Below, one piece after another: positions 1-64,000 of a DNA stretch of 64,000 nucleotides. The notes beneath the pieces are model-generated. The model had not been told where the DNA came from. It saw nothing but the letters and a program-made list of their open reading frames with translations, and made no database searches. The stretch spans positions 1 through 64,000 of the forward strand of contig NZ_LN908974.1 in the NCBI RefSeq assembly GCF_001486165.1, in the 5' to 3' direction. Within the stretch, counting starts at the first letter, position 1. Every line of letters starts with the position of its first letter. Position numbers and translations under genes: made by a program. This DNA comes from Bittarella massiliensis (ex Durand et al. 2017). GTDB lineage: Bacteria; Bacillota; Clostridia; Oscillospirales; Ruminococcaceae.

Positions 1-29
1 GAATAGACTGAATGAGAACCGCTTCACAA

Positions 30-2865
<2,836 letters not shown>

Positions 2866-3024
2866 TTTTTTCTTCGGCTGTTCTCTCGACATAAATTGTA
2901 GTGTACCTAAAAACTTTCGCCTTTAGTTACCCTTTAGATTTCTATCGCAGTCTATTGCTTTATTCAGTTTTCAAGGTGCATTTTTGCTTGAGTCTTCCTT
3001 GTCTTTGCCCGGTTTCCCAGGCCG

Positions 3025-3101
<77 letters not shown>

Positions 3102-3183
3102 ATACTCAAGGGCGCTCCGCTTTCCTAGAAGTCAGTACTCCTTGTCCCTCCCACGATCACCTCTCGGCTCTCGCGTCCACCAA

Positions 3184-3259
3184 TGGTGGAGATGAGGAGG
3201 CTCGAACTCCTGACCCCCTGCGTGCAAGGCAGGTGCTCTCCCAGCTGAGCTACACCCCC
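3184..3259 (-). tRNA. tRNA-Ala(TGC)
   Basis: A 76-nt cloverleaf on the minus strand. It has acceptor arm GGGGGTG, D-arm AGCTCAGCTGGGAGAGC, anticodon TGC in the loop CTTGCAC, T-arm GTTCGAGCC and an encoded CCA. It is the first tRNA after 16S in the direction of transcription, with 82 nt to tRNA-Ile. Confidence 0.97.
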
Positions 3260-3301
3260 GTCTTCAACAAGGTTCCTCTTGCCTGAAAGTCTGTCTTCAC
3301 A

Positions 3302-3336
3302 GACCTTCAAAATTGAACAATACTTGAAGCTCGAAC
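3302..3336 (-). repeat. 3' arm of the 16S rRNA processing stem
   Basis: This 35-nt segment just after the 16S 3' end is the reverse complement, with about three differences, of a segment just before the 16S 5' end at 5014-5047. Paired in the precursor, the arms would make a long double helix that loops out the 16S rRNA, the usual substrate of RNase III. Confidence 0.8.
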
Positions 3337-3347
3337 GTCCCTCTCTT

Positions 3348-4882
<1,535 letters not shown>

Positions 4883-5013
4883 AGTTGTATCTAAACAGTG
4901 TTCCCACCGTTCAAACCTAAGCTCATTTCAAACTTGACGTTTAAAATTACTTCGCTTGGTGTTGTCTCTCAAAGAGACGCATCCAGTCCGTGATAGACCG
5001 GATTTTTAGGTCC

Positions 5014-5047
5014 GTTCAAGCTTCAGTATTGTTCAATTTTCAAGGTC
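5014..5047 (-). repeat. 5' arm of the 16S rRNA processing stem
   Basis: Partner of 3302-3336. In the precursor RNA the two arms can pair over about 34 nt around the shared core AATTGAACAATACT. A related motif (CCTTGAAAACTGAATAAAGC) precedes 23S at about 2956-2979, so the leader element is partly repeated in the spacer. Confidence 0.8.
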
Positions 5048-5072
5048 CGTTCGGCATCTCGCCGTGCCTTTT

Positions 5073-5101
5073 ATTATATCTCGCTGCCTTCTTTTTGTCA
5101 A
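5073..5101 (-). promoter_or_regulatory. rRNA operon promoter P2
   Basis: A perfect vegetative promoter on the minus strand: TTGACA at 5101-5096, a 17-bp spacer and TATAAT at 5078-5073, followed by the leader into 16S. Match to consensus is 12 of 12. Confidence 0.9.
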
Positions 5102-5190
5102 CCCCTTTTTTCTCGCCTCTTGGCTCGAATCCCAGGGCCCACTCCTCGGAAACCGCACTCCCGTGCGCTTCCCTCGCGGACAGCTTTTGT

Positions 5191-5219
5191 ATAATACCAT
5201 GGCCGCCTCTTGCTGTCAA
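5191..5219 (-). promoter_or_regulatory. rRNA operon promoter P1
   Basis: A second promoter upstream of P2: TTGACA at 5219-5214, a 17-bp spacer and TATTAT at 5196-5191. Tandem promoters are usual for rRNA operons. No gene lies between 4883 and 5349; the rest of that stretch is leader. Confidence 0.85.
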
Positions 5220-5349
5220 TAGATTATTTCGCTTTTTTTGAAAAGAAAAATCACTTTTTTGATGAACTTCTCTTTTCCTATACTTTAGGTATTTTTTACC
5301 TGGTGGAACACCCGGTTTGTCCCTCGCTGGAATACAGTTTGTATTTTCA

Positions 5350-5378
5350 TTGCCTTGGCTCTTATGGGGTGGTATGCT
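5350..5378 (+). promoter_or_regulatory. promoter of the MBL-fold gene
   Basis: TTGCCT at 5350-5355, a 17-bp spacer and TATGCT at 5373-5378, about 70 bp before the start codon at 5451. Confidence 0.6.
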
Positions 5379-5450
5379 AATAGGCAAATGGGGATCCTAT
5401 CATAAAAAGAATGGACGGCAGGCTTCTGCCGTCAAAGGAGGCCGAGAGCC

Positions 5451-6182
5451 ATGCAGGCGACGGTGCACTATCTCTACAACAGCGGCTTTGCCCTGGAGAC
5501 CGAAAAACACCTGTTTATCTTTGACTATTACCTGGACGACCCGCCCTCGGGGGGGCTGCGTCACGGGGTCATCAATCCGCGGGAGATCGCGGCACTGGGG
5601 AAAGAGACGGTGGTGCTGGTCTCCCACGGGCACTTTGACCACTTTAACCGGGTGATCTTTGGCTGGCGAGGGGCCATCCCCGGGGTGCGCTACATCCTTT
5701 CAAGCGACATCCCCCACCGGCCGGGGATCGCCGCGGCCATCGCCCCGGGAGAGGAGCGGGATTTTGGCGACTTCACCCTGCGGGCGCTGCGCTCCACCGA
5801 CTTGGGGGTGGCCTTTCTCATCAAGACCGAAGGGTTGACCCTCTACCACGGGGGCGACCTGAACTGGTGGCACTGGGAGGGGGAGCCGGAAGGGGACAAC
5901 CGCGAAATGGCCTTTTTATATAAGAAGGAAATCGACAGTTTGGCAGGGGAGCACATCGACCTGGCCTTTTTGCCCCTGGACCCGCGGCTGGAACAGCCGG
6001 CCTATCTCCTCGGGATGGACTACTTCCTGCGCCATGTCGAGGTAGGGCGGGTGCTGCCCATGCACTTTGGGGACGACGGCCGGGTGTTTGACTGGCTGGA
6101 GCGCGACCCCCGGGCGGCGGCGTACCGGGATCGGGTGGTCCGCATCGAGCAGCGGGGGCAGTCCTTCTCGCTGGAGCTGTAA
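5451..6182 (+). CDS. MBL-fold metallo-hydrolase
   Basis: A 243-residue cytoplasmic protein of the metallo-beta-lactamase superfamily, without signal peptide or membrane segment. The zinc ligand signature SHGHFDH is at residues 58-64 (H59, H61, D63, H64). Later ligands are probably the Asp in YHGGDLN and the His in LPMHFGD near residue 200. The fold resembles UlaG/RomA-type hydrolases acting on phosphodiesters or lactones. The substrate cannot be read from sequence. ATG at 5451 is preceded by AAAGGAGG. The gene stands alone between the divergent rRNA operon and a two-way terminator. Confidence 0.85.
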   Translation: MQATVHYLYNSGFALETEKHLFIFDYYLDDPPSGGLRHGVINPREIAALGKETVVLVSHGHFDHFNRVIFGWRGAIPGVRYILSSDIPHRPGIAAAIAPGEERDFGDFTLRALRSTDLGVAFLIKTEGLTLYHGGDLNWWHWEGEPEGDNREMAFLYKKEIDSLAGEHIDLAFLPLDPRLEQPAYLLGMDYFLRHVEVGRVLPMHFGDDGRVFDWLERDPRAAAYRDRVVRIEQRGQSFSLEL

Positions 6183-6190
6183 ATGTACAA

Positions 6191-6227
6191 AAAAGAGGGG
6201 GCGGGGATGATTCCCGCCCCCTCTTTT
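6191..6227. terminator. two-way terminator
   Basis: A 15-bp perfect stem (AAAAGAGGGGGCGGG and its complement) with a 7-nt loop and T-runs on both strands, between two convergent genes. Confidence 0.9.
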
Positions 6228-6237
6228 GGGGATGAGC

Positions 6238-6600
6238 CTAATCGAGGATTTCGAGCCAGTAGCCGTCGGGGTCTTCGATGAAGTAGAGACCCATGGCCTC
6301 ATTTTCAAAGCAGATGCAGCCCATCTCCTGGTGGAGGGCGTGGGCGGCGGCCCGGTCGGCGACCCGAAAGGCGATGTGACTTTCGTTCTCCCCCAGCTCA
6401 TAGGGCTGGGGGTGGTCTTTCAGACAGGTGAGCTCCAACTGGTAATCGGTTTCGCCGTCGCCGAGAAAGGCCAGGGTGAAGCTGCCGTCGGCGGCCTCTT
6501 TGCGCTTTTCCTCGCGTAGGCCGAGGGCCTTTTCATAGAAGGCGATGCTGCGCTCCAAATCGGTGACGTTCAAGTTGGTGTGCAAAAAGCGAGATTTCAC
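6238..6600 (-). CDS. VOC family protein, glyoxalase I-like
   Basis: A 120-residue protein of the vicinal oxygen chelate fold. It begins with H8 in FLHTNLNVTDLERSIAFY and contains ESHIAF and a C-terminal EDPDGYWLEI motif. These supply the His/Glu metal ligands expected of lactoylglutathione lyase (glyoxalase I), which converts hemithioacetals of methylglyoxal to hydroxyacids. The length matches single-domain glyoxalase I. GTG start at 6600 with AAGGAGG upstream. Only 19 bp separate it from the nucleoside hydrolase stop, so the two are probably one transcript. The VOC family is broad, so the substrate is an inference. Confidence 0.8.
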   Translation of the reverse strand: MKSRFLHTNLNVTDLERSIAFYEKALGLREEKRKEAADGSFTLAFLGDGETDYQLELTCLKDHPQPYELGENESHIAFRVADRAAAHALHQEMGCICFENEAMGLYFIEDPDGYWLEILD

Positions 6601-6619
6601 AAAAATCCTCCTTCCCTAT

Positions 6620-7624
6620 TTACAGGCGGCCCGCCGCCTCGACATGCCGGTAGAGCATCTCGAAGAACTTGGGTTTGTCGGCCCGGTAGGCGACCCAGGT
6701 GTTGACCGACTCGTCGTTTTCATTGCGGTGTTCCACCACCAACTGGCCGTCGGCGGCGCCGCCGGCAATGTCCATGTCGCACTTCTGCCGGCGCAGGTCG
6801 GTGATGACGCCGGGGTCGATGACGGCGGCCACGGCCAGGGCGTCGTGGAGGGCGTCGCCGGCCTTTTCGCCCTTTTCCGTCCAGCCCAGGGTCTCCCCCA
6901 CCAGGATGCGGCCCTTCATCAGCTCGCCGACAAACTTGGCGGCAGGGGTGCCCAGGGCGAGGATCTTGTCGGCGTCGGCCCGGGTCATCTCGGCGCTGTG
7001 GGTGGCGTTGAGGGTGATCACCCGGCAGTTGACGCCGCTGTCGAGGACGATTTTGGCCGCCTCGGGGTCGTGGACAAAGTTGGCCTCGCCCACGGGGGTG
7101 ATGTTGCCCCGGTCCACCGCGCCGCCCATAAAGACCACCTCTTCGACGTGGTCCTTTAGGTCGGGGGCCATGCGAAAGGCCATCCCCACGTTGGTGGGCG
7201 GGCCCACGGGGATGATGGTCACCTTCTCCTCACTGCGGCGGAGGGTCTCGACCAGGTAGGAGCAGGCGTGCATCTGTTGCGGCTTGGAGTGGGGAGCGGG
7301 CAGATCCAGGTGGGGTGGGTGGAGGATGACCGGTTTGCCGTCCACCTCGGCGGAGACGACGTTTTCAGGGTTTTGGGCCATCCGCCCTTTGGAGAGGGAG
7401 CGGACCATGGGCGCTGAGCAGCCGGCGTACACCGGCACGTCGGCCCCCAGCAGATCGACCACCCGCAGGGTGTTGTCGACGCAGTTTTCCAGGGGTTGGT
7501 TGCCCTGGGTGACGGTGATGCCGATGATCTCTAATCCCGGGTCGGTGAGGGCCATGAGGATGGCCAGGGCGTCGTCGGTGCCCGTATCGACATCGAGGAT
7601 AACTTTTTTGCGGTGTTCGTTCAT
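6620..7624 (-). CDS. inosine/uridine-preferring nucleoside hydrolase
   Basis: A 334-residue hydrolase that cleaves the N-glycosidic bond of ribonucleosides for purine and pyrimidine salvage. The calcium-binding DVDTGTDD motif is at residues 11-18. Further family marks are IGITVTQGN, PVYAGCSAP, VGPPTNVG, FMGGAV and the late DALAVAAVIDP, the usual order. The open frame extends 27 codons upstream, but ATG at 7624 has AAGGGGG at the right distance and starts directly at the first strand. It heads a two-gene unit with the VOC gene. Confidence 0.92.
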   Translation of the reverse strand: MNEHRKKVILDVDTGTDDALAILMALTDPGLEIIGITVTQGNQPLENCVDNTLRVVDLLGADVPVYAGCSAPMVRSLSKGRMAQNPENVVSAEVDGKPVILHPPHLDLPAPHSKPQQMHACSYLVETLRRSEEKVTIIPVGPPTNVGMAFRMAPDLKDHVEEVVFMGGAVDRGNITPVGEANFVHDPEAAKIVLDSGVNCRVITLNATHSAEMTRADADKILALGTPAAKFVGELMKGRILVGETLGWTEKGEKAGDALHDALAVAAVIDPGVITDLRRQKCDMDIAGGAADGQLVVEHRNENDESVNTWVAYRADKPKFFEMLYRHVEAAGRL

Positions 7625-7676
7625 TTGGTGATTCCCCCTTGTGCGCCCGGCGGGCGTGTTCTGGTGTGCTGCTACC

Positions 7677-7705
7677 AGTATACCCCCTTTGGGCGGGGGC
7701 CACAA
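7677..7705 (-). promoter_or_regulatory. promoter of the nucleoside hydrolase unit
   Basis: Minus strand TTGTGG at 7705-7700, a 17-bp spacer and TATACT at 7682-7677. The untranslated leader would be about 45 nt. Confidence 0.6.
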
Positions 7706-7748
7706 GAAAGCAATCTGCTAAACATTTGAAAAAAAGTTTTGTATGGGC

Positions 7749-7777
7749 TTTGCAAAGCGAAAACTTTGTGTTATAAT
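7749..7777 (+). promoter_or_regulatory. promoter of tRNA-Arg
   Basis: TTTGCA at 7749-7754, a 17-bp spacer and TATAAT at 7772-7777, with an extended TG at 7769-7770. The mature tRNA begins 21 bp after the -10 box. Confidence 0.8.
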
Positions 7778-7797
7778 AATTCACGTCGCATTGATGT

Positions 7798-7874
7798 GCG
7801 TCCGTAGCTCAGCTGGATAGAGCGTTGGACTCCGACTCCAAAGGCCGCAGGTTCGACTCCTGTCGGGCGCACCA
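7798..7874 (+). tRNA. tRNA-Arg(CCG)
   Basis: A 77-nt cloverleaf with acceptor strand GCGTCCG pairing with CGGGCGC (one G-U pair), D-arm GCTCAGCTGGATAGAGC, anticodon stem TTGGA/TCCAA, loop CTCCGAC with anticodon CCG, T-arm GTTCGACTCC and an encoded CCA. It reads CGG arginine codons, which are common in this GC-rich segment. Confidence 0.96.
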
Positions 7875-7876
7875 GA

Positions 7877-7918
7877 AAAACCGCACCACAAATGATTTGT
7901 GGTGCGGTTTTCTTTTTT
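7877..7918 (+). terminator. terminator of tRNA-Arg
   Basis: A 17-bp perfect stem (7877-7893 with 7895-7911) followed by a run of T. The stretch from 7919 to the cyclase promoter is AT-rich and has no gene. It contains two direct copies of TGTCCTACAA. Confidence 0.9.
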
Positions 7919-8135
7919 AAAAATTTTGCACGAGATACCAAAAGCCCTTATCTGTCCTACAAAATGTCCTACAAGTGGTCCCCAAACTCCGAAAATAGAC
8001 TCTTTCATAAATACAGAAGCAAAAAAGGCAGATTTTTATCCCGCTTTTTCATCTCTTTTGCGGGCGTTCGCTTCTGATTTTTCAAGATTTTTCTTTTCTT
8101 TGCCCTTCCCGTTCTCCCCTCCCCCTATTTGGGTG

Positions 8136-8141
8136 TATAAT
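8136..8141 (+). promoter_or_regulatory. -10 box of the diguanylate cyclase gene
   Basis: TATAAT at 8136-8141, about 32 bp before the GTG start. No good -35 element is visible 17 bp upstream, so an activator may be needed. The SD AGAGAGGAGG lies within the short leader. Confidence 0.5.
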
Positions 8142-8173
8142 GAAGAAAAATAGGCAGAGAGGAGGCGGGATCG

Positions 8174-10102
8174 GTGAAGCGGAAAAAGTCGGACCGCGCG
8201 CTGTTAAAGACCAACCTCTTTGTCTGCGCCATCATCCTCTTGGGATTTTTGGCCACTTCGATTGTCAGCTACCGCTCCAATTTGGGGGTATTTGAGGAGG
8301 ACACCGAAAAGGTGACCGTCCTGACCGCCGAGGGCATCTACCGCCAGATCGAGTCGATTTTCATGAAGCCCATGGGGGTGTCTTTGACCATGGCGGGCGA
8401 CACCCTGCTGCAAGACCTTTTGCGCCAGGAGGGGGCGCACCTGAACGACGGGGACTACGTCGCCACCCTGACGGCCTATCTCGACAGCTACCGGGAAAAG
8501 TACGGCTACGACTCGGTCTTTCTGGTCTCGGCGCGCACCGGGCGCTACTATCACTTTGACGGGATCGACCGCACCCTCTCCCCCGAAAACGGGGAGGACG
8601 CCTGGTATTACGATTTTCTGCAGGCCGGCGAGTCCTACTCCCTCAATGTGGACAACGACCAGGCGGCGGGGAACACCATCACCGTCTTTATCAACTGCTT
8701 GATTTCCGGCGACGACGGCGTCCCCCTGGGGGTGGTGGGGGTGGGCTTTGACATCTCCACCCTGCAGTCGCTGTTGCGGGAATACGAGGAGCGCTTCTCC
8801 CTGCGCGCCTGTCTGGTGGACAGGGACGGTATCATTCAGGTCGCCACCGACCACACCGGCTATGAGCGCACCGACCTGTTCGCGTCGCCCCCTTACGCCG
8901 GCTTGCGGGAGAGCCTGCTCGCCGACCGGGAAAACGCCACCGCCTTTTGGCACGACGGGAAAGAAGGCCGCGTCTATCTGGGCAGCCACTACATCCCCAG
9001 CCTCTCCTGGTACCTGCTGGTGGAAAACGACACCTCGCCCCAGACCCAGCAGATGCAGCGCAAGTTGGCGGAGGGGGCGCTGATCGTGGCGCTGGTTGTG
9101 CTGGGGGTGACCCTGGCCATCAGCTACATCATCCACACCTACAACCGGCGGATCGTGGAGCTGACCCGCTCCAGCGAGCAGTCGCGCCGCTCCATCTTTC
9201 AGGAGGCTACCGAGCAGCTGTTTGAAAACATCTACGAGCTGGACATCACCCACAACCGGGCGGCCAATCTGGAGACCCAGCGGTATTTTGAGAGCCTGGG
9301 CGTTCCCCCTGGCACCCCCTACAACGAGGCGCTGAAGATCGTGGCGGAGAAGCAGATCCGGAAGGATTTCCGCCAGGGATATATCGACACCTTCGCCCCT
9401 GAACACGTGATCGACACCTACCGCCGGGGGGAGGAGAGCCTGCAGTACGACTTCATGATCTCCACCGACGGGGAGCACTACTACTGGATGCGGATCGTCG
9501 CCCAGATCGTCCTCTGGAAAGAAGACCAGTCCATCCACATGTTCACCTACCGGCAAAACATCGACACCATGAAGCGGCAGGAAAAACAGGTGCTCGACCA
9601 GATCCAGCGAGACCCGATGACGGGCCTGCTCAACAAGACCGCCACCCAGGCGCAGATCCAGCAGTTGCTGGAGGGCGGAGGGCAGCAGCTGCGCGCCTTC
9701 TTCATCGTGGACATCGACAATTTCAAGCAGGTCAACGACCGCTTTGGCCACGCTGTGGGGGACCGGGTGATCCTCCATTTCGCCCAGAGCTTGAAGGGCG
9801 CCTTCCGGGAGGAGGACGTGGTGGGGCGGATCGGCGGAGATGAGTTTGCCGTCTTCCTGGCCCTGCCCGACCGGGCGACCGCGGAGCAGAAGGCCCGCGA
9901 GATCTTAAAAACGCTCAACCGGCCCCTGTCCCTGGACGAAGGGGTCTGCCCCCTCTCGGCCAGCATCGGCATTGCCCTGGCCCCGGCAGACGGCCGGGAC
10001 TTCGGCAGCCTCTACCGCCATGCCGACACGGCCCTCTACACCGTCAAACAGCAGGGGAAGGGCGGCTTTGCCCTGTACGGCGGGGAGACTTCCCCGCACT
10101 GA
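8174..10102 (+). CDS. membrane diguanylate cyclase with extracellular dCache sensor
   Basis: A 642-residue protein predicted to make cyclic di-GMP from two GTP at the membrane. A first membrane helix at about 14-33 and a second at about 302-323 bracket a 270-residue external domain of dCache_1 type. A cytoplasmic PAS-like module follows (about 340-470), then GGDEF (about 478-640). The active-site motif GGDEF is intact near residue 555. The product-inhibition RxxD (REED) stands exactly five residues before it. GTG start with AGAGAGGAGG. The PAS-like module follows the same plan as the repeats in the hybrid kinase at 12628. The ligand is unknown. The gene is a single unit with a terminator. Confidence 0.93.
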   Translation: MKRKKSDRALLKTNLFVCAIILLGFLATSIVSYRSNLGVFEEDTEKVTVLTAEGIYRQIESIFMKPMGVSLTMAGDTLLQDLLRQEGAHLNDGDYVATLTAYLDSYREKYGYDSVFLVSARTGRYYHFDGIDRTLSPENGEDAWYYDFLQAGESYSLNVDNDQAAGNTITVFINCLISGDDGVPLGVVGVGFDISTLQSLLREYEERFSLRACLVDRDGIIQVATDHTGYERTDLFASPPYAGLRESLLADRENATAFWHDGKEGRVYLGSHYIPSLSWYLLVENDTSPQTQQMQRKLAEGALIVALVVLGVTLAISYIIHTYNRRIVELTRSSEQSRRSIFQEATEQLFENIYELDITHNRAANLETQRYFESLGVPPGTPYNEALKIVAEKQIRKDFRQGYIDTFAPEHVIDTYRRGEESLQYDFMISTDGEHYYWMRIVAQIVLWKEDQSIHMFTYRQNIDTMKRQEKQVLDQIQRDPMTGLLNKTATQAQIQQLLEGGGQQLRAFFIVDIDNFKQVNDRFGHAVGDRVILHFAQSLKGAFREEDVVGRIGGDEFAVFLALPDRATAEQKAREILKTLNRPLSLDEGVCPLSASIGIALAPADGRDFGSLYRHADTALYTVKQQGKGGFALYGGETSPH

Positions 10103-10150
10103 CCGCCATAGGCCGCCGCTTTGAAATCAAGACGGCCACCGTCAAAAGGC

Positions 10151-10194
10151 AAAGAGCGTCGCACCCCTTTATAAAGGGGGCGGCGCTCTTTTTT
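10151..10194. terminator. two-way terminator
   Basis: An imperfect stem (AAAGAGCG...CGCTCTTT with an inner CCCCTTT/AAAGGGG) and T-runs, between the cyclase and cysK stops. Confidence 0.85.
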
Positions 10195-10205
10195 GTTGGC
10201 GCGAT

Positions 10206-11153
10206 TTATTGGGGTGCTGTCTCCCCGCCAAAGAGGGAGGTGGAGAGGTAGCGGTCGCCGGTATCGGGGAGCAATGCGACGATGGTCTTGCCCCGGTTCT
10301 CCGCCCGCTTGGCCAGGAGGATGGCCGCCCAGACGGCAGCGCCGGAGGAGATGCCCACCAGCAGCCCCTCCCGGCGGCCCACCGCCCGCCCGGCGGCAAA
10401 GGCGTCGGCGTCCTGCACCGGGATGATCTCGTCGTAGACGGCGGTGTCCAGCACCGGGGGGACAAAGCCCGCGCCGATGCCCTGGATCTTGTGGGGGGCG
10501 GCGCTCCCCCCCGCCAGCACGGGGGAAGAGGCGGGCTCCACCGCTACCACCTGCAGGGCGGGATTTTTCTCCTTCAAGTATCCGCCCACCCCGGTAATGG
10601 TGCCGCCGGTCCCCACCCCGGCGACGAAGATGTCCACCTGGCCGTCGGTGTCCTCCCAAATTTCAGGGCCGGTGGTGGCCCGGTGGGCGGCCGGGTTGGC
10701 GGGGTTTTCAAACTGGCCGGGGAGGAAGCTGCCCTCGATCTGGGCGGCCAGCTCCCTGGCCTTGGCGATGGCCGCCTTCATCCCCCCCGCGCCCTCGGTG
10801 AGGACCAGCTCGGCCCCGTAGGCGGCCATGAGCTGGCGGCGCTCCACCGACATGGTCTCGGGCATGACAATGATGACCCGGTAGCCCTTGGCGGCGGCCA
10901 CCGAGGCGAGGCCGATGCCGGTGTTGCCCGAGGTGGGCTCGATGATGACCGAGCCGGGCCCCAGCAGGCCGCGGGCCTCGGCGTCCTCGATCATGGCCTT
11001 GGCAATGCGGTCTTTGACCGAGCCCGCGGGGTTGAAGCCCTCGAGCTTGGCGACCAGCTTTGCCTCCAACTTGTATTCCCGCTCGATCTGGGTGAGTTCC
11101 AGCAGAGGGGTGCGCCCCACCAACTGGTCAAGGGATCGGTATATTTTTTTCAT
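10206..11153 (-). CDS. cysK: cysteine synthase A (O-acetylserine sulfhydrylase)
   Basis: A 315-residue fold-type II PLP enzyme joining sulfide to O-acetylserine to give cysteine and acetate. The PLP lysine is K47 in NPAGSVKDR. The substrate-binding loop is PTSGNTGIG. The phosphate-binding glycine-rich loop is [12 protein letters not shown], and the late GISSGAA motif is present. Length is that of CysK. The open frame runs 48 codons further upstream, but ATG at 11153 with AGGAGG is clearly the start. The gene has its own promoter and a 175-nt leader. The Rrf2 regulator is encoded just upstream, which suggests control by cysteine, sulfide or iron-sulfur status. Confidence 0.95.
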
Positions 11154-11295
11154 CTTGTAGACCTCCTGTGTCCGTTCGTCGTTTGCAGCCTGCGTTCGCT
11201 CTGCCCCGGCGGGGCTATCGACAGCAGCGACAACAGCGCCCTGCGCAGCGGGCAGAGGGGGCTGTGGCAAACCGGGCGAATCGAACCATAAGATC
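11154..11295 (-). other. structured leader of cysK
   Basis: This transcribed untranslated stretch can form a long-range hairpin: CTCTGCCC near 11256-11263 pairs with GGGCAGAG near 11199-11206. It does not show the GGTGG-type T-box motif or any riboswitch core I recognise. No reading frame with an SD is present. Confidence 0.35.
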
Positions 11296-11316
11296 AACCT
11301 ACTTTCTTGGTATGTT
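11296..11316 (-). promoter_or_regulatory. candidate operator, probably for the Rrf2 regulator
   Basis: An inverted repeat, AACCTAC and GTATGTT around a 7-bp centre (6 of 7 positions symmetric), just downstream of the cysK -10 box, where a bound repressor would block transcription. Assignment to the Rrf2 protein rests on adjacency only. Confidence 0.5.
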
Positions 11317-11330
11317 TATTGGATGGTGTC

Positions 11331-11360
11331 AGTATACCTGCTGAAACCGCCCTTTGTCAA
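11331..11360 (-). promoter_or_regulatory. cysK promoter
   Basis: Minus strand TTGACA at 11360-11355, an 18-bp spacer and TATACT at 11336-11331. It lies just past the Rrf2 stop codon, so cysK can be expressed separately from the two genes upstream. Confidence 0.8.
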
Positions 11361-11368
11361 TGGGTATT

Positions 11369-11791
11369 TCAGGGTGTCTCTGCCCCCTCGGCCGCCGCCA
11401 GGTCAGCCACCGAGACCCCGTCGAGGTAGCCGGCAATCAGTTCGTCGAGGGCCTGCCAGAGGGGGAGGGTACGGCAGCCGGCGGCGCGGGGGCAGGGCTG
11501 CTGGCCGGGGGCCAAGCAGGCCACCGAGGCCAAGCTCTCCTCGGTGAGGCGGAGGATGCTGCCCACCGAGATCTCCTCCGGGGGGCGGGCCAGCCGATAG
11601 CCGCCCCCCTTCCCCCGCTGGCCGCGCAGCAGGCCGTTTGCAGCGAGGCGCTTGACGATATTTTCCAGGTACTTTTCCGAAATCCCCTGTCGGGCGGCGA
11701 TCTCTTTCAGGGGGGTGTATCCCGCCCTGCCCTGCTCGGCCAGGTCGATCATCACCCGCAGGGCGTACCGCCCTCTAGTCGATACCAGCAT
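11369..11791 (-). CDS. Rrf2/IscR-type transcriptional regulator
   Basis: A 140-residue winged-helix regulator. The N-terminal part (MLVSTRGRYALRVMIDLA, then EIAARQGISEKYLENIVKRL and GKGGGYRLAR) is the Rrf2 DNA-binding domain. Residues after about 90 carry three cysteines in the spacing C-x7-C-x5-C, followed by LWQALDE, matching the iron-sulfur ligand loop of IscR with slightly different spacing. An Fe-S-sensing or thiol-sensing role is therefore likely. ATG at 11791 with GAGGAGG. It overlaps the upstream gene by 17 bp, so translation is probably coupled. Its position before cysK fits a CymR/IscR-like regulator of sulfur metabolism. Confidence 0.85.
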   Translation of the reverse strand: MLVSTRGRYALRVMIDLAEQGRAGYTPLKEIAARQGISEKYLENIVKRLAANGLLRGQRGKGGGYRLARPPEEISVGSILRLTEESLASVACLAPGQQPCPRAAGCRTLPLWQALDELIAGYLDGVSVADLAAAEGAETP

Positions 11792-12332
11792 CTCTCTCCT
11801 CCTCTCCTCTGCCCGCCGCACCGCCCAACAGCCGGTCCAGGTCGGCGCGAAAAAGGTCGCGGGGACGCCCCTGTCCGGGAAAGCCAGCCGCCCGACAACA
11901 CCCGCTGTTGAGGGCCTCTTCCAGCAGGGGTTGGGGCAGAGCGGCGGGGTCGGGCTGGGCCCCCGTGGCAAAGAGGGCGTCCACCGCCCGGTTCAAAAAG
12001 GCCACCGGCCGGCGGCCGTGGGTGCGGGTACAGACCGGCGGCCCCGCCAGGGCCAGGTAGCGCTCCGCCGCCGCAGGCGGGATGCCGATGGTTGGCAGGA
12101 GGCGCCCCACCTGCCCCAGGGCAAAGGCGGGGAGATCGCCCCACTGCTGGGGGCCCAACCCCCAGCAGAAAAAGGCCAGGCGGCTGGAGGCGTTGACCCC
12201 CAGAAGCCCCTCCCGCCCGGCCAAGGGGACCCGGTGCAGGTCCCAGCAAAAAGCCGGGTCCTGCGCCCCCGGGGGAGGGAGGCCCCGTATGCCCAGCCGG
12301 CGCTGAAGCGGGATGGTGTGGCCAAACTGCAT
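11775..12332 (-). CDS. DUF6933-like protein of unknown function
   Basis: A 185-residue soluble protein. The pattern CWDLHRVPLAGREGLLGVNA followed by SRLAFFC and a later VAFLNRAVDAL resembles the small family often annotated DUF6933, in which a strand-rich segment is followed by a helical one. The match is by eye and uncertain. ATG at 12332 with GGGGAGAAG. Its stop overlaps the Rrf2 start, so it is translated with the regulator, and it may belong to the same sulfur or stress response. No catalytic motif is visible. Confidence 0.6.
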   Translation of the reverse strand: MQFGHTIPLQRRLGIRGLPPPGAQDPAFCWDLHRVPLAGREGLLGVNASSRLAFFCWGLGPQQWGDLPAFALGQVGRLLPTIGIPPAAAERYLALAGPPVCTRTHGRRPVAFLNRAVDALFATGAQPDPAALPQPLLEEALNSGCCRAAGFPGQGRPRDLFRADLDRLLGGAAGRGEEERDAGID

Positions 12333-12389
12333 CTGCTCTTCTCCCCTTTCTCCCCCCCGCCGCCGCGGGCCGGGGGCCGGTTTTGCCCC

Positions 12390-12419
12390 AGTATAGCACC
12401 GGCGGGGGCGGGGCTGCAA
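12390..12419 (-). promoter_or_regulatory. promoter of the DUF6933-like/Rrf2 unit
   Basis: Minus strand TTGCAG at 12419-12414, an 18-bp spacer and TATACT at 12395-12390. It is back to back with the kinase promoter 38 bp away. Confidence 0.5.
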
Positions 12420-12456
12420 CCATCTCTTTGCCGGGCGGGGAAACCGCGGCGGTCAA

Positions 12457-12486
12457 TTGACAGTGTATGCGGCGGGGAAGTACAAT
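12457..12486 (+). promoter_or_regulatory. promoter of the phosphorelay operon
   Basis: TTGACA at 12457-12462, an 18-bp spacer and TACAAT at 12481-12486. The leader to the start codon is about 135 nt and GC-rich. I see no gene or recognisable RNA element in it. Confidence 0.75.
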
Positions 12487-12627
12487 GGGAACAGAAGACT
12501 GTGAGGCCCTTTTCGGGGTATCTGCCGCCGCCGAGCGGCCCTCTCCCAGCAGACTTGCCACTCATCCGCCAACCAGCCGGGGCGCACGCGCCGGACAGAC
12601 CGCCGCCCACAGGGGCGGAGCAAAGGG

Positions 12628-15600
12628 GTGCTTTCTTTGGAACGACAGTCTGCAGCAGCGCTGCTCGACCACCTGGCAGGCCTGTTCGCCTGCGTCGCCG
12701 CCCGGGAGGACGGACGCCTTCTCTATTTCAACGACCGGTTTCAAAAGGCCCTTCCCGCCGCCGAGGAGGGCGGGGCATTGGCCGCTCTCTGGCCCGCACT
12801 GGCCGACTGCCGGCCCGCCGGCTGGCAGCGGACAGAGCCCGGCTCCCTCGTCGCCGACACCCCCTTTGGGCCGGGGATGGAGGTATGTTTCTCCCCCCTA
12901 CTCTGGGGGGAGGAGCCCGCCTGCCTGATCTGCGCCTCTCCCCCGATCCCCACTCCGGCCCAGCGGGAGGCGGCGGCCGAGCGGGAGCGGCTGACGGCGG
13001 CCATGGCCAAGGTCTACCCCATGGTGATCTCGGTGAACTTGACCCAAAACCGCTATGCCATGGTGGCCTATGAGCACTTTGACACCCGCCAGGCCGCCGA
13101 GGAGGGCTGCTTCGACCAGCTCATCGAGGTGGGGGCCTCCACCATGCACCCCCTCTATCGGGAGGAATTCCGCCACACCTTTTCCCGGGAAAATCTGCTC
13201 AAGGCCTTTGCCGAGGGGGTGCAGGAGCGCTATATGCAGCACCTGCAGCTGGGGGACGACGGGGTCTACCACTGGACCGAGACCCGGGTCCTCCCCCTCC
13301 CCTGCGCCGAGGGGGAGGACCGGTGGCAGATCACCCTCTGCCGCAACATCGACTCGGAAAAGCAGGCCCAGGAGGAGTTGGAGAGCTCCTTCGCGGTGGC
13401 CACCGAAAACGCCGGCGGTCTCACCGCCAAATTTCTGGTGGAGGGCGGACAGGTGCTTCTGTTGGAGGCCAGCCGCCGCTACCGCGAACTCTTCGGCGTC
13501 GGGGAGCGGGAGTGCCGGGAGGGGATGTTCTCCCAACTGCCCGAGCCCCTGCGGGGCGAGCTCACCGCACAGGTCTGCCGGGCCGCCGCCCAGCGGGCCA
13601 CGGTGGACGTGGAGATCCCGGTGAGCCGGGGGGGCAAGACTCGGTGGTACCACGGCCAGGCCTCCTGTGTGGGGGGCAAGGAGGGCCGCCCCATCTATTT
13701 CGGCACCGCGGTGGATGTGACCGAGCGCCGCCAGTTGGAGCGAGACCGGGAGGCCACCTACAACAGCCTGCCCGGCGGGATCGCCAAGTTCGCGCTGGCG
13801 GGGGAGCTGCCCCTGCTGGAGAGCAACCGCGCCTTTCACACCCTGTTGGGGCTGCCGGCCGACGCGGCGGGGCGGGGGCTCCTTGCACTGGCCCTGCCCG
13901 AGGAGCGGGAGGCCCTGCGCCAAACCCTGGAGACACAGCACCGGCAGGGCCTTCCCCTGCGCGCCGAGTGCCGGATGGCGAGGGAGGACGGGCAGCCCTT
14001 CTGGGTGCACCTGGAGGGGCGCCGGGTGGGCGGCGAGGACGGAGCCCCCATCTACCTGGCGGTTTTGCTGGATGTGACCCTGCGCCGGGAGGCCCAACAG
14101 GAGAGGGAGCGAGAACAGGCCCGGTATCAGCTGGCGGTGGAGAGCTCGGCGGACGTCCTCTTTGTCTACGATTTGGAGAGCGACCTCTTCACCTCCCGCG
14201 AGGGGGGGCCGGAGGGGGCCCGACAGGCGCTGCCCCGCTACCTGGAGACCCTGGAGGAGTCGGGGATCGTCCACCCCGACGACTTTGAGAAGGTGCGGGC
14301 AATGATGGCCGGCCGGCTGGGGCGGGCCGAGGTGCGGGTGCGCCGGCCCGGCGAGGACGCCTTCTCCTGGTTTTTGTACCAGGGGGACGCCGTGCGCCAG
14401 GGCGGCCGGGTGATGCAGGTGGTGGGCACCCTGCAGGACATCGGCCGCCTGAAAGAGGAGGAGGCCCGGCGCACCCTGTTGCAGGAGGTCTGCAACTTTG
14501 TGGGCAGCCGGGACTACCAGTTGCTGGCGGTCATCGACCTGCCCGGCTGGCAGTGCCACTGCGTCTACCGGGACGACAGCGGCCTCTTCCCCCTGAACAG
14601 GGACCGCTTTCCGGCGGCCGCCCGCGCCTTTGTCGCCCACTCGGTCTGCCCCTGTGACCGGGAGCGGATGGCGGCGGCGCTGCAGCCGGAGGCGATTTTA
14701 ACAGGGCTCGCGGGACAGGGGACGCACGCCCTCTACCTGCAGGCCCTGGAAAGAGATGGCTCCCTGCGCTGGAAGGAGCTCTCTTTCTCCCATTTCAGGG
14801 GGCAAAAAGACACCCTGCTGATGGCCCTGCAGGACGTGGAGGAGGTGCGGGCGGCCGAAGCCCGGGGGCGGATCGCCGACGGGAGCCTGGAGGTGGCCCT
14901 CAACCAGATCTACGACGAGGTGCTCTGCACCAACATCTCCCGCCGACAGATGGTCTACGCCAAGAGCCGGGGCACCTACCCCCCGATCGCCCGCGGGGCG
15001 GAGACGGCCTACCAGCAGGTGCTGGCCAACATCCACCCGTCCGAACAGGCCGCCTTTGCCCGCGCCCTGGGGCCTGAGAGCCTGCTGGCGGCCTTTGCCG
15101 CCGGGCAGACCTCCGTCGGGGGCGAATTCCGCCGCAAGGGGACCGACGGGAACTACCACTGGGTGGCCATAACGGCGGTGCAGCTGTCGCGCCAGGCCGG
15201 CGGCGAGGTGATGACCCTGCTGCTCACCTCCACCATCGACGCGCGCAAGCAGATGGAACAGGCCAGGGAGGAGTTCACCACCGGGGTCACCGCCCTCTTT
15301 GAGGAGTGCGTCACCCTCAACGTCACCCAGGACCACTATCTGCTCCGCAAGTCAAACCCCAGCTGGGGGCCCATCCCCCCCGAGGGGGCCTTTGAGGCGT
15401 CCAACTCGCTCTATTGCCGACAGGTGATCCACCCCGACGACCAGCCCCTCTTCCTGGCCGCCTTCTCGCTGGCAAGCATCCGCCGCCAACTGGCGGAGGG
15501 GGCCCAGCGGGTGATGCGCACCCTGCGGCGCAAGGGACGCGACGGCGGATACCGCTGGGTGGAGATGACCATGATCCGCTTGGAAAACCGCATCGACGAC

Positions 15601-17283
15601 GACCAAAAGGTGCTGCTGGTCTACCGGGACGTACACCAGCTGAAAACCGCGCAGGAACAGCAGCGGGAGGCCGACCTGCGCTTCTCCTCGGCGGTGAGCG
15701 CCTTTTACGACGCCGTCTTAGAGGGGGATCTGGAGACCGACCAGGTCTTTTTGTGGAGCCGGCAAAACGGCAGCCTGACCCAGTCGCCCCTGCCCCACCG
15801 CCTGGAGGAGAATTTTCACTGGACGGTGGAACACCTGGTGCACCCCAACGACCGGGAGGCCTATCGGCAGTCCTTTGCCCCCGATGCCCTCAAGCGGGCC
15901 TTTGCCCGCGGCCGGAAGGAGGTCTATCTGGAGGCCCTGCGCCGCCCCTCGCCGGGTGAGGACTACCGCTGGTACTCGATGCAGGCCCAGGAGCTCAGCC
16001 GGGAGCCCGGAAGCTGCCGGGTGATGTTCTACCTCAAAGACATGGACGAGGCCAAGCGGCAGGAGGAGCGCCGCCGCACCGCCCTGATGGACGCGCTGGA
16101 ACTGGCCGAGCGGGCCAACCAGGCAAAGACCGAGTTCCTCTCGCGGATGAGCCACGACATCCGCACCCCGATGAACGCCATCATCGGGATGACCCGCATC
16201 GCCAGGGAGAGCCTGGGAGAGGATGAAAAGGTGGCCGGCTGCCTGGAAAAAATCGACGTCTCGGCCAAATTCCTCCTCACCCTCATCAACGACGTGCTGG
16301 ACATGTCCCAAATCGAGAGCGGAAAGATGCACATCGCGAGGGAGCCCTTCGACACCGCCCCCTTCCTGCAGGGGATCGAGGCCGTCTGCGCCCCCCAGGC
16401 CCGGGAGCGGGGGCAGCACTTCTCCATCTCGGCTGCGGGGCTGGCCCCGGCCTACCTGGGGGACGCCCTGCGGCTCAATCAAATTTTGATGAACCTGCTC
16501 TCCAACGCCCTCAAGTATACCCCCGAGGGGGGCGACATCTCCCTGGAGGCCGCCCCGGTCGAGGGGCCCGGCGGCAAAGCGGCGGTTTGCTTTCGGGTGG
16601 CCGACAGCGGACAGGGGATGTCCAAGGCCTTTCTCAAGCGGATGTACGAGCCCTTTGAACAGGAGACCTCGGGCGGCGGACGCAACCTGGAGAGCAGCGG
16701 TCTGGGGCTGACCATCGCCCGCAACCTGACCCACCTGATGGACGGCCAGATCTCGGTGGAGAGCGAACTGGGACAGGGCACCACCTTCACCGTCACCCTG
16801 CCCCTGGCGCCGGCAACCCCCCGCAGAAAAGACACCCGCCCCCTCCGCGAGGAGGAGCCGGCCTTCGCCGGGGAGCGCCTCCTCCTGGTGGAGGACAACG
16901 AGATCAACCGGGAGATCGCCCTGGCCCTGCTGCACAGCCGGGGGCTGAAGGTGGATACCGCCGCCGACGGGGCCGAGGCGGTGGACCGCTTTTCCCAGAG
17001 CGAGCCCGGCTTTTACCGGGCGGTGCTGATGGACATCCGCATGCCGGTGATGGACGGGTTGGAGGCCACCGAGCGCATTCGCGCCCTGCCCCGGCCGGAT
17101 GCGGCCACCGTCCCCATCATCGCCATGACCGCCAACGCCTTTCGAGAAGAGGTGGAGCGGGCCAGATTGGCGGGGATGAGCGACTACCTGACCAAACCGG
17201 TGGACCCGCCCGTCCTCTTTGGCGCCCTCTTTCGCGCCCTGCGGCCCCACCCCGGGCAGGAAGAGCAAAAGAAAAAGAAATAG
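12628..17283 (+). CDS. soluble multi-PAS hybrid sensor histidine kinase
   Basis: A 1551-residue kinase without membrane segments, so it senses an internal signal. About eight PAS-like modules fill residues 1-1150. Five of them share a special layout: an HPxD-type loop near 173, 548, 802, 934 and 1071, then a helix ending LxxAFAxG in most, then an RR...G.Y.W strand pair. HisKA follows with SHDIRTPMN (His near 1176). HATPase has the N box NLLSNALKYTPEGG, G1 DSGQGM and G2 GLGLTIA. The C-terminal receiver (about 1417-1540) has LVEDNE, phospho-Asp near 1469 in LMDIRMPVMDG, and LTKP. GTG at 12628 has GGAG 7 nt upstream. TTG at 12637 behind AAAGGGGTG is an equally good start. It is followed by Hpt and output genes. 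Confidence 0.93.
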   Translation: MLSLERQSAAALLDHLAGLFACVAAREDGRLLYFNDRFQKALPAAEEGGALAALWPALADCRPAGWQRTEPGSLVADTPFGPGMEVCFSPLLWGEEPACLICASPPIPTPAQREAAAERERLTAAMAKVYPMVISVNLTQNRYAMVAYEHFDTRQAAEEGCFDQLIEVGASTMHPLYREEFRHTFSRENLLKAFAEGVQERYMQHLQLGDDGVYHWTETRVLPLPCAEGEDRWQITLCRNIDSEKQAQEELESSFAVATENAGGLTAKFLVEGGQVLLLEASRRYRELFGVGERECREGMFSQLPEPLRGELTAQVCRAAAQRATVDVEIPVSRGGKTRWYHGQASCVGGKEGRPIYFGTAVDVTERRQLERDREATYNSLPGGIAKFALAGELPLLESNRAFHTLLGLPADAAGRGLLALALPEEREALRQTLETQHRQGLPLRAECRMAREDGQPFWVHLEGRRVGGEDGAPIYLAVLLDVTLRREAQQEREREQARYQLAVESSADVLFVYDLESDLFTSREGGPEGARQALPRYLETLEESGIVHPDDFEKVRAMMAGRLGRAEVRVRRPGEDAFSWFLYQGDAVRQGGRVMQVVGTLQDIGRLKEEEARRTLLQEVCNFVGSRDYQLLAVIDLPGWQCHCVYRDDSGLFPLNRDRFPAAARAFVAHSVCPCDRERMAAALQPEAILTGLAGQGTHALYLQALERDGSLRWKELSFSHFRGQKDTLLMALQDVEEVRAAEARGRIADGSLEVALNQIYDEVLCTNISRRQMVYAKSRGTYPPIARGAETAYQQVLANIHPSEQAAFARALGPESLLAAFAAGQTSVGGEFRRKGTDGNYHWVAITAVQLSRQAGGEVMTLLLTSTIDARKQMEQAREEFTTGVTALFEECVTLNVTQDHYLLRKSNPSWGPIPPEGAFEASNSLYCRQVIHPDDQPLFLAAFSLASIRRQLAEGAQRVMRTLRRKGRDGGYRWVEMTMIRLENRIDDDQKVLLVYRDVHQLKTAQEQQREADLRFSSAVSAFYDAVLEGDLETDQVFLWSRQNGSLTQSPLPHRLEENFHWTVEHLVHPNDREAYRQSFAPDALKRAFARGRKEVYLEALRRPSPGEDYRWYSMQAQELSREPGSCRVMFYLKDMDEAKRQEERRRTALMDALELAERANQAKTEFLSRMSHDIRTPMNAIIGMTRIARESLGEDEKVAGCLEKIDVSAKFLLTLINDVLDMSQIESGKMHIAREPFDTAPFLQGIEAVCAPQARERGQHFSISAAGLAPAYLGDALRLNQILMNLLSNALKYTPEGGDISLEAAPVEGPGGKAAVCFRVADSGQGMSKAFLKRMYEPFEQETSGGGRNLESSGLGLTIARNLTHLMDGQISVESELGQGTTFTVTLPLAPATPRRKDTRPLREEEPAFAGERLLLVEDNEINREIALALLHSRGLKVDTAADGAEAVDRFSQSEPGFYRAVLMDIRMPVMDGLEATERIRALPRPDAATVPIIAMTANAFREEVERARLAGMSDYLTKPVDPPVLFGALFRALRPHPGQEEQKKKK

Positions 17284-17363
17284 ATGAAACCCACCACAAT
17301 CAGGTGTATAATGATGACAAACTGCCGCCGTCCAGACGCCGGCGGCAAAAGGAAGTGGCTCAA

Positions 17364-17720
17364 ATGGAGTTGATGGAGGCCCTGCGCCCCGTGGTGGCGG
17401 ACGAGGAACAGACTCTGCGCCGGTTCATGGGCAATCTCGCCCTCTACCGGAAATTCGCCCTCAAATTTCCCCAGGACGAAAATATGTCCCTTCTCGAAGA
17501 GGCGGCGGCCGCGGGGGACTGGCCGGCAGCCGAGCGCTTTGCCCACACCCTGAAAGGGGTCGCCGCCAACCTGGGGTTTGCCGAACTGGCGCAGGCCGCC
17601 GCCGAACTGGTCACCGCCCTGCGCCAGGGGGCGGAGGGGGCGGCCCTCTCCCCCCTGCTGGCCGAGGTGCGCGCCCGCCACCGCGAAGTCCTGGCGGCCA
17701 TCGCCCGCTGCGACTGCTAA
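17364..17720 (+). CDS. histidine phosphotransfer (Hpt) protein
   Basis: A 118-residue all-helical protein with the Hpt signature AHTLKGVAANLGF; the phospho-accepting residue is H61. Free Hpt proteins carry phosphate from the receiver of a hybrid kinase to the receiver of a response regulator. Here it lies between exactly such genes: 80 bp after the hybrid kinase stop and 38 bp before the output gene. ATG at 17364 is preceded by AAAAGGAAG. The open frame extends 20 codons upstream through a TATAAT at 17307-17312, so the earlier start is unlikely and a minor internal promoter is possible. Confidence 0.88.
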   Translation: MELMEALRPVVADEEQTLRRFMGNLALYRKFALKFPQDENMSLLEEAAAAGDWPAAERFAHTLKGVAANLGFAELAQAAAELVTALRQGAEGAALSPLLAEVRARHREVLAAIARCDC

Positions 17721-17758
17721 AACTGCCTCCAAATTTGCCTGAAGAGGAGGGATCGCCT

Positions 17759-19879
17759 GTGCAGACACCCTGCCGCGACACCCTGTTGATCGTCGATGAC
17801 TCCGAGCTCAACCGCGCCATCCTGCGGGAGATCTTCTACCGGGAATACCGGATCGAAGAGGCGGAGAACGGCCGCCGGGCCCTAGAGGTCGTCGCCCGCC
17901 AGCAAGACCGGCTGGCCGCCCTGCTGCTGGATCTGGTGATGCCCGAACTCGACGGCTTCGGGGTGCTGGAGGAACTTTCCCGCCAGGGGCTGTTGGAGAG
18001 CATCCCCGTCTTCCTCATCACCGCCGAGACCTCGGCCGACATCGCCCTGCAGGGGTATGAAAACGGGGTGATGGACGTCATCAGCAAGCCCATCACCGAC
18101 CCCTCCATCGTGCGCAAGCGGGTGGGCAATGCGGTGGAGCTCTTTCGCGGGCGCAACCAGTTGGCCCAGCTGGTGGAGGAGCAGGTGCAGACCATCAAGG
18201 CCCAGTCGGAAAAACTGCGCACCGCCAACGCCTCCATCATCGACATGCTCAGCTCGGTCATCGAGTTTCGCAGCGGCGAGTCGGGCCAGCACGTGCGCCG
18301 CATCCGCCAGGCCACCCGGATGCTCCTGCAGCTGCTGGCCGCCGAGTACCCGGCCTACCGCCTCAGCCCCGAGGAGATCGAGATGGTGGCCAGCGCCGCC
18401 GCCATGCACGACATCGGCAAGATCCTGATCCCCGACTACATCCTCAACAAGCCCGGCCGCCTCACCGCCGAGGAGTTTGAGGAGATGAAAAATCACACCG
18501 TCTACGGCTGTGAGATCCTCGAGAGCATCCCCTTCTTTCAGGAGCAGGAACTCTTTCGCTACTGCTACGACATCTGCCGCCACCACCACGAGCGGTGGGA
18601 CGGCCTGGGCTACCCCGACGGGCTGTCCGGCGGCGACATCCCCCTCTGGTCCCAGGTGGTCTCCCTGGCCGACGTCTACGACGCCCTGGTGAGCGAGCGG
18701 GTCTACAAAAAGCCCTATCCCCACCCGGTGGCAGTGGAGATGATCCGCAGCGGGGAGTGCGGCGCTTTTAACCCCCTGCTTCTGGGCCTCTTTCTGCGCT
18801 GTGCAGACGAACTGCACCAGGCCCTCTACCTGCAGGACGAAACCGGGGCGGCCCCCTACTCGCCGCCCGTCGGCCTCGGCCGGGCCGCCGGCTACCACCC
18901 GCCCGAGGAGCAGCGGCTCAGCGACCGCACCCTGGCCCTGCTGGAGAGGGAGCGGCAGAAGTACCACTGGCTCTCGGAGATGTCGGGGGAGATCCTCTTT
19001 GACTACGACCGGCAGAGCGACTCGGTGGAGTTCACCGAGAAGTACCAGGAGGTGTTTGGCGACAACCTGCGCACCCTCCACGCCAGCGACCACATCCACC
19101 GCGCCGGGCAGATCGCCCCCGAGGACCTGCAGCGCATCGAGGGGGAGCTGAAGGCCCTCACCCCGGAAAGCGCCCTCTACCGCACCGAGGTGCAGCTGAC
19201 CGTGCGGGGCGGGCGGCGGGTCTGGTTTGAACTCTACATGCGCTCCCTCTGGGAGGGGGAGAGCGGCCAGGTCTGCACCGGGTACATGGGCAAGCTCTCG
19301 AGCATCGACGAGCTCAAGCGGGAGTCGGCGCGCTGGCGGCAGCGGGCCATGCACGACTACCTGACCGGCCTCTACAACCGCCAGGCCCTGGAGACCCGGG
19401 TGTCCGAGGCCATCCGCGACCCGGCGGGCAGCCCCTTCTCCCTCCTCTTTGTGGACCTGGACAACTTCAAGGCGGTCAACGACACCAAGGGCCACCTGGC
19501 GGGGGATCAACTGCTGCGGGAGATCGCCGAAAAGCTGCCCCAAAAGATGCGGGCCACCGACATGGTCGCCCGCATCGGCGGCGACGAATTCGCCGTCTTT
19601 TTGGAGGGGCTGGGCAAAGAGGCCCTGCTGGCCAAAAAGGCCGGCGAGGTCTGCCACTTCTTCCGCGAGGAGTTGGGCGAGCAGGGACTGGGCCTCTCGG
19701 CCAGCGTGGGCTGCGTGCGCTATCCCGCCGACGGGCAGAGCTATAAAGCCCTGCTGCAGCGGGCCGACCGCGCCCTCTACACCGCCAAGAGCCGGGGCAA
19801 AAACCAGTTTGCCCTCTACGACGGCGAGATGGAGGGGGAGCAGTACCGCCCCTCCCTCCTCTTCCCCACCGAGGACTGA
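17759..19879 (+). CDS. response regulator with HD-GYP, PAS and GGDEF domains
   Basis: A 706-residue cytoplasmic output protein. Domain order: receiver 1-125 (IVDDSE, phospho-acceptor D58 in [12 protein letters not shown]), HD-GYP about 160-355 (MHDIGK near 215, [15 protein letters not shown] near 275-290), PAS about 390-520 and GGDEF about 530-690. The HD-GYP metal and GYP residues are intact, so it should hydrolyse c-di-GMP. GGDEF is intact, with RATD five residues upstream as I-site, so it should also make it. Start: GTG at 17759 with GAGGAGGG; an upstream TTG in frame lacks an SD. As last gene of the kinase-Hpt operon it is the likely end point of the relay. Confidence 0.92.
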
Positions 19880-19897
19880 CCCCCTTTAGACAAAAAG

Positions 19898-19941
19898 AAA
19901 AGCGCCCCCACAGCTCTTTGAACCGCTGTGGGGGCGCTTTT
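19898..19941 (+). terminator. terminator of the phosphorelay operon
   Basis: A 17-bp perfect stem (19898-19914 with 19925-19941) with a T-run, facing the convergent dsrE-like gene, which it may also serve. Confidence 0.9.
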
Positions 19942-19956
19942 GCCCGAACCCCCCTG

Positions 19957-20298
19957 TCAGGGCTTGATGTAGGAGAAGCCCTCCTCCTGCCTTTGGGCGA
20001 TCTCCACCACCCCGGCGGGGACCACCCGCACAAAGCCGGGCAGTCGCTGGGGGTCGATCTGGTTGGCCCGCAGGGCGTTTTGGCAGGCGGCCACCACCGT
20101 TCCCCCCTGGGCCAGCTCCGCCAGGGCGGAGAGATAGGGCGCCGCCGGTTCCACCAACCCCTTCACCGCCGGGCCGTTGGCCACGATCTCCATCTGGCAG
20201 GGGACCCCCTCCCGCCGGCAGTACTCCTCCATATTCAGGGCGTTCCCCGCCGCCAACTGCCAAGCTTCCACCTGGTCCACGTGGTACAATACCTTCAT
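19957..20298 (-). CDS. DsrE family protein
   Basis: A 113-residue protein with the DsrE/DsrF/YchN fold. It opens with MKVLYHVD and contains VANGPAVKGLV, a run ending VVAACQNALRANQID, and a late VVPAGVVEIAQRQEEG strand-helix pair. The cysteine in AACQNAL is in the position used for persulfide in sulfur-relay members, but many homologues have only a structural role. ATG at 20298 with GGAAGGGG. Single gene. A link to cysK is not supported by position. Confidence 0.75.
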   Translation of the reverse strand: MKVLYHVDQVEAWQLAAGNALNMEEYCRREGVPCQMEIVANGPAVKGLVEPAAPYLSALAELAQGGTVVAACQNALRANQIDPQRLPGFVRVVPAGVVEIAQRQEEGFSYIKP

Positions 20299-20475
20299 TG
20301 TGATACCCCTTCCCCTCTCGCCGCCCCACCGGGCGGTCTTTTTTTCAGTATACCCCCACAGCCCTGGCGCGGCCACAGCCCACACTGGTTTTTGGGGGCT
20401 TTTTTTGCGGAAGACAAAAATGGGCGGCCCGGCGCAGACCGCCGAGCCGCCCATTCCCTATTTTCGCCTGTCGCG

Positions 20476-21273
20476 CTACTCCGCCCGCTCCACCGGGAAG
20501 AGGACGGCGCTCACCAGCTCCGCCGGGTCGGAGACCATCCCCTCGTCGCGGATGTAGCGCTCGACCGAGGGGCCGCAGACCCGCCACTCGGGGTGGGCGG
20601 CCAGGTAGCTGCAGACCGCGTCATAGGCGGTGTGGATCCCCTCGTAGGGGCCGGTGTAGGTCGCCGCCACACAGCGCATGGCCGGTCGCAGCGACACCCC
20701 TTCGGCCTCGCCCGAGACCTCCACCTGGGCCTCGGCGTCCATCTCGTCGCAGCAAAACTCCTCCCCGTGGAAGAGCAGCTGGGTGACGCCGCAGCGGCGC
20801 AGCCCCTTTTCTGCCGCCTGGCGGTGGAGGTCGGCAAAGAGCTGGTGCACCTCGCCGATGGAAATTTTGCGGCGCAGGCTCAGCACCCGCTGGGCCGGCG
20901 TCTCCATTACAATGACCTTGCTGTCCGATTGGCTCATATTGGTTCCCTCCGCGTTGCGGATGCACGCCTCCATCAGGCGAAGGGAGTGCTGCAGCTCCCG
21001 CAGCTCGGCAAGGGCCTGGGCATACCGCGCCCGCACCCGGCCGGCCAGCTCCTGCGGGGACAGCTGCAGCAGGTCGGGGATCTGCGCCAGGGAAAAGCCG
21101 AAACCCTGCAGCTTCCTGATGGCCAGCAGGTCCCGCAGTTGGGCCGCCTCGTAGTAGCGGTAGCCGTTGTCCGCCCCCACCCGGGCAGGGCGGAGCAGCC
21201 CCAACTGGTCGTAGTGGCGTAGCATGCGGGCCGAGACCCGGGTCAGCCTGGAAAATTCGCCGATGGTGTACAT
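20476..21273 (-). CDS. MerR family regulator with GyrI-like effector domain
   Basis: A 265-residue regulator. Residues 1-75 are the MerR winged helix (MYTIGEFSRLTRVSARMLRHY, then GYRYYEAAQLRDLLAI). A dimerisation helix follows, then a C-terminal GyrI-like/BmrR-type effector-binding domain. Such proteins bind bulky hydrophobic drugs and twist a promoter with a 19-bp spacer. ATG at 21273 with AGGAGG. The promoter in front has precisely that architecture, so it probably controls itself. It lies 83 bp downstream of the UvrA-like ATPase gene, which points to drug resistance. Confidence 0.9.
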   Translation of the reverse strand: MYTIGEFSRLTRVSARMLRHYDQLGLLRPARVGADNGYRYYEAAQLRDLLAIRKLQGFGFSLAQIPDLLQLSPQELAGRVRARYAQALAELRELQHSLRLMEACIRNAEGTNMSQSDSKVIVMETPAQRVLSLRRKISIGEVHQLFADLHRQAAEKGLRRCGVTQLLFHGEEFCCDEMDAEAQVEVSGEAEGVSLRPAMRCVAATYTGPYEGIHTAYDAVCSYLAAHPEWRVCGPSVERYIRDEGMVSDPAELVSAVLFPVERAE

Positions 21274-21317
21274 GGCATCCTCCTGTCGATCGTCGTACTG
21301 GTTCGAACCGTGAAACC

Positions 21318-21348
21318 AGCATACACCTTGCCACTGTGGCAAGGTCAA
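21318..21348 (-). promoter_or_regulatory. MerR-type promoter with 19-bp spacer
   Basis: TTGACC at 21348-21343 and TATGCT at 21323-21318 are separated by 19 bp, too long for the polymerase alone. The spacer contains the perfect dyad CCTTGCCACTGTGGCAAGG (21326-21344). This is the classical site of MerR activators and belongs to the merR gene immediately downstream. Confidence 0.85.
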
Positions 21349-21356
21349 CCCCTTTT

Positions 21357-23600
21357 TTACAGGAGGGCCTGCCCCAGGCAGAGACCGGTGGCGGTCTTCT
21401 CTTCGGCCAACTGGGCGGGGGTGCCGGCAAAGACCAATTCGCCCCCCCGCCTGCCGCTGCCGGGGCCCAGTTCCAGCACCCAGTCGGCCTGGGCGACCAC
21501 CTGCAGGTCGTGCTCGATGACCAGCACCGTGCTCCCCTGCCCGGTCAGCCGGCGGAAGATGGCCAGCAGCCGCTCCACCTCGGAGATGTGCAGCCCGGCG
21601 GTGGGCTCGTCGAAGAGGTAGAGGGGGCTTTTTTTGCGCAGTTGGGCGGCCAGCTTGAGGCGCTGGCACTCGCCCCCCGAGAGGGTGCTCACCGGCTGCC
21701 CCAGGGAGAGGTAGCCCAACCCCACCTCCTGCAGCAGCCGCAGAGAGCGGATCACCTTGGGCTCGGTAAAGAAGTCCAGCGCCTCCTCTACCGAGAGTTC
21801 CAGCACCTGGGCGATGTTCTTGCCTCGCAGGGTGTAGGCGAGCACCTCCTCCCCAAAGCGGCGGCCCTGGCAGGTCTTGCAGGTGGTGCGCACCGGCTCC
21901 AAAAAGGCCAGGTCGGTGTAGACATAACCCGCGCCCTTGCAGTCGGGGCAGGCGCCTTTGGAGTTGAAGGAGAAGCGGGCGGCGGGCACCTCATTTGCGG
22001 CAGCGAAGAGGGTGCGGATCTCGTCGAAGAGCTTGGTGTAGGTGGCGGGGGTGGAGCGGGGGGAGGCGCCGATCCCCCCCTGGTCGATGAGCACCGCCTC
22101 GGGGTACTGGCGGCAGGAGGCGAGCGCCAGGGTGCTCTTTCCCGAGCCCGCCGGGCCGCAGAGGGCGGTGACCGCCCCCTTGGGGAAGGCGGTGGAAAAG
22201 CCGGTCAGGTTGTTTTCCCGCCCCGCCTCCAGGGGCAGCCACTCCCCCAGCGGGCGGGGCTGTGCCAGCCGCAGGGGGCGGCGCAGGGCGCGGCTCTCGC
22301 AGCCCGCCAGGCCATTGGGGGGGCCCTGGTAGACCACCTCGCCCCCCTGTTCCCCCGCGCCGGGGCCGATGTCTACCGCCCAGTCGGCCATGACCATCAC
22401 CTCGCGGCTGTGCTCCACCACCAGCACGGTGTTCCCCCGGTCGCGCAGCCCGGCAAAGAGGCGGCCGAGAAAGGGCAGGTCCCGGGGGTGAAGGCCGATG
22501 CTGGGCTCGTCGAAGATGTAGAGCAGGTCGGAGAGGGTGCTGCCCAGGTGGCGCACCATCTTCACCCGCTGGCTCTCCCCGCCCGAGAGGGTGGCGGTCT
22601 CCCGCCCCAGGTTGAGGTAGCCCAGCCCCACGTCCTGCAGCTGCTGCAGCTTCTCGGCAATGGCGGCGGCGATGGGGGCCTCCACCTCGCCGGTGAGGGA
22701 GCGCACCAGGGGGAGGAGCTCGTCCACCTCCATCCGGCACCAGTCGGCCAGGTTGCGCCCGTCGATCTTGCAGGCGAGCACCCGCTGGCAGTAGCGGTCG
22801 CCGTGGCAGGTGGGGCAGGGGCTGCTGCGGAGGAAGGGGGCGATCTGTTCCTTCACCCGCTGGGAGAGGTTCTCCTGCTTGCGGAGGATGAAGAGGCGGG
22901 TGATCTTCTCCACCAGTCCCTCGTAATCAAAGACAAAGGGGCCCGACTTAGAGGGCAGTTCCACCTTGGCCCCCGGCTTGCCGTGGAGGAGGGTCTGCAG
23001 CTCCTCGGGGGTGTAGTCGCGCAGGGGCTTGTCGCAGTCGAAGAGGCCCGAGAGGACATAGGTCTTCCAGTACCAGGAACCGGCCGGGAAGACGGGAAAG
23101 AGGATGGCCCCCTCGTTGAGGGAGCGGTCGAAGTCCAGCAGCAACTCCTCCCGCAGGGCGGTCTTGACCCCCAGGCCGTTGCAGTCGGGACAGGCCCCCT
23201 CGGGGTCGTTGAAGGAGAAGGAGCCCGCGCTCCCGGCGCGAGGGCGGCCCACCCGGGAGAAGAGGAGGCGCAGCAGGGGCTGTAAGTCGGTGGCGGTGCC
23301 CACGGTGGAGCGGGAACTGCCCCCCAAGCGGCTCTGCCCCACCACGATTGCCGGGGAGAGGTGGGAGATGACCCCGGCCTTGGGCCGGGGGAATTTGGGC
23401 AGCCGGTTCTGCACATAGGCCGAGTAGGTCTCCCCCAACTGGCGCTGGGCCTCGGCCCCCAGGGTGTCGAACACCAGAGAGGACTTGCCCGACCCCGACA
23501 CCCCGGTAAAAACGGTGATTGCCCGTTTGGGGATGTCCAGACAGACCCCCTTCAGGTTGTGCTCCCGCAGATTTTCCAGGTGAATGTACTCCCGCTCCAT
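21357..23600 (-). CDS. short UvrA-like ABC ATPase (UvrA2/DrrC class)
   Basis: A 747-residue protein with two ABC ATPase units, each with Walker A (GVSGSGKSS and GPAGSGKST), signature LSGGE and Walker B (IFDEPSIGL, LFDEPTAGL), plus UvrA zinc modules with CPDC and CPTC pairs. It is about 200 residues shorter than UvrA (about 940). The missing part fits the UvrB-binding region lost in UvrA2/DrrC proteins, which protect against DNA-binding drugs rather than act in core excision repair. ATG at 23600 with GAGAGGGA. The merR gene follows on the same strand. The true repair UvrA is expected elsewhere. Confidence 0.88.
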   Translation of the reverse strand: MEREYIHLENLREHNLKGVCLDIPKRAITVFTGVSGSGKSSLVFDTLGAEAQRQLGETYSAYVQNRLPKFPRPKAGVISHLSPAIVVGQSRLGGSSRSTVGTATDLQPLLRLLFSRVGRPRAGSAGSFSFNDPEGACPDCNGLGVKTALREELLLDFDRSLNEGAILFPVFPAGSWYWKTYVLSGLFDCDKPLRDYTPEELQTLLHGKPGAKVELPSKSGPFVFDYEGLVEKITRLFILRKQENLSQRVKEQIAPFLRSSPCPTCHGDRYCQRVLACKIDGRNLADWCRMEVDELLPLVRSLTGEVEAPIAAAIAEKLQQLQDVGLGYLNLGRETATLSGGESQRVKMVRHLGSTLSDLLYIFDEPSIGLHPRDLPFLGRLFAGLRDRGNTVLVVEHSREVMVMADWAVDIGPGAGEQGGEVVYQGPPNGLAGCESRALRRPLRLAQPRPLGEWLPLEAGRENNLTGFSTAFPKGAVTALCGPAGSGKSTLALASCRQYPEAVLIDQGGIGASPRSTPATYTKLFDEIRTLFAAANEVPAARFSFNSKGACPDCKGAGYVYTDLAFLEPVRTTCKTCQGRRFGEEVLAYTLRGKNIAQVLELSVEEALDFFTEPKVIRSLRLLQEVGLGYLSLGQPVSTLSGGECQRLKLAAQLRKKSPLYLFDEPTAGLHISEVERLLAIFRRLTGQGSTVLVIEHDLQVVAQADWVLELGPGSGRRGGELVFAGTPAQLAEEKTATGLCLGQALL

Positions 23601-24640
23601 TGTCCCTCTCCGCCTTTCTCCGTACCGGCCCGCCAGCAGCGGGCCCTGTATCGCCCTTCAGGATACCAATTTTTTACCCCGAGGGCAAGGGCAACCGTCC
23701 CCCCTTTTGGGGCGCTGCCCCCGGGGTGCAGAGGGCGGACCTCCCCCGCACACGCCCCTGCGGCGCCCTGCGAAAAGCCCCCGCCCGGAAGGGCCGCCTT
23801 TCTCCCCTCCGAGAAGGGGGGAACAGCCGGTGAGCGGCAGCGCCTATCTCCGCCCGAATGCTCCGGGATGGCCGCTTTAAACAGGCAAAAAAGGGGCGCT
23901 GCGGCCACCCCCTCCCCTCCGGCAGGGCCGCCCCGCCGACCGGCCATGCACCATTTGCCGGCAAAAGGGGCCCTTTTCCCCCGGCAGCGGTGGGGGCGGA
24001 CGCGCCCTGCCACACGATACCCCCTCTCTCGGCGGCAGTCACTCTCCTTTGTGAAGCCCTGGAAGAAGGGGGTGACCATTCATCCCCAGAAACGGGCGAC
24101 CGGCCGGCGCCCTTTGCGGGAAGTGTTCGGCCCTCAAGGGGCGCTGCAGGCAACTGGCAAACATCGTCGGGCCGACAGAGCGCACCGCCTCCACCCCAGA
24201 GCGCGGCCGCCGCTTTTGCCACAGGGAACGGGCCAAACTGTGCAGTCGCCCCGGCTGAACAGGGGGCCACAGCCACGGGGGACACCTTCTCGCCCGCTGC
24301 ATCAGCGCAAAGATCCACCCGTCCCCAAACAGGGTCGGCCCTTGACCGCCCGCCTCGCCGCCGCTGCGAGGCCCTTTGCCGCGGCCCAACCGCACCGGCG
24401 CGCAGGGGCCAACGGCCGCGACAGCGGGCAAAAAGCAAATAATTGGGCCGCCGGGCAAAAAATTTACGATTTTTCTCGATTTTTTTAAAAATCCTGTTAT
24501 CATATAAGATAACTTACCGCGGTATCGCCAAGAGGCGGCGCTGCGGGCGGCTGTCCAGGCTGGGCGGCCCTTTTTCCGCGCTCCCTCAAAACGATTTTAC
24601 ACCGCGCCGCAGGGCGCGGCGAAAGAAGGATGTGTCTCCT
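23601..24640. other. about 1 kb without a credible gene
   Basis: Long frames are open on both strands, but they have the Arg/Pro/Ala/Gly-rich make-up of off-frame GC-rich DNA, no SD-start pairs and no recognisable motif. I looked for RNase P, tmRNA, SRP and 6S landmarks and found none. The right end turns sharply AT-rich (24455-24515), probably the degV promoter zone. A small CCGCGCC/GGCGCGG hairpin sits just before the degV SD. It could be a decayed gene. Confidence 0.5.
24496..24513. promoter_or_regulatory. perfect dyad upstream of degV
   Basis: GTTATC and GATAAC flank a 6-bp ATATAA centre within the AT-rich island. The -10-like TATAAG overlaps it, so it could be an operator over the degV promoter. 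No convincing -35 box is visible. Confidence 0.4.
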
Positions 24641-25507
24641 TTGAACCCCCAAAAAATTGCCATACTCACCGACACCTGCGCCGATATCCCCGCCGAACTG
24701 GCGGCCCAACACCAAATTTTCACCCTCCCCCTGACCATCTCCTTTGGGGAGGAGCACTTCCGCGACGGGGTGGACATCACCCCCGCCCAGGTCTACCGGC
24801 GGATGGCGGAGGAGCTGCCCAAGACCTCCCTCCCCTCGGGCGAGACCATCCTCGGCCTCTTTGCCCAGATGCGGGAACAGGGGTACGAAAAGGTGCTGGC
24901 CATCCTCTTTTCCAGCGGTCTCAGCGGCACCTACCAGGCCGTCAAGCTGATGGGCGAGGGCTTCCCCGGGTTGGAGGTAGCGGCCTTTGACACCCGCAGC
25001 GGCAGCCTGGGCACCGGTCTCACCGTGTTGGAGGCGGCCCGCTTTGTGGAAGAAGGGCGCACCTGGAACGAGATCTGCGCCCTGATCCCCCGGCTCATCG
25101 CCAACACCACCGTCTTTTTCTGTGTGGACACCCTGGAGTACCTGCAAAAGGGCGGGCGGATCGGCAAGATCACCGCCATCGCCGGCACCATGCTGCAGAT
25201 CAAGCCCATCATCTCCTTCACCCCGGCGGGGGAACTCATCAGCGTGGCCAAGGTGCGGGGGCGGGCCCAGTCCATCGAGCGGGTGACCCAACTGGCGGCC
25301 GACTGCTACCAGGCCGGGCGGCGCTGCAACATCGCCACCGCCCACGGGGACGCGCCCGAGGACGGGGCAAAGGCGGCCAAACTGCTGCGGCAGAAGGTGC
25401 CCGCCTACCAGCGCCACTTCGAGGGGATCGTGGACTGCACCCTGGGCTCCCACACCGGGCCCCACCTCATCGGCGCCGGTATTCAGCTGCTGGACGACGA
25501 CATGTAA
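24641..25507 (+). CDS. DegV family fatty-acid-binding protein
   Basis: A 288-residue protein. It opens with the DegV hallmark ILTDTCADIP and has the TSLPSGETI and SSGLSGTYQ loops that hold the fatty-acid carboxylate, plus LQKGGRIGK. DegV/FakB proteins present fatty acids to the kinase FakA for phospholipid synthesis. Length is typical. The in-frame open region begins 66 codons earlier; TTG at 24641, about 10 nt after AAGAAGGA, best fits the family N-terminus. No FakA gene is nearby. Alternative GTG at 24632 lies too close to the SD. Confidence 0.88.
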   Translation: MNPQKIAILTDTCADIPAELAAQHQIFTLPLTISFGEEHFRDGVDITPAQVYRRMAEELPKTSLPSGETILGLFAQMREQGYEKVLAILFSSGLSGTYQAVKLMGEGFPGLEVAAFDTRSGSLGTGLTVLEAARFVEEGRTWNEICALIPRLIANTTVFFCVDTLEYLQKGGRIGKITAIAGTMLQIKPIISFTPAGELISVAKVRGRAQSIERVTQLAADCYQAGRRCNIATAHGDAPEDGAKAAKLLRQKVPAYQRHFEGIVDCTLGSHTGPHLIGAGIQLLDDDM

Positions 25508-25977
25508 CGCGCCAAGACGGGGGCGAGGCGGCCGAAAAGCAGCCCGATCGCCCTGTCGGGGACCTGCCCTGCCTGCAGGGCAGGATGTCTGAAAACGGCG
25601 GCCGGATCTTCCTCCTCCCCCTGCGGCGGGGAGGGGCGGGCAGCGCTTGCAGGCTGCCGAGACAAAAGCCCCCCCAGGGCCACTGCATTCCCCCTGCTGC
25701 GGCGGGAAAGGGACGCCATTTCCCCCGAGGCCCGGGGGAGGGGTGGGCTTTGGCCGCTGGCGTGACAGCCTCCCTGAACCGAAAAAAAGAGAGAGCCGGA
25801 CAGGCAGTCTGTCCGGCTCTCTCTTTCATTTTTTGCCCCCTGCCCCCTTGCCCCGCTTCACCGGGGGCAATGGGGTGTCCTGCGGCCACAAAATTCCGAT
25901 GTCCCTCAAAAGGTCACATCTGCACCGTGTGTTTTTAACGCCGGTACGGCCCACCCGTTTCAGCGGCAGTTTGGATC
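25508..25977. other. gene-free GC-rich stretch
   Basis: Apart from the terminator at 25786-25826 I see nothing here I can support. Open frames on both strands are short, lack SD sequences and have off-frame composition. CCTGCC repeats near 25563-25583 make a small hairpin. Confidence 0.4.
25786..25826 (+). terminator. hairpin terminator
   Basis: An 18-bp stem (AAGAGAGAGCCGGACAG and its complement) with loop GCAGT. It lies 280 bp after degV, so either degV has a long 3' tail or another short transcript ends here. Confidence 0.8.
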
Positions 25978-26409
25978 TCAGCTCTTTTTGACAAAATCCC
26001 TGCCGCAGCGAGAACAGTGGATCTGGATCTTCCCCCGCCCGCGGGGGACCCGCAGCTTCTGTCCGCAGCCGGGGCACTTAAAGATGCGGTAGGCGCGGCG
26101 GGCCTCCTTTTCGGCGCGGCGCTGAGGGGCTTCGGCGGCATGGAGGGCCGCCCTCCTCGCCGCCGGGGAAAACCAGCCGAGAAACCACCGGTCCTCCCGC
26201 TCCCTGGCCTCGGTGTTTTTGGAGAGCATCCGCCAGAAGGCAAAGAGCCAGAGCGCCCAGCAGATCCAGAGGACCCAGCGCTGCCCCAACAGCTGCCCCA
26301 CAAAGGAGAGCAGGGCCCCCACCGCCACCAAAAAGAGAGAGAGGCCGTCCACCCCTCGCCGCCCAGCCATAAACTGGCGGATCCGCCCCCAAAGACCGCC
26401 CATCGGCAT
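25978..26409 (-). CDS. zinc-ribbon membrane protein of unknown function
   Basis: A 143-residue protein with two adjacent hydrophobic helices at about residues 24-60, a basic helical linker, and a C-terminal zinc ribbon (CPGCGQKLRVPRG then CSRCGRDF), whose four cysteines form a C-x2-C...C-x2-C site. ATG at 26409 with GGGGG is preferred to an upstream ATG without SD. The ribbon would face the cytoplasm. Function is not known to me. The gene is alone, with TATACT at 26467-26462 as a likely -10 box. The 26410-26629 stretch carries this promoter and nothing else visible. Confidence 0.75.
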   Translation of the reverse strand: MPMGGLWGRIRQFMAGRRGVDGLSLFLVAVGALLSFVGQLLGQRWVLWICWALWLFAFWRMLSKNTEAREREDRWFLGWFSPAARRAALHAAEAPQRRAEKEARRAYRIFKCPGCGQKLRVPRGRGKIQIHCSRCGRDFVKKS

Positions 26410-26629
26410 CGCCGTTTCCCCCTTCTCTCGCCGGTCCAGCAGGCCGGCCAACTGATTGTTTAGTATAGGGGATAATTTTGACCTGCCTGCGAAAAAATTG
26501 TGACCAAACTGTGTTCTCCCCCCGCACCCCGCCTGCAGGGGGGCGCACCGTTCTCCCCCGCCTTACATACTGTGAACCATCGGGCCGCCCGGCCTGCGGG
26601 CAGGGGCGGCGGAAAGGCGGGATGAAGCG

Positions 26630-28666
26630 ATGAAGATAAGACTGCGGGCCCTGGCCGTTCTGGCAGCTGTGGGGCTCTGTCTCGGCGCGGGGGGGACCGC
26701 CCTGGCCGCCGAGGGACCCCTGCCGGCGGCAGCGCGGGCGGTGGGCACCTTGGAGGAGTTAAAGGCCGCTCTGGCGGCCCCCGGCAGCGACGACATTGTG
26801 CTGACGGCAGCCATTCAGGTGACCGAGCTGCTGCCGGTGAACGGGGAAAAGACCCTCTCGGCCCAGGGGGGCGGGCTGACCCGGGCCGCCGGAGCCACCG
26901 GCGGGCTGCTGGCGGTGCAGCCGGGGGCCTCCCTCACCCTGGAAAATCTGCAAATCGACGGCAACCGAGCGGCCGGAGCGGCGAACGCCGCCCTGGTGCA
27001 GGTCGGCGCCCCGGCCACCCTGACCCTGGGCAGCGGCTGCACCCTGCAAAACAGCCTGGTGCAGGGCGCCGGGGCCAGCGGCGGCGGGGTCTTTGCCACC
27101 GGGGCCGGGGCCAGCGTCGCGGTACAGGAGGGGGCTGTGGTGCAAAACTGCAGCTGCACCGGCCGGGGCGGGGGCGGCCTTGCCCTGACCCAGGGCGCCG
27201 TTCTGACCATGAGCGGGGGCAGCGTCTCCCAGAACAGCGCCGCCAACTACGGGGGCGGGATCTATCTGTTGGACGCGGGCTTCTCCATGAGCGGGGGCGA
27301 ACTGACCGGCAACAGCGCCGCCAGCGGGGGCGGAGTGGCCCTCTTTGGCAGCGCCGTCGACCCCGCTGCCGGCAGGGCCCAGCTCTCCCTGACCGGCAGC
27401 GCCCGCATCACGGGCAACAGCGCCGCCACCACCGGCGGGACGGAAGTCGGCTACGGCGGGGGCGTCTATCAGGCCGGGGGCAACCTGGTCATCGACTCTC
27501 CCGAGGCGGTGGTGGAGGAGAACACCGCCGCCAGAGAGGGGGGCGGCCTCTATCTGACCTACTACCCCACCTCCCCCTATCCCGAGGGGATCCTCTCCCT
27601 CAAACAGGGGGCGGTGCAGAAAAACACCGCCCTCTACTGGGGCGGCGGCATCTCCAGCCGGGAGGGGCTGCTGCGGATGAGCGGCGGCCTGGTCGCCGAA
27701 AACCGGGTGCTGACCACCGCGGAGACCACCGCTTCCGGCACCTTCTACGGGGGCGGCGGCATCTCGGCCGAGACCGCCACCGGCTTTGGCGGGGTGGGCC
27801 AGGTGGAGCTCACCGGCGGCACCATCCGCCAAAACAGCGCTGAAAACTGCTACGGCGGGGGGCTTTTCTGCTGGGGCAGCAACGAGACCGACGCCCCGCC
27901 CCTGCTGGCAGGGACCGACATTCTGCAAAACAGCGCCAAGTACGGCGGGGGGATCGCCAATGCCGGGCGGGCCTCCTCCCAAAACGACACCGTCCTGCGG
28001 ATGACAGGGGGCCGGGTGGAGGAGAACACCGCCACCGCCGACGGGGGCGGCGTCTACAACGCCGAGATGCCCTACGCCTCCCGCCCCACCGGCGACAAGG
28101 TGCAGGTGCAGTTTGACTTTGAAGGGGGCTCCATCCACCAGAACAGCGCCGGCGGTCTGGGGGGCGGGGTCTACAACGCCCGGGGCCGCACCCCTGCCAA
28201 CCCCAACGACAGCCAGACTTCGGTCGGGCGGATGGCCTTCACCATGTCCGACGCGGCCCTGCTCTACGGCAACACGGCGGGCAGCGGCGGGGACGACGCT
28301 TGGAACGACAACGGGGTGATGGTGCTGCGCAGGAGCTACGGCCCCGACAGCCAGGGCCTGCCCTTTGCCGGCTGGTTTGCCGACGACCCCGGCCACCGCT
28401 ACACCGCGGGGGACACCGCCCTGGCCCCCGACAGCTCCCCCCTCAACCGCACCGGGGAGGAACTCTCCTCCCTCACCGGCGGGTTTGCCGAGGACGGTGC
28501 GGTGGACGCCTACGGCGTCAAGGCGGTCTGGGCCGCCACCGTCCCCCCGGGGCCGGGCATCGACAGCATCTGGCTGATCCTCGGCGGGCTGGTCCTCCTC
28601 TTCACCCTGCTTGCCATCCTGCTGTGCTGCCGCCGGCCGCAGCAGCATTGCGGCTGCCGAAAATAG
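26630..28666 (+). CDS. secreted beta-helix surface protein with C-terminal anchor helix
   Basis: A 678-residue protein. A signal peptide (MKIRLRALAVLAAVGLCLG, cleavage after ALAA near 27) is followed by a long array of imperfect repeats around NSA..GGGIY and MSGG, typical of right-handed parallel beta-helix surface proteins and Chlamydia Pmp-like repeats. The C-terminus has a hydrophobic helix (IWLILGGLVLLFTLLAILL) followed by a short basic tail with four cysteines (CCRRPQQHCGCRK). There is no LPxTG motif, so the helix itself probably anchors it. A role in adhesion or host interaction is an inference. ATG with AAAGGCGGG. Single gene. Confidence 0.8.
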   Translation: MKIRLRALAVLAAVGLCLGAGGTALAAEGPLPAAARAVGTLEELKAALAAPGSDDIVLTAAIQVTELLPVNGEKTLSAQGGGLTRAAGATGGLLAVQPGASLTLENLQIDGNRAAGAANAALVQVGAPATLTLGSGCTLQNSLVQGAGASGGGVFATGAGASVAVQEGAVVQNCSCTGRGGGGLALTQGAVLTMSGGSVSQNSAANYGGGIYLLDAGFSMSGGELTGNSAASGGGVALFGSAVDPAAGRAQLSLTGSARITGNSAATTGGTEVGYGGGVYQAGGNLVIDSPEAVVEENTAAREGGGLYLTYYPTSPYPEGILSLKQGAVQKNTALYWGGGISSREGLLRMSGGLVAENRVLTTAETTASGTFYGGGGISAETATGFGGVGQVELTGGTIRQNSAENCYGGGLFCWGSNETDAPPLLAGTDILQNSAKYGGGIANAGRASSQNDTVLRMTGGRVEENTATADGGGVYNAEMPYASRPTGDKVQVQFDFEGGSIHQNSAGGLGGGVYNARGRTPANPNDSQTSVGRMAFTMSDAALLYGNTAGSGGDDAWNDNGVMVLRRSYGPDSQGLPFAGWFADDPGHRYTAGDTALAPDSSPLNRTGEELSSLTGGFAEDGAVDAYGVKAVWAATVPPGPGIDSIWLILGGLVLLFTLLAILLCCRRPQQHCGCRK

Positions 28667-28689
28667 AGGGGACTTCTCCCCCTTTCCCC

Positions 28690-28720
28690 TTGACTTGGAG
28701 CGCACTCCAGGTGCTATGGT
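28690..28720 (+). promoter_or_regulatory. MerR-type promoter with 19-bp spacer before the CMD gene
   Basis: TTGACT at 28690-28695 and TATGGT at 28715-28720 with a 19-bp spacer holding the dyad GGAGCGCACTCC. It closely resembles the CTTGGAGT...ACTCCAAG sites of AdhR/NmlR-type MerR regulators, which respond to aldehydes. The MerR protein at 20476 has a different dyad, so the regulator is probably encoded outside the window. Confidence 0.75.
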
Positions 28721-28760
28721 GAAAGCGGCGGCGACACAGCCGCCGGAAGGAGGAGACGCC

Positions 28761-29489
28761 ATGTCTCACAGGGAATTTTCCGACCCCTTTTCGCTGGGGG
28801 AACGCGACCCGGAATTCGCCGCCCTCTTTGCAAACTTCGCCTTTGACGAGGCGGCCCGCCAGGGAGAGCTGGACGGCGCCACCCGGATGCTGGCGGTGCT
28901 GGCCGCCCTTCTGGGCTGCGGGGGCCACGACTGCTTTGCGGCCCTCGTCCCCACCGCCCTGGACGCCGGGCTCACCCCGGTACAGCTGAAGGAGGTCGCC
29001 TACCAGGCCACGGCCTATCTGGGGTTGGGGCGGACCCTCCCCTTTCTGCGCGCCCTCAATGAAGCGCTCCTCAAAGAGGGGGTCCCCCTCCCCCTGCCCG
29101 GCCAGTCCACCACCGCGGCCGAAACCCGGCGGGAGGCCGGGACCGCGGCCCAGGTGGCCATCTTCGGCGAGGGGATGGCCGACTTCTGGCGCTCGGGGCC
29201 GGAGGAGAGCCGCCACATCAACCGCTGGCTGGCGGCCAACTGCTTTGGCGACTACTACACCCGAACAGGGCTCGACCTGCGCCAGCGGGAACTGATCACC
29301 TTCTGCTTCCTGGCCGCCCAGGGCGGCTGCGAGCCCCAGCTAAAAAGCCATATCGCCGCTAACCTGCGGCTGGGGACCGGGCGGCACACCCTGATTGCCG
29401 CCCTCTCGACGACCCTGCCCTATATCGGTTATCCCCGCAGCCTGAACGCCCTGCGCTGCATACAGGAGGCGGCGGACCCCCCAAAATAG
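28761..29489 (+). CDS. carboxymuconolactone decarboxylase family protein, double domain
   Basis: A 242-residue protein with two AhpD-like CMD units. The first (about 50-115) has AALLGCGGHDCFAAL and QLKEVAYQATAYLG; the second (about 165-235) has RELITFCFLAAQGG, QLKSHIAANLRLG and TLPYIGYPRSLNA. Members act as decarboxylases or thiol peroxidase-like reductants. In the first unit the cysteines are C-x4-C, not the C-x2-C of AhpD, so redox activity is uncertain. ATG at 28761 with GGAAGGAGGAG. The AdhR-like promoter suggests induction by reactive carbonyls. Confidence 0.85.
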   Translation: MSHREFSDPFSLGERDPEFAALFANFAFDEAARQGELDGATRMLAVLAALLGCGGHDCFAALVPTALDAGLTPVQLKEVAYQATAYLGLGRTLPFLRALNEALLKEGVPLPLPGQSTTAAETRREAGTAAQVAIFGEGMADFWRSGPEESRHINRWLAANCFGDYYTRTGLDLRQRELITFCFLAAQGGCEPQLKSHIAANLRLGTGRHTLIAALSTTLPYIGYPRSLNALRCIQEAADPPK

Positions 29490-29506
29490 CTGCCCGCCAA
29501 AGAGAG

Positions 29507-29537
29507 AAGGCCGGACGACCTACGAGTCGTCCGGCCT
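29507..29537. terminator. two-way terminator
   Basis: A 12-13-bp stem AAGGCCGGACGAC/GTCGTCCGGCCTT between the convergent CMD and cardiolipin synthase genes. Confidence 0.85.
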
Positions 29538-29561
29538 TCCTTCTTCCGTTGGGCCATTCTG

Positions 29562-31100
29562 TCACATCAGCGGGGCAAAGGCCCGCAGACAGGCCCGCCC
29601 CAACTTTTTGGGCCAGGGCACGTTGCGGCAGTCGTCCAGGGTGATCTCCTGGCACTCCAGCAGGGTGCGGAGGAATTCCTCCTTGATTTGCAGGACGCTG
29701 CGGGTGCGGTAGAGCCAGGCCGCGCACTCGAAGTGGAGGTAGAGGCTGCGGTAGTCCATGTTGATGGTCCCCACCACCCCGTACTCGTCGTCCACCGAAA
29801 AGGTCTTGGAGTGGATGAAGCCCGGGGTGTACTCGTAGATGCGGACCCCGCACTCCACCAGCGACTCGTAGTAGGCCCTGGTGACGGCGTGGACATACCA
29901 CTTGTCGGCGATGTGGGGGGTGATGATCCGCACGTCCACCCCGCTCTTGGCGGCAATGCAGAGGGCGGTGACCATCTCGTTGTCGATGATGAGGTAGGGG
30001 GTGGTGATGTAGACGTAGCGCTTTGCCTTGTTGATGAGGTTTAGATAGACCGTCTCCCCCACCGCCTCGTCGTCCAGGGGGCTGTCGCAGAAGGTCTGCA
30101 CATAGCCGTCCCCGGCGGACAGATGGCCGTCCCGCTCGGCGTCGTAGAGGTAGGGGGCAAAGTCCTCGGTCTCGCCCCGGGTAAAATCCCAGACGGTGAG
30201 GAACATCACCGTCAGGTTGTCCACCGCCCGCCCCCGCAGGAGGATGGCCGAGTCCTTCCAGCGGCCGTGCTTCTCGTAGGCATTGATGTACTCGTCGGCC
30301 AGGTTGATGCCGCCGGTAAAGCCGGTGTGGCCGTCGATGACGCAGATCTTGCGGTGGTCGCGGTTGTTGAAGCGGCTGCTGAGCACCGGCACAAAGGGGT
30401 TGAAGACACAGCTCTTGATGCCCAGCTGTTCCAGCTGGCGGTCATAGCGGTAGGGCAGGGTCATGATGCTGCCCAGGTCGTCGTACATCACCCGCACGTC
30501 CACCCCCTGGGCGGCCTTGCGCACCAAAATCTCGAGGATGCTGTCCCACATCACCCCCGGCTCGATGATGAAGTACTCCAAAAAGATAAAGCGCTCGGCC
30601 CGCTCCAGCTCGGCCTTCATCCGCTCGAACTTGCTCTCGCCCGAGGGGAGGAATTCGCTGTAACTGTCCTTGGTGAGGGGGGCATAGGCCCGCTTTTCAA
30701 TGTATCTGGCCTGGTTGGCCGCCTCGGGGCTCTCCCTCTCCAGCTGGCGCAGCACCGGGTTTTCAGCGGGGAGGAGCTGGTGCACCTCCTCCCGCAGGGG
30801 GGCCATCTTCTTTCTCTCCCGGCGGGAGAGGTGGTTTTGCCCGAACATCAGGTAGAAGAGCCCGCCGAAGATGGGGAAGAGGAGGATGGGGATGAGCCAG
30901 GCGATCTTGTAGCCGGGGTTGCTGCGGCCGTTGATGATGGCCAGCACCACCAGCAGGCTGAGCAGAAAACAGACGGCGTAAAAATAGACGAAGTACCGCT
31001 CGAACCGGACCAACATCACCACCAGCAGCGCCAGTTGCAGGAGGATGGCCGCCCCCACCAGCACCACCCGGTGAAAGAGCATCCGCACCATCTTCTTCAT
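29562..31100 (-). CDS. cls: cardiolipin synthase
   Basis: A 512-residue membrane enzyme of the phospholipase D superfamily, condensing two phosphatidylglycerols to cardiolipin. Two or three N-terminal helices (about 10-85) are followed by the family marker LIPILLFPIFGGLFYLMFG and two HKD motifs: HRKICVIDGHTGFTGG near residue 250 and HSKTFSVDDEYGVVGTIN near 430, both with intact H, K and D. Length fits Gram-positive Cls. ATG at 31100 with a modest GAGAG. The promoter is not obvious. It lies 59 bp after the damaged cbiK and may be cotranscribed with it. Confidence 0.94.
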   Translation of the reverse strand: MKKMVRMLFHRVVLVGAAILLQLALLVVMLVRFERYFVYFYAVCFLLSLLVVLAIINGRSNPGYKIAWLIPILLFPIFGGLFYLMFGQNHLSRRERKKMAPLREEVHQLLPAENPVLRQLERESPEAANQARYIEKRAYAPLTKDSYSEFLPSGESKFERMKAELERAERFIFLEYFIIEPGVMWDSILEILVRKAAQGVDVRVMYDDLGSIMTLPYRYDRQLEQLGIKSCVFNPFVPVLSSRFNNRDHRKICVIDGHTGFTGGINLADEYINAYEKHGRWKDSAILLRGRAVDNLTVMFLTVWDFTRGETEDFAPYLYDAERDGHLSAGDGYVQTFCDSPLDDEAVGETVYLNLINKAKRYVYITTPYLIIDNEMVTALCIAAKSGVDVRIITPHIADKWYVHAVTRAYYESLVECGVRIYEYTPGFIHSKTFSVDDEYGVVGTINMDYRSLYLHFECAAWLYRTRSVLQIKEEFLRTLLECQEITLDDCRNVPWPKKLGRACLRAFAPLM

Positions 31101-31159
31101 CTCTCAAAACCCCTTTTCACGGAATATAGGGCCAGCATACCACCCAGCGGCGATCTCTG

Positions 31160-31892
31160 TCAAACCGCGTCGAGCCCGGCGGCGGCCAGGGCTTTTGCCA
31201 GGTGGCGGCAATAGAGGGCGCGCAGGGCGGGCAGCTCGGCCAGCCCCCGGCAGACCGGGTGGACGGCCAACCCCATCCCCCGCAGGCGGGAGAGCCAGCT
31301 GTCGGGCCCCCAGCAGGGGGGCCAGGGCGCAGCGGCGATACCCGGCCCGCAGCAACTGCCGCCCCGCCGCCTCGGGGCCGCCGTTTACCATGGCGCCCAG
31401 CGCCACCCGCTGGGGCAGGGCCGCCGCCAGGGGCCGGTAGGGGCCCATCCCCGCCGCACGGCTGCCGTGGGCCATCAGCACCAGGCCCTCGCCCTCCTCC
31501 AACAAAATCCCCTCGAGCAGGGCCTGCGCCACCTGGGTACAGTCCTCCCCGCTGGAGAGGAGGGGGCGGGCCACCGCCAGGGCCGGCAGCCGGGGGCGCA
31601 GGGCGGACAACTGGGCGGCGAGGTCGTCGTACTCCCCCCCGGCGGCCAGGTGGGTGGGGAGGACGGCCAGTGCCCCCCCTTCCGCCGCCAACTCCGCGAG
31701 GGCGGCGGGGAGGTGGGGGGTGGGGTGCCCCTGCTCGGTGAGGGCTGCCGCCAAGCGGCTGCTGGCAAAGGCCCGCCGCACCGACCAGCCGGGGAAGGCG
31801 GCCGCCAGCTCCCCTTCTAGCGCGCCGGCGGCGGGGGCGTAATCCGCCCAGCGGGCGGTGCCAAACCCCGCCAGCAGAATGGTCTTTTTCAC
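31160..31892 (-). pseudogene. cbiK: damaged sirohydrochlorin cobaltochelatase CbiK
   Basis: From GTG at 31892 (SD GAGGGG) the frame reads as CbiK: ILLAGFGTARWADYA at the start and LVLMAHGSRAAG with the first metal/catalytic His. At about 31320 the reading frame changes: after CALAPLL the CbiK-like sequence resumes as PDSWLSRLRGMGLAVHP, ending LYCRHLAKALAAAGLDAV with a stop at 31160. The segment that normally sits between (VAGDHAxNDMAG, with the second catalytic His) is missing. A deletion of roughly 40-55 bp not divisible by three explains both. No other cobalamin gene is present here. Sequence error is a possible alternative. Confidence 0.75.
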
Positions 31893-31969
31893 CTGTGCCC
31901 CTCCCCTCTCTCGACCGATCACTGCCTCTAGTGTACGGGCGGGCGGCCCGGTTGTCAACGGGCGGGCGG

Positions 31970-31998
31970 TTGCCTTTTGCGGGGAATAGGGGTATGAT
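31970..31998 (+). promoter_or_regulatory. promoter of the amylase gene
   Basis: TTGCCT at 31970-31975, a 17-bp spacer and TATGAT at 31993-31998; start codon 53 bp downstream. No catabolite-repression (cre) palindrome is evident. Confidence 0.65.
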
Positions 31999-32050
31999 AT
32001 CTTCATTGTTTCCCGGAGCGCACGCCCCGGTGAGAGAGGAAGGTTGCCCT

Positions 32051-33535
32051 GTGAAAAACCCCACTGCCATGCAGTATTTTGAGTGGTATCTCCCCGCCGA
32101 CGGCCAGCTTTGGCGGCAGGCCGAGGCCGAGGCCGCCCGGCTGGCGGCCGACGGGATCACCGCCCTCTGGCTCCCTCCTGCCTACAAGGGGGCTGCCGGC
32201 AGGGAGGACGTGGGCTACGGCGTCTACGACCTCTACGACCTGGGGGAGTTTGACCAGCAGGGGACAGTGGCCACCAAGTACGGCACCAAGGCCGAGTACC
32301 TGGCGGCAATCAAGGCCCTGCAGCGGGAGGGGATCGCCGTCTGGGCCGACGCCGTGCTGGACCACCGCATGGGCGCCGACGGCACCGAACAGGTGCCCGC
32401 CACCCCCTACGACTGGGTGGACCGCTACCGCCAGACCGGTCCGACCCGCACCATCTCGGCCTGGACCTCCTTCACCTTCCCCGGCCGGGGCGGGCGCTAT
32501 TCCGACTTCTGCTGGAACTGGGAGCACTTTGACGGCATCGACTGGGACGACGCCACCGGCGAAAAGGCCATCTTCAAGTTTCAAGGCAAGGAATGGGACA
32601 GCGAGGTCGATTCGGAAAACGGCAACTACGACTACCTGATGGGGGCCGACGTTGACCTGGGCAACCCCCAGGTGGTGGAGGAGCTGACCCGCTGGGGGCT
32701 GTGGTACCTAAGCGAGACCGGGGTGGACGGCTTTCGCATCGACGCGGCCAAGCACATCCGCTTCACCTTTTTCCGCGATTGGCTGCACGCCCTGCGCCGC
32801 CTCACCGGCAAGCCGGTCTTTGCCGTGGGGGAGTACTGGAACCAGAGCGCCGACGCCCTCTGCCACTACATCGGGGTCACCGGCGGCTCCCTCTCCCTCT
32901 TTGACGTGCCGCTGCACCAACAGTTCTGTCAGGCCTCCCACAGCGGGGGGGATTTCGACATGAGCTCCCTGGGGCAAAACGCCCTGGTGCAGCGGGCGCC
33001 CCAGTTGGCGGTCACCTTTGTGGACAACCACGACACCCAGCCCGGCCAGGCGCTGGAATCCTGGGTGGACGGGTGGTTCAAACCCCTGGCCTACGCCTAC
33101 ATCCTCCTGCGCAGCGAGGGGCTGCCCTGTGTCTTTTACGGCGACTACTACGGCATCCCCCACGACGGGATCGCCCCGGTGGGCCAGCCCCTCTCCGCCC
33201 TCCTCTGGGCCCGGCAGACCTGCGCCTGGGGCCCCCAGATCGACGCCTTTGACGACCGGGACGTGGTGGGGTGGAGCCGCCAGGGCGACCCCCGCCACCC
33301 CGGCTCCGGCCTCTGCGCGGTCCTGACCGACGGCCCCGGCGGGCAAAAGCGGCTCTTTGCCGGGCCGAACCTGGCGGGCAAGACCCTGGTGGACTGCCTG
33401 GGCGGCCGGGGGGAGGAGATCGCCGTGGGGGCCGACGGCTGGGTCACCCTGCCGGTCGGCGGCGGCTCCTGCTCGGTCTGGGTGCAAAAGGAGACCTGGC
33501 TGGCCCGGCCCCAGACCCCCGGCGCCCTGCGCTGA
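32051..33535 (+). CDS. cytoplasmic alpha-amylase, GH13
   Basis: A 494-residue alpha-amylase with no signal peptide, so it acts on internal maltodextrin or glycogen. The start MKNPTAMQYFEWYLPADG is typical of the GH13_5 AmyS/AmyA group. Conserved regions: region I VWADAVLDHRMG, region II GFRIDAAKH with nucleophile Asp near 232, region III AVGEYW with acid/base Glu near 261, region IV FVDNHDTQ with the stabilising Asp near 328. GTG at 32051 with AGAGGAAGG; upstream in-frame codons lie over the promoter. The amidohydrolase gene follows after 22 bp. Confidence 0.95.
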   Translation: MKNPTAMQYFEWYLPADGQLWRQAEAEAARLAADGITALWLPPAYKGAAGREDVGYGVYDLYDLGEFDQQGTVATKYGTKAEYLAAIKALQREGIAVWADAVLDHRMGADGTEQVPATPYDWVDRYRQTGPTRTISAWTSFTFPGRGGRYSDFCWNWEHFDGIDWDDATGEKAIFKFQGKEWDSEVDSENGNYDYLMGADVDLGNPQVVEELTRWGLWYLSETGVDGFRIDAAKHIRFTFFRDWLHALRRLTGKPVFAVGEYWNQSADALCHYIGVTGGSLSLFDVPLHQQFCQASHSGGDFDMSSLGQNALVQRAPQLAVTFVDNHDTQPGQALESWVDGWFKPLAYAYILLRSEGLPCVFYGDYYGIPHDGIAPVGQPLSALLWARQTCAWGPQIDAFDDRDVVGWSRQGDPRHPGSGLCAVLTDGPGGQKRLFAGPNLAGKTLVDCLGGRGEEIAVGADGWVTLPVGGGSCSVWVQKETWLARPQTPGALR

Positions 33536-33557
33536 GCAATCAAAGGAGGTTTTTTCT

Positions 33558-34400
33558 GTGCCCCAGTACATCATCGACGCCCACACCCACATCTTCCCCC
33601 GAAAAATCGCCGCCAAGGCGGCCTCTTCCATCGGGGAATTTTACAGCCTGGACATGCAGTTTGACGGGATGACCCACGAGCTGCTGGAGGAGGGCGACCG
33701 CTGCGGCGTGGCCCTCTTTCTGGTCTGTTCGGTGGCCACCAAGGCCGAACAGGTGTCCTCCATCAACGACTTTGTCGCCTCCAAGGTAAACCTGCACCCC
33801 GACCGGCTCATCGGCCTGGGGGCCCTGCACCCGGAGATGGAGGACCCCTATGCCGAAATCGAGCGGATCATCGCCCTGGGGCTGCGGGGGATCAAGCTCC
33901 ACTCGGACTTTCAGTGCTTTGACATCGACGATGAGCGGATGATGCCGGTCTACCGGCGGCTGGCCGAGCGGGGACTGCCCGTCCTCTTTCACACCGGGGA
34001 CGCCCGCTACGACTACTCCCGCCCGGAGAAGTTGGCCCGGGTGGCGCGGGCGGTGCCCGAGCTCACCTGCATCGGCGCCCACTTCGGCGGCTACCAGCGC
34101 TGGGAGGAGGCGGCCCAGACCCTCTGCCTGCCCAACGTCTACGTGGACTGTTCCAGCAGTCTCTTCGCCCTCGGGCGGGAGGAAGCGCTGGCCCTCATCG
34201 ACCGCTTTGGCCCCGACAAGATCTTTTTCGGCACCGACTTTCCCATGTGGGACTGCGCCGCCGAGCTCGATCGCCTCTACGCCCTGCGGCTGCCCCAGGA
34301 GACGTTGGACAAGATCTTCTGGCAGAATTTCTGCCGCCTCTTTTCGGTGCCGGTCTCCCGGCTGGAAGACTACTACCGCACCCATCCCCAGCCCCGCTAG
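33558..34400 (+). CDS. amidohydrolase family protein (TIM-barrel metal hydrolase)
   Basis: A 280-residue enzyme of the amidohydrolase-2 group. It starts with the metal-binding DAHTHIFP (residues 7-14). It has GIKLHSDFQ, VLFHTGD, IGAHFGGY and a final FFGTDFPMWD whose Asp is the catalytic base. Members are decarboxylases or hydrolases of small carboxylated compounds; substrate unknown. GTG at 33558 with AAAGGAGG; the longer open frame has no SD. The short gap to the amylase gene suggests one transcript, although a functional link is unclear. Confidence 0.85.
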   Translation: MPQYIIDAHTHIFPRKIAAKAASSIGEFYSLDMQFDGMTHELLEEGDRCGVALFLVCSVATKAEQVSSINDFVASKVNLHPDRLIGLGALHPEMEDPYAEIERIIALGLRGIKLHSDFQCFDIDDERMMPVYRRLAERGLPVLFHTGDARYDYSRPEKLARVARAVPELTCIGAHFGGYQRWEEAAQTLCLPNVYVDCSSSLFALGREEALALIDRFGPDKIFFGTDFPMWDCAAELDRLYALRLPQETLDKIFWQNFCRLFSVPVSRLEDYYRTHPQPR

Positions 34401-34460
34401 GGCCTGTCCCCCCGGCGGCCAAAAAGACGGCGGCCCCACCGTGCCGCCCGGTCTGCCGCT

Positions 34461-34574
34461 CTATCGGGACCGCTTGCCCCGGCCCCGCTCCTTGCTGCCG
34501 CAAAAGAGCGCGCAGCAGACAAACCCTACCAAAAATCCGCCCCAGGCGCAGAGCACCCCGATCCAGATCGTCAC
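34461..34574 (-). CDS. 37-residue single-helix membrane protein
   Basis: A short frame read from GTG at 34574 to TAG at 34461. It encodes MTIWIGVLCAWGGFLVGFV..., one hydrophobic helix (residues 2-26) with CC and C near its end, then a strongly basic tail (KERGRGKRSR). The SD AAGGGGGGAAGG stands directly upstream, and TATACT at 34627-34622 makes a plausible -10 box. Glycine-rich small membrane proteins of this shape (DUF3789-like) occur in Clostridia. Function unknown. The gene is convergent with the amidohydrolase gene and divergent from the RCK genes. Confidence 0.6.
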   Translation of the reverse strand: MTIWIGVLCAWGGFLVGFVCCALFCGSKERGRGKRSR

Positions 34575-34745
34575 TTTTTCCTTCCCCCCTTCGGCGGGCC
34601 GCCGGACGGCCCCTCTGACTCAGTATATGTGGAGAGAGGAGAAGTGTCCCCGCATTTTGCACATCTTGGGCAAAAGAAGCCGCTGTCCAGGGGAGAAATT
34701 GCCCTTTTTCGGGAAAAAAGGCCGCTTTCCTTCCCCTGAGGGCTG

Positions 34746-34754
34746 TGCTATAAT
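34746..34754 (+). promoter_or_regulatory. extended -10 promoter of the RCK pair
   Basis: TGCTATAAT at 34746-34754, an extended -10 element about 59 bp before the start codon. No clear -35 box. Confidence 0.6.
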
Positions 34755-34812
34755 TGGGATACTTGCAGACAAGGCAGGGACTGCGCAATATGAGAAAGAG
34801 GGTCTTTGAGCG

Positions 34813-35433
34813 ATGAATATCGTAGTGGTCGGCTGTGGCAAGGTCGGTTCGAGCCTGGCCAGAAAGCTGCAGCGCGACGGGCACGACGTGGCCGTTGTGG
34901 ACGAGGTGGAGGAGCGCTTCGAGCGCCTGGGCGACAGTTTCGACGGCATCACCGTGGCCGGGGTGCCCTTTGACGAGGAGGTCCTCAAGGCCGCCGGCAT
35001 CGAGGGGTGCGACGCCCTGGCCGCCGTCACCCAGGACGACAACATCAACATCATGGTGGGCCAGGTGGCCAGAGAGCTCTTTTCGGTGCCCACCGTCATC
35101 ACCCGCATCTACGACCCCGCCCGCAAGGACGTGTTCGTCCACTTCGGGCTGCACACCGTCTGCCCCACCAACCTGACGGTGGACGCCATCACCCAGTCGC
35201 TGACCACCGGCGCGGCGCGGCAGTACGCCACCTTCGGCTCCACCACCCTCTCCTACGTCTACCTGCCGGTGGAACCAGGCCAGGTGGGGCGGCAGACCGA
35301 CTGCCTGTCGCTGGAGGCGGGGCTGCAGCTGCTGGGGGTTTTGCACGGCGACACCACCATGGAGCTGTGCTGCCGCAACCCCATCGCCCTGCGCCCGGGG
35401 GACACCCTGATCGCCGTAAAAATCGTCGACTGA
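34813..35433 (+). CDS. TrkA-type RCK protein, potassium channel regulatory subunit
   Basis: A 206-residue cytoplasmic protein. The RCK_N Rossmann domain opens with VVVGCGKVGSSLA (NAD- or ATP-binding GxGxxG form) and has the acidic VVDEVEE second strand. The RCK_C domain follows (about 135-206, ending ALRPGDTLIAVKIV). Such subunits gate TrkH/KtrB potassium channels and may bind nucleotides or c-di-AMP. ATG at 34813; SD AAAGAGGG is rather distant. A second RCK gene follows after 22 bp. No membrane subunit lies in the window. Confidence 0.88.
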   Translation: MNIVVVGCGKVGSSLARKLQRDGHDVAVVDEVEERFERLGDSFDGITVAGVPFDEEVLKAAGIEGCDALAAVTQDDNINIMVGQVARELFSVPTVITRIYDPARKDVFVHFGLHTVCPTNLTVDAITQSLTTGAARQYATFGSTTLSYVYLPVEPGQVGRQTDCLSLEAGLQLLGVLHGDTTMELCCRNPIALRPGDTLIAVKIVD

Positions 35434-35455
35434 ATGTGAGAGAAGAGGGAACAAG

Positions 35456-36112
35456 ATGAACGTCGTTATCGTTGGCGGGGGAAAAATTGGCCTCTATCTC
35501 GCCGAAACACTGCTCAACCACGGCCACCGGCCCCATGTGGTGGAAATCGACAAGCGCACCTGCGCCCACCTGGCCGACGCCCTGGACATCCCCATCATCT
35601 GCGGGGACGGCACCACCATCGAGGCGCTGGAGAGCGCCGACGTGGGGACGGCCGACGCCCTCATCAGCGTCTCCGGGCGGGACGAGGACAACCTCATCTC
35701 CTGCCAGCTGGCGAAGATGAAGTTCGGGGTCAAAAAGACGGTCGCCCGGGTCAACAACCCTCGCAACCTGCGGGTGATGAAAAAGTTGGGGGTGGACGTG
35801 CCAGTCTGCACCACCAACAACATCGTGCGGGTCATCGAGCACGAGGCGGACAACGCCCAGATCAAGCTGCTCATGAGCCTCAACGCCGGGGCGGCCTCCC
35901 TCAACGAGATCGTCATCCCCGACCACTTCCCCAAGGCCGGGCAGACCCTGGCCGAGATCGGCCTGAGCAAGGACGTGGTGGTGGTCACCATCACCCGGGG
36001 GGAGGAGATGCTCATCCCCCGCGGCGAGACCACCCTGGAGAGCGGCGACAAGGTGATGGTCATCGCCAAAAACCACTCCCTCCACGACATCAACGAGCTT
36101 TTCGGCAGATGA
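35456..36112 (+). CDS. second TrkA-type RCK protein
   Basis: A 218-residue paralogue: RCK_N with VVIVGGGKIGLYLAETL and VEIDKRTC, CGDGTTIEALE and RVNNPRNLRVMKKLGVD as in TrkA, and a C-terminal RCK_C ending ESGDKVMVIAKNHSLHDI. ATG at 35456 behind AGAGAAGAGGGAAC. It probably forms a hetero-oligomeric gating ring with the preceding protein or serves another Trk/Ktr channel encoded elsewhere. Confidence 0.9.
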   Translation: MNVVIVGGGKIGLYLAETLLNHGHRPHVVEIDKRTCAHLADALDIPIICGDGTTIEALESADVGTADALISVSGRDEDNLISCQLAKMKFGVKKTVARVNNPRNLRVMKKLGVDVPVCTTNNIVRVIEHEADNAQIKLLMSLNAGAASLNEIVIPDHFPKAGQTLAEIGLSKDVVVVTITRGEEMLIPRGETTLESGDKVMVIAKNHSLHDINELFGR

Positions 36113-36126
36113 GATAAAAATGAAAA

Positions 36127-36170
36127 AAGAGGGCGGAGCGGCCGCAAAAGCCGCTTCGCTCTCTCTCTTT
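36127..36170. terminator. two-way terminator
   Basis: Stem AGAGGGCGGAGCGGC with GCCGCTTCGCTCTCT and T-runs between convergent genes. Confidence 0.8.
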
Positions 36171-36903
36171 TTACCGGTAGCCGTAGAGGCCCCGCACCGA
36201 GGCCTCGCCGCTGCAGACCGGCACGACCCGCCCGTCGATCTCCACCAGGAGCGAGCCGTCCTCCCCCACGTCCACCGCCCAGCCCACCGCCTCGCGCCCC
36301 TCCCAGAGGACCCGCACGGTGCGATCCAGGGTGGCGCTGCGGGCCCGGTAGGCGGGGAGGAGGGAGGGGAGCCCCCGGGCGAAAAACTGCTCGATGCGCC
36401 GGTCGCAGTGGGCCAGCACCTGCACGGCCAACTCCCGGGGGGCGAGGCGGACGCCGCACTCGCTCAAGAGGGATCCCCCGTGGGGCAGCTGCCGGCGGGC
36501 AAAGTCCTCCGCCGTCTGGGTCAGGTTGATTCCGATGCCGCAGACGGCGGCCGTCTCCTCCCCCACGACCCCCTCGCAGAGGATGCCACAGACCTTCTTT
36601 CCCCCCACCACCAGGTCGTTGGGCCACTTGATCTCCGCCCGGCAACCGGCGGCCTCCTCCAGCGCCTCGGACACCGCCAGGCCGACGCAGAGGGGCAGGG
36701 CCGCCACCTGCCGCAGCTCGATGCCCTTGAGGACGAAGGAGAGGGCCATCCCGCTGTCGGCGGTGTCGGCCCAGCTCTTGCCGCGGCGGCCGCAGCGCCA
36801 GCACCGCCGCCCCGTCGGGCAGGTCGGCCAGGTGGGTCTTGCAGTGGGTGTTGGTGGAGCCCAGTTCGGCAAAGACCCGGGGGGCCCGCTCCAGCCGGCT
36901 CAC
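36171..36903 (-). pseudogene. birA: damaged biotin-protein ligase BirA (no HTH form)
   Basis: From GTG at 36903 (SD GGAGG; GTGA overlap with the upstream stop) the frame gives the ligase N-terminus FAELGSTNTHC and LPDGAAVLALR. At about 36785 it must shift by one to continue as GRRGKSWADTADSGMALSF, KWPNDLVVGGKKVCGIL, CGIGINL and the C-terminal SH3-like domain. The Q-T-x-G-R-G part of the ATP/biotin loop is lost: a deletion of about 17 bp fits. Without it the frame is broken and the key loop incomplete. If real, biotin attachment needs another ligase; if an assembly error, this is an intact birA of about 245 residues. Confidence 0.75.
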
Positions 36904-37379
36904 CCGCGCACCTCCGCCACGCTGAAGAGGACGCCGCTCTCCCGCACATCCAGCACCCCGTAGGTGGGCGGCCCCTCCTTCGGGTGGGCGATGCTGCCGG
37001 GGTTGAGGAGATAGATCCCCTCTCTGTACTCCTGGCAGGGGGTGTGGCTGTGGCCGAAGAGGACTACGTCCGCCCCCAGCTGCCGGGCCTTGTCCCAGAG
37101 GTGGTCGGTGCTGAACTTGGCCCCGTAGTGGTGCCCGTGGGTAAAAAAGAGGGTGTGTCCCTCCACCTGCCGGGTCTGTTCCGCCGGCTCCTCGCTGCTG
37201 AGATCGCAGTTGCCCCGCACCGCCCAGAACTGCAGCTGCGGGTGGTTTTGCCGCAGGGTCTGCAAGGTGCCCTCGCTGTCCCCCAGGTGGATGTAGACGG
37301 CGCACTCGGGGTGGTTGCGGATGACCCGCTCCATCCCGCCGAGCTTGCCGTGGTTGTCCGAAAAGACGATGAACTTCAA
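36900..37379 (-). CDS. MJ0936/YfcE family metallophosphodiesterase
   Basis: A 159-residue calcineurin-like phosphodiesterase. Metal ligands are in order: SDNHG near 8, HLGDSEG, RGNCD, FTHGHHYG and FGHSHTP. Family members hydrolyse phosphodiesters. TTG at 37379 with GGGGGG 7 nt upstream gives the usual start MKFIVFSDNHG. ATG at 37394, five codons earlier, lacks an SD and is the alternative. The stop overlaps the birA start (GTGA), so the two are coupled. In many Clostridia this family follows rdgB; that gene is not here. Confidence 0.88.
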   Translation of the reverse strand: MKFIVFSDNHGKLGGMERVIRNHPECAVYIHLGDSEGTLQTLRQNHPQLQFWAVRGNCDLSSEEPAEQTRQVEGHTLFFTHGHHYGAKFSTDHLWDKARQLGADVVLFGHSHTPCQEYREGIYLLNPGSIAHPKEGPPTYGVLDVRESGVLFSVAEVRG

Positions 37380-37441
37380 ACCCCTGCCCCCCATCTGCCG
37401 GGCAGCGCCCGGCACACTCTTTCTGACCCCTACTCTAACAC

Positions 37442-37484
37442 AAAAACGCCCCGGTGAAAAGGGAGGCTTCCTTTCACCGGGGCG
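37442..37484 (-). terminator. terminator of the small helical protein gene
   Basis: Stem CGCCCCGGTGAAA/TTTCACCGGGGCG followed on the minus strand by TTTTT. Confidence 0.85.
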
Positions 37485-37503
37485 TGTTCGCTCCGCCCTG
37501 TGC

Positions 37504-37953
37504 TCAGCTCTTCTTGACCCCCATGCGGGCCAGGGTCTCGGTGGCCTGGGCGGTCGCGGCGGCCAACAGGGCCTCCTGCGGGCCCTCGGCCAGGGCGTAG
37601 AGGGCCTCCAGGTCCCGCTCCATCTTCGGCAGGTGGGCGAGGATGTCGCCGCCCCGGCCGTTTTGGCGGGCGCATTCCAGCGCCTGCACGGCGGCTCCCT
37701 GCCAGTCCAACAGGGGCTGGGCCAAGGGGGACAGTCGCCCCCCCAGAGCGCGGGCCAGGGCCGCGCTCTGGCGCAGCTGGCTGTAGAGGGCACAGAGGTC
37801 CTCCCTGTCCACCGGCAGGATGAACGCCCGCTGGATCATCAGGTAGCCCTGCCCGTCCTCCCGGGGGGCGGGTTTGCCCCGGCAGAGGGCCGCCAGCTCC
37901 TCCAACACCTGCTCCACGCAGGAAAAGAGCCTGTTCTCACTTTTCAGATGCAT
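37504..37953 (-). CDS. small helical protein downstream of the phosphate transporter
   Basis: A 149-residue, mostly helical, soluble protein with no signal peptide or clear motif. Amphipathic stretches (VEQVLEELAALC, MERDLEALYALAEG, ATAQATETLARM) suggest a helical bundle. I do not recognise a family. PiT transporters are often paired with a PhoU-like DUF47 protein of about 205 residues; this protein is shorter and only its position supports such a role. ATG at 37953 with GAGAGG. It lies 105 bp after pit on the same strand and ends in its own terminator. Confidence 0.7.
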   Translation of the reverse strand: MHLKSENRLFSCVEQVLEELAALCRGKPAPREDGQGYLMIQRAFILPVDREDLCALYSQLRQSAALARALGGRLSPLAQPLLDWQGAAVQALECARQNGRGGDILAHLPKMERDLEALYALAEGPQEALLAAATAQATETLARMGVKKS

Positions 37954-38058
37954 TGTTTTTTCCTCTCCCAAAACGATTTGGGCGGGCAGAGAAGCGCCTT
38001 CCCGCCCGCATACCCTCTATCTCTATGCCCTCTGCCGGCGGGATATGACGGGGAATGC

Positions 38059-39021
38059 TCACAGCCGGATGAGAAATTTGGTGAGGAAGAAGCCCAGCAC
38101 CCCGCAGACGGGAAAGGTGTAGAGCCAGCCCTTGAAGATGTCCATGACCACCGAGACGTTGACCTTTTTCACCGACTGGCGGGCGCAGGCGCCGACAATG
38201 GCGGTGGTCTTGATGTGGCTGGTGCTCACCGGCACCCCGGTGAGGCTGGCGGTGAGCAGCCCCACCGAGGAGGCCACATCGGAGGCGAGGCCCTGGTACT
38301 TCTCCATCCGCACCATGTCCATCCCCACCTTTTTGATGATCTTGAATCCCCCCATCAGGGTGCCCACCGTCATCACCGCCGAGACGGTGACCAGGGCCAG
38401 GGCGCCGATCTCCCCCACCGCATAACGGTAGGCGCCCAGGAATTTGAGGCCGTCCTGGGCGCCGTGGAGGAAGGCGGTGCAGCACAGAAAGGCAACCTGC
38501 CCCCGGTCGATGGCCCGCTCGGTGCGAAAGCGCCCCCGGCCGTCTGCCAGCAGGGCGAGGATGGCGGCCACCAGATACCCGGCGATGAAGCCGAAGGCCA
38601 CCGAGATGACAAAGCCCTTGAGCACCTTGGCCCACTGGGCAAGATCCACCGACTGCAGCGACCAGTTGACCGCCAGGGCCCCGCCGGTGAGACCGGCGAT
38701 GAGGCCGTGGCTCTCGGAGGTGGGGACCCCCAGCGTCCAGCCGAAAAAGCCCCAGAGGGCGATGGTGAGGAGGGCGGCCAGCACCACCGCCTGCCCCGCC
38801 CCGGCGGGGATGCGCACCAGGGAGGAGATGGTGTCGGCCACGCTGGAATTGAGCCGGTACATCACCAGCACCCCCAGAAAGTTGCAGACCCCGCCCAGGG
38901 CCGCCGCGGTGACGGGGCGGAGGGCCCGGGTGCAGACCGCGGTGGCCATGGCGTTGGGCGCGTCGGTAAAGCCGTTGATAAAGACGGCGGCGGCGATCCC
39001 CAAAAAACAGAGCAGTTCCAT
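38059..39021 (-). CDS. pit: PiT family inorganic phosphate transporter
   Basis: A 320-residue membrane protein with about ten hydrophobic segments. Family signatures are in both inverted halves: FINGFTDAPNAMATAV (GxNDxxNAM-type) near residue 15, and the later AFLHGAQDG together with GVPVSTSHIKTTAIVGA near 275; PTSESHGLIAGLTGG near 100 is the matching motif of the first half. It moves phosphate with a cation, at low affinity. ATG at 39021 with GAGAGGGGG. The -10 box may be TATAAG at 39083-39078, without a good -35. Confidence 0.92.
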   Translation of the reverse strand: MELLCFLGIAAAVFINGFTDAPNAMATAVCTRALRPVTAAALGGVCNFLGVLVMYRLNSSVADTISSLVRIPAGAGQAVVLAALLTIALWGFFGWTLGVPTSESHGLIAGLTGGALAVNWSLQSVDLAQWAKVLKGFVISVAFGFIAGYLVAAILALLADGRGRFRTERAIDRGQVAFLCCTAFLHGAQDGLKFLGAYRYAVGEIGALALVTVSAVMTVGTLMGGFKIIKKVGMDMVRMEKYQGLASDVASSVGLLTASLTGVPVSTSHIKTTAIVGACARQSVKKVNVSVVMDIFKGWLYTFPVCGVLGFFLTKFLIRL

Positions 39022-39132
39022 CCCATCCCCCTCTCGCCAAAAGGCGGCGGCGCACCGGCACGGCGCCGCTCCCCCTACTTATATGTCGCCCCCGGCGGGG
39101 CCAGAACCGGGGGCAGAGGAGGCAGAAGGCGC

Positions 39133-39172
39133 AAAGAGAGCGGGCAGACGGTCTTTTGTCTGCCCGCTCTTT
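39133..39172 (-). terminator. terminator of the darA-rsmI cluster
   Basis: Stem AGAGCGGGCAGAC/GTCTGCCCGCTCT with an 8-nt loop, 20 bp after the rsmI stop. Confidence 0.85.
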
Positions 39173-39191
39173 CCCCCCTTTGCCGGGGGCG

Positions 39192-40019
39192 CTACCGCCC
39201 CTCTTGCAGGGCGGTGTAGATCTGCGATTTGCGGTGGCCGGTCTGGCGGGCGGCCTCCTTGCAGGCGGCGGTGGGGGCCTGTCCCTCCTCCACCAGGCGG
39301 CGGGCCAGGGCGACGGCCTCTTCCAGGGCGACCTGGACGGGGCGGGGCGGGGTGTATCCCTCCACCACCAGCACGTATTCCCCCTTGGGGGAGTGGTCGG
39401 CATAGTGCTCCAACGCGCCACTGAAGGTGGTCCTCACCACCTCTTCGTGGAGCTTGGTCAGCTCCCGGCAGAGGGCGACCCGGCGGTCCCCCAGCCCCTC
39501 CTTCAGGTCCTGCAGGGTGGTGAGGAGTTTGTGGGGCGCCTCGTAAAAGACGAGGGTGTGGCGCATCTGACGGATCTCCTCCAGGTGGGCCAGCCGGTTT
39601 TTGCGGGTGGTGGAGAGAAACCCCTCAAAGGAGAAGCGGCTGGTGGGCAGCCCGCTGACGGCCAGGGCGGCGATGACTGCACTGGGCCCGGGCACCACCT
39701 CGATCTCCACCTCCCGCTCCCGGCAGAGGCGCACCAGGTCCTCCCCCGGGTCGGAGATACAGGGCATCCCCGCGTCGGTGACCACGGCGCAGCTCTCCCC
39801 GGCGAGGATCCGGCCCACGATCTCCTCCCCCCGGGCGCGGATGTTGTGCTCGTAGTAGCTGACCATCGGCTTTTTCACCCCGAAGCGGTTGAGGAGCTTG
39901 AGAGTGACCCGGGTGTCCTCGGCGGCGATGAAATCGCAGGTTTGCAGCACCTCCAGCGCCCGGGGCGAAAAATCTCCCAGGTTGCCGATGGGGGTGCCCA
40001 CCACATATAATTTTGACAC
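39192..40019 (-). CDS. rsmI: 16S rRNA (cytidine-1402-2'-O)-methyltransferase
   Basis: A 275-residue SAM-dependent enzyme methylating C1402 of 16S rRNA in the decoding centre. It opens with YVVGTPIGNLGDFSPRAL and has AAEDTR, VSYYEHN, VVTDAGMPCISDPG and VPGPSAVIAALAVSGLP, all RsmI hallmarks. Length is typical. GTG at 40019 with GAGGAGGAG. It follows trmN6 by 13 bp in the same order as Bacillus yabB-yabC. Confidence 0.96.
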   Translation of the reverse strand: MSKLYVVGTPIGNLGDFSPRALEVLQTCDFIAAEDTRVTLKLLNRFGVKKPMVSYYEHNIRARGEEIVGRILAGESCAVVTDAGMPCISDPGEDLVRLCREREVEIEVVPGPSAVIAALAVSGLPTSRFSFEGFLSTTRKNRLAHLEEIRQMRHTLVFYEAPHKLLTTLQDLKEGLGDRRVALCRELTKLHEEVVRTTFSGALEHYADHSPKGEYVLVVEGYTPPRPVQVALEEAVALARRLVEEGQAPTAACKEAARQTGHRKSQIYTALQEGR

Positions 40020-40032
40020 GTTGCTCTCCTCC

Positions 40033-40752
40033 TCACAGGGGTTTGTAAAGGCTGTTTAGGGCGGGGTTGGGGGCGCCGTCTGCCCCCTGGGTGTACAGGC
40101 AGCCCTCCACCTGCAGGGAGGGGCGGCCCCCCTTGCGCCCCTCCGCCAAAACGAGCCAGGGGGCGCTGCCGGGGCGGCCCCCCACCAGCCGCAGCCGCTT
40201 GGGCTCCAACCCCGCGCCGCGCAGGGCGGCAAGGACCTCCGCCAGCCGCTGGGGCCGCTGACAGAGACAGAACCGGCCACCGCTGCGCAGCAGCCGGGCC
40301 GCGCTCCGGCAGACCTCCTCCAGGGTACAACTCCCCTCCTGCCGGGCCAGGCGGGCGCTGGCAGAGGCCCCGGCCGGACCGGAGCCCGCCCGGAAATAGG
40401 GCGGATTGCAGGTGACCAGGTCAAAGGCCCCGGCGGGGAGAAGGCCCTCCAGCCGGCGCAGGTCGGCCTCCAGCGGGTAGAGGGGCGGGTTTCCCGAGCG
40501 GGCCACCGAGCGGGCGAAGAGCCGAACGGCCGCCGGCTGCAGTTCGACCCCGTCCACCCGGGCGGGGCGGAAGTCCCGCCAGAGGAGAAAGGGGACGATG
40601 CCGCAGCCACAGCCCAGGTCGGCCACCCGGTCGCCCCGGCGGGGGGCGGCAAAGCGGGCCAGCAAAAAGGCGTCGAGGCCAAAGCGGTGTTCGCCGTCCA
40701 CCGACAGGAATAGGCCCCCGCCCAGCGCCTCTTCCCCCTGTGTTTTCGCCAT
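40033..40752 (-). CDS. trmN6: tRNA1(Val) adenine-37 N6-methyltransferase-like protein
   Basis: A 239-residue class I methyltransferase. It has the SAM motif VADLGCGCGIVPFLL, acidic GVELQPAAV and the catalytic NPPY of amino-methyltransferases (TCNPPYFRAG). TrmN6/YabB homologues next to rsmI are a conserved Firmicutes arrangement. ATG at 40752. Substrate specificity is taken from the family and synteny. Confidence 0.88.
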   Translation of the reverse strand: MAKTQGEEALGGGLFLSVDGEHRFGLDAFLLARFAAPRRGDRVADLGCGCGIVPFLLWRDFRPARVDGVELQPAAVRLFARSVARSGNPPLYPLEADLRRLEGLLPAGAFDLVTCNPPYFRAGSGPAGASASARLARQEGSCTLEEVCRSAARLLRSGGRFCLCQRPQRLAEVLAALRGAGLEPKRLRLVGGRPGSAPWLVLAEGRKGGRPSLQVEGCLYTQGADGAPNPALNSLYKPL

Positions 40753-40836
40753 CTTTTCGCCCCCTTTTCGGGCATAGAGAAGCGGGCGGCAGACATCACT
40801 GCCCGCCGCCCGCTGATATGCATGATGTGCTGTTTC

Positions 40837-41007
40837 CTACTCCGCCTGGGGAGCGCCCACCGGGCAGACGCCGGCGCAGGAGCCGCAGTCGATGCAGGTG
40901 TCTGCGTCGATCACGTACTTGCCGTCGCCCTCGGAAATCGCGTTTACGGGGCAGGCCGCCTCGCAAGCGCCACAGCTGATGCAATCGTCATTGATCTTGT
41001 AAGCCAT
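40837..41007 (-). CDS. 2[4Fe-4S] ferredoxin
   Basis: A 56-residue ferredoxin: two complete cluster motifs, CISCGACEAACPVNA and CIDCGSCAGVCPVGA, each C-x2-C-x2-C-x3-C-P. This is the standard clostridial form. ATG at 41007 with GGGAGGTGG. It lies 60 bp after ricT and 84 bp before trmN6 on the same strand, at the place where Bacillus has yabA. It transfers electrons at low potential; a special link to the iron-sulfur protein RicT is possible but not shown. Confidence 0.95.
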   Translation of the reverse strand: MAYKINDDCISCGACEAACPVNAISEGDGKYVIDADTCIDCGSCAGVCPVGAPQAE

Positions 41008-41067
41008 TGGAATTCCACCTCCCTCATGTTACCCCTATTCTAACATACTTTCGCGAAATTACAAGAA

Positions 41068-41940
41068 TTATTCGGCAACTTTTTTGTCGCCTTTATGGCC
41101 GCCCTGGCGGCCCCCATCCCGGGCCTTTCCGGCGCGGATGACGGTGACGTCCTCCCTCTGGAAAACCTTGGGGGGCGCGGCTTCATCCTTCTGCAGGCTG
41201 ACCTTCAGCCGCCCGGTGATGACGTTTGCCTCGGTGACCACGCCGGGGCCCTCGGCGGTCTTGACCAGGGAGCCGGGGCGGGGGGTGAGGCGGCCAAACT
41301 CCTCATACCCCTTCTGCTCGTACTTGAGGCAGCACATCAGCCGCCCGCAGGTGCCGGAAATCTTGGTGGGGTTGAGGGAAAGGCCCTGTTCCTTCGCCAT
41401 CTTGATGGAGACCGGCTGGAACTCGCCCAGGAAGGTGGAGCAGCAAAACGGCCGCCCGCAGACCCCCAGGCCCCCCAGCATCTTGCTCTCGTCGCGCACC
41501 CCGATCTGCCGCAGCTCGATGCGGGTGCGAAAGACCGAGGCCAGGTCCTTGACCAACTCGCGGAAGTCGACCCGGCCGTCGGCGGTGAAGTAAAAGAGGA
41601 TCTTGCTGCCGTCAAAGGTGTACTCCACGTCGATGAGCTTCATGTCCAGGTGGAACTTCTCGATTTTTTTCAGACAGACCGCATAGGCCTCTTTTTCCTT
41701 TTTCCGGTTGCGCTCGAGCTTGTCCAGGTCCTCCTGGGTGGCGGCGCGCACCACCTTTTTCAGGGGTTTGACGATGGTGCCGTCGGCCACCTGTCGGTTG
41801 GCCATGGCCACCTGCCCGCACTCGACGCCGCGGGCGGTCTCCACGATCACCCGGGAGCCCTTGGGCATCTGCACCCCGTCGGGGTCGAAATAGTATACTT
41901 TGCCCACGTTTTTAAAACGCACGCCAATTACTTCTGCCAT
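41068..41940 (-). CDS. ricT: PSP1-domain protein RicT (YaaT)
   Basis: A 290-residue protein with the PSP1 domain. Its conserved cysteine groups are GVCGRPFCCSTFLGEF and GTCGRLMCCLKYE, with the run IGVRDESKMLGGLG between. In Bacillus RicT with RicA and RicF forms an Fe-S complex that supports mRNA maturation by RNase Y and development. The C-terminal tail is basic and Gly-rich (GGRQGGHKGDKK). ATG at 41940, 7 bp after the holB stop. RicA and RicF genes are not in the window. Confidence 0.95.
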   Translation of the reverse strand: MAEVIGVRFKNVGKVYYFDPDGVQMPKGSRVIVETARGVECGQVAMANRQVADGTIVKPLKKVVRAATQEDLDKLERNRKKEKEAYAVCLKKIEKFHLDMKLIDVEYTFDGSKILFYFTADGRVDFRELVKDLASVFRTRIELRQIGVRDESKMLGGLGVCGRPFCCSTFLGEFQPVSIKMAKEQGLSLNPTKISGTCGRLMCCLKYEQKGYEEFGRLTPRPGSLVKTAEGPGVVTEANVITGRLKVSLQKDEAAPPKVFQREDVTVIRAGKARDGGRQGGHKGDKKVAE

Positions 41941-41947
41941 CTTGCAA

Positions 41948-42949
41948 TCACTGCCCTCCTTCGTGTGCCGCCCGGGCCAGCCGGTCGCTGAGACTGGCCT
42001 GCAGAAGCGACAAGTTGCAGTTTCGCTGTAAGGAGACCCTGCCCCGGGCGATTTCCCGGTAGAGGGCCTCGGTGTTCAGGTGAACGATCTCCCCGTCCGC
42101 CTTCATCCGCAGGGGGAAGGGGGGGACTTTGCCCAAAGCCAAGCGCTGACAGTAGGGCAGCAGCTGGGTCAGCTCTTCGAGCAGGGCGCCCATCTCGTCC
42201 CGGTTTTTGGGGCGGTAAAGGGCGGCCGCCACCGCCGACAGGCGGCGCTGGGCCAGCGCCCCCAGCAGATCGAGGGCCGCCTGCACCTTTGCCTGCAGGG
42301 CCGGCCCCTCCTCCTCGCTCAAATAGCGGGCGACCGAGCCGATGGCCCCGCCGAAGAGGTGGGCGGCAAAGGCGGTCCCCCCGCCGCCCTGGCCCAGCCC
42401 GGCAAAGTGCTCGATGCACTCCTCGGGCGAGGGGGGGAGGATGGAGAAACAAATCACCCGGGAGAGGACGGTGGGCAGCAGGGTCTGCCGGCTCTCGGCG
42501 GTGAGGAGGAAGAGGGCGTGTTCCGGCGGCTCTTCCAGCACCTTGAGCAGGGCGTTCTGGGCCTGGGGGGTCATCTCCCCCGCGCCCCCGATGAGGATGA
42601 TCTTCTTCTCCCCCTCGTTGGGGCGGAGGTAGATGTCCTCGATGATGGCGCGCACCTCGTCCACCGAGATGCTGCTGCGCTCCCCCGAGGTGACCACCCG
42701 CAGGTCGGGGTGGCTCCCCTCCTCCACCTGGCGGCGGATCCGTTCCGCCTGTTCGGCCGGTTGGCCCTGGCAGAGGACCTGGGCGGCAAACAAAACAGCA
42801 AGGGTGTATGTACCGCACCCTTGCTGGCCCTCAAAAAGCATGGCATGGGGCAAACGCCGCGCGTCGATCATGGCGCGCAGCGTTTGCAAAACCAGGGGAT
42901 TGCCCTTAAATTCGGATGTAAAATCAGTACTTTTCAAATCTGGAGACAT
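41948..42949 (-). CDS. holB: DNA polymerase III delta' subunit
   Basis: A 333-residue AAA+ clamp-loader subunit. It has RLPHAMLFEG, a P-loop-like GQQGCGTYTLA in which the usual GKT lysine is absent, the SISVDEVRAI segment, IILIGGAGEMTPQAQNALLKVLEEPP and FLLTAESRQTLLPTVLSR. An inactive P-loop is normal for some delta' subunits. The zinc module usually found before HPDL is reduced to one cysteine here. ATG at 42949 overlaps the darA end by 26 bp; no SD is evident, so coupling is likely. Confidence 0.93.
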   Translation of the reverse strand: MSPDLKSTDFTSEFKGNPLVLQTLRAMIDARRLPHAMLFEGQQGCGTYTLAVLFAAQVLCQGQPAEQAERIRRQVEEGSHPDLRVVTSGERSSISVDEVRAIIEDIYLRPNEGEKKIILIGGAGEMTPQAQNALLKVLEEPPEHALFLLTAESRQTLLPTVLSRVICFSILPPSPEECIEHFAGLGQGGGGTAFAAHLFGGAIGSVARYLSEEEGPALQAKVQAALDLLGALAQRRLSAVAAALYRPKNRDEMGALLEELTQLLPYCQRLALGKVPPFPLRMKADGEIVHLNTEALYREIARGRVSLQRNCNLSLLQASLSDRLARAAHEGGQ

Positions 42950-43247
42950 CGGTCACAAAGATGGTGGCGCCGCCGACGGTCACCTCGATGGGGTAGGCAG
43001 AGGACAGCCCCGCGCCATAGGCGATGGAAGAGGGGACGATCTGGGTGCGGCGCTTGCTGTTCTCCTCGATGATGCCCAGCACCTGCTCGACCTTTTCGTC
43101 GTCTGTACCGATGATGAAGGTGGTGTTGCCCGCCAGCAGGAAGCCGCCGGTGGTGGCGAGTTTGGTGACCGAGAACTTCTCCTTGGTCAATGCGCTTTGG
43201 ACCGCGCTGGAATCGTCTTTGTTTACGATAGCAAATATCAGTTTCAC
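42924..43247 (-). CDS. darA: cyclic di-AMP receptor protein DarA
   Basis: A 107-residue PII-like protein. It begins MKLIFAIVNKDD and has KLATTGGFLLAGNTTFIIGTDDEKVEQVL and a C-terminal GGATIFVTDVSRFEKY, diagnostic of DarA/PstA trimers that bind c-di-AMP. GTG at 43247 with AAAGGAGGG; the longer in-frame open region upstream is not coding. It begins a cluster darA-holB-ricT-fdx-trmN6-rsmI, as in Bacillus without yaaR. A TAGAAT at about 43308-43303 may be its -10 box. Confidence 0.95.
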   Translation of the reverse strand: MKLIFAIVNKDDSSAVQSALTKEKFSVTKLATTGGFLLAGNTTFIIGTDDEKVEQVLGIIEENSKRRTQIVPSSIAYGAGLSSAYPIEVTVGGATIFVTDVSRFEKY

Positions 43248-43463
43248 GATATGGCCCTCCTTTAACTGGGTGATAAAAGGTGCTTCCTTTGGTATCTCCA
43301 TTCTACCATCATCCGCTGCAAAAGGCCATAGGTTTTTGTCAGAAATGCAAAAATTCTTCGCCCGTACGGCCCCTCTTTTTGCCGGGTCGGTGCGCGCCCA
43401 CCTTGACAGGGGCGGGGAAGGAAGCCATCTCCTCTTGAAAGGGGTAAAATTCCATTTGCGCGC

Positions 43464-43504
43464 AAAAAAGGCCGGCAGAGAGGGGAACTCTCTGCCGGCC
43501 TTTT
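43464..43504. terminator. terminator after the racemase-like gene
   Basis: A 16-bp stem (AAAAGGCCGGCAGAGA/TCTCTGCCGGCCTTTT). The 43248-43463 stretch holds the darA promoter region and no gene. Confidence 0.9.
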
Positions 43505-43515
43505 GGCCGCTTTCA

Positions 43516-44613
43516 TCAGACGTAGGAACGGCGGACTGACCCGTCCACCGAGGAGGGGACGGTGTCGAAGGAGACGATGTCCCCGGGCGCGCACTCCACC
43601 TTGGTGACATCCACCATGGTGGACTCGTAATCCACATAGCCCAGGATGCGGGCGGGGCGGCCCTTGACGTCACAGGTGAGCCGCTTCTGGCGGGAGACCC
43701 GGCGGATGGCCGCCCGCAGAGCCGAGAAGAAGCCCCGCCCGGTGAGGAGGGTGCGGGCGTTTTCGGCGGTGAGTCCGTCGGCCAGACCGGCGGGCACCAG
43801 GGCGATCTTGGTGGGCCGCTTGGTGCGGTAGGTGCGGCCATAGCCCACGTGGTAGCCGGCGGGCACCCAGCGCACGTCGCAGACCTCGCTGCACAGCCGC
43901 CCCACCTTTTTAAAGCCCCAGCGGTCCTTCACCCCGCTCAGCCGCCCCATGAGGGCGCTGCCACAGCGCACCGCATCCAGCCGCAGCCAGGGGTAGAGCA
44001 GGGCGGGCAGGGTGCCAGCGGCGTGCACCACCCCGTAGGAGATCCCCTCCCGCCGCAAGGCGGTGAGCATCTCCTTGAGGGTCTCGTACTGCCGCCGCAC
44101 CTGCTTTTCCTTTTTGCACTCGCTGCCGGAGATGTGTGCGTAGACCCCGGTGAGTACCAGGTTGTCCAGGTACTTGGCGGCCTGCACCGCCTTGCTCACC
44201 TCTTCGGGCAAAAAGCCGAAGCGGCCGTTGCCGGTGTCGAACTTGAAGTGGATGCGCACCTTTTTGCCTGCCTTGCCGGCAATCCCCGAGAGGACCACGG
44301 CGCTGTCGTAGGAGCCGACGGTGGCCACGATGTCGTGGCGGACGATCTCCTCGGCCGCGGCCTCGGTGGAATAGGGAGTGAGCAGCAGCACATCCAGCCC
44401 GGCGATGGCATTTTTCACCCGCACCGCCTCCTCCAGCCGGGAGACGGCCACCAGCCGGATCCCCTCGGCAAAGAGGAGCTTGGCCATCTGGGTGTCCCCT
44501 GCGCCGTAGGCGTTGCCCGAGAGCACCGGGATCACCGCCGCGCGCCCCACCGCTTTTTGAAAGGTGTGCAGGTTGTGCAGCACCCGGTCGGTCTGCACCA
44601 TCAGCGTCGTCAT
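43516..44613 (-). CDS. alanine racemase-fold protein lacking the PLP lysine
   Basis: A 365-residue protein aligned over its whole length to fold-type III alanine racemases. It has HFKFDTGNGRFGF, GVYAHISGSE, VHAAGTLPALLYP, VRCGSALMG, and the C-terminal VGYGRTY and PAGLADGL. The active-site peptide, normally VVKANAYGHG, reads VLSGNAYGAG: the Schiff-base lysine is Ser (near residue 32) and the His is Ala. The neighbouring Tyr and the C-terminal GYG tyrosine are kept. It should not racemise alanine. It may be a regulatory or substrate-binding relative. ATG at 44613 with AAGGGGG. Single gene with a terminator. Confidence 0.9.
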   Translation of the reverse strand: MTTLMVQTDRVLHNLHTFQKAVGRAAVIPVLSGNAYGAGDTQMAKLLFAEGIRLVAVSRLEEAVRVKNAIAGLDVLLLTPYSTEAAAEEIVRHDIVATVGSYDSAVVLSGIAGKAGKKVRIHFKFDTGNGRFGFLPEEVSKAVQAAKYLDNLVLTGVYAHISGSECKKEKQVRRQYETLKEMLTALRREGISYGVVHAAGTLPALLYPWLRLDAVRCGSALMGRLSGVKDRWGFKKVGRLCSEVCDVRWVPAGYHVGYGRTYRTKRPTKIALVPAGLADGLTAENARTLLTGRGFFSALRAAIRRVSRQKRLTCDVKGRPARILGYVDYESTMVDVTKVECAPGDIVSFDTVPSSVDGSVRRSYV

Positions 44614-44691
44614 GGCCCGTTTCCCCCTTCTGTCGGCCCGCCGCGGGCCGCATTCCGTTCAAGGCGATTATACCACCCGACCCAAACCCCG

Positions 44692-45531
44692 TCAATTCGA
44701 CGGTCCGCCCTCTCCCCTTCCGTGCTGCAGGTCCCAGTTGCGCTCCAGCGGGCGGGGACCGCGAAAGCCAAAGGCCCGCCCCTTGCAGAGGGGGCGGATC
44801 TCCTCCCGGCTCACACGGGGGAGGCAGTCCTCCAAAAAGGGGGCGAGAAAGGTCTCCTCCGCCCGGGCGTTGAGGGGGCAGGACAGCTGGCACTGGTCGC
44901 ACCCCCATAGGAGGGGGCTCTCCTTCACCAGCGCCGCTTCCGCCGGGGTCAACTCCCCCTTTTTCTGGCTGATCGCCGACAGGCAGTTTGCCGCCTCCAC
45001 CCGGCCGCCCGCCAGACAGCCGCCGGGGCAGGCGCGGCTGCAGCGCCCGCAGTGGAGGCAGCCGCCCCCCTCGGGGCCGCTGCGGGGCGGCAGGGGGAGG
45101 GTGGTGACGATCTCCCCCAAAAAGACATAGCTGCCCCAGCGGGGGGTGATGAGCAGGCCGTTGTCCCCCCGCACCCCCAGGCCGCAGCCGGCAGCCAGCC
45201 CCACCTCGTCAAAGGGGGAGGCGTCCACAAAGGGGAGGGAGACGCCCCCCCAGCGCGCGGTGAGGCGGTCGCAGAGCGCCTGGAGAAGGGAGAAGCAGAC
45301 CCTGTGATAGTCGGCCACCGCCGCGTAACAGGAGAGGTTGCCCCCAAAGGCGGCCTCCACCTTGTAGGGGAAGGCGAAGATCGCCAGAGCGTCGGCCTCC
45401 TCAGGGATGAGGGAGGCCCGGCGGCAGGGCAGTTCCGGGCGCACCAGTTCGGGGCGGTAGGGCAGCACGCCCCAGGGCAGCCGCTCCAGCCCGGCTTCCT
45501 CTAAAAGCCAAGAAATTGCCGTTTCCAACAC
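44692..45531 (-). CDS. QueG-like epoxyqueuosine reductase/iron-sulfur protein
   Basis: A 279-residue protein. It has two iron-sulfur motifs, CLHCGRCSRACPGGC (C-x2-C-x2-C-x3-CP) and CDQCQLSCPLN, and the DUF1730-type N-terminal half (FDEVGLAAGCGLGVRGDNGLLI) that binds cobalamin in QueG. QueG reduces epoxyqueuosine in wobble-base tRNA; this short clostridial form lacks the HEAT-repeat tail. GTG at 45531 with AAAGGGGGG. An upstream TTG overlaps the -10 box and is excluded. Cobalamin need is of interest because the cbiK gene nearby is broken. Confidence 0.8.
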   Translation of the reverse strand: MLETAISWLLEEAGLERLPWGVLPYRPELVRPELPCRRASLIPEEADALAIFAFPYKVEAAFGGNLSCYAAVADYHRVCFSLLQALCDRLTARWGGVSLPFVDASPFDEVGLAAGCGLGVRGDNGLLITPRWGSYVFLGEIVTTLPLPPRSGPEGGGCLHCGRCSRACPGGCLAGGRVEAANCLSAISQKKGELTPAEAALVKESPLLWGCDQCQLSCPLNARAEETFLAPFLEDCLPRVSREEIRPLCKGRAFGFRGPRPLERNWDLQHGRGEGGPSN

Positions 45532-45551
45532 CGTTCCCCCCTTTCTCCACA

Positions 45552-45581
45552 ATTATACATCGGGTAATTCCACCGTTTCAA
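45552..45581 (-). promoter_or_regulatory. promoter of the QueG-like gene
   Basis: Minus strand TTGAAA at 45581-45576, an 18-bp spacer and TATAAT at 45557-45552. The leader would be only about 13 nt. DnaA-box-like repeats start 49 bp upstream. Confidence 0.75.
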
Positions 45582-45629
45582 CCGCTTTCTCCACATTGAT
45601 GGTCGCAAACCCAATCCCCACCCCACCAG

Positions 45630-45659
45630 TTTTCCACATTTTCCACACAGTTTTCCACA
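45630..45659. repeat. three tandem DnaA-box-like nonamers
   Basis: TTTTCCACA occurs at 45630-45638, 45639-45647 and 45651-45659. It fits the DnaA consensus TTWTNCACA. Two weaker relatives, TTCTCCACA, are at 45542-45550 and 45587-45595. All are on the plus strand. The 45582-45836 stretch between divergent genes otherwise holds the ABC gene promoter. Confidence 0.6.
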
Positions 45660-45747
45660 GAAGTTGGGAAAAGGGGCGTTTCTGAACATTTGATGAAGAA
45701 GTTATTACTTTGCGTTGATTCCCCTTCTCCCCCGGCGGGGGATTGGG

Positions 45748-45753
45748 TATACT
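45748..45753 (+). promoter_or_regulatory. -10 box of the ABC transporter unit
   Basis: TATACT at 45748-45753, 84 bp before the start codon. The -35 region is weak. Confidence 0.45.
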
Positions 45754-45836
45754 GGTCACAGCGCGGGATCAGCAGATCCATTTTGCCGCCCCCCACGGCG
45801 CGCTGCCGTGTGGGGCCGGAACGGGAGAGTGAAAAA

Positions 45837-46775
45837 GTGGAACCCATTTTACAGGTGCAAAACCTCCACAAGAAAATCGGCAAGAAAGCCATCATCCGGG
45901 ACGCCAGCTTTGCGGTGATGCCCGGGGAGATCATGGGCTTTTTGGGGCCCAACGGGGCCGGCAAGACCACCACCATCAAGATGATCCTCGGGCTGCTCAA
46001 GGTGGACAGCGGCTCCATCCAGATCGGCCCCTACGACGGGGTCAAAGACCCCGAGCGCGCCCGCTCACTGGTGGGCGGCATCATCGAAAACCCCGAGATG
46101 TACGGCCACCTGACCGGCCGGCAGAACCTGCAAGTCTACGCCAACATGTGTCAGGGGGTGAGCCGGGAGCGCATCGACGAGGTGGTGCGGCAGGTCAAAC
46201 TGGAAAACCGCATCGGCGACAAGGTGCGCCGCTACTCCCTGGGGATGCGGCAGCGGCTGGGGGTGGCCCAGGCCATCCTCCACCGGCCCAAGCTGTTGAT
46301 TTTAGACGAGCCCACCAACGGCCTGGACCCCGTGGGCATCAAGGAACTGCGGGACACCCTGCGCCAGCTGGCCGACGAGGAGGAGGTGGGGGTGCTCATT
46401 TCCAGCCACCAGCTCGCCGAGATGGAGCTGATGTGCGACCGGGTCTGCATCGTGGACGCCGGGCAGATCGTCGCGGTGCGGGACCTGCGGGCCGAGCGCG
46501 CCTCGGCAGGGCAGAGCGACCAGTCGGTGCCCACCCTCTGGGAGGTGAGCGACCCTCAGCGGGCCGCCGAACTGCTGGCCGCCCTCTTCCCCCAGGGGGA
46601 GATCACCCCCACCGCCGGTGGGGTACAGCTCAGCTGCAGCCGCAAACAGCGGGCCGCGGCTGTCCGCCAGCTCTGCGAGAGCGGGGTCGAGGTCTACTCG
46701 GTCATCCCCCACCGCACCTCCCTTGAGGAGCTGTTTTTGGAAACCACCACCGGCTCCAAGGGCCAGATCCAATAA
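45837..46775 (+). CDS. ABC transporter ATP-binding protein
   Basis: A 312-residue ATPase. Walker A is GPNGAGKTTTIK near residue 40, the Q-loop region IIENPEMYGHLTG, signature YSLGMRQRLGVA, Walker B LLILDEPTNGLDP and switch SSHQLAEM. The C-terminal 90 residues are a typical export-class extension (bacitracin/BcrA-like, CcmA group). GTG at 45837 with GGGAGAG. The permease gene follows after 14 bp. The substrate is unknown; lipids, peptides or antibiotics are typical. Confidence 0.93.
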   Translation: MEPILQVQNLHKKIGKKAIIRDASFAVMPGEIMGFLGPNGAGKTTTIKMILGLLKVDSGSIQIGPYDGVKDPERARSLVGGIIENPEMYGHLTGRQNLQVYANMCQGVSRERIDEVVRQVKLENRIGDKVRRYSLGMRQRLGVAQAILHRPKLLILDEPTNGLDPVGIKELRDTLRQLADEEEVGVLISSHQLAEMELMCDRVCIVDAGQIVAVRDLRAERASAGQSDQSVPTLWEVSDPQRAAELLAALFPQGEITPTAGGVQLSCSRKQRAAAVRQLCESGVEVYSVIPHRTSLEELFLETTTGSKGQIQ

Positions 46776-46789
46776 GGGGGACGCGAGAG

Positions 46790-48433
46790 ATGAAAAAGAT
46801 AACGGCACTCGTCCGCAACGAGTTCATCAAAGAATTTTCCAAAAAGAGCCTGCTGGTGATCCTGGCCCTGGTGCTGGCGCTGGCGGCAGCCTTCCCCTTC
46901 CTCTCCAGCCGCAGCTGGGGCGGCGGGGACGACTCGGAATACCTGGAGCGGCAGTTGAGCTGGAACGAGGAGAGCATCGACACGGCCAAGAAGACCGGCG
47001 ACAAGTCCATGCTCGCCTACTTTGAGGCCGAGCGGGACGCCCTGCTGATCCAAAAGGAGCTGGGGGTCACCCGCTACTCCGACTACCGGATGGACCTCAT
47101 CAACCAGTACAGCGCCCTCCTGCAGAGCCAAAAGGCGGTGGAGATGGCCAGCCAGGGCTCCCTGGGAAGCGACAGCTACCTGCAACTGCCCCCCGAGGCA
47201 GCCGGACTGGACAGGGAGGGGCTCAAGGGCCTGGCCGGGCAGATGGGCGCCAAGGTGCAGCGGCTGCTCACCGTGCTGCGCAGCGGCGACCCCATGCAGG
47301 TGGCCGGCTACAACCTGGAAGCCCAGCAGGTCGCCCTCCAGAGCGATCTCGACCAGCAAAAAGCGGCCGAGGCGGCCGCCAAGGCAGACCCCAAAGACGA
47401 ATTTCTGGCCCGCGAGGCGGAGGCGGCCAAAAAGACCGCCGAGATGCAGCGGGCCCGGGTCGCCCTCTACCAGTACCGGGTGGACCACAAGATCGGCTAC
47501 GGCGAGGACGACTACCGCTCCGCCAGCTTGCAGCAGATGGAGCAAAACCTCTCTCTGCAGTACGAGATCCCCCTGGATGAACAGCAGTTCCTCTCCTCCC
47601 AAAAAGGCGGGCAGTTTGCCGCCAACATGAGCTATCAGCAGTACCTGGAGAACCTGGAGAAGGCCGCCCAGGAGTCCGCCGAGGAAAACCAGGTGCTCCA
47701 GTACGGGCTGGACAACGGGGTCCCGCCCCTCTACCAGTCGCAAAAGGACCCCCGCACCGCGGCCATGAACATCCTCAACCTGGGGATGCTGGTGTCCATC
47801 GTGGCGGTCATCCTGGGGGGCAGCTCCATCGCCCGGGAGTTCTCCTCCGGCTCCATCCGCCTGCTGCTGACCCGGCCGGTGCGCCGCTGGAAGGTCTACC
47901 TGGGCAAGTACCTGACCATGGTGCTGGTGAGCGCCGGCCTCTACCTGGCCATGTTCCTGGCCATGGTGCTCTCCTCCGGTCTCCAACTGGGCTTTGGGGG
48001 CTTTGCCTCCCCGGTGTTGGCCTTTGCCGGCGGCCGGGTGGTGAGCTACAACTTCTGGGCCTACTGCCTGCCGCGGATGGCCTACGCCTTCATCGGCATC
48101 CTCTTCACCGGGAGCCTGGCCTTCTGCCTGTCGGCCCTCACCCGCAACACCGCCGTGTCGGTGGCCCTGCCCATCGCCGCCAACATGGGGTACTCCCTGG
48201 TCTTTCAGCTCTGCCTGGCCCTGCGGCTCTACTTTGTGCGCTTCACCCCGGTGCCCTACATGGACATGGGCAGTTTGATGGGGCCAAACGCCGCCTACCA
48301 GAACAAGATGCTGCTGCAAAACTACGGGTTCCAACTGGATCCCCTCTACGGCGGGATCATGATGATGGCCTTTGTCGCCCTCTTCTACCTGCTGGGGCTG
48401 TGGGCCTTTGCCAAACGGGACGTGACCAACTGA
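46790..48433 (+). CDS. ABC-2 type transporter permease
   Basis: A 547-residue membrane protein. One N-terminal helix (about 19-38) is followed by a large, charged, helix-rich external domain (about 40-325), then five or six helices starting with NILNLGMLVSIVAVILGGSSIAREF near 325. The FSSGSIRLLLTRPVRRWKVYLGK loop is the ABC-2 coupling region. This shape is common in Firmicutes exporters and sensors of cell-wall antibiotics. ATG at 46790 behind GGGGACGCGAGAG. Confidence 0.9.
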   Translation: MKKITALVRNEFIKEFSKKSLLVILALVLALAAAFPFLSSRSWGGGDDSEYLERQLSWNEESIDTAKKTGDKSMLAYFEAERDALLIQKELGVTRYSDYRMDLINQYSALLQSQKAVEMASQGSLGSDSYLQLPPEAAGLDREGLKGLAGQMGAKVQRLLTVLRSGDPMQVAGYNLEAQQVALQSDLDQQKAAEAAAKADPKDEFLAREAEAAKKTAEMQRARVALYQYRVDHKIGYGEDDYRSASLQQMEQNLSLQYEIPLDEQQFLSSQKGGQFAANMSYQQYLENLEKAAQESAEENQVLQYGLDNGVPPLYQSQKDPRTAAMNILNLGMLVSIVAVILGGSSIAREFSSGSIRLLLTRPVRRWKVYLGKYLTMVLVSAGLYLAMFLAMVLSSGLQLGFGGFASPVLAFAGGRVVSYNFWAYCLPRMAYAFIGILFTGSLAFCLSALTRNTAVSVALPIAANMGYSLVFQLCLALRLYFVRFTPVPYMDMGSLMGPNAAYQNKMLLQNYGFQLDPLYGGIMMMAFVALFYLLGLWAFAKRDVTN

Positions 48434-48445
48434 CCGGCGTATAAA

Positions 48446-48476
48446 AAAGGGGACCTGCCGAGTGCGGGTCCCCTTT
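48446..48476 (+). terminator. terminator of the ABC unit
   Basis: Stem AAAGGGGACC/GGTCCCCTTT, 13 bp after the permease stop. Confidence 0.8.
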
Positions 48477-48521
48477 CCCCGTCCCCCTAAAGAGACCCCC
48501 CTTCCCGCCGGGCGGGGGAAA

Positions 48522-48530
48522 TGCTATACT
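48522..48530 (+). promoter_or_regulatory. extended -10 promoter of the lipoprotein gene
   Basis: TGCTATACT, 54 bp before the ATG. Confidence 0.55.
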
Positions 48531-48583
48531 GGTATTCTCCCGGCTGCGGCCGGGACCCGATTTTACCCCGCAAAAAGGAGCGA

Positions 48584-49198
48584 ATGGCTTTGAAGAGATC
48601 ACTGAACAGCCGGTTTTTGCCGCTGGCACTGGCGGCGGCGCTGGTCCTGGGGGCCTTTACCGGCTGCGGCAAGGGCGGAGAGCCCCCCGCCCTGGAGGGC
48701 ACCCCGCCCCAAATCGAGCTGGACGGCTACACCCTGACACTCAGCCAGACCACCCTGCAAGAGGTGTTGGACGCCGGTTTTGAGAAGGTGGAGCGGCTGG
48801 GCTTTGAGGATGAGACCATCCCCCCCTACACCTTCAGCAGCGACCTGTACTACCTGGCCCGCGCCGGGGAGGACGGCCAGCTGGTGGAGTACGCCGGGTG
48901 GGGCCTCTGCAACACCACCGGCAGCACCCAGGCCACCGAGGCCTGCACCCTCTGCTCGGTCTACTGGCAGCTGGCGGTGGGCGGCGAACCGCTGCCCGGC
49001 AAACTGCTCATCAACGGGCTGGACTTTCAGGGCCTGGCCGCTGAGGACGTGCGCCAGACCCTCTCGGAGATGGAGGTGGTGCGGGACCAGGGCGGCTCCC
49101 TGGCCCTGCAGGACGGCAGCTTCACCTACCAGTTCTCCTTCGGGATGGACGGCAGCATCGAGAGCCTGGAGATCTACACCACCTACCCCACCCGCTGA
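48584..49198 (+). CDS. lipoprotein of unknown function
   Basis: A 204-residue secreted protein with a lipoprotein signal: basic KRSLNSR, hydrophobic core LPLALAAALVLGAFTGC with the lipidated cysteine near 27, then a G/P-rich linker. The mature part has no family motif I know; GWGLCNTTGSTQATEACTLC has three cysteines. ATG at 48584 with AAAAAGGAG. Single gene between terminators. Confidence 0.8.
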   Translation: MALKRSLNSRFLPLALAAALVLGAFTGCGKGGEPPALEGTPPQIELDGYTLTLSQTTLQEVLDAGFEKVERLGFEDETIPPYTFSSDLYYLARAGEDGQLVEYAGWGLCNTTGSTQATEACTLCSVYWQLAVGGEPLPGKLLINGLDFQGLAAEDVRQTLSEMEVVRDQGGSLALQDGSFTYQFSFGMDGSIESLEIYTTYPTR

Positions 49199-49209
49199 CA
49201 GGGGGCAAA

Positions 49210-49257
49210 AAAAGAGAGAGAGCCGGGGGCCGATTGGCCCCCGGCTCTCTTCCTTTT
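49210..49257. terminator. two-way terminator
   Basis: A 15-bp stem AGAGAGCCGGGGGCC/GGCCCCCGGCTCTCT with T-runs between convergent genes. Confidence 0.9.
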
Positions 49258-49266
49258 ATTCGACCG

Positions 49267-50553
49267 CTACTCCTCTTCCCCCTCGGGGAGGGGGTTGACG
49301 TGAACGGTGATCTTGTTGATGCGCTGTTCGTCCAGCTGGGTGACGGTGACGTCGAGATTTTCAAAGGAGAACTGCTCCCCCTGTGTAGGGATGTGCTCCA
49401 ACCGCTCCAGCACCCAACCGCTGACGCTGCCCGACTCAAAGTCGAAGCGGCTGCTGTCAAAGCCCAGTTTATCCAGCATGTCGTAGACGTTCAGGTCGCC
49501 GTCCACCTCGTAGGTGTGCTCCCCCAAGGGGATGACGGCATAGGTGATCTCCTCGTGCTCGTCCCAGATGTCGCCCACCAGCTCTTCCAGCAGGTCCTCG
49601 ATGGTGACGATGCCCAGGGTGCCGCCGTACTGGTCGGTAACCACCGCCATGTGCAGCTTCTCCCGCTGCAGTTCGCCCAGTAGCACCGAAATCTTTTTGG
49701 TGGGGGGAACGTAGAGGGCCCGCTGCAGGATGTCGGCCACCTGGAAGCGCTGGCCCTTGACCAGGCGCATGATGAACTCCTGCTGGTTGAGGATGCCCAC
49801 GATGTTGTCGATGTTCTTCTCGTACACCGGCAGGCGGGAGTACCGCTCGGCAAAGAAGAGGTCGCGGATGGACTCGATGCTGTCGCCCAGCTCCACCCCC
49901 ACCACATCCACCCGGGGGGTGAGCACCTCGTTGACGCAGATCTCATCAAATTCCAAGGCGCTCTGCACCAGGTCGCTCTCCTGCTCCTCCAAAACCCCCT
50001 CGTCCTGGATCTCGTCGATGATGACCTTCAGCTCCTCCTCGGTCACCGAGGGTTGGCTGGCCGCCTCCCCCATGGGGCCGGCCAGCTTTTTGGATAGGGC
50101 CTTTTTCAGCTTGGCAAAGCACCAGACAAAGGGGGAAAAGACCTTCATCAGCACCGAGAGGGCGCTGGCGGAAAACATGGCGAAGCTCTCGGAGTACTCG
50201 TTGGCCACCGATTTGGGCATCACCTCGCCGAAGATGAGGACCACCACCGTCATCACCAGGGTGGAGACACCGGCGCCGCTGGGGCCCATCAGCCCGGTGA
50301 AGAGCAGGGTGCCGATGGAGGCCGCGGCGATGTTGACGATGTTGTTGCCGATGAGGATGGTGGAGATGGCGCTGTCAAACCGGTCGGCGATCTTCAGCGC
50401 CCGCGAGGCCTTTTTGTTCCCCTCTCTGGCGAGTTTTTTCAGGCGGATGCGGTTGACGGTGGAAAACGCGGTCTCCGAGGCGGAGAAGTAGGCCGACAGC
50501 GCCACCAGCGCCGCCAGCGAGATGATGTAGAGCCATATACTGCCCTCTTCCAA
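49267..50553 (-). CDS. CNNM/CorC-HlyC family protein (DUF21-CBS-CBS)
   Basis: A 428-residue membrane protein. The DUF21 domain has about three or four helices (LYIISLAALVALSAYFSASETAF at the start and VLIFGEVMPKSVAN near 115). Two CBS domains follow (about 200-325; VLTPRVDVVGV and VVTDQYGGTLGIVTIEDLLEELVG). The C-terminal CorC_HlyC transporter-associated domain ends it. Homologues affect magnesium or other cation efflux; the hemolysin name is historical. The start is TTG at 50553 with AAGGAG at 9 nt. Single gene. Confidence 0.92.
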   Translation of the reverse strand: MEEGSIWLYIISLAALVALSAYFSASETAFSTVNRIRLKKLAREGNKKASRALKIADRFDSAISTILIGNNIVNIAAASIGTLLFTGLMGPSGAGVSTLVMTVVVLIFGEVMPKSVANEYSESFAMFSASALSVLMKVFSPFVWCFAKLKKALSKKLAGPMGEAASQPSVTEEELKVIIDEIQDEGVLEEQESDLVQSALEFDEICVNEVLTPRVDVVGVELGDSIESIRDLFFAERYSRLPVYEKNIDNIVGILNQQEFIMRLVKGQRFQVADILQRALYVPPTKKISVLLGELQREKLHMAVVTDQYGGTLGIVTIEDLLEELVGDIWDEHEEITYAVIPLGEHTYEVDGDLNVYDMLDKLGFDSSRFDFESGSVSGWVLERLEHIPTQGEQFSFENLDVTVTQLDEQRINKITVHVNPLPEGEEE

Positions 50554-50606
50554 AATTGCACGCTCCTTTTCGCTTGCTGTCTGTGTATCGGTTTTGAGTT
50601 AGAGGT

Positions 50607-50635
50607 ATCATATCAAAAATGAGGCCGGATGGCAA
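50607..50635 (-). promoter_or_regulatory. promoter of the CNNM-type gene
   Basis: TTGCCA at 50635-50630, a 17-bp spacer and TATGAT at 50612-50607. Confidence 0.65.
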
Positions 50636-50780
50636 GGGCAGAGAGTGCACCCAAATAAAAGGCGGCGGCAATTCTTCATAAAAATGCGATGGTTTTTTGC
50701 CGCCCCATCCTTTATACTAAAAGAGACCTTCTTCCCCGGGCCCGCTGCCCGGGGAAATCCACGAGAAAGGCGGCCGACAC

Positions 50781-51983
50781 ATGAACAAAAAACGGGCCTA
50801 TCACATCTTCTACCGGGCGCTGCCCAACATGTTGGTGGTGCTCTCCGGCGTGCTGCTCTTTGCCTTCTTTGCCAACTTCAAGGAGATCGCCTCCCTCTTT
50901 CGGGCGCTGATCTCCCTGATCTCCCCCTTCATCGCGGCCTTTGCCATCGCCTACATCGCCTCCTCCCCCCTCAATTTGATCGAGCGCCGCTGGCTGCAGA
51001 AGATCGAAAAGAAAAACGTCCGCCGGGCGGTGGCGGTGGCCATCGTCTACCTGCTGGGGCTGGCCCTGGTGACCCTCTTCATCTCCTTTATCATCCCCCA
51101 GATCGTGGAGAGCGTGCGCACCCTCATCAACCAGAGCGGCGACGGCCTCGCCGCCATCGAGACCTTTGTCCGCGACACCCTGGTGCGCTACGACATCGAC
51201 CCCTCCAAAATCACCGACCTCTTTCAGTCCTGGGAGGGGCTCTGGTCCCAGGCGCTGGACTTCTTGAAGTCCACCCTCCCCCAGCTGTTGAGCGTCTCCA
51301 TCTCCATCGGCAGCTTTGTCATCAACACCCTGGTGGCGGTGGTGGCCTCGGTCTACCTGCTCTTTTCAAAGGAGAAGTTCTGCTCCCAGACCAAGCGGGT
51401 GGTCTACTCCCTCTTCTCCCGCAAGCGCGCCGACCAGTTGGTCTATGTCACCGCCTTGAGCCACCGCACCTTCGGCGGCTTCCTCATCGGCAAGATCAAC
51501 GACTCCCTCATCATCGGCCTCATCTGCTTTATTGGGACCTCTCTCCTTAAAATCCCCTTTGCCCCCCTGGTAAGCGTCATCGTCGGGGTCACCAACATCA
51601 TCCCCTTCTTCGGGCCCTTTATCGGGGCGGTGCCCTCGGCCTTCATCATCCTCATTGCCGACCCCATCAAGTGCATCTGGTTCGTGATTTTCGTCATCGC
51701 CCTGCAGCAGTTTGACGGCAACTTCCTGGGGCCGAAGATCCTCGGCCAGTCCACCGGCCTCTCGGCCTTCTGGGTGATGGTGGCCATCGTCATCGGCGGC
51801 GGCCTGATGGGTCCCCTGGGGATGATCGTCGGGGTGCCCGCCTTTTCGGTCATCTACACCCTCTTCAAGGTCTTTATCCGCGGGCGGCTGCAGGAGAAGG
51901 GGATGCCCCTGGACCCCAACGACTACAAGGTCCCCGGCCCCATCGCCCCCCTCCCCCCGCAGGAGGACGAGGGCCCCGCCTAA
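50781..51983 (+). CDS. AI-2E family transporter
   Basis: A 400-residue membrane protein with about eight helices. It has the N-terminal pair near 15-60, a helical outer segment (about 105-175), and the conserved VTNIIPFFGPFIGAVPSAFI and QQFDGNFLGPKILGQSTGLSAFWVMVAI blocks that define the family (formerly UPF0118, YtvI/TqsA). Substrates vary; AI-2 export is documented for only some members. ATG at 50781 with AGAAAGGCGG. Single gene. Confidence 0.92.
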   Translation: MNKKRAYHIFYRALPNMLVVLSGVLLFAFFANFKEIASLFRALISLISPFIAAFAIAYIASSPLNLIERRWLQKIEKKNVRRAVAVAIVYLLGLALVTLFISFIIPQIVESVRTLINQSGDGLAAIETFVRDTLVRYDIDPSKITDLFQSWEGLWSQALDFLKSTLPQLLSVSISIGSFVINTLVAVVASVYLLFSKEKFCSQTKRVVYSLFSRKRADQLVYVTALSHRTFGGFLIGKINDSLIIGLICFIGTSLLKIPFAPLVSVIVGVTNIIPFFGPFIGAVPSAFIILIADPIKCIWFVIFVIALQQFDGNFLGPKILGQSTGLSAFWVMVAIVIGGGLMGPLGMIVGVPAFSVIYTLFKVFIRGRLQEKGMPLDPNDYKVPGPIAPLPPQEDEGPA

Positions 51984-51991
51984 AAATCCAC

Positions 51992-52030
51992 AAAAAAGAG
52001 CGCCCGGCCCATCGGCCGCGGCGCTTTTTT
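51992..52030. terminator. two-way terminator
   Basis: Stem AGAGCGC-CCGGCC with CGGCCG-CG-GCGCTTT and flanking A/T runs. Confidence 0.8.
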
Positions 52031-52044
52031 AATGGGAGAGAGGG

Positions 52045-52479
52045 TCAATCCAAGTCGAACCGGGTCAGGTTGAGGCCGGTCTCCGGGTCGGCAAAGCGGC
52101 CGATGACCCCGGGCAGCTTGCGGACAAACAGTTCGCTGGTGGCGCTGATGACCGCCCGGTTCAGGTGGCCGCCCACCGCCTGTCCGCCCGCCTTGGCCAG
52201 GGTGATGTGGAGGTGGAGATAGGGCGCATCCGCCCCCTCCTGGCGGGAGATGTTGCCGATGAGGGCGGTGATCTCCATGTCCCCCTTCAACTCGGTGGGG
52301 TAGTACTTCTTCTCGGCAATGCTGTACAGGCCGACGGTGGCGTCATCGGCAGCCCCCAGCCCCTGGACGGTGCCGGCCCGGATCCCCTCTTTTTCGCAGA
52401 GTTCGGCGATGGACGCCACCACCTCTTCACCCCGCTCCAGGCGGACGGCATAGGTGTCTCCATACAGTTTGTAAATCAC
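52045..52479 (-). CDS. PPC (DUF296) domain protein
   Basis: A 144-residue single-domain protein of the plant/prokaryote conserved family. It opens with YAVRLERGEEVVASIAELCEKEGI, has VQGLGAADDATVGLY and the histidine set YLHLHITLAKAGGQAVGGHL, which may bind a metal. Homologues form trimers; some are called DNA-binding proteins, but the bacterial role is unknown. GTG at 52479 with AAAGGAGG. It follows the MBL gene on the same strand by about 40 bp. Confidence 0.9.
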   Translation of the reverse strand: MIYKLYGDTYAVRLERGEEVVASIAELCEKEGIRAGTVQGLGAADDATVGLYSIAEKKYYPTELKGDMEITALIGNISRQEGADAPYLHLHITLAKAGGQAVGGHLNRAVISATSELFVRKLPGVIGRFADPETGLNLTRFDLD

Positions 52480-52519
52480 AGAAATTCCTCCTTTTTCAGC
52501 GCAGGGCGCGCATCTCTTC

Positions 52520-53356
52520 TCACAGGTCGAGCACCGAACCCGAGGCCAGGGCCCGGCTCTGGGGGCAGCCCGCGGCAAACCGGGCCAGCCCCTCCTCCCC
52601 GGTGCAGTGGCAGACCCCCACAAAGGAGATGCCGCTGGCGGCGAACCACTCGACCGTCTGCCGGGCCCGCTCCTCGTCGCAGGCCACCAGGTGGGTGCCC
52701 CCCACAAAGGCCCTGACCGGCTTGCCCAACCGGCGGCGGGCGCTCTCGCAGATGTTTACCGGCCCGCAGTGGCTGCAGCCAGAGAGGACCACCAGCCCCT
52801 CCCCGTCGTCTATGGCCAGGGCCATCTCCTCCCGGAAGTCGTCGGTGCGGTACTCCCCGCCGAGCATCATCAGGGCGGTGGGGTCGGGCTGCTCAAAGGG
52901 GCAGACCCGCTCGAACCCCGAGAGCAGGTAGATGGGCGCGCCCTCAAAGAGGGGGTGGAGCGCCCGGCTGACCATGGCGCAGGGGACCTTCTTCTCGTTG
53001 ATCCACTCCTGCCCGAAGGCGTTGCCCACATAGTAGTAGGACACCTCCTGGTCCCAGTACTTGGGGGTGAAGAAGTAGCGGTGGATGTAGAGGGGCGCCT
53101 CGGGCGCCGGACAGTCCTCCCGCCAGGCCAAAAATCCCCGGGAGTGGTCAAAATGGGCGTGGCTGAGCACCACCGCCTCGGTCTGGGAGAGGTCCACCCC
53201 CATGGCGCGGGCGTTTTGCAGAAAGGCGCCGCTGTCCCCGGTGTCAAAGAGGATGCGGTGCCCTCCTGCCTCCACAAAGGCAGAAAAGCCGTTTTCGCAC
53301 TGCAGCTGGGGGGACAGGGTTCGGTTTTCGATCAGGACGGACAATTTGACAGACAC
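52520..53356 (-). CDS. MBL-fold protein of the COG1237 type
   Basis: A 278-residue metallo-hydrolase. Zinc motif SHAHFDHSRGF is near residue 66, then the specific LSGCSHCGPVNI and GGTHL. This subgroup contains the archaeal beta-RFAP synthase-like proteins annotated as dihydropterin ribofuranosylaminobenzene phosphate synthase; in Clostridia the true reaction is unknown. GTG at 53356 with GAGGAGGAG. The PPC gene follows closely and may be cotranscribed. Confidence 0.85.
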   Translation of the reverse strand: MSVKLSVLIENRTLSPQLQCENGFSAFVEAGGHRILFDTGDSGAFLQNARAMGVDLSQTEAVVLSHAHFDHSRGFLAWREDCPAPEAPLYIHRYFFTPKYWDQEVSYYYVGNAFGQEWINEKKVPCAMVSRALHPLFEGAPIYLLSGFERVCPFEQPDPTALMMLGGEYRTDDFREEMALAIDDGEGLVVLSGCSHCGPVNICESARRRLGKPVRAFVGGTHLVACDEERARQTVEWFAASGISFVGVCHCTGEEGLARFAAGCPQSRALASGSVLDL

Positions 53357-53404
53357 AGGCGTCTCCTCCTCTTGGGGGCGGGGCGGCCCCGCTCGGCCTC
53401 CCCC

Positions 53405-54451
53405 TCACCCCTCTTTGCGGGCCACCAGAGCATCCCGGCGGATGGCCTGGTCCACCCGGTGGCAGAAGCTGTCGTAGGGCGGGTCCCGCAGCACGGTGAA
53501 CCCCGCGGCCTCCACCAACCCCTCCAGCTGCGGGCGGGGGAGGACAAAGGTGTTCCAGGACAGGGCCATTGCCCCGCCGGGCTTGAGCACTCGGCGCCAG
53601 CCGGGCAGGCAGGCCTGCAGCAGTTCGCTGGGGTTGCGGGTGGGGTTTCCCCGCCCCTGCGGGCGGCCGCCGGCCTGGTTGCCGTGGGCCACCCCGTAGG
53701 GCAGGTCGCCCACCAACAGGTGGAAGTGGTTTTTGGGGAAATAGCGGTCGGTGTAGGCCGAGTCCCCGGCAATCAGGGTCACCGAGCGGCGGGCGGCAGG
53801 GTCGCCGTACTCCTCCTTGTTGCGCGCCAGCTCAAATCGCTGGCGCTGGGCGGTAAAGGAGCGGTTCGGCCCGGAGAGGCGGTCTTTTTGCAGGGTGTGC
53901 TTGCAGCGGGCCTGTTCCAGGTACTTCTTCAGATAGCCGCCGCACTCCTGCACCGACTTGGGCGAGATCTCCACCCCGGCGGCGCTGTATCCCAGCCGCA
54001 GCGCCTCAAAGAGGGTGGTGCCCCGGCCCGCCACCGGGTCCAGCAGGGTCAGCCCCGCCTGCCCGGCAAAGGCGCTGGAACTGGCGGCCAGGTTGATGAG
54101 AAAGCGGGTAAAGAGCTCGTTTGTCTTGCCCGGGTACTTGAGGATGGTGCTGATCTCCTCCCCAAAATAGGGGGCGTACGGCCGGTCAAGGGCCCGCAGG
54201 GACCCGTTCTCGCCGGCAAAGACGGCATAGCAAAAGGAGAGGTCAAAGAGCCGCTCCAACTCCCCTTCCCCGAGGGGGTGCTCGCTCTCCAACACCAGGG
54301 CGGGGGCGCCCCCCAGCTCCTCCGGCTCGGGGGGGCTGCAGGGGCTGGCAAACGAGCGGACGGCAAGGGCCAGTTCCCCCAGGCAGAGGGCGGTGGACTC
54401 CTTTAAATAGACCCGGTTGTGGCCGGGGTTTCGCAGCAGGTGGTAGCGCAT
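53405..54451 (-). CDS. Trm11-like SAM-dependent methyltransferase
   Basis: A 348-residue protein. An N-terminal domain of about 130 residues precedes a Rossmann methylase with motif I LLDPVAGRGTTLFEALRLGY, acidic GVEIS and catalytic DLPYGV (an NPPY variant). This is the Trm11/RNA guanine-N2 methylase layout, so tRNA or rRNA is the likely substrate. A basic linker (about 185-225) is inserted between motifs. ATG at 54451 with AAAAAGGAG. TGCTATACT at 54509-54501 is a good extended -10. Confidence 0.85.
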   Translation of the reverse strand: MRYHLLRNPGHNRVYLKESTALCLGELALAVRSFASPCSPPEPEELGGAPALVLESEHPLGEGELERLFDLSFCYAVFAGENGSLRALDRPYAPYFGEEISTILKYPGKTNELFTRFLINLAASSSAFAGQAGLTLLDPVAGRGTTLFEALRLGYSAAGVEISPKSVQECGGYLKKYLEQARCKHTLQKDRLSGPNRSFTAQRQRFELARNKEEYGDPAARRSVTLIAGDSAYTDRYFPKNHFHLLVGDLPYGVAHGNQAGGRPQGRGNPTRNPSELLQACLPGWRRVLKPGGAMALSWNTFVLPRPQLEGLVEAAGFTVLRDPPYDSFCHRVDQAIRRDALVARKEG

Positions 54452-54500
54452 GGCGGTCTCCTTTTTGCCGGGCCGGGACGGCCCGCTTGTTTCGCCTTTC

Positions 54501-54509
54501 AGTATAGCA
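54501..54509 (-). promoter_or_regulatory. extended -10 promoter of the Trm11-like gene
   Basis: TGCTATACT read on the minus strand, 50 bp before the ATG. Confidence 0.55.
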
Positions 54510-54622
54510 CGTTTTTCCCCCCCTGTCATGGCCGGCGGCCGGGCGCAAAAGAGCCCCCGAGGGGCGGAAAACCGCAGCCTTGGGGGCTCACGCCCGCTTT
54601 TAGCGGCAGGCGAAGTGGCAAT

Positions 54623-55147
54623 TTACAGGGTGTTGTAGATCTCGACGAGTTTGTTCCAGGTATCGCGGCCGACCGCGCCGTCGACGTTGAGGCCGAACTC
54701 CTGCTGGAAGATGCGCACCGAGTAGTCGGTGGTGGTGCCGAAGACCCCGTCTACCTGCTCGCGCTGGACGTTGGGGAACTTCTCGGCGATGTTGCTCAAA
54801 TAGAGCTGGATGTCCCGCACCGGGCTGCCGGAACTGCCCTGGCGGTAGACGCTGCCGGGCCAGGGTTTGGCCACCGGGTGGACCGACTCGACGCAGAGCT
54901 TGCGGCAGAAGGCGAACCAGGTGGCAGCGCCCACCTTGCCGTCGGCAGCCAGGCCGACGGCCCGCTGGAAGGCGGCCACCGAGCGCTCGGTGGCGGAGCC
55001 GAAGACCCCGTCCACCGTCACTGCGGGGATGGTGGGAAGGCTGGTTTTGATGGCATTGAGGTAGTACTGGATATTGCTGACCACACTGCCGGAGGAGCCC
55101 ATGCCGATCACATAGCCGGGATAGGGTTTGCAGACACAACTAGACAT
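54623..55147 (-). CDS. peptidoglycan-binding protein with two PG_binding_1 units
   Basis: A 174-residue protein made of two tandem PG_binding_1 units, each starting CKPYPG or KPWPG with an SSGS(P/V)V..IQ.YL segment and ending VDGVFG..T..SV..FQ...GL..DG.VG..TW. It has no signal peptide and no catalytic domain. ATG at 55147 with GAGGTG. It follows the larger PG-binding gene by 60 bp. Such leaderless proteins may act in the mother cell during sporulation, for example in coat or cortex assembly, or be released another way. Confidence 0.85.
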   Translation of the reverse strand: MSSCVCKPYPGYVIGMGSSGSVVSNIQYYLNAIKTSLPTIPAVTVDGVFGSATERSVAAFQRAVGLAADGKVGAATWFAFCRKLCVESVHPVAKPWPGSVYRQGSSGSPVRDIQLYLSNIAEKFPNVQREQVDGVFGTTTDYSVRIFQQEFGLNVDGAVGRDTWNKLVEIYNTL

Positions 55148-55207
55148 AGTCAATTCACCTCTGTTATATATTGAGAGCGCCCGCCGGCCCGAGGGCCGGG
55201 CAGGGTG

Positions 55208-57250
55208 CTACACGGTGGCGTAAACCTGGCACATGCGCGTCCAGGTGGCCTGGCCCACCGCCCCGTCGACGGTGAGGCCAAAGAGCTGCTGGAAGGTGCG
55301 CACCGACGCCTCGGTGGCGGCGCCGAAGATGCCGTCCACCGTCACGCGGCCCACCTGGGGGTAGTTGAGGGCGATGACGTTGAGCATAAACTGAATGTTG
55401 CGCACCGCATTGCCGGTGCTGCCCCTGCGGTAGACCCCGCCGGGATAGGGCGGGCAGGGCGGTTTGACTGGCAGGTTGCAAAACTGGTTGCAGACCTCCG
55501 CCCAGGTGGCGGGGCCGACGATGCCGTCCACGCTCAGGCCGAAGAGTTGCTGAAAGACCCGCACGGCCTGGGTGGTGCCGGAACCGAAGATGCCGTCCAC
55601 CGCCAGCTGGGGGATCAGGGTGTTGACCACCCCGATGGCGTTGAGGTAGAACTGCAGGTCGCTGACGCTGGTGCCGGTGGAGCCCTGCCGCAGCGGGGTG
55701 CCGGGGTATGGCTTGCAGCCGCAGCCGCCGTTGGGCACGTCGGGCTCCACCTGTTTATAGATGTCGATCATCTGCTGCCAGGTGGCGTGGCCCACGATCC
55801 CGTCGGGGATGAGGCCGAAGTAGCTCTGGAAGGACTTCACCGCGTTTTTGGTGATGGGCCCGAAGACGCCGTCCATATCCACATCGGGGATCTCGGCAAA
55901 GAACTGAGAGGCCACCCGCAGCATATACTGCACGGCCTGCACGCCGACGCCGGTATCCCCCTCTTTGAGGACCGAGGCGGGCGGGGTGTCGGGCACATCC
56001 ACATCTTCGCCCTCGCTGCCCAGTTCGGCCAGCTTCTTCACCGCCACGTAGATATAGGAGATCTCATACCAGGTTCCCTTGCCCACGATCCCGTCCTGGG
56101 TGAGCTTAAAGCTCTTTTGGAAGGCCTTGACCGCCGCCTCGGTGGAGGGGCCAAAGACCCCGTCCACCGGGTTGATCAGGGGAATGGAGGGGAAGTTGCG
56201 GCGGATGCGGTTGAGCTGGTTTTGGATGATGGCCACGTTGGTGCCGGTGGAGCCCACCCGCAGCGGGGTGCCGGGGTAGGACTGGGGGATGTCGCGGATG
56301 TTGTTGGACTCGTAAAGTGCCACCCCGCTGCCGTAGTAGTAGCGCAGGATCTGGATGGGGCTGTACCCCTGGTTGGCCAGGTTCACGGTGCCCCACTGCT
56401 TGAGGCCGGGGCAGTTGGTGACCTGTCGGCCGTCGCAGTACTCGGCGTAGAAGGGCTCTTCGCGGTTGTTTTTGCGGATGTAGACGTTGAAGATCTCATC
56501 CACGATTTTGCTGATGTTGTCGAAGATGTTGCGGTTTTTCACAAAGTACTGGTCGTACTGGGTGGAGTTGGTGATTTGGAAGTTGTAGCCCTTGCTGCGG
56601 TACCACTCGGTGTAGACCCGGTTGAGGGCCAGGGAGATCTGGCAGTAGATGTTGGCCCGAAGGGCGTTTTCCGGCCAGGTGGGGTAGATCTCGCTGGAGG
56701 CCACGTTTTTGATGTAGTACTTGAAGGGCACCGTCAGGTTTTCGGCTGAGGAGTTGTTGGGCCGGCCCAGGTGGACGGTGATGTTGGTGGGGATGACCGG
56801 CACCTGCAGGATGCGGTTTTCCACATTTTTCTCCGCCGGAGCGGTGGAGAAGCAGGGGCATTCACAGGTCAGGTGGTGCTGGGGGACGGTGCTCACCTGC
56901 CGGGGGCCGGTGTAGTTGTCGGTGGCGTCGGGGATCATCTCGATCACCTGCACGGCCAGGGTGTCGGCGAAAATCTGGATGTCCCGCACCTCGGCGGGGA
57001 CATAGCCCTCCTTGCGAAACTGCACGTCGTAGACCTCGTAGGGAAAGCCCTCGTAGCCGGGGTCGAGGGAGAGGGCCTTGTCGGGCGCCTCCAGGTCGAT
57101 GGCAGGGGTGTTTCCGTCCTCGTCGGTGATCAGTGTCTGGTCGTAGACCACCTGTCCCTCGGACACCTTGGTGATCACCACCTGGACGGCCTCCACCGGC
57201 AGCGCCTGCTGCGCCGTTGAGACGGAAAAGCTCAGTTGTCCAGTAGCCAA
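55208..57250 (-). CDS. SpoIID-like domain protein with four PG_binding_1 units
   Basis: A 680-residue protein. Residues 1-110 form a strand-rich domain (SFSVSTAQQALPVEAVQVVI). About 150-330 is SpoIID/LytB-like (YPTWPENALRANIYCQISLALNRVYTEW is cut here; key residues W, P, E, A, L, then tyrosine-rich strands). Four PG_binding_1 units fill 345-680, with VDGVFGPSTEAAVKAFQ as a type example. TTG at 57250 with AAAAGGAGG. There is no signal peptide. SpoIID cleaves glycan in engulfment; whether the active Glu is kept needs an alignment. The two proteins together carry six binding repeats. Confidence 0.82.
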   Translation of the reverse strand: MATGQLSFSVSTAQQALPVEAVQVVITKVSEGQVVYDQTLITDEDGNTPAIDLEAPDKALSLDPGYEGFPYEVYDVQFRKEGYVPAEVRDIQIFADTLAVQVIEMIPDATDNYTGPRQVSTVPQHHLTCECPCFSTAPAEKNVENRILQVPVIPTNITVHLGRPNNSSAENLTVPFKYYIKNVASSEIYPTWPENALRANIYCQISLALNRVYTEWYRSKGYNFQITNSTQYDQYFVKNRNIFDNISKIVDEIFNVYIRKNNREEPFYAEYCDGRQVTNCPGLKQWGTVNLANQGYSPIQILRYYYGSGVALYESNNIRDIPQSYPGTPLRVGSTGTNVAIIQNQLNRIRRNFPSIPLINPVDGVFGPSTEAAVKAFQKSFKLTQDGIVGKGTWYEISYIYVAVKKLAELGSEGEDVDVPDTPPASVLKEGDTGVGVQAVQYMLRVASQFFAEIPDVDMDGVFGPITKNAVKSFQSYFGLIPDGIVGHATWQQMIDIYKQVEPDVPNGGCGCKPYPGTPLRQGSTGTSVSDLQFYLNAIGVVNTLIPQLAVDGIFGSGTTQAVRVFQQLFGLSVDGIVGPATWAEVCNQFCNLPVKPPCPPYPGGVYRRGSTGNAVRNIQFMLNVIALNYPQVGRVTVDGIFGAATEASVRTFQQLFGLTVDGAVGQATWTRMCQVYATV

Positions 57251-57378
57251 ATGGGGTTCCTCCTTTTGCGGTGGAAGTTTGGGGAGCGGGCGCGCGGCCT
57301 GCGCCGGTTTCACACGCACACCAGCTTATTCCCCCGCCCCGCGAAAGGTGTCTGCCGTCCCCCCTCCAAAAAACGCCT

Positions 57379-57407
57379 TTGCGCTGGGGCGGAAAACACA
57401 GTATAAT
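57379..57407 (+). promoter_or_regulatory. promoter of the phage-type gene
   Basis: TTGCGC at 57379-57384, a 17-bp spacer and TATAAT at 57402-57407. Confidence 0.6.
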
Positions 57408-57464
57408 AGGGGGAAACAAGCGCGCAGCCAGACAGGGCGGCGGAGAAACGGAGAGGATACGGCC

Positions 57465-58091
57465 ATGATTGTATTGGAACGCACTGCGGTGATGAACTGG
57501 GAAAACGCCATGCGGGGCGCCCGCAACCCCATGAACAGCTGGGCGCGCGGCGACAGCAGCTACGGCGAGGACGGGAGCTACCAGCTGGGGGAGAACGACC
57601 TCTCCCTGGCGCTGCGGCTCTGCCGCTCGGGCAGCGACCACCGCAAGTTTATCCGCCAAATTTTTGTCTCGGTGGACATCACCGCCCCCCTCTACTGGTG
57701 GAAGGAGTTCGACACCTACAAGGTGGGCACGGTGGCCAACTCCACCTCCACCATGCACAAGATCCACGCCAAGCCCTTTTCGCGGGAGGATTTCAGCTGC
57801 GACCGGATGGACGAGCGCACCCTGTCCTGCCTGGACGGGGTCATTGTCCTGCTGGAACAGCTGCGGCAGGACTATCTGGCGGACAAGGACAAGACCTGCT
57901 GGTACTCGATGATCCAGCTGCTGCCCGAGAGCTACAACCAGCTGCGCACCGTGACCCTCAACTACGAAAATCTGGTGGGGATGTACTTTGCCCGCCGGAC
58001 CCACAAGCTGGACGAGTGGCATGTCCTCTGCGACTGGGTCAAGACCCTGCCCTATATGGTCGACATCCTGCGGGTCATCGAAGAGGGGTAA
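57465..58091 (+). CDS. conserved protein of a type common in Firmicutes phages and chromosomes
   Basis: A 208-residue soluble protein. It contains the strongly conserved run FIRQIFVSVDITAPLYWWKE followed by FDTYKVGTVANSTSTMHKI, and a later SYNQLRTVTLNYENL. I recognise this as a conserved family seen in phage and Clostridia genomes, with no function I can state. The motif order slightly recalls flavin-dependent thymidylate synthase (ThyX), but its RHR signature is absent. ATG at 57465 with GGAGAGGA. A lipoprotein gene follows after 32 bp. Confidence 0.75.
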   Translation: MIVLERTAVMNWENAMRGARNPMNSWARGDSSYGEDGSYQLGENDLSLALRLCRSGSDHRKFIRQIFVSVDITAPLYWWKEFDTYKVGTVANSTSTMHKIHAKPFSREDFSCDRMDERTLSCLDGVIVLLEQLRQDYLADKDKTCWYSMIQLLPESYNQLRTVTLNYENLVGMYFARRTHKLDEWHVLCDWVKTLPYMVDILRVIEEG

Positions 58092-58123
58092 AAATACCGC
58101 CTGACAGAGGGAGGAGAGAGTCC

Positions 58124-59263
58124 GTGAATCATCTGCAAAAAGCGGTGCGGGCGACCGCCCTCCTGGCAGCGGCGGTCCTCGCCTTGACCGGTTGCGGGGC
58201 CAAGGGAGAGAGGCCGTTCGAGGGCGAAGGGGAGAACGTCGCCACACCCCCTGCCTTCGCCGCGCCGTACCCCTACTGCGACGACAAGTACCAAAATCGG
58301 CTGGCCGTCTCCGGCGAGGACGGGACTGTCTACTTTCAGGGGCGGCAGGCCGTCTACCGCGCCGACAGCGACGGGTCTGTCGCCCCTCTAGTGACAGAGG
58401 ACGACCCCATCCGCAACCTCCACCTCTACTGCGGCGCCCTCTATTACGATGTCATTCACGGCACAGACCCCTTTTCCTACACCCGCTCCTCCTATCGGTT
58501 CGACCTGCAGTCCGGCCAAAAGGACGAACTGCCGTTCACGGTAGAGCTCTGCCGGCTGATAGGCACCACCCTCTACACCCTGCAACCCGACGACGGGCGG
58601 GACTTTGGCTCGGGCGAACACCTGGAAAAATACGACCTCTCCGACCCCGCGACTGGCCCGGTGCCCCTGCCGGTGGAAGAGGACGAGCTGCCGCCCCTTG
58701 GCGGCCTCTCCGCCCTGCCCCAACCCTTTCAGCGGGGGGAAGGCATCTACTTCACCGTCAAATCCAATGAGGAGGACGCAAAGCACCCCTCCCTCGAGGT
58801 GTACCTACAGCGGCTCGGCGATGCCGAAAGCCGCATCCTTGCCGCCTCCATTGCCGATTCCCGCGCGGTGACCGGCACCCCGCTGGTCACCCATCGCGGC
58901 TGCGTCTACATCCGCCAGCTCCACTCCGGGCCGGAAGAGGGAGCAGCCGAGGGCGGCCTCTGTCTCGCCCCCTTTGACGGTCAGCCGGAGCAGGTCCTGC
59001 ACACCTTTGCAGGGGGAAGCAGTGTCACCCCCCTCAACTGGGACGAACACTGGGTCTACCTGGAGGTCTCCGGCCACCTGGCCCGCCTCTCTTTCGACGG
59101 CGCCCAGTGGCAGGAGTATGAGGAGATCGCCCTGTCCGTCCACTCCCCGGCCGTCAGCATTGCCGGCGGTTGGGGGTACTGCTTCGACACGGCTGCCGGG
59201 GCCTATATCCGCTTCTCTCTAGACGACCCCCGCGTTCGGCAGGCAGAGCCCTTTGCCCCCTAA
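58124..59263 (+). CDS. lipoprotein with beta-propeller-like repeats
   Basis: A 379-residue secreted protein. A signal with lipobox LALTGC (cysteine near 24) is followed by a Gly/Glu linker, then repeating strand blocks such as GTVYFQGRQAVYRADSDGS, GALYYDVIHGTD, GTTLYTLQPDDG and GCVYIRQLHS that fit a DUF5050/beta-propeller fold. Ligand unknown. GTG at 58124 with GGAGGAGAGAG. Probably cotranscribed with the gene 32 bp upstream. Confidence 0.8.
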   Translation: MNHLQKAVRATALLAAAVLALTGCGAKGERPFEGEGENVATPPAFAAPYPYCDDKYQNRLAVSGEDGTVYFQGRQAVYRADSDGSVAPLVTEDDPIRNLHLYCGALYYDVIHGTDPFSYTRSSYRFDLQSGQKDELPFTVELCRLIGTTLYTLQPDDGRDFGSGEHLEKYDLSDPATGPVPLPVEEDELPPLGGLSALPQPFQRGEGIYFTVKSNEEDAKHPSLEVYLQRLGDAESRILAASIADSRAVTGTPLVTHRGCVYIRQLHSGPEEGAAEGGLCLAPFDGQPEQVLHTFAGGSSVTPLNWDEHWVYLEVSGHLARLSFDGAQWQEYEEIALSVHSPAVSIAGGWGYCFDTAAGAYIRFSLDDPRVRQAEPFAP

Positions 59264-59280
59264 ACACCCTCTCACAGCGC

Positions 59281-59322
59281 AAAAGATCCGGGAGCCCCCT
59301 TTGCGGGGCTCCCGGATCTTTC
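59281..59322. terminator. two-way terminator
   Basis: Stem AAAAGATCCGGGAGCCCC with GGGGCTCCCGGATCTTT between convergent genes. Confidence 0.9.
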
Positions 59323-59332
59323 TGTTTGCTTT

Positions 59333-59932
59333 TTAGGAGAGGGCCTTCACCAGCAGGCGGCAGACCTCCTCCACCGCCTCGTCCAGCGGCTGGCCCCCCT
59401 GCATGCAGGGGGCGCAGTCGAGCTGTTGGAAGCCCATGGTGGCGCTGGTGAATACCCGCCAGACATAGGTCTGATCGGTGGGCTGGGGGAAGAGGCCCTC
59501 CTCGGCCCCCAGGCAGGCCAGCTGCCAGGCCAGTTCCTCCACCTGGGCGCGGCGGGCCTGCATCTCGCTGGAAAAGGCCTGGGCCATCCCCTTCCAGTCG
59601 GGGACGCCGCCGTAGAGGAGGAGCAGTTGAAAGGGCCCCATGGACTGGCGGGCCCCCTCTCCCAGCCGGGTGAGGGCGGCCCGGCACTTATTCAAAAAGC
59701 CCTCGGCCCCCTCCACCGCCGCCAGCACCTCGTCCATCTGGCGGAAGAGGTCGTAGAGGACGGTGTGGGAGATGATCTCCTCCTTGGAGGAGAAGTAGTT
59801 GTAGAGGGTGCCCTTGCCCAGACCGGCCGCCCGGGCGATGTCGTCGGCCTTGAGGGCCCGCAGGTCGGCCCCCTGTAAGGCCAATTTGCGCACCCCCTCG
59901 AAGATGGCGATCTCCTTTTCGCTGTAGGTCAC
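59333..59932 (-). CDS. TetR family regulator of the RND pump
   Basis: A 199-residue repressor. The N-terminal helix-turn-helix (IFEGVRKLALQG, then DDIARAAGLGKGTLYNYFSSKEEI) is standard TetR. The C-terminal helices form the ligand pocket. GTG at 59932 overlaps the pump gene stop (GTGA), so it is coupled to the pump. The 26-bp perfect palindrome at the operon promoter is the obvious operator: the pump and its repressor would be induced together by a pump substrate. Confidence 0.92.
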   Translation of the reverse strand: MTYSEKEIAIFEGVRKLALQGADLRALKADDIARAAGLGKGTLYNYFSSKEEIISHTVLYDLFRQMDEVLAAVEGAEGFLNKCRAALTRLGEGARQSMGPFQLLLLYGGVPDWKGMAQAFSSEMQARRAQVEELAWQLACLGAEEGLFPQPTDQTYVWRVFTSATMGFQQLDCAPCMQGGQPLDEAVEEVCRLLVKALS

Positions 59933-62900
59933 AGCTCTACCTCCTCCCCGCCGGCGGGCATCCGCTCGCCGCCCTTTTTGCGGCGGTGGAACAGGTCATA
60001 GAGGATGGGCACCACAAAGAGGGTCAGCAGGGTGGCATAGGCCAGACCGCCGATGGTGACCACCGCCATGGGCTGGAGCATATCGGCTCCGGAGCCGATT
60101 CCCAAAGCCAGGGTGCCCAGCCCCAAGATGGTGGTGAGGGCGGTCATGAGGATGGGGCGGACGCGGGTGACGCCGGTCTCCACCAGGGCCTGGCGCAGAG
60201 GGGTGCCCTCCAGCCGAAGCTGGTTGACGTAGTCGACAAAGACGATGCCGTTGTTGACCACCACCCCGCAGAGGACCAAAAAGCCCAGCATGGAGATGAC
60301 GCTGATCTCCATCCCGCAGAGCCAGAGGGCCAGCAGGCCGCCAGTAAAGGCCAGGGGGATGGTGAACATGACGATGAAGGGAGAGAGCAGCGACTGGAAC
60401 TGGGCCACCATGATGCCGTAGATCAGCACGATGGCGAGCCCCACCATCTTCAGCAGCTCGACAAGGGTGGAGTTGATGGTTTCGGTCTGTCCCACCAATT
60501 CCACCGTGTAGCCGGCAGGGGGCTGGTAGCTGTCCAACTTGGACTGCAGCTCCCGGCTCACCAGGCCGATGTTGTGCTCGGCGTCGATCTGGGCGCTGAC
60601 CGAGAGGGTGCGCACCTGCCCGTCGTGGCGGATGGAGGAGAGCCCCTCCTCCTGGCTGATTTGGGCGATGTCCGAGAGGGGGATGGTGGTCTCCTCCCCG
60701 TCCTTGGTGGCGGTGAGCAGGTGGTCGCCCAAGGTGGCCCGGCTGAGGGCCGCCTCCGGGTCCTTGACCACCACGACGGGGTAGTCGCCGTCCTCCAGGG
60801 AGAGGGTGGTGGCGGTGGTCTCAGACTGGATGGCCGCGGCCACCTCCTGGTAGACCTGGGCCACCGTGAGGCCGTAGCCCATGGCCTTGTTCTTGTCCAC
60901 GCTCACCCGCAGTTCATAGGCCGGGTCCTCCGAGCCGTCCTCCACGTCCTGGGTGCCCTCGGTCCCCTCCATCAGGGCGGCCACCTCCTGGCCCACCCGG
61001 CGCAGGGTGTCCAGGTCGTCGCCCTGGATCTGCACCGTGAGGCCCGAGCCGCCCATGGAGGACATATCCCCCATGGAGCTCTGGGCGGTGACCTCGCAGG
61101 GGAGGTCTTCGGTGGCGTCTTTGATCTGCTGGGCAATGTGGCTGCTGTCCGGCCGTTTCCCCTCGGAGAGGATGACGTACATGCTGACACTGCCGCTGCC
61201 GCCGGAACTCATCATCCCGCCGCCCTCCATGGCGCCCACCGTCTCCACCCCGGGCAGATCGCCGACGATGGCGGCCACCCGGTCGCCCATGGCGCGGGTC
61301 TCGGCGGTGGTGGTCTCGGGGGGCATCTCCACCGTGACGCTGATTTGGTTGGTGTCGCTCTCGGGGATAAAGGCGGTGCCCATCTGGGTGGCGCCGATGC
61401 CGCTGACCACCAGCAGCGCCACCACCCCGCAGAGGACTGCCGCCCGGTGGGAGAGGGCTTTGTCCAGCAGCCGGGCGTACCAGTTCACAAACCGGTCAAA
61501 GAGCCGGTGCTTGGTCTGGTCGGGTCTGCGCAACAACTTGGAGGAGAGGGCCGGCACCAGCGTCAGGGCCACGATCAGGCTGGCCACCAGGGAATAGGCG
61601 ATGGTGAGGCCCATGTCGGTAAACAGCTCCCGGGAGATGCCCTGGGTAAAGACGATGGGCAGGAAGACGCAGACGGTGGTCAGGGTGGAGGCGGCAATGG
61701 CCCCCGCCACCTGGGCCGCGCCCCGCACAGCCGCCTGGGCCGCGCTCATCCCCTCGCCCCGCAGGCGGTAGATGTTCTCGATGACCACGATGCTGTTGTC
61801 CACCAGCATCCCCACCCCCAGGGCCAGACCGGCCAGGGAGATGATGTTGAGGGTGACGCCCGAGAAGTACATCAGCGCCACCGCAAAGAGCAGGCTGATG
61901 GGGATGCTGGCGGCAATGGCCAGGGTCGGGCGGTAGTTGCGCAGGAAGAGGAGGATGATGAGGATGGCCAGCGCCCCGCCCATGAGCAGGTTTTGCAACA
62001 CCGACTGCACCACAATGTCGATGTAGACCCCCTGGTCGTTGAGGGCGGTCAGGTGCAGGCCGCTGTGCTCCTCCTGCAGTTGGGCCATGGCCGCGCGGAT
62101 GTCGGCAGACACCTGGGAGGTGGAGGCGGTGCTCTGCTTTTGGAAGGTGAGGAGGATGCCGTCGTTGCCGTTGATTTTGGCATACATCTCGTCCCGGTTG
62201 TCGGCAAAGGTCACCTCGGCCACGTCCGACAGCTTGATGGTGCCGATGCCCTCCAGATCAATGGTGAAGAGTTCCAGCCCCGCCAGCTCCTCCACACTGG
62301 AGAAGGTATCGCCCACCTTGACGGCGTACTTCTCCCCCTTTTCGGTGAGGGAGCCGGCGGGCATGGAGAAGTTCTCCGCCGCCAAGATCCCCTGAATGGT
62401 CTGGGGGGTCAGTTTGCCGCTGAGACCGGCGGTCTGGTAGGCGGCCTTTTCCGCCTCCTCAAACTGGGTGCGGCCCTGGCTCAACTGCTGCGCAGTGGCG
62501 TCCAACTTCCCCTGGGCCTGGGCGATCTTCTGGGCAAAGAGCATCTTCCCCGCCTCCAGCTGGCTTTCGGCCGGGGCCAGGGCTTCCAACTTGTCGGCCA
62601 GGGGGCCACGCTGGGCCTCCATCTGCCGCAGGCCGCTGTCGGCGGCGGCGATCCCCTCGTCCAACTTGGTCACCGCCTCGCCCAACAGCTGGGCCAGCTG
62701 CCCGCTCTGCTGGCCCAGAGCGGCCAACAGGGCCTGCGCCTCCTGCTGGGTGAGAACGCCGGCGTCCTGCAGCCGCTGCACCAGGGCGGTCAGGGTCGCC
62801 TCCGCCTCCGGGCCCGCCTGCTGCCCCCCGTCGAGGAAGGCCTGCAGGCTCTGCCGCAGGGTGGAGAGCTGCTCCCTCTGGGCCTTGGTCTGGGCGATGG

Positions 62901-63687
62901 TGGTGTCCAGATAGGTCAGCCCCTGGGTCAGCTGGGCCTTGCCGTCGGAGAGCTGGGCGGCGCTGTCGGCCAACTGCTTGGCCTGGGCTTCACTCTCGCT
63001 GTCCAGTTTTTCCTGGGCGGCCTTGATTTGGGCCTCCCCCTGGTCCAGCTGGGCCTTGGTCTGGGCCAACTTGGCGTCGATCTGGGCGAGCATCTTGTCG
63101 TTGAGGGCGTCGATCTTCTGCTGGTCGAGGGTGACCTGGATCTCCTTTTCCAGCACGCCGGTGGCGCTGACCGAGGCCACCCCGTCCACCCGCTCCATCG
63201 CCGGGAGAACGGTCTCGTTCACCAGTTGGGAGAGGGCCTCGGCGTCCTGCCCGTCGGCGTCCACTGCAGCGATCATCACCGGCAGCATGTCGGGGTTGAT
63301 TTTCATCAGGGTGGGGGTGCTCACCCCGTCGGCCAGCTGACCCTTGACCAGGTCCACCTTGCCACTGAGGTCGATCATGGCGCTGTCCATGTTGGTGCCG
63401 TCGGCAAACTGCAGGATCACCATGCTGGTGTTCTCGCTGGAGATGCTCTGCACCTCTTTGATGCCGCTGGTGGTGGAGAGCCCCTTCTCCAGGGGCTTGG
63501 TCACCGCCTGCTCCACCTTCTCCGGGCTGGCCCCGGGGTAGGCGGTGATCACCGCCACGTAGGGCAGGTCCAGGCTGGGAAGCAGGTCGGTCTGCATGTT
63601 GGTGAAGGAGATGACCCCCATCAACATCACCAAAATGACCGCCACAAAGACAGTCAGCGGTTTTTTGACACTGAATTTGGAAAGCAT
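59929..63687 (-). CDS. RND efflux permease with large coiled-coil insertion
   Basis: A 1252-residue HAE1/AcrB-like pump, about 200 longer than AcrB. TM1 is at residues 10-30. The two RND halves are visible: the TM2-6 block begins near LLMGGALAILIILLFLRN and has GLALGVGMLVDNSIVVIENI with proton-relay Asp; the second has LGFLVLCGVVVNNGIVFVDYV. Residues about 190-415, between porter subdomains, are an Ala/Gln/Leu/Lys heptad-rich region (LAQTKAQLDQGEAQIKAAQ) likely to fold as a long hairpin. ATG at 63687 with AAAGGAGCGCG. The first gene of a pump-TetR operon. Confidence 0.92.
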   Translation of the reverse strand: MLSKFSVKKPLTVFVAVILVMLMGVISFTNMQTDLLPSLDLPYVAVITAYPGASPEKVEQAVTKPLEKGLSTTSGIKEVQSISSENTSMVILQFADGTNMDSAMIDLSGKVDLVKGQLADGVSTPTLMKINPDMLPVMIAAVDADGQDAEALSQLVNETVLPAMERVDGVASVSATGVLEKEIQVTLDQQKIDALNDKMLAQIDAKLAQTKAQLDQGEAQIKAAQEKLDSESEAQAKQLADSAAQLSDGKAQLTQGLTYLDTTIAQTKAQREQLSTLRQSLQAFLDGGQQAGPEAEATLTALVQRLQDAGVLTQQEAQALLAALGQQSGQLAQLLGEAVTKLDEGIAAADSGLRQMEAQRGPLADKLEALAPAESQLEAGKMLFAQKIAQAQGKLDATAQQLSQGRTQFEEAEKAAYQTAGLSGKLTPQTIQGILAAENFSMPAGSLTEKGEKYAVKVGDTFSSVEELAGLELFTIDLEGIGTIKLSDVAEVTFADNRDEMYAKINGNDGILLTFQKQSTASTSQVSADIRAAMAQLQEEHSGLHLTALNDQGVYIDIVVQSVLQNLLMGGALAILIILLFLRNYRPTLAIAASIPISLLFAVALMYFSGVTLNIISLAGLALGVGMLVDNSIVVIENIYRLRGEGMSAAQAAVRGAAQVAGAIAASTLTTVCVFLPIVFTQGISRELFTDMGLTIAYSLVASLIVALTLVPALSSKLLRRPDQTKHRLFDRFVNWYARLLDKALSHRAAVLCGVVALLVVSGIGATQMGTAFIPESDTNQISVTVEMPPETTTAETRAMGDRVAAIVGDLPGVETVGAMEGGGMMSSGGSGSVSMYVILSEGKRPDSSHIAQQIKDATEDLPCEVTAQSSMGDMSSMGGSGLTVQIQGDDLDTLRRVGQEVAALMEGTEGTQDVEDGSEDPAYELRVSVDKNKAMGYGLTVAQVYQEVAAAIQSETTATTLSLEDGDYPVVVVKDPEAALSRATLGDHLLTATKDGEETTIPLSDIAQISQEEGLSSIRHDGQVRTLSVSAQIDAEHNIGLVSRELQSKLDSYQPPAGYTVELVGQTETINSTLVELLKMVGLAIVLIYGIMVAQFQSLLSPFIVMFTIPLAFTGGLLALWLCGMEISVISMLGFLVLCGVVVNNGIVFVDYVNQLRLEGTPLRQALVETGVTRVRPILMTALTTILGLGTLALGIGSGADMLQPMAVVTIGGLAYATLLTLFVVPILYDLFHRRKKGGERMPAGGEEVEL

Positions 63688-63784
63688 ACGCGCGCTCCTT
63701 TCGGACTGTGGCGCTCTGCCGCAGGGGCGGGGGTCCGGCGCAAACTTGCAGGGGGCGCGCCGGGCAAAGGCCCCAGGGGCAGAA

Positions 63785-63810
63785 CAGGTGACTGACCGGT
63801 CAGTCACCTG
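63785..63810. promoter_or_regulatory. TetR operator, perfect 26-bp palindrome
   Basis: CAGGTGACTGACC followed directly by its exact complement, just downstream of the -10 box of the pump promoter. Size and form fit TetR/AcrR operators. Confidence 0.85.
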
Positions 63811-63813
63811 TCT

Positions 63814-63842
63814 ATTGTACGAGTCTCCCCCCTTCCCGTCAA
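63814..63842 (-). promoter_or_regulatory. promoter of the RND-TetR operon
   Basis: TTGACG at 63842-63837, a 17-bp spacer and TACAAT at 63819-63814; the operator covers the start point. Confidence 0.8.
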
Positions 63843-63904
63843 TTGATTTTCCAGACAAAAAGGCGCTTTTCTAAAAAGTTTACAAACGGTTCCCCTTCCA
63901 GCGC

Positions 63905-63942
63905 AAAAAAGCGTCCCCCTGCAAGCGGATACAGGGGGACGC
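63905..63942 (-). terminator. terminator of a gene beyond the window edge
   Basis: An 11-bp stem GCGTCCCCCTG/CAGGGGGACGC followed on the minus strand by TTTTTT. Confidence 0.85.
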
Positions 63943-63968
63943 CTGATAAAGGTTTTAGAGAAAAGGGG

Positions 63969-64000
63969 TCACTCCCCCGCCGCCTCGGTGTGGCTGCCCA
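63969..64000 (-). CDS. 3' end of a gene that continues past the window
   Basis: Minus strand codons give ...GSHTEAAGE and a TGA stop at 63971-63969. The terminator 27 bp downstream supports a real gene end. Too short to identify, and the frame is chosen only because it stops just before the terminator. Confidence 0.35.
   Translation of the reverse strand, partial: GSHTEAAGE

Follow-up and report, generated by a model that had tools for sequence, protein, structure and literature searches.

A strongly constrained alanine racemase paralogue without the Schiff-base lysine in Bittarella massiliensis

Can a protein with the length and domains of an alanine racemase (Alr), but with serine in place of the lysine that forms the Schiff base with pyridoxal phosphate (PLP), still be a racemase, and if it cannot, what has it become? 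The question is raised by a gene, here called alrP, in the window, that is, the whole stretch of 64,000 nucleotides of Bittarella massiliensis DNA (contig NZ_LN908974.1) that was analysed.

43516..44613, minus strand: alrP, encoding a lysine-less alanine racemase paralogue of 365 aa (open reading frame, domain matches and model)

A preliminary description of the locus had reported a full-length, in-frame protein, and this was borne out: the frame opens with ATG, runs for 365 aa without an internal stop and matches both Alr domains, the N-terminal PLP barrel (PF01168, 145.7 bits) and the C-terminal beta domain (PF00842, 56.9 bits). The top PDB sequence relatives are alanine racemases (4y2w, E 1.6e-38). 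An AlphaFold2 model built from a five-sequence alignment (mean pLDDT 76.9; below 50 at residues 33–35, 277–312 and 351–365) aligns with Alr and VanT structures along almost its whole length at a TM score of about 0.7, which predicts an Alr fold. The fold and domain order are thus those of Alr (TIGR00492; PF01168 and PF00842; PDB 4y2w, 1sft). The serine racemase VanT (NF033131, PDB 4ecl) is both the second-best NCBIfam profile and the second-best PDB fold match, but at 162.1 bits AlrP falls far short of the 460 bits required for VanT. The lysine is retained in VanT homologues.

A public-genome scan with alrP returned three loci, in B. massiliensis GGCC_0305 (printed identity 100%), in Neobittarella massiliensis (71%) and in a Patescibacteria metagenome-assembled genome (25%). 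The GGCC_0305 contig is 93–94% identical to the window in nucleotides and its AlrP protein differs at one residue; GGCC_0305 is therefore either another strain or a closely related species. A phage origin of alrP was set aside, as one scan of viral contigs gave only relatives of 24–27% identity, distant Alr-like genes found on eight contigs (L311–L318).

Residues 30–39 of AlrP read VLSGNAYGAG. The state of the pocket residues, placed by alignment and codon, is as follows, with B. stearothermophilus Alr numbering in brackets.

44518..44520, minus strand: Ser32, codon TCG, where Alr has the PLP Schiff-base lysine (Lys39)
44506..44508, minus strand: Tyr36 (Y43), kept
44242..44244, minus strand: Lys124 (K129), kept
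44221..44223, minus strand: Arg131 (R136), kept
44134..44136, minus strand: His160 (H166), kept
44011..44016, minus strand: Gly200-Thr201 in place of N203-S204; Asn-Ser is kept in Neobittarella
43966..43968, minus strand: Arg216 (R219), kept
43840..43842, minus strand: Tyr258 (Y265, in VGYG), kept

The roles of single residues are known from work on B. stearothermophilus Alr, in which R219 faces the PLP ring nitrogen and Y265 is the other catalytic base. The preliminary description was right that the lysine has been replaced by serine and that the nearby tyrosine and that of the GYG motif are retained. Other Alr sites are altered in the alignment: D313 is Glu, R290 is Ala, M312 is Tyr, Y284 is Leu and the Y354 column is empty. 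In comparison with Alr, then, AlrP shares the equivalents of Tyr43, Lys129, Arg136, His166, Arg219 and Tyr265, but is without the PLP lysine and without those of D313, R290, N203, S204 and Y354.

A sequencing error at Ser32 was rejected. The same TCG codon is present in GGCC_0305, and Neobittarella has serine encoded by TCC; the two nearest lysine-bearing relatives (G346 and G304) use AAG and AAA, and at least two base changes separate TCG or TCC from a lysine codon. The preliminary description had also raised the possibility that the lysine is supplied from another position. The sole candidate that we saw, Lys124, aligns with K129, which normal Alr has in addition to Lys39, and the alignment has no gap around position 39. 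A normal racemase, using a displaced lysine or hidden by a misread codon, could point to the retention of Lys124 in the pocket region and to the acceptance of AlrP by the NCBI alr model TIGR00492, at 169.5 bits against a cut-off of 168; serine in two genera with different codons, the ungapped alignment and the equivalence of Lys124 with K129 make it very improbable. As read from its sequence, AlrP has no means of forming the internal aldimine on which normal racemisation depends. Because Bittarella keeps the six pocket residues listed above, from Tyr43 to Tyr265, non-covalent binding of PLP or of a PLP–amino acid adduct would be possible.

AlrP passes the TIGR00492 cut-off by 1.5 bits and the Neobittarella copy by 0.4 bits (168.4 bits). 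Because both pass this equivalog cut-off, a standard pipeline would be expected to label both proteins alanine racemase. The cut-off was passed by none of four lysine-less proteins scanned from another family, f14, to which we return below.

The search for a second, intact alr that the preliminary description had proposed was successful: a gene on a separate contig of the same genome (C8) encodes an Alr with the motif VVKADAYGHG. A second additional PF01168 protein, a 270-residue open frame on contig C9, is presumably of the YggS type. An intact alr is also present in Neobittarella, and because both genomes have one, the supply of D-alanine need not depend on alrP. That AlrP is not a normal racemase, as had been proposed, thus holds as very likely, given the missing lysine, the second intact alr and the constraint on the protein described below.

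Where does such a protein come from? Few full-length relatives emerged when 297 genomes of the family were searched, but profiles built from them served for searches of 394 genomes of the order, 250 of family f14, 391 of the class and 149 of the phylum, the phylum matches being weaker. The genomes were even draws from larger groups and the counts cover the matches listed; most of the strong matches listed were used as loci (for the class, 30 of about 42). Against a 40-row subfamily profile, 254 loci scored at least 314 bits and 28 other Alr-like loci at most 252, some of the scored rows having also built the profile. The 28 comprise 27 loci from the family search or from the same genome and one from Patescibacteria. 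With alrP, and with same-locus second copies and the GGCC_0305 copy left out, the 254 loci give 255 subfamily proteins. AlrP matches the subfamily profile at 449.9 bits over positions 1–363, being itself a row of that profile. One further class-search match (L307, G986:C1:799541-800431) has an in-frame TAG.

Two features mark the subfamily: the C-terminal domain carries about 24 inserted residues, and the C-terminus is shortened, without the final Alr stretch that holds Tyr354. The Y354 column is empty in 255 of 255 rows, and AlrP has both marks, neither of which is found in Alr.

43690..43761, minus strand: approximate place of the subfamily-marking insertion of about 24 residues (alignments; low-confidence and partly helical in the model)

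Members of this subfamily are usually encoded directly downstream of femX, a FemAB-type gene, and occur in Clostridia and in other classes of the phylum. By insertion, C-terminus and full-length profile match, AlrP is a derived member of it. Four phylum-level relatives from other families (L319–L322), outside the 255 proteins, all have the insertion, the lysine and a FemX homologue on the locus; because all four share these, the femX–alr gene pair looks old.

Comparison with the subfamily alters one point of the preliminary description, which had listed a change of His to Ala in the motif beside the loss of lysine. Ala does stand at that position, but the change is not linked to lysine loss, as none of the 255 subfamily proteins has His there; they have L, M, A, F, I, V, C or T. 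His is found in 27 of the 28 other Alr-like rows and in two of the four phylum-level relatives.

The lysine itself is variable within the subfamily. Position 39 is Lys in 175 of the 255 proteins, Ser in 45, Thr in 31, Ala in two, Met in one and Asn in one, so that 80 proteins, AlrP included, are lysine-less; all 28 other Alr-like rows have Lys. femX was found directly upstream on the same strand for 152 of the 175 lysine-bearing copies as compared with none of the 80 lysine-less ones; in one more lysine-bearing copy FemX differs in place or spacing. AlrP thus departs from most of the subfamily in having neither the lysine (175/255) nor femX directly upstream (152/255). In these counts most loci include some 1.5 kb of flank on either side, fewer than 700 bases were available upstream for six of the 80 lysine-less copies and for three of the 22 lysine-bearing copies without femX found, and alrP was scored as having none from its own gene order.

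The femX-linked copies have both catalytic bases, with Lys39, Tyr265 and Arg219 each present in 152 of 152, and with Lys39, Tyr43, Arg136, His166, Ser204, Arg219 and Tyr265 all kept in 144. The racemase activity of the lysine-bearing members is putative. Among the 80 lysine-less copies, Tyr265 is kept in nine, His166 in five, Tyr43 in 22, Arg136 in 28, Arg219 in 65 and Ser204 in 77. The 22 lysine-bearing copies for which no femX was found upstream (three on cut-off contigs) keep Tyr265 in 15 cases. Because these 22 copies exist, femX loss is not always accompanied by lysine loss; in our sample, lysine loss was seen only in copies without femX found upstream. Six copies from a further family, f2 (L124, L128, L130, L131, L132 and L145), have the lysine and no femX, and their Tyr265 is replaced by Thr in four and by Ser in one, with a gap in the last. 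These f2 copies resemble an intermediate stage in the loss of the active site. In six f14 genomes (G863, G820, G669, G709, G719 and G825), the loci taken include one lysine-bearing and one lysine-less copy, and none of the six lysine-bearing copies was scored with femX directly upstream in the available flank.

A whole-genome search with one FemX query (E up to 0.001) gave no match in eight of eight f14 genomes with lysine-less copies or in two of two f2 genomes. Bittarella and Neobittarella each have two FemX matches elsewhere in the genome, 40–42% identical.

In trees built with the active-site columns removed, Bittarella and Neobittarella group with G346 and G304 (support 100/99), both of which have the lysine and femX, while the f14 lysine-less clade groups with the f2 copies that have the lysine but no femX (94/96, not starred). 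The 73-row tree requires three changes at the lysine, one of them owed to a single f14 row (L270), a lysine-bearing protein inside the lysine-less clade that is without Arg136, His166, Arg219 and Tyr265 and would be either a leftover or a reversal. Without L270 two changes are needed, and a single change sufficed in 0% of 200 bootstrap trees. A single clade of all 21 lysine-less rows was rejected (p-AU 0.0005, L270 left out). Lysine loss thus has at least two origins, one in Bittarella and Neobittarella and one in a large clade of f14. The preliminary description had suggested looking for one lysine-less clade with constrained dN/dS; the constraint is there, as set out below, but the clades are two.

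Naive chances of the association between lysine loss and femX absence were 0.04 by branch length and 0.013 by branch count; of three independent pairs, too few to give that comparison power, one behaved as expected and two showed no difference. Because there are just two clear origins of lysine loss, the link can be called suggestive.

The neighbourhood of alrP bears on what became of femX at this locus. The flanking genes are listed below, with two candidate expression signals.

44692..45552, minus strand: queG-like 4Fe-4S protein, upstream (Fer4_16 over its cut-off; QueG_DUF1730 at 22.8 bits, under its cut-off of 25.1)
42924..43247, minus strand: cyclic-di-AMP receptor, yaaQ type, downstream (domain match to PF06153)
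41948..42949, minus strand: holB, DNA polymerase III delta' type, downstream, a syntenic anchor (PF13177 match and synteny)
41068..41940, minus strand: yaaT, PSP1 family, downstream, a syntenic anchor (PF04468 match and synteny)
44667..44695, minus strand: promoter-like site TTGACG-17-TATAAT, 11/12 consensus matches, with TG before the -10 (extended)
43458..43512, minus strand: 17-pair hairpin followed by a U run, terminator-like by eye (-38.3 kcal/mol, z -6.6)

The flanking genes are shared with G346, in which the order is queG (in two pieces)–femX–alrP–holB–yaaT; Bittarella and Neobittarella have queG–alrP–holB–yaaT. The short flanks of the 152 femX-linked loci contain holB (44 loci), yaaQ (29) and yaaT (24) downstream and queG (five) upstream. 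Because these four genes also flank femX-linked loci, Bittarella retains a known femX–alrP setting minus femX. The lysine-less f14 copies lie in another genomic setting. In the flanks of the 79 lysine-less loci (Neobittarella included), the genes downstream include mutL (39 loci) and dtd (23), and miaB lies divergently upstream of 35. In eight f14 loci (L147, L148, L152, L153, L155–L157 and L161), the lysine-less copy is followed directly by a gene that we take to be D-aminoacyl-tRNA deacylase (dtd)-like.

The promoter-like site lies between queG and alrP, where G346 carries femX. A promoter scan found two sites in the alrP region as compared with 0.3 in shuffled sequence; a similar site before the Neobittarella copy matches at 10/12, one being found there against 0.8 in shuffles. 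The terminator-like hairpin directly follows the alrP stop and precedes the cyclic-di-AMP receptor gene. A pattern scan of the region did not list it, and a fold search after the Neobittarella copy gave no such hairpin (z 0.29). Promoter and terminator are putative, since consensus matches and folds are not proof of either.

Has alrP been kept by selection since the lysine was lost? Between the window and GGCC_0305, alrP has 50 base differences, 49 of them synonymous, the sole replacement being at residue 136. The resulting dN/dS (NG86) of 0.0064 is the lowest of 11 neighbourhood genes, alrP included; for the same strain pair the next lowest are yaaT at 0.014 and rsmI at 0.047 (196 codons only), and abcB is the highest at 0.19. 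Between Bittarella and Neobittarella, AlrP is 71% identical with a dN/dS of 0.28; its identity exceeds that of four of six neighbours, which have dN/dS values of 0.11–0.58 (holB over 210 codons only). Median dN/dS was 0.195 for f14 lysine-less pairs (22 usable of 24) and 0.127 for lysine-bearing pairs (31 usable of 37). We conclude from these substitution patterns that alrP is under strong purifying selection after lysine loss, and is not decaying; AlrP combines the loss of a catalytic residue with purifying selection on its gene, as is expected of a pseudoenzyme.

The same data bear on the idea that alrP is a remnant of a lost femX–alrP pair on its way to becoming a pseudogene. The vacant femX slot and the long branch to Bittarella and Neobittarella (0.59 and 0.70 in two trees) are what such decay might leave behind. 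Nevertheless, the gene is full length in three genomes, two genera have serine under different codons, a promoter-like site precedes it in both and dN/dS is low for the strain pair as well as for the f14 pairs, so that the chance of this reading is close to negligible.

We favour, with some confidence, the view that AlrP is a constrained pseudo-racemase, derived from a femX-linked racemase-like enzyme, whose fold has been reused as a non-catalytic protein that binds a ligand or a partner. Its ancestor would have been encoded beside a FemX-type peptidoglycan aminoacyl-transferase. Once femX had left the operon, the racemase reaction may no longer have been needed; the Schiff-base lysine could then have been lost, while the fold persisted in a non-catalytic protein driven by a promoter of its own. 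AlrP would most probably hold a small ligand in the former pocket without a covalent bond, either PLP or a PLP–amino acid adduct, and/or use the Alr dimer surface to pair with another protein, and so would be a sensor or partner and not an enzyme. Non-covalent PLP binding, D-Ala sensing and regulation, as put forward in the preliminary description, are candidate roles; our analysis identified neither a ligand or partner of AlrP nor a regulatory domain.

The second lysine-less clade limits how far this picture can be extended. The median conservation percentile of 17 active-site columns is 0.93 in lysine-bearing copies as against 0.57 in f14 lysine-less ones, which keep many frame glycines. Because the f14 clade has lost most of the PLP pocket, PLP binding as a function common to both clades is argued against, and because the f14 proteins have lost more, the two groups need not share a function. 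Some charged positions have gained conservation in the f14 lysine-less proteins (AlrP positions 48, 73, 83, 120 and 141).

These gains, with the extreme constraint on alrP and the retained pocket residues in Bittarella, would also fit a protein with new chemistry, one that binds PLP or a PLP–substrate adduct without the lysine, or that turns over another phosphate-bearing substrate by means of Tyr258 and Ser32. Lysine-free Alr mutants can be chemically rescued. Without the lysine, however, a cofactor can be neither held nor released by transimination, most pocket residues are gone from the f14 relatives, and AlrP shares only Lys141 of the five f14 charged positions; we regard such chemistry as improbable.

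AlrP might instead act in the manner of a prozyme, forming heterodimers with the cell's canonical Alr, to which it would lend Tyr258 and which it would regulate. In Alr, two subunits contribute to each active site, and Bittarella keeps Tyr258, the C-terminal domain and a canonical Alr. Fold-type III decarboxylases have a barrel fold related to that of Alr, and to our knowledge there is no antizyme-type partner for AlrP. The prozyme idea has a parallel in the antizyme inhibitors, enzyme homologues like AlrP, which PMC6738921 describes as ornithine decarboxylase (ODC) homologues that are devoid of activity and kept for a regulatory role. These inactive decarboxylase homologues are, in contrast, eukaryotic, belong to a different family and bind antizyme. 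The other residues that would act in trans are altered in AlrP (M312 to Tyr, D313 to Glu, Y284 to Leu), the other lysine-less clade is mostly without Tyr265, and AlrP is just 30% identical to the canonical copy, all of which makes a role of this kind unlikely.

With the lysine lost, the sequence kept nearly unchanged by selection and a normal alr elsewhere in the genome, AlrP, as the favoured pseudo-racemase, probably does a different job from a racemase. Among the open-licence matches listed, taken by title and the start of the abstract, there was no paper on femX-linked or lysine-less Alr, and seemingly none on a femX–alr pair of the L319–L322 type; nor did the same portion of that literature give a name for the subfamily.

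Automatic annotation would call AlrP an alanine racemase although it is without the residue that the reaction needs. Because the supply of D-alanine is targeted by drugs and is central to wall synthesis, false racemase calls of this kind mislead metabolic models and essentiality predictions. The link to femX suggests that the paralogues may serve in building the cross-bridge and that dropping FemX may free the racemase for another role, and the nearest lysine-bearing relatives make, with AlrP, a ready pair of presumably active and inactive proteins for comparison. More tentatively, gut Clostridia may on at least two occasions have converted a FemX-paired racemase into a conserved non-enzyme after the pair broke, giving a new functional class, a proposal that we put forward as possible rather than probable. 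If it is true, this class of Alr-fold proteins would read out an amino acid or a PLP adduct, or steer a partner in wall synthesis, instead of making D-amino acids, and the intact femX–alrP pairs would point to a racemase, not yet described, that acts together with FemX when cross-bridges are built.
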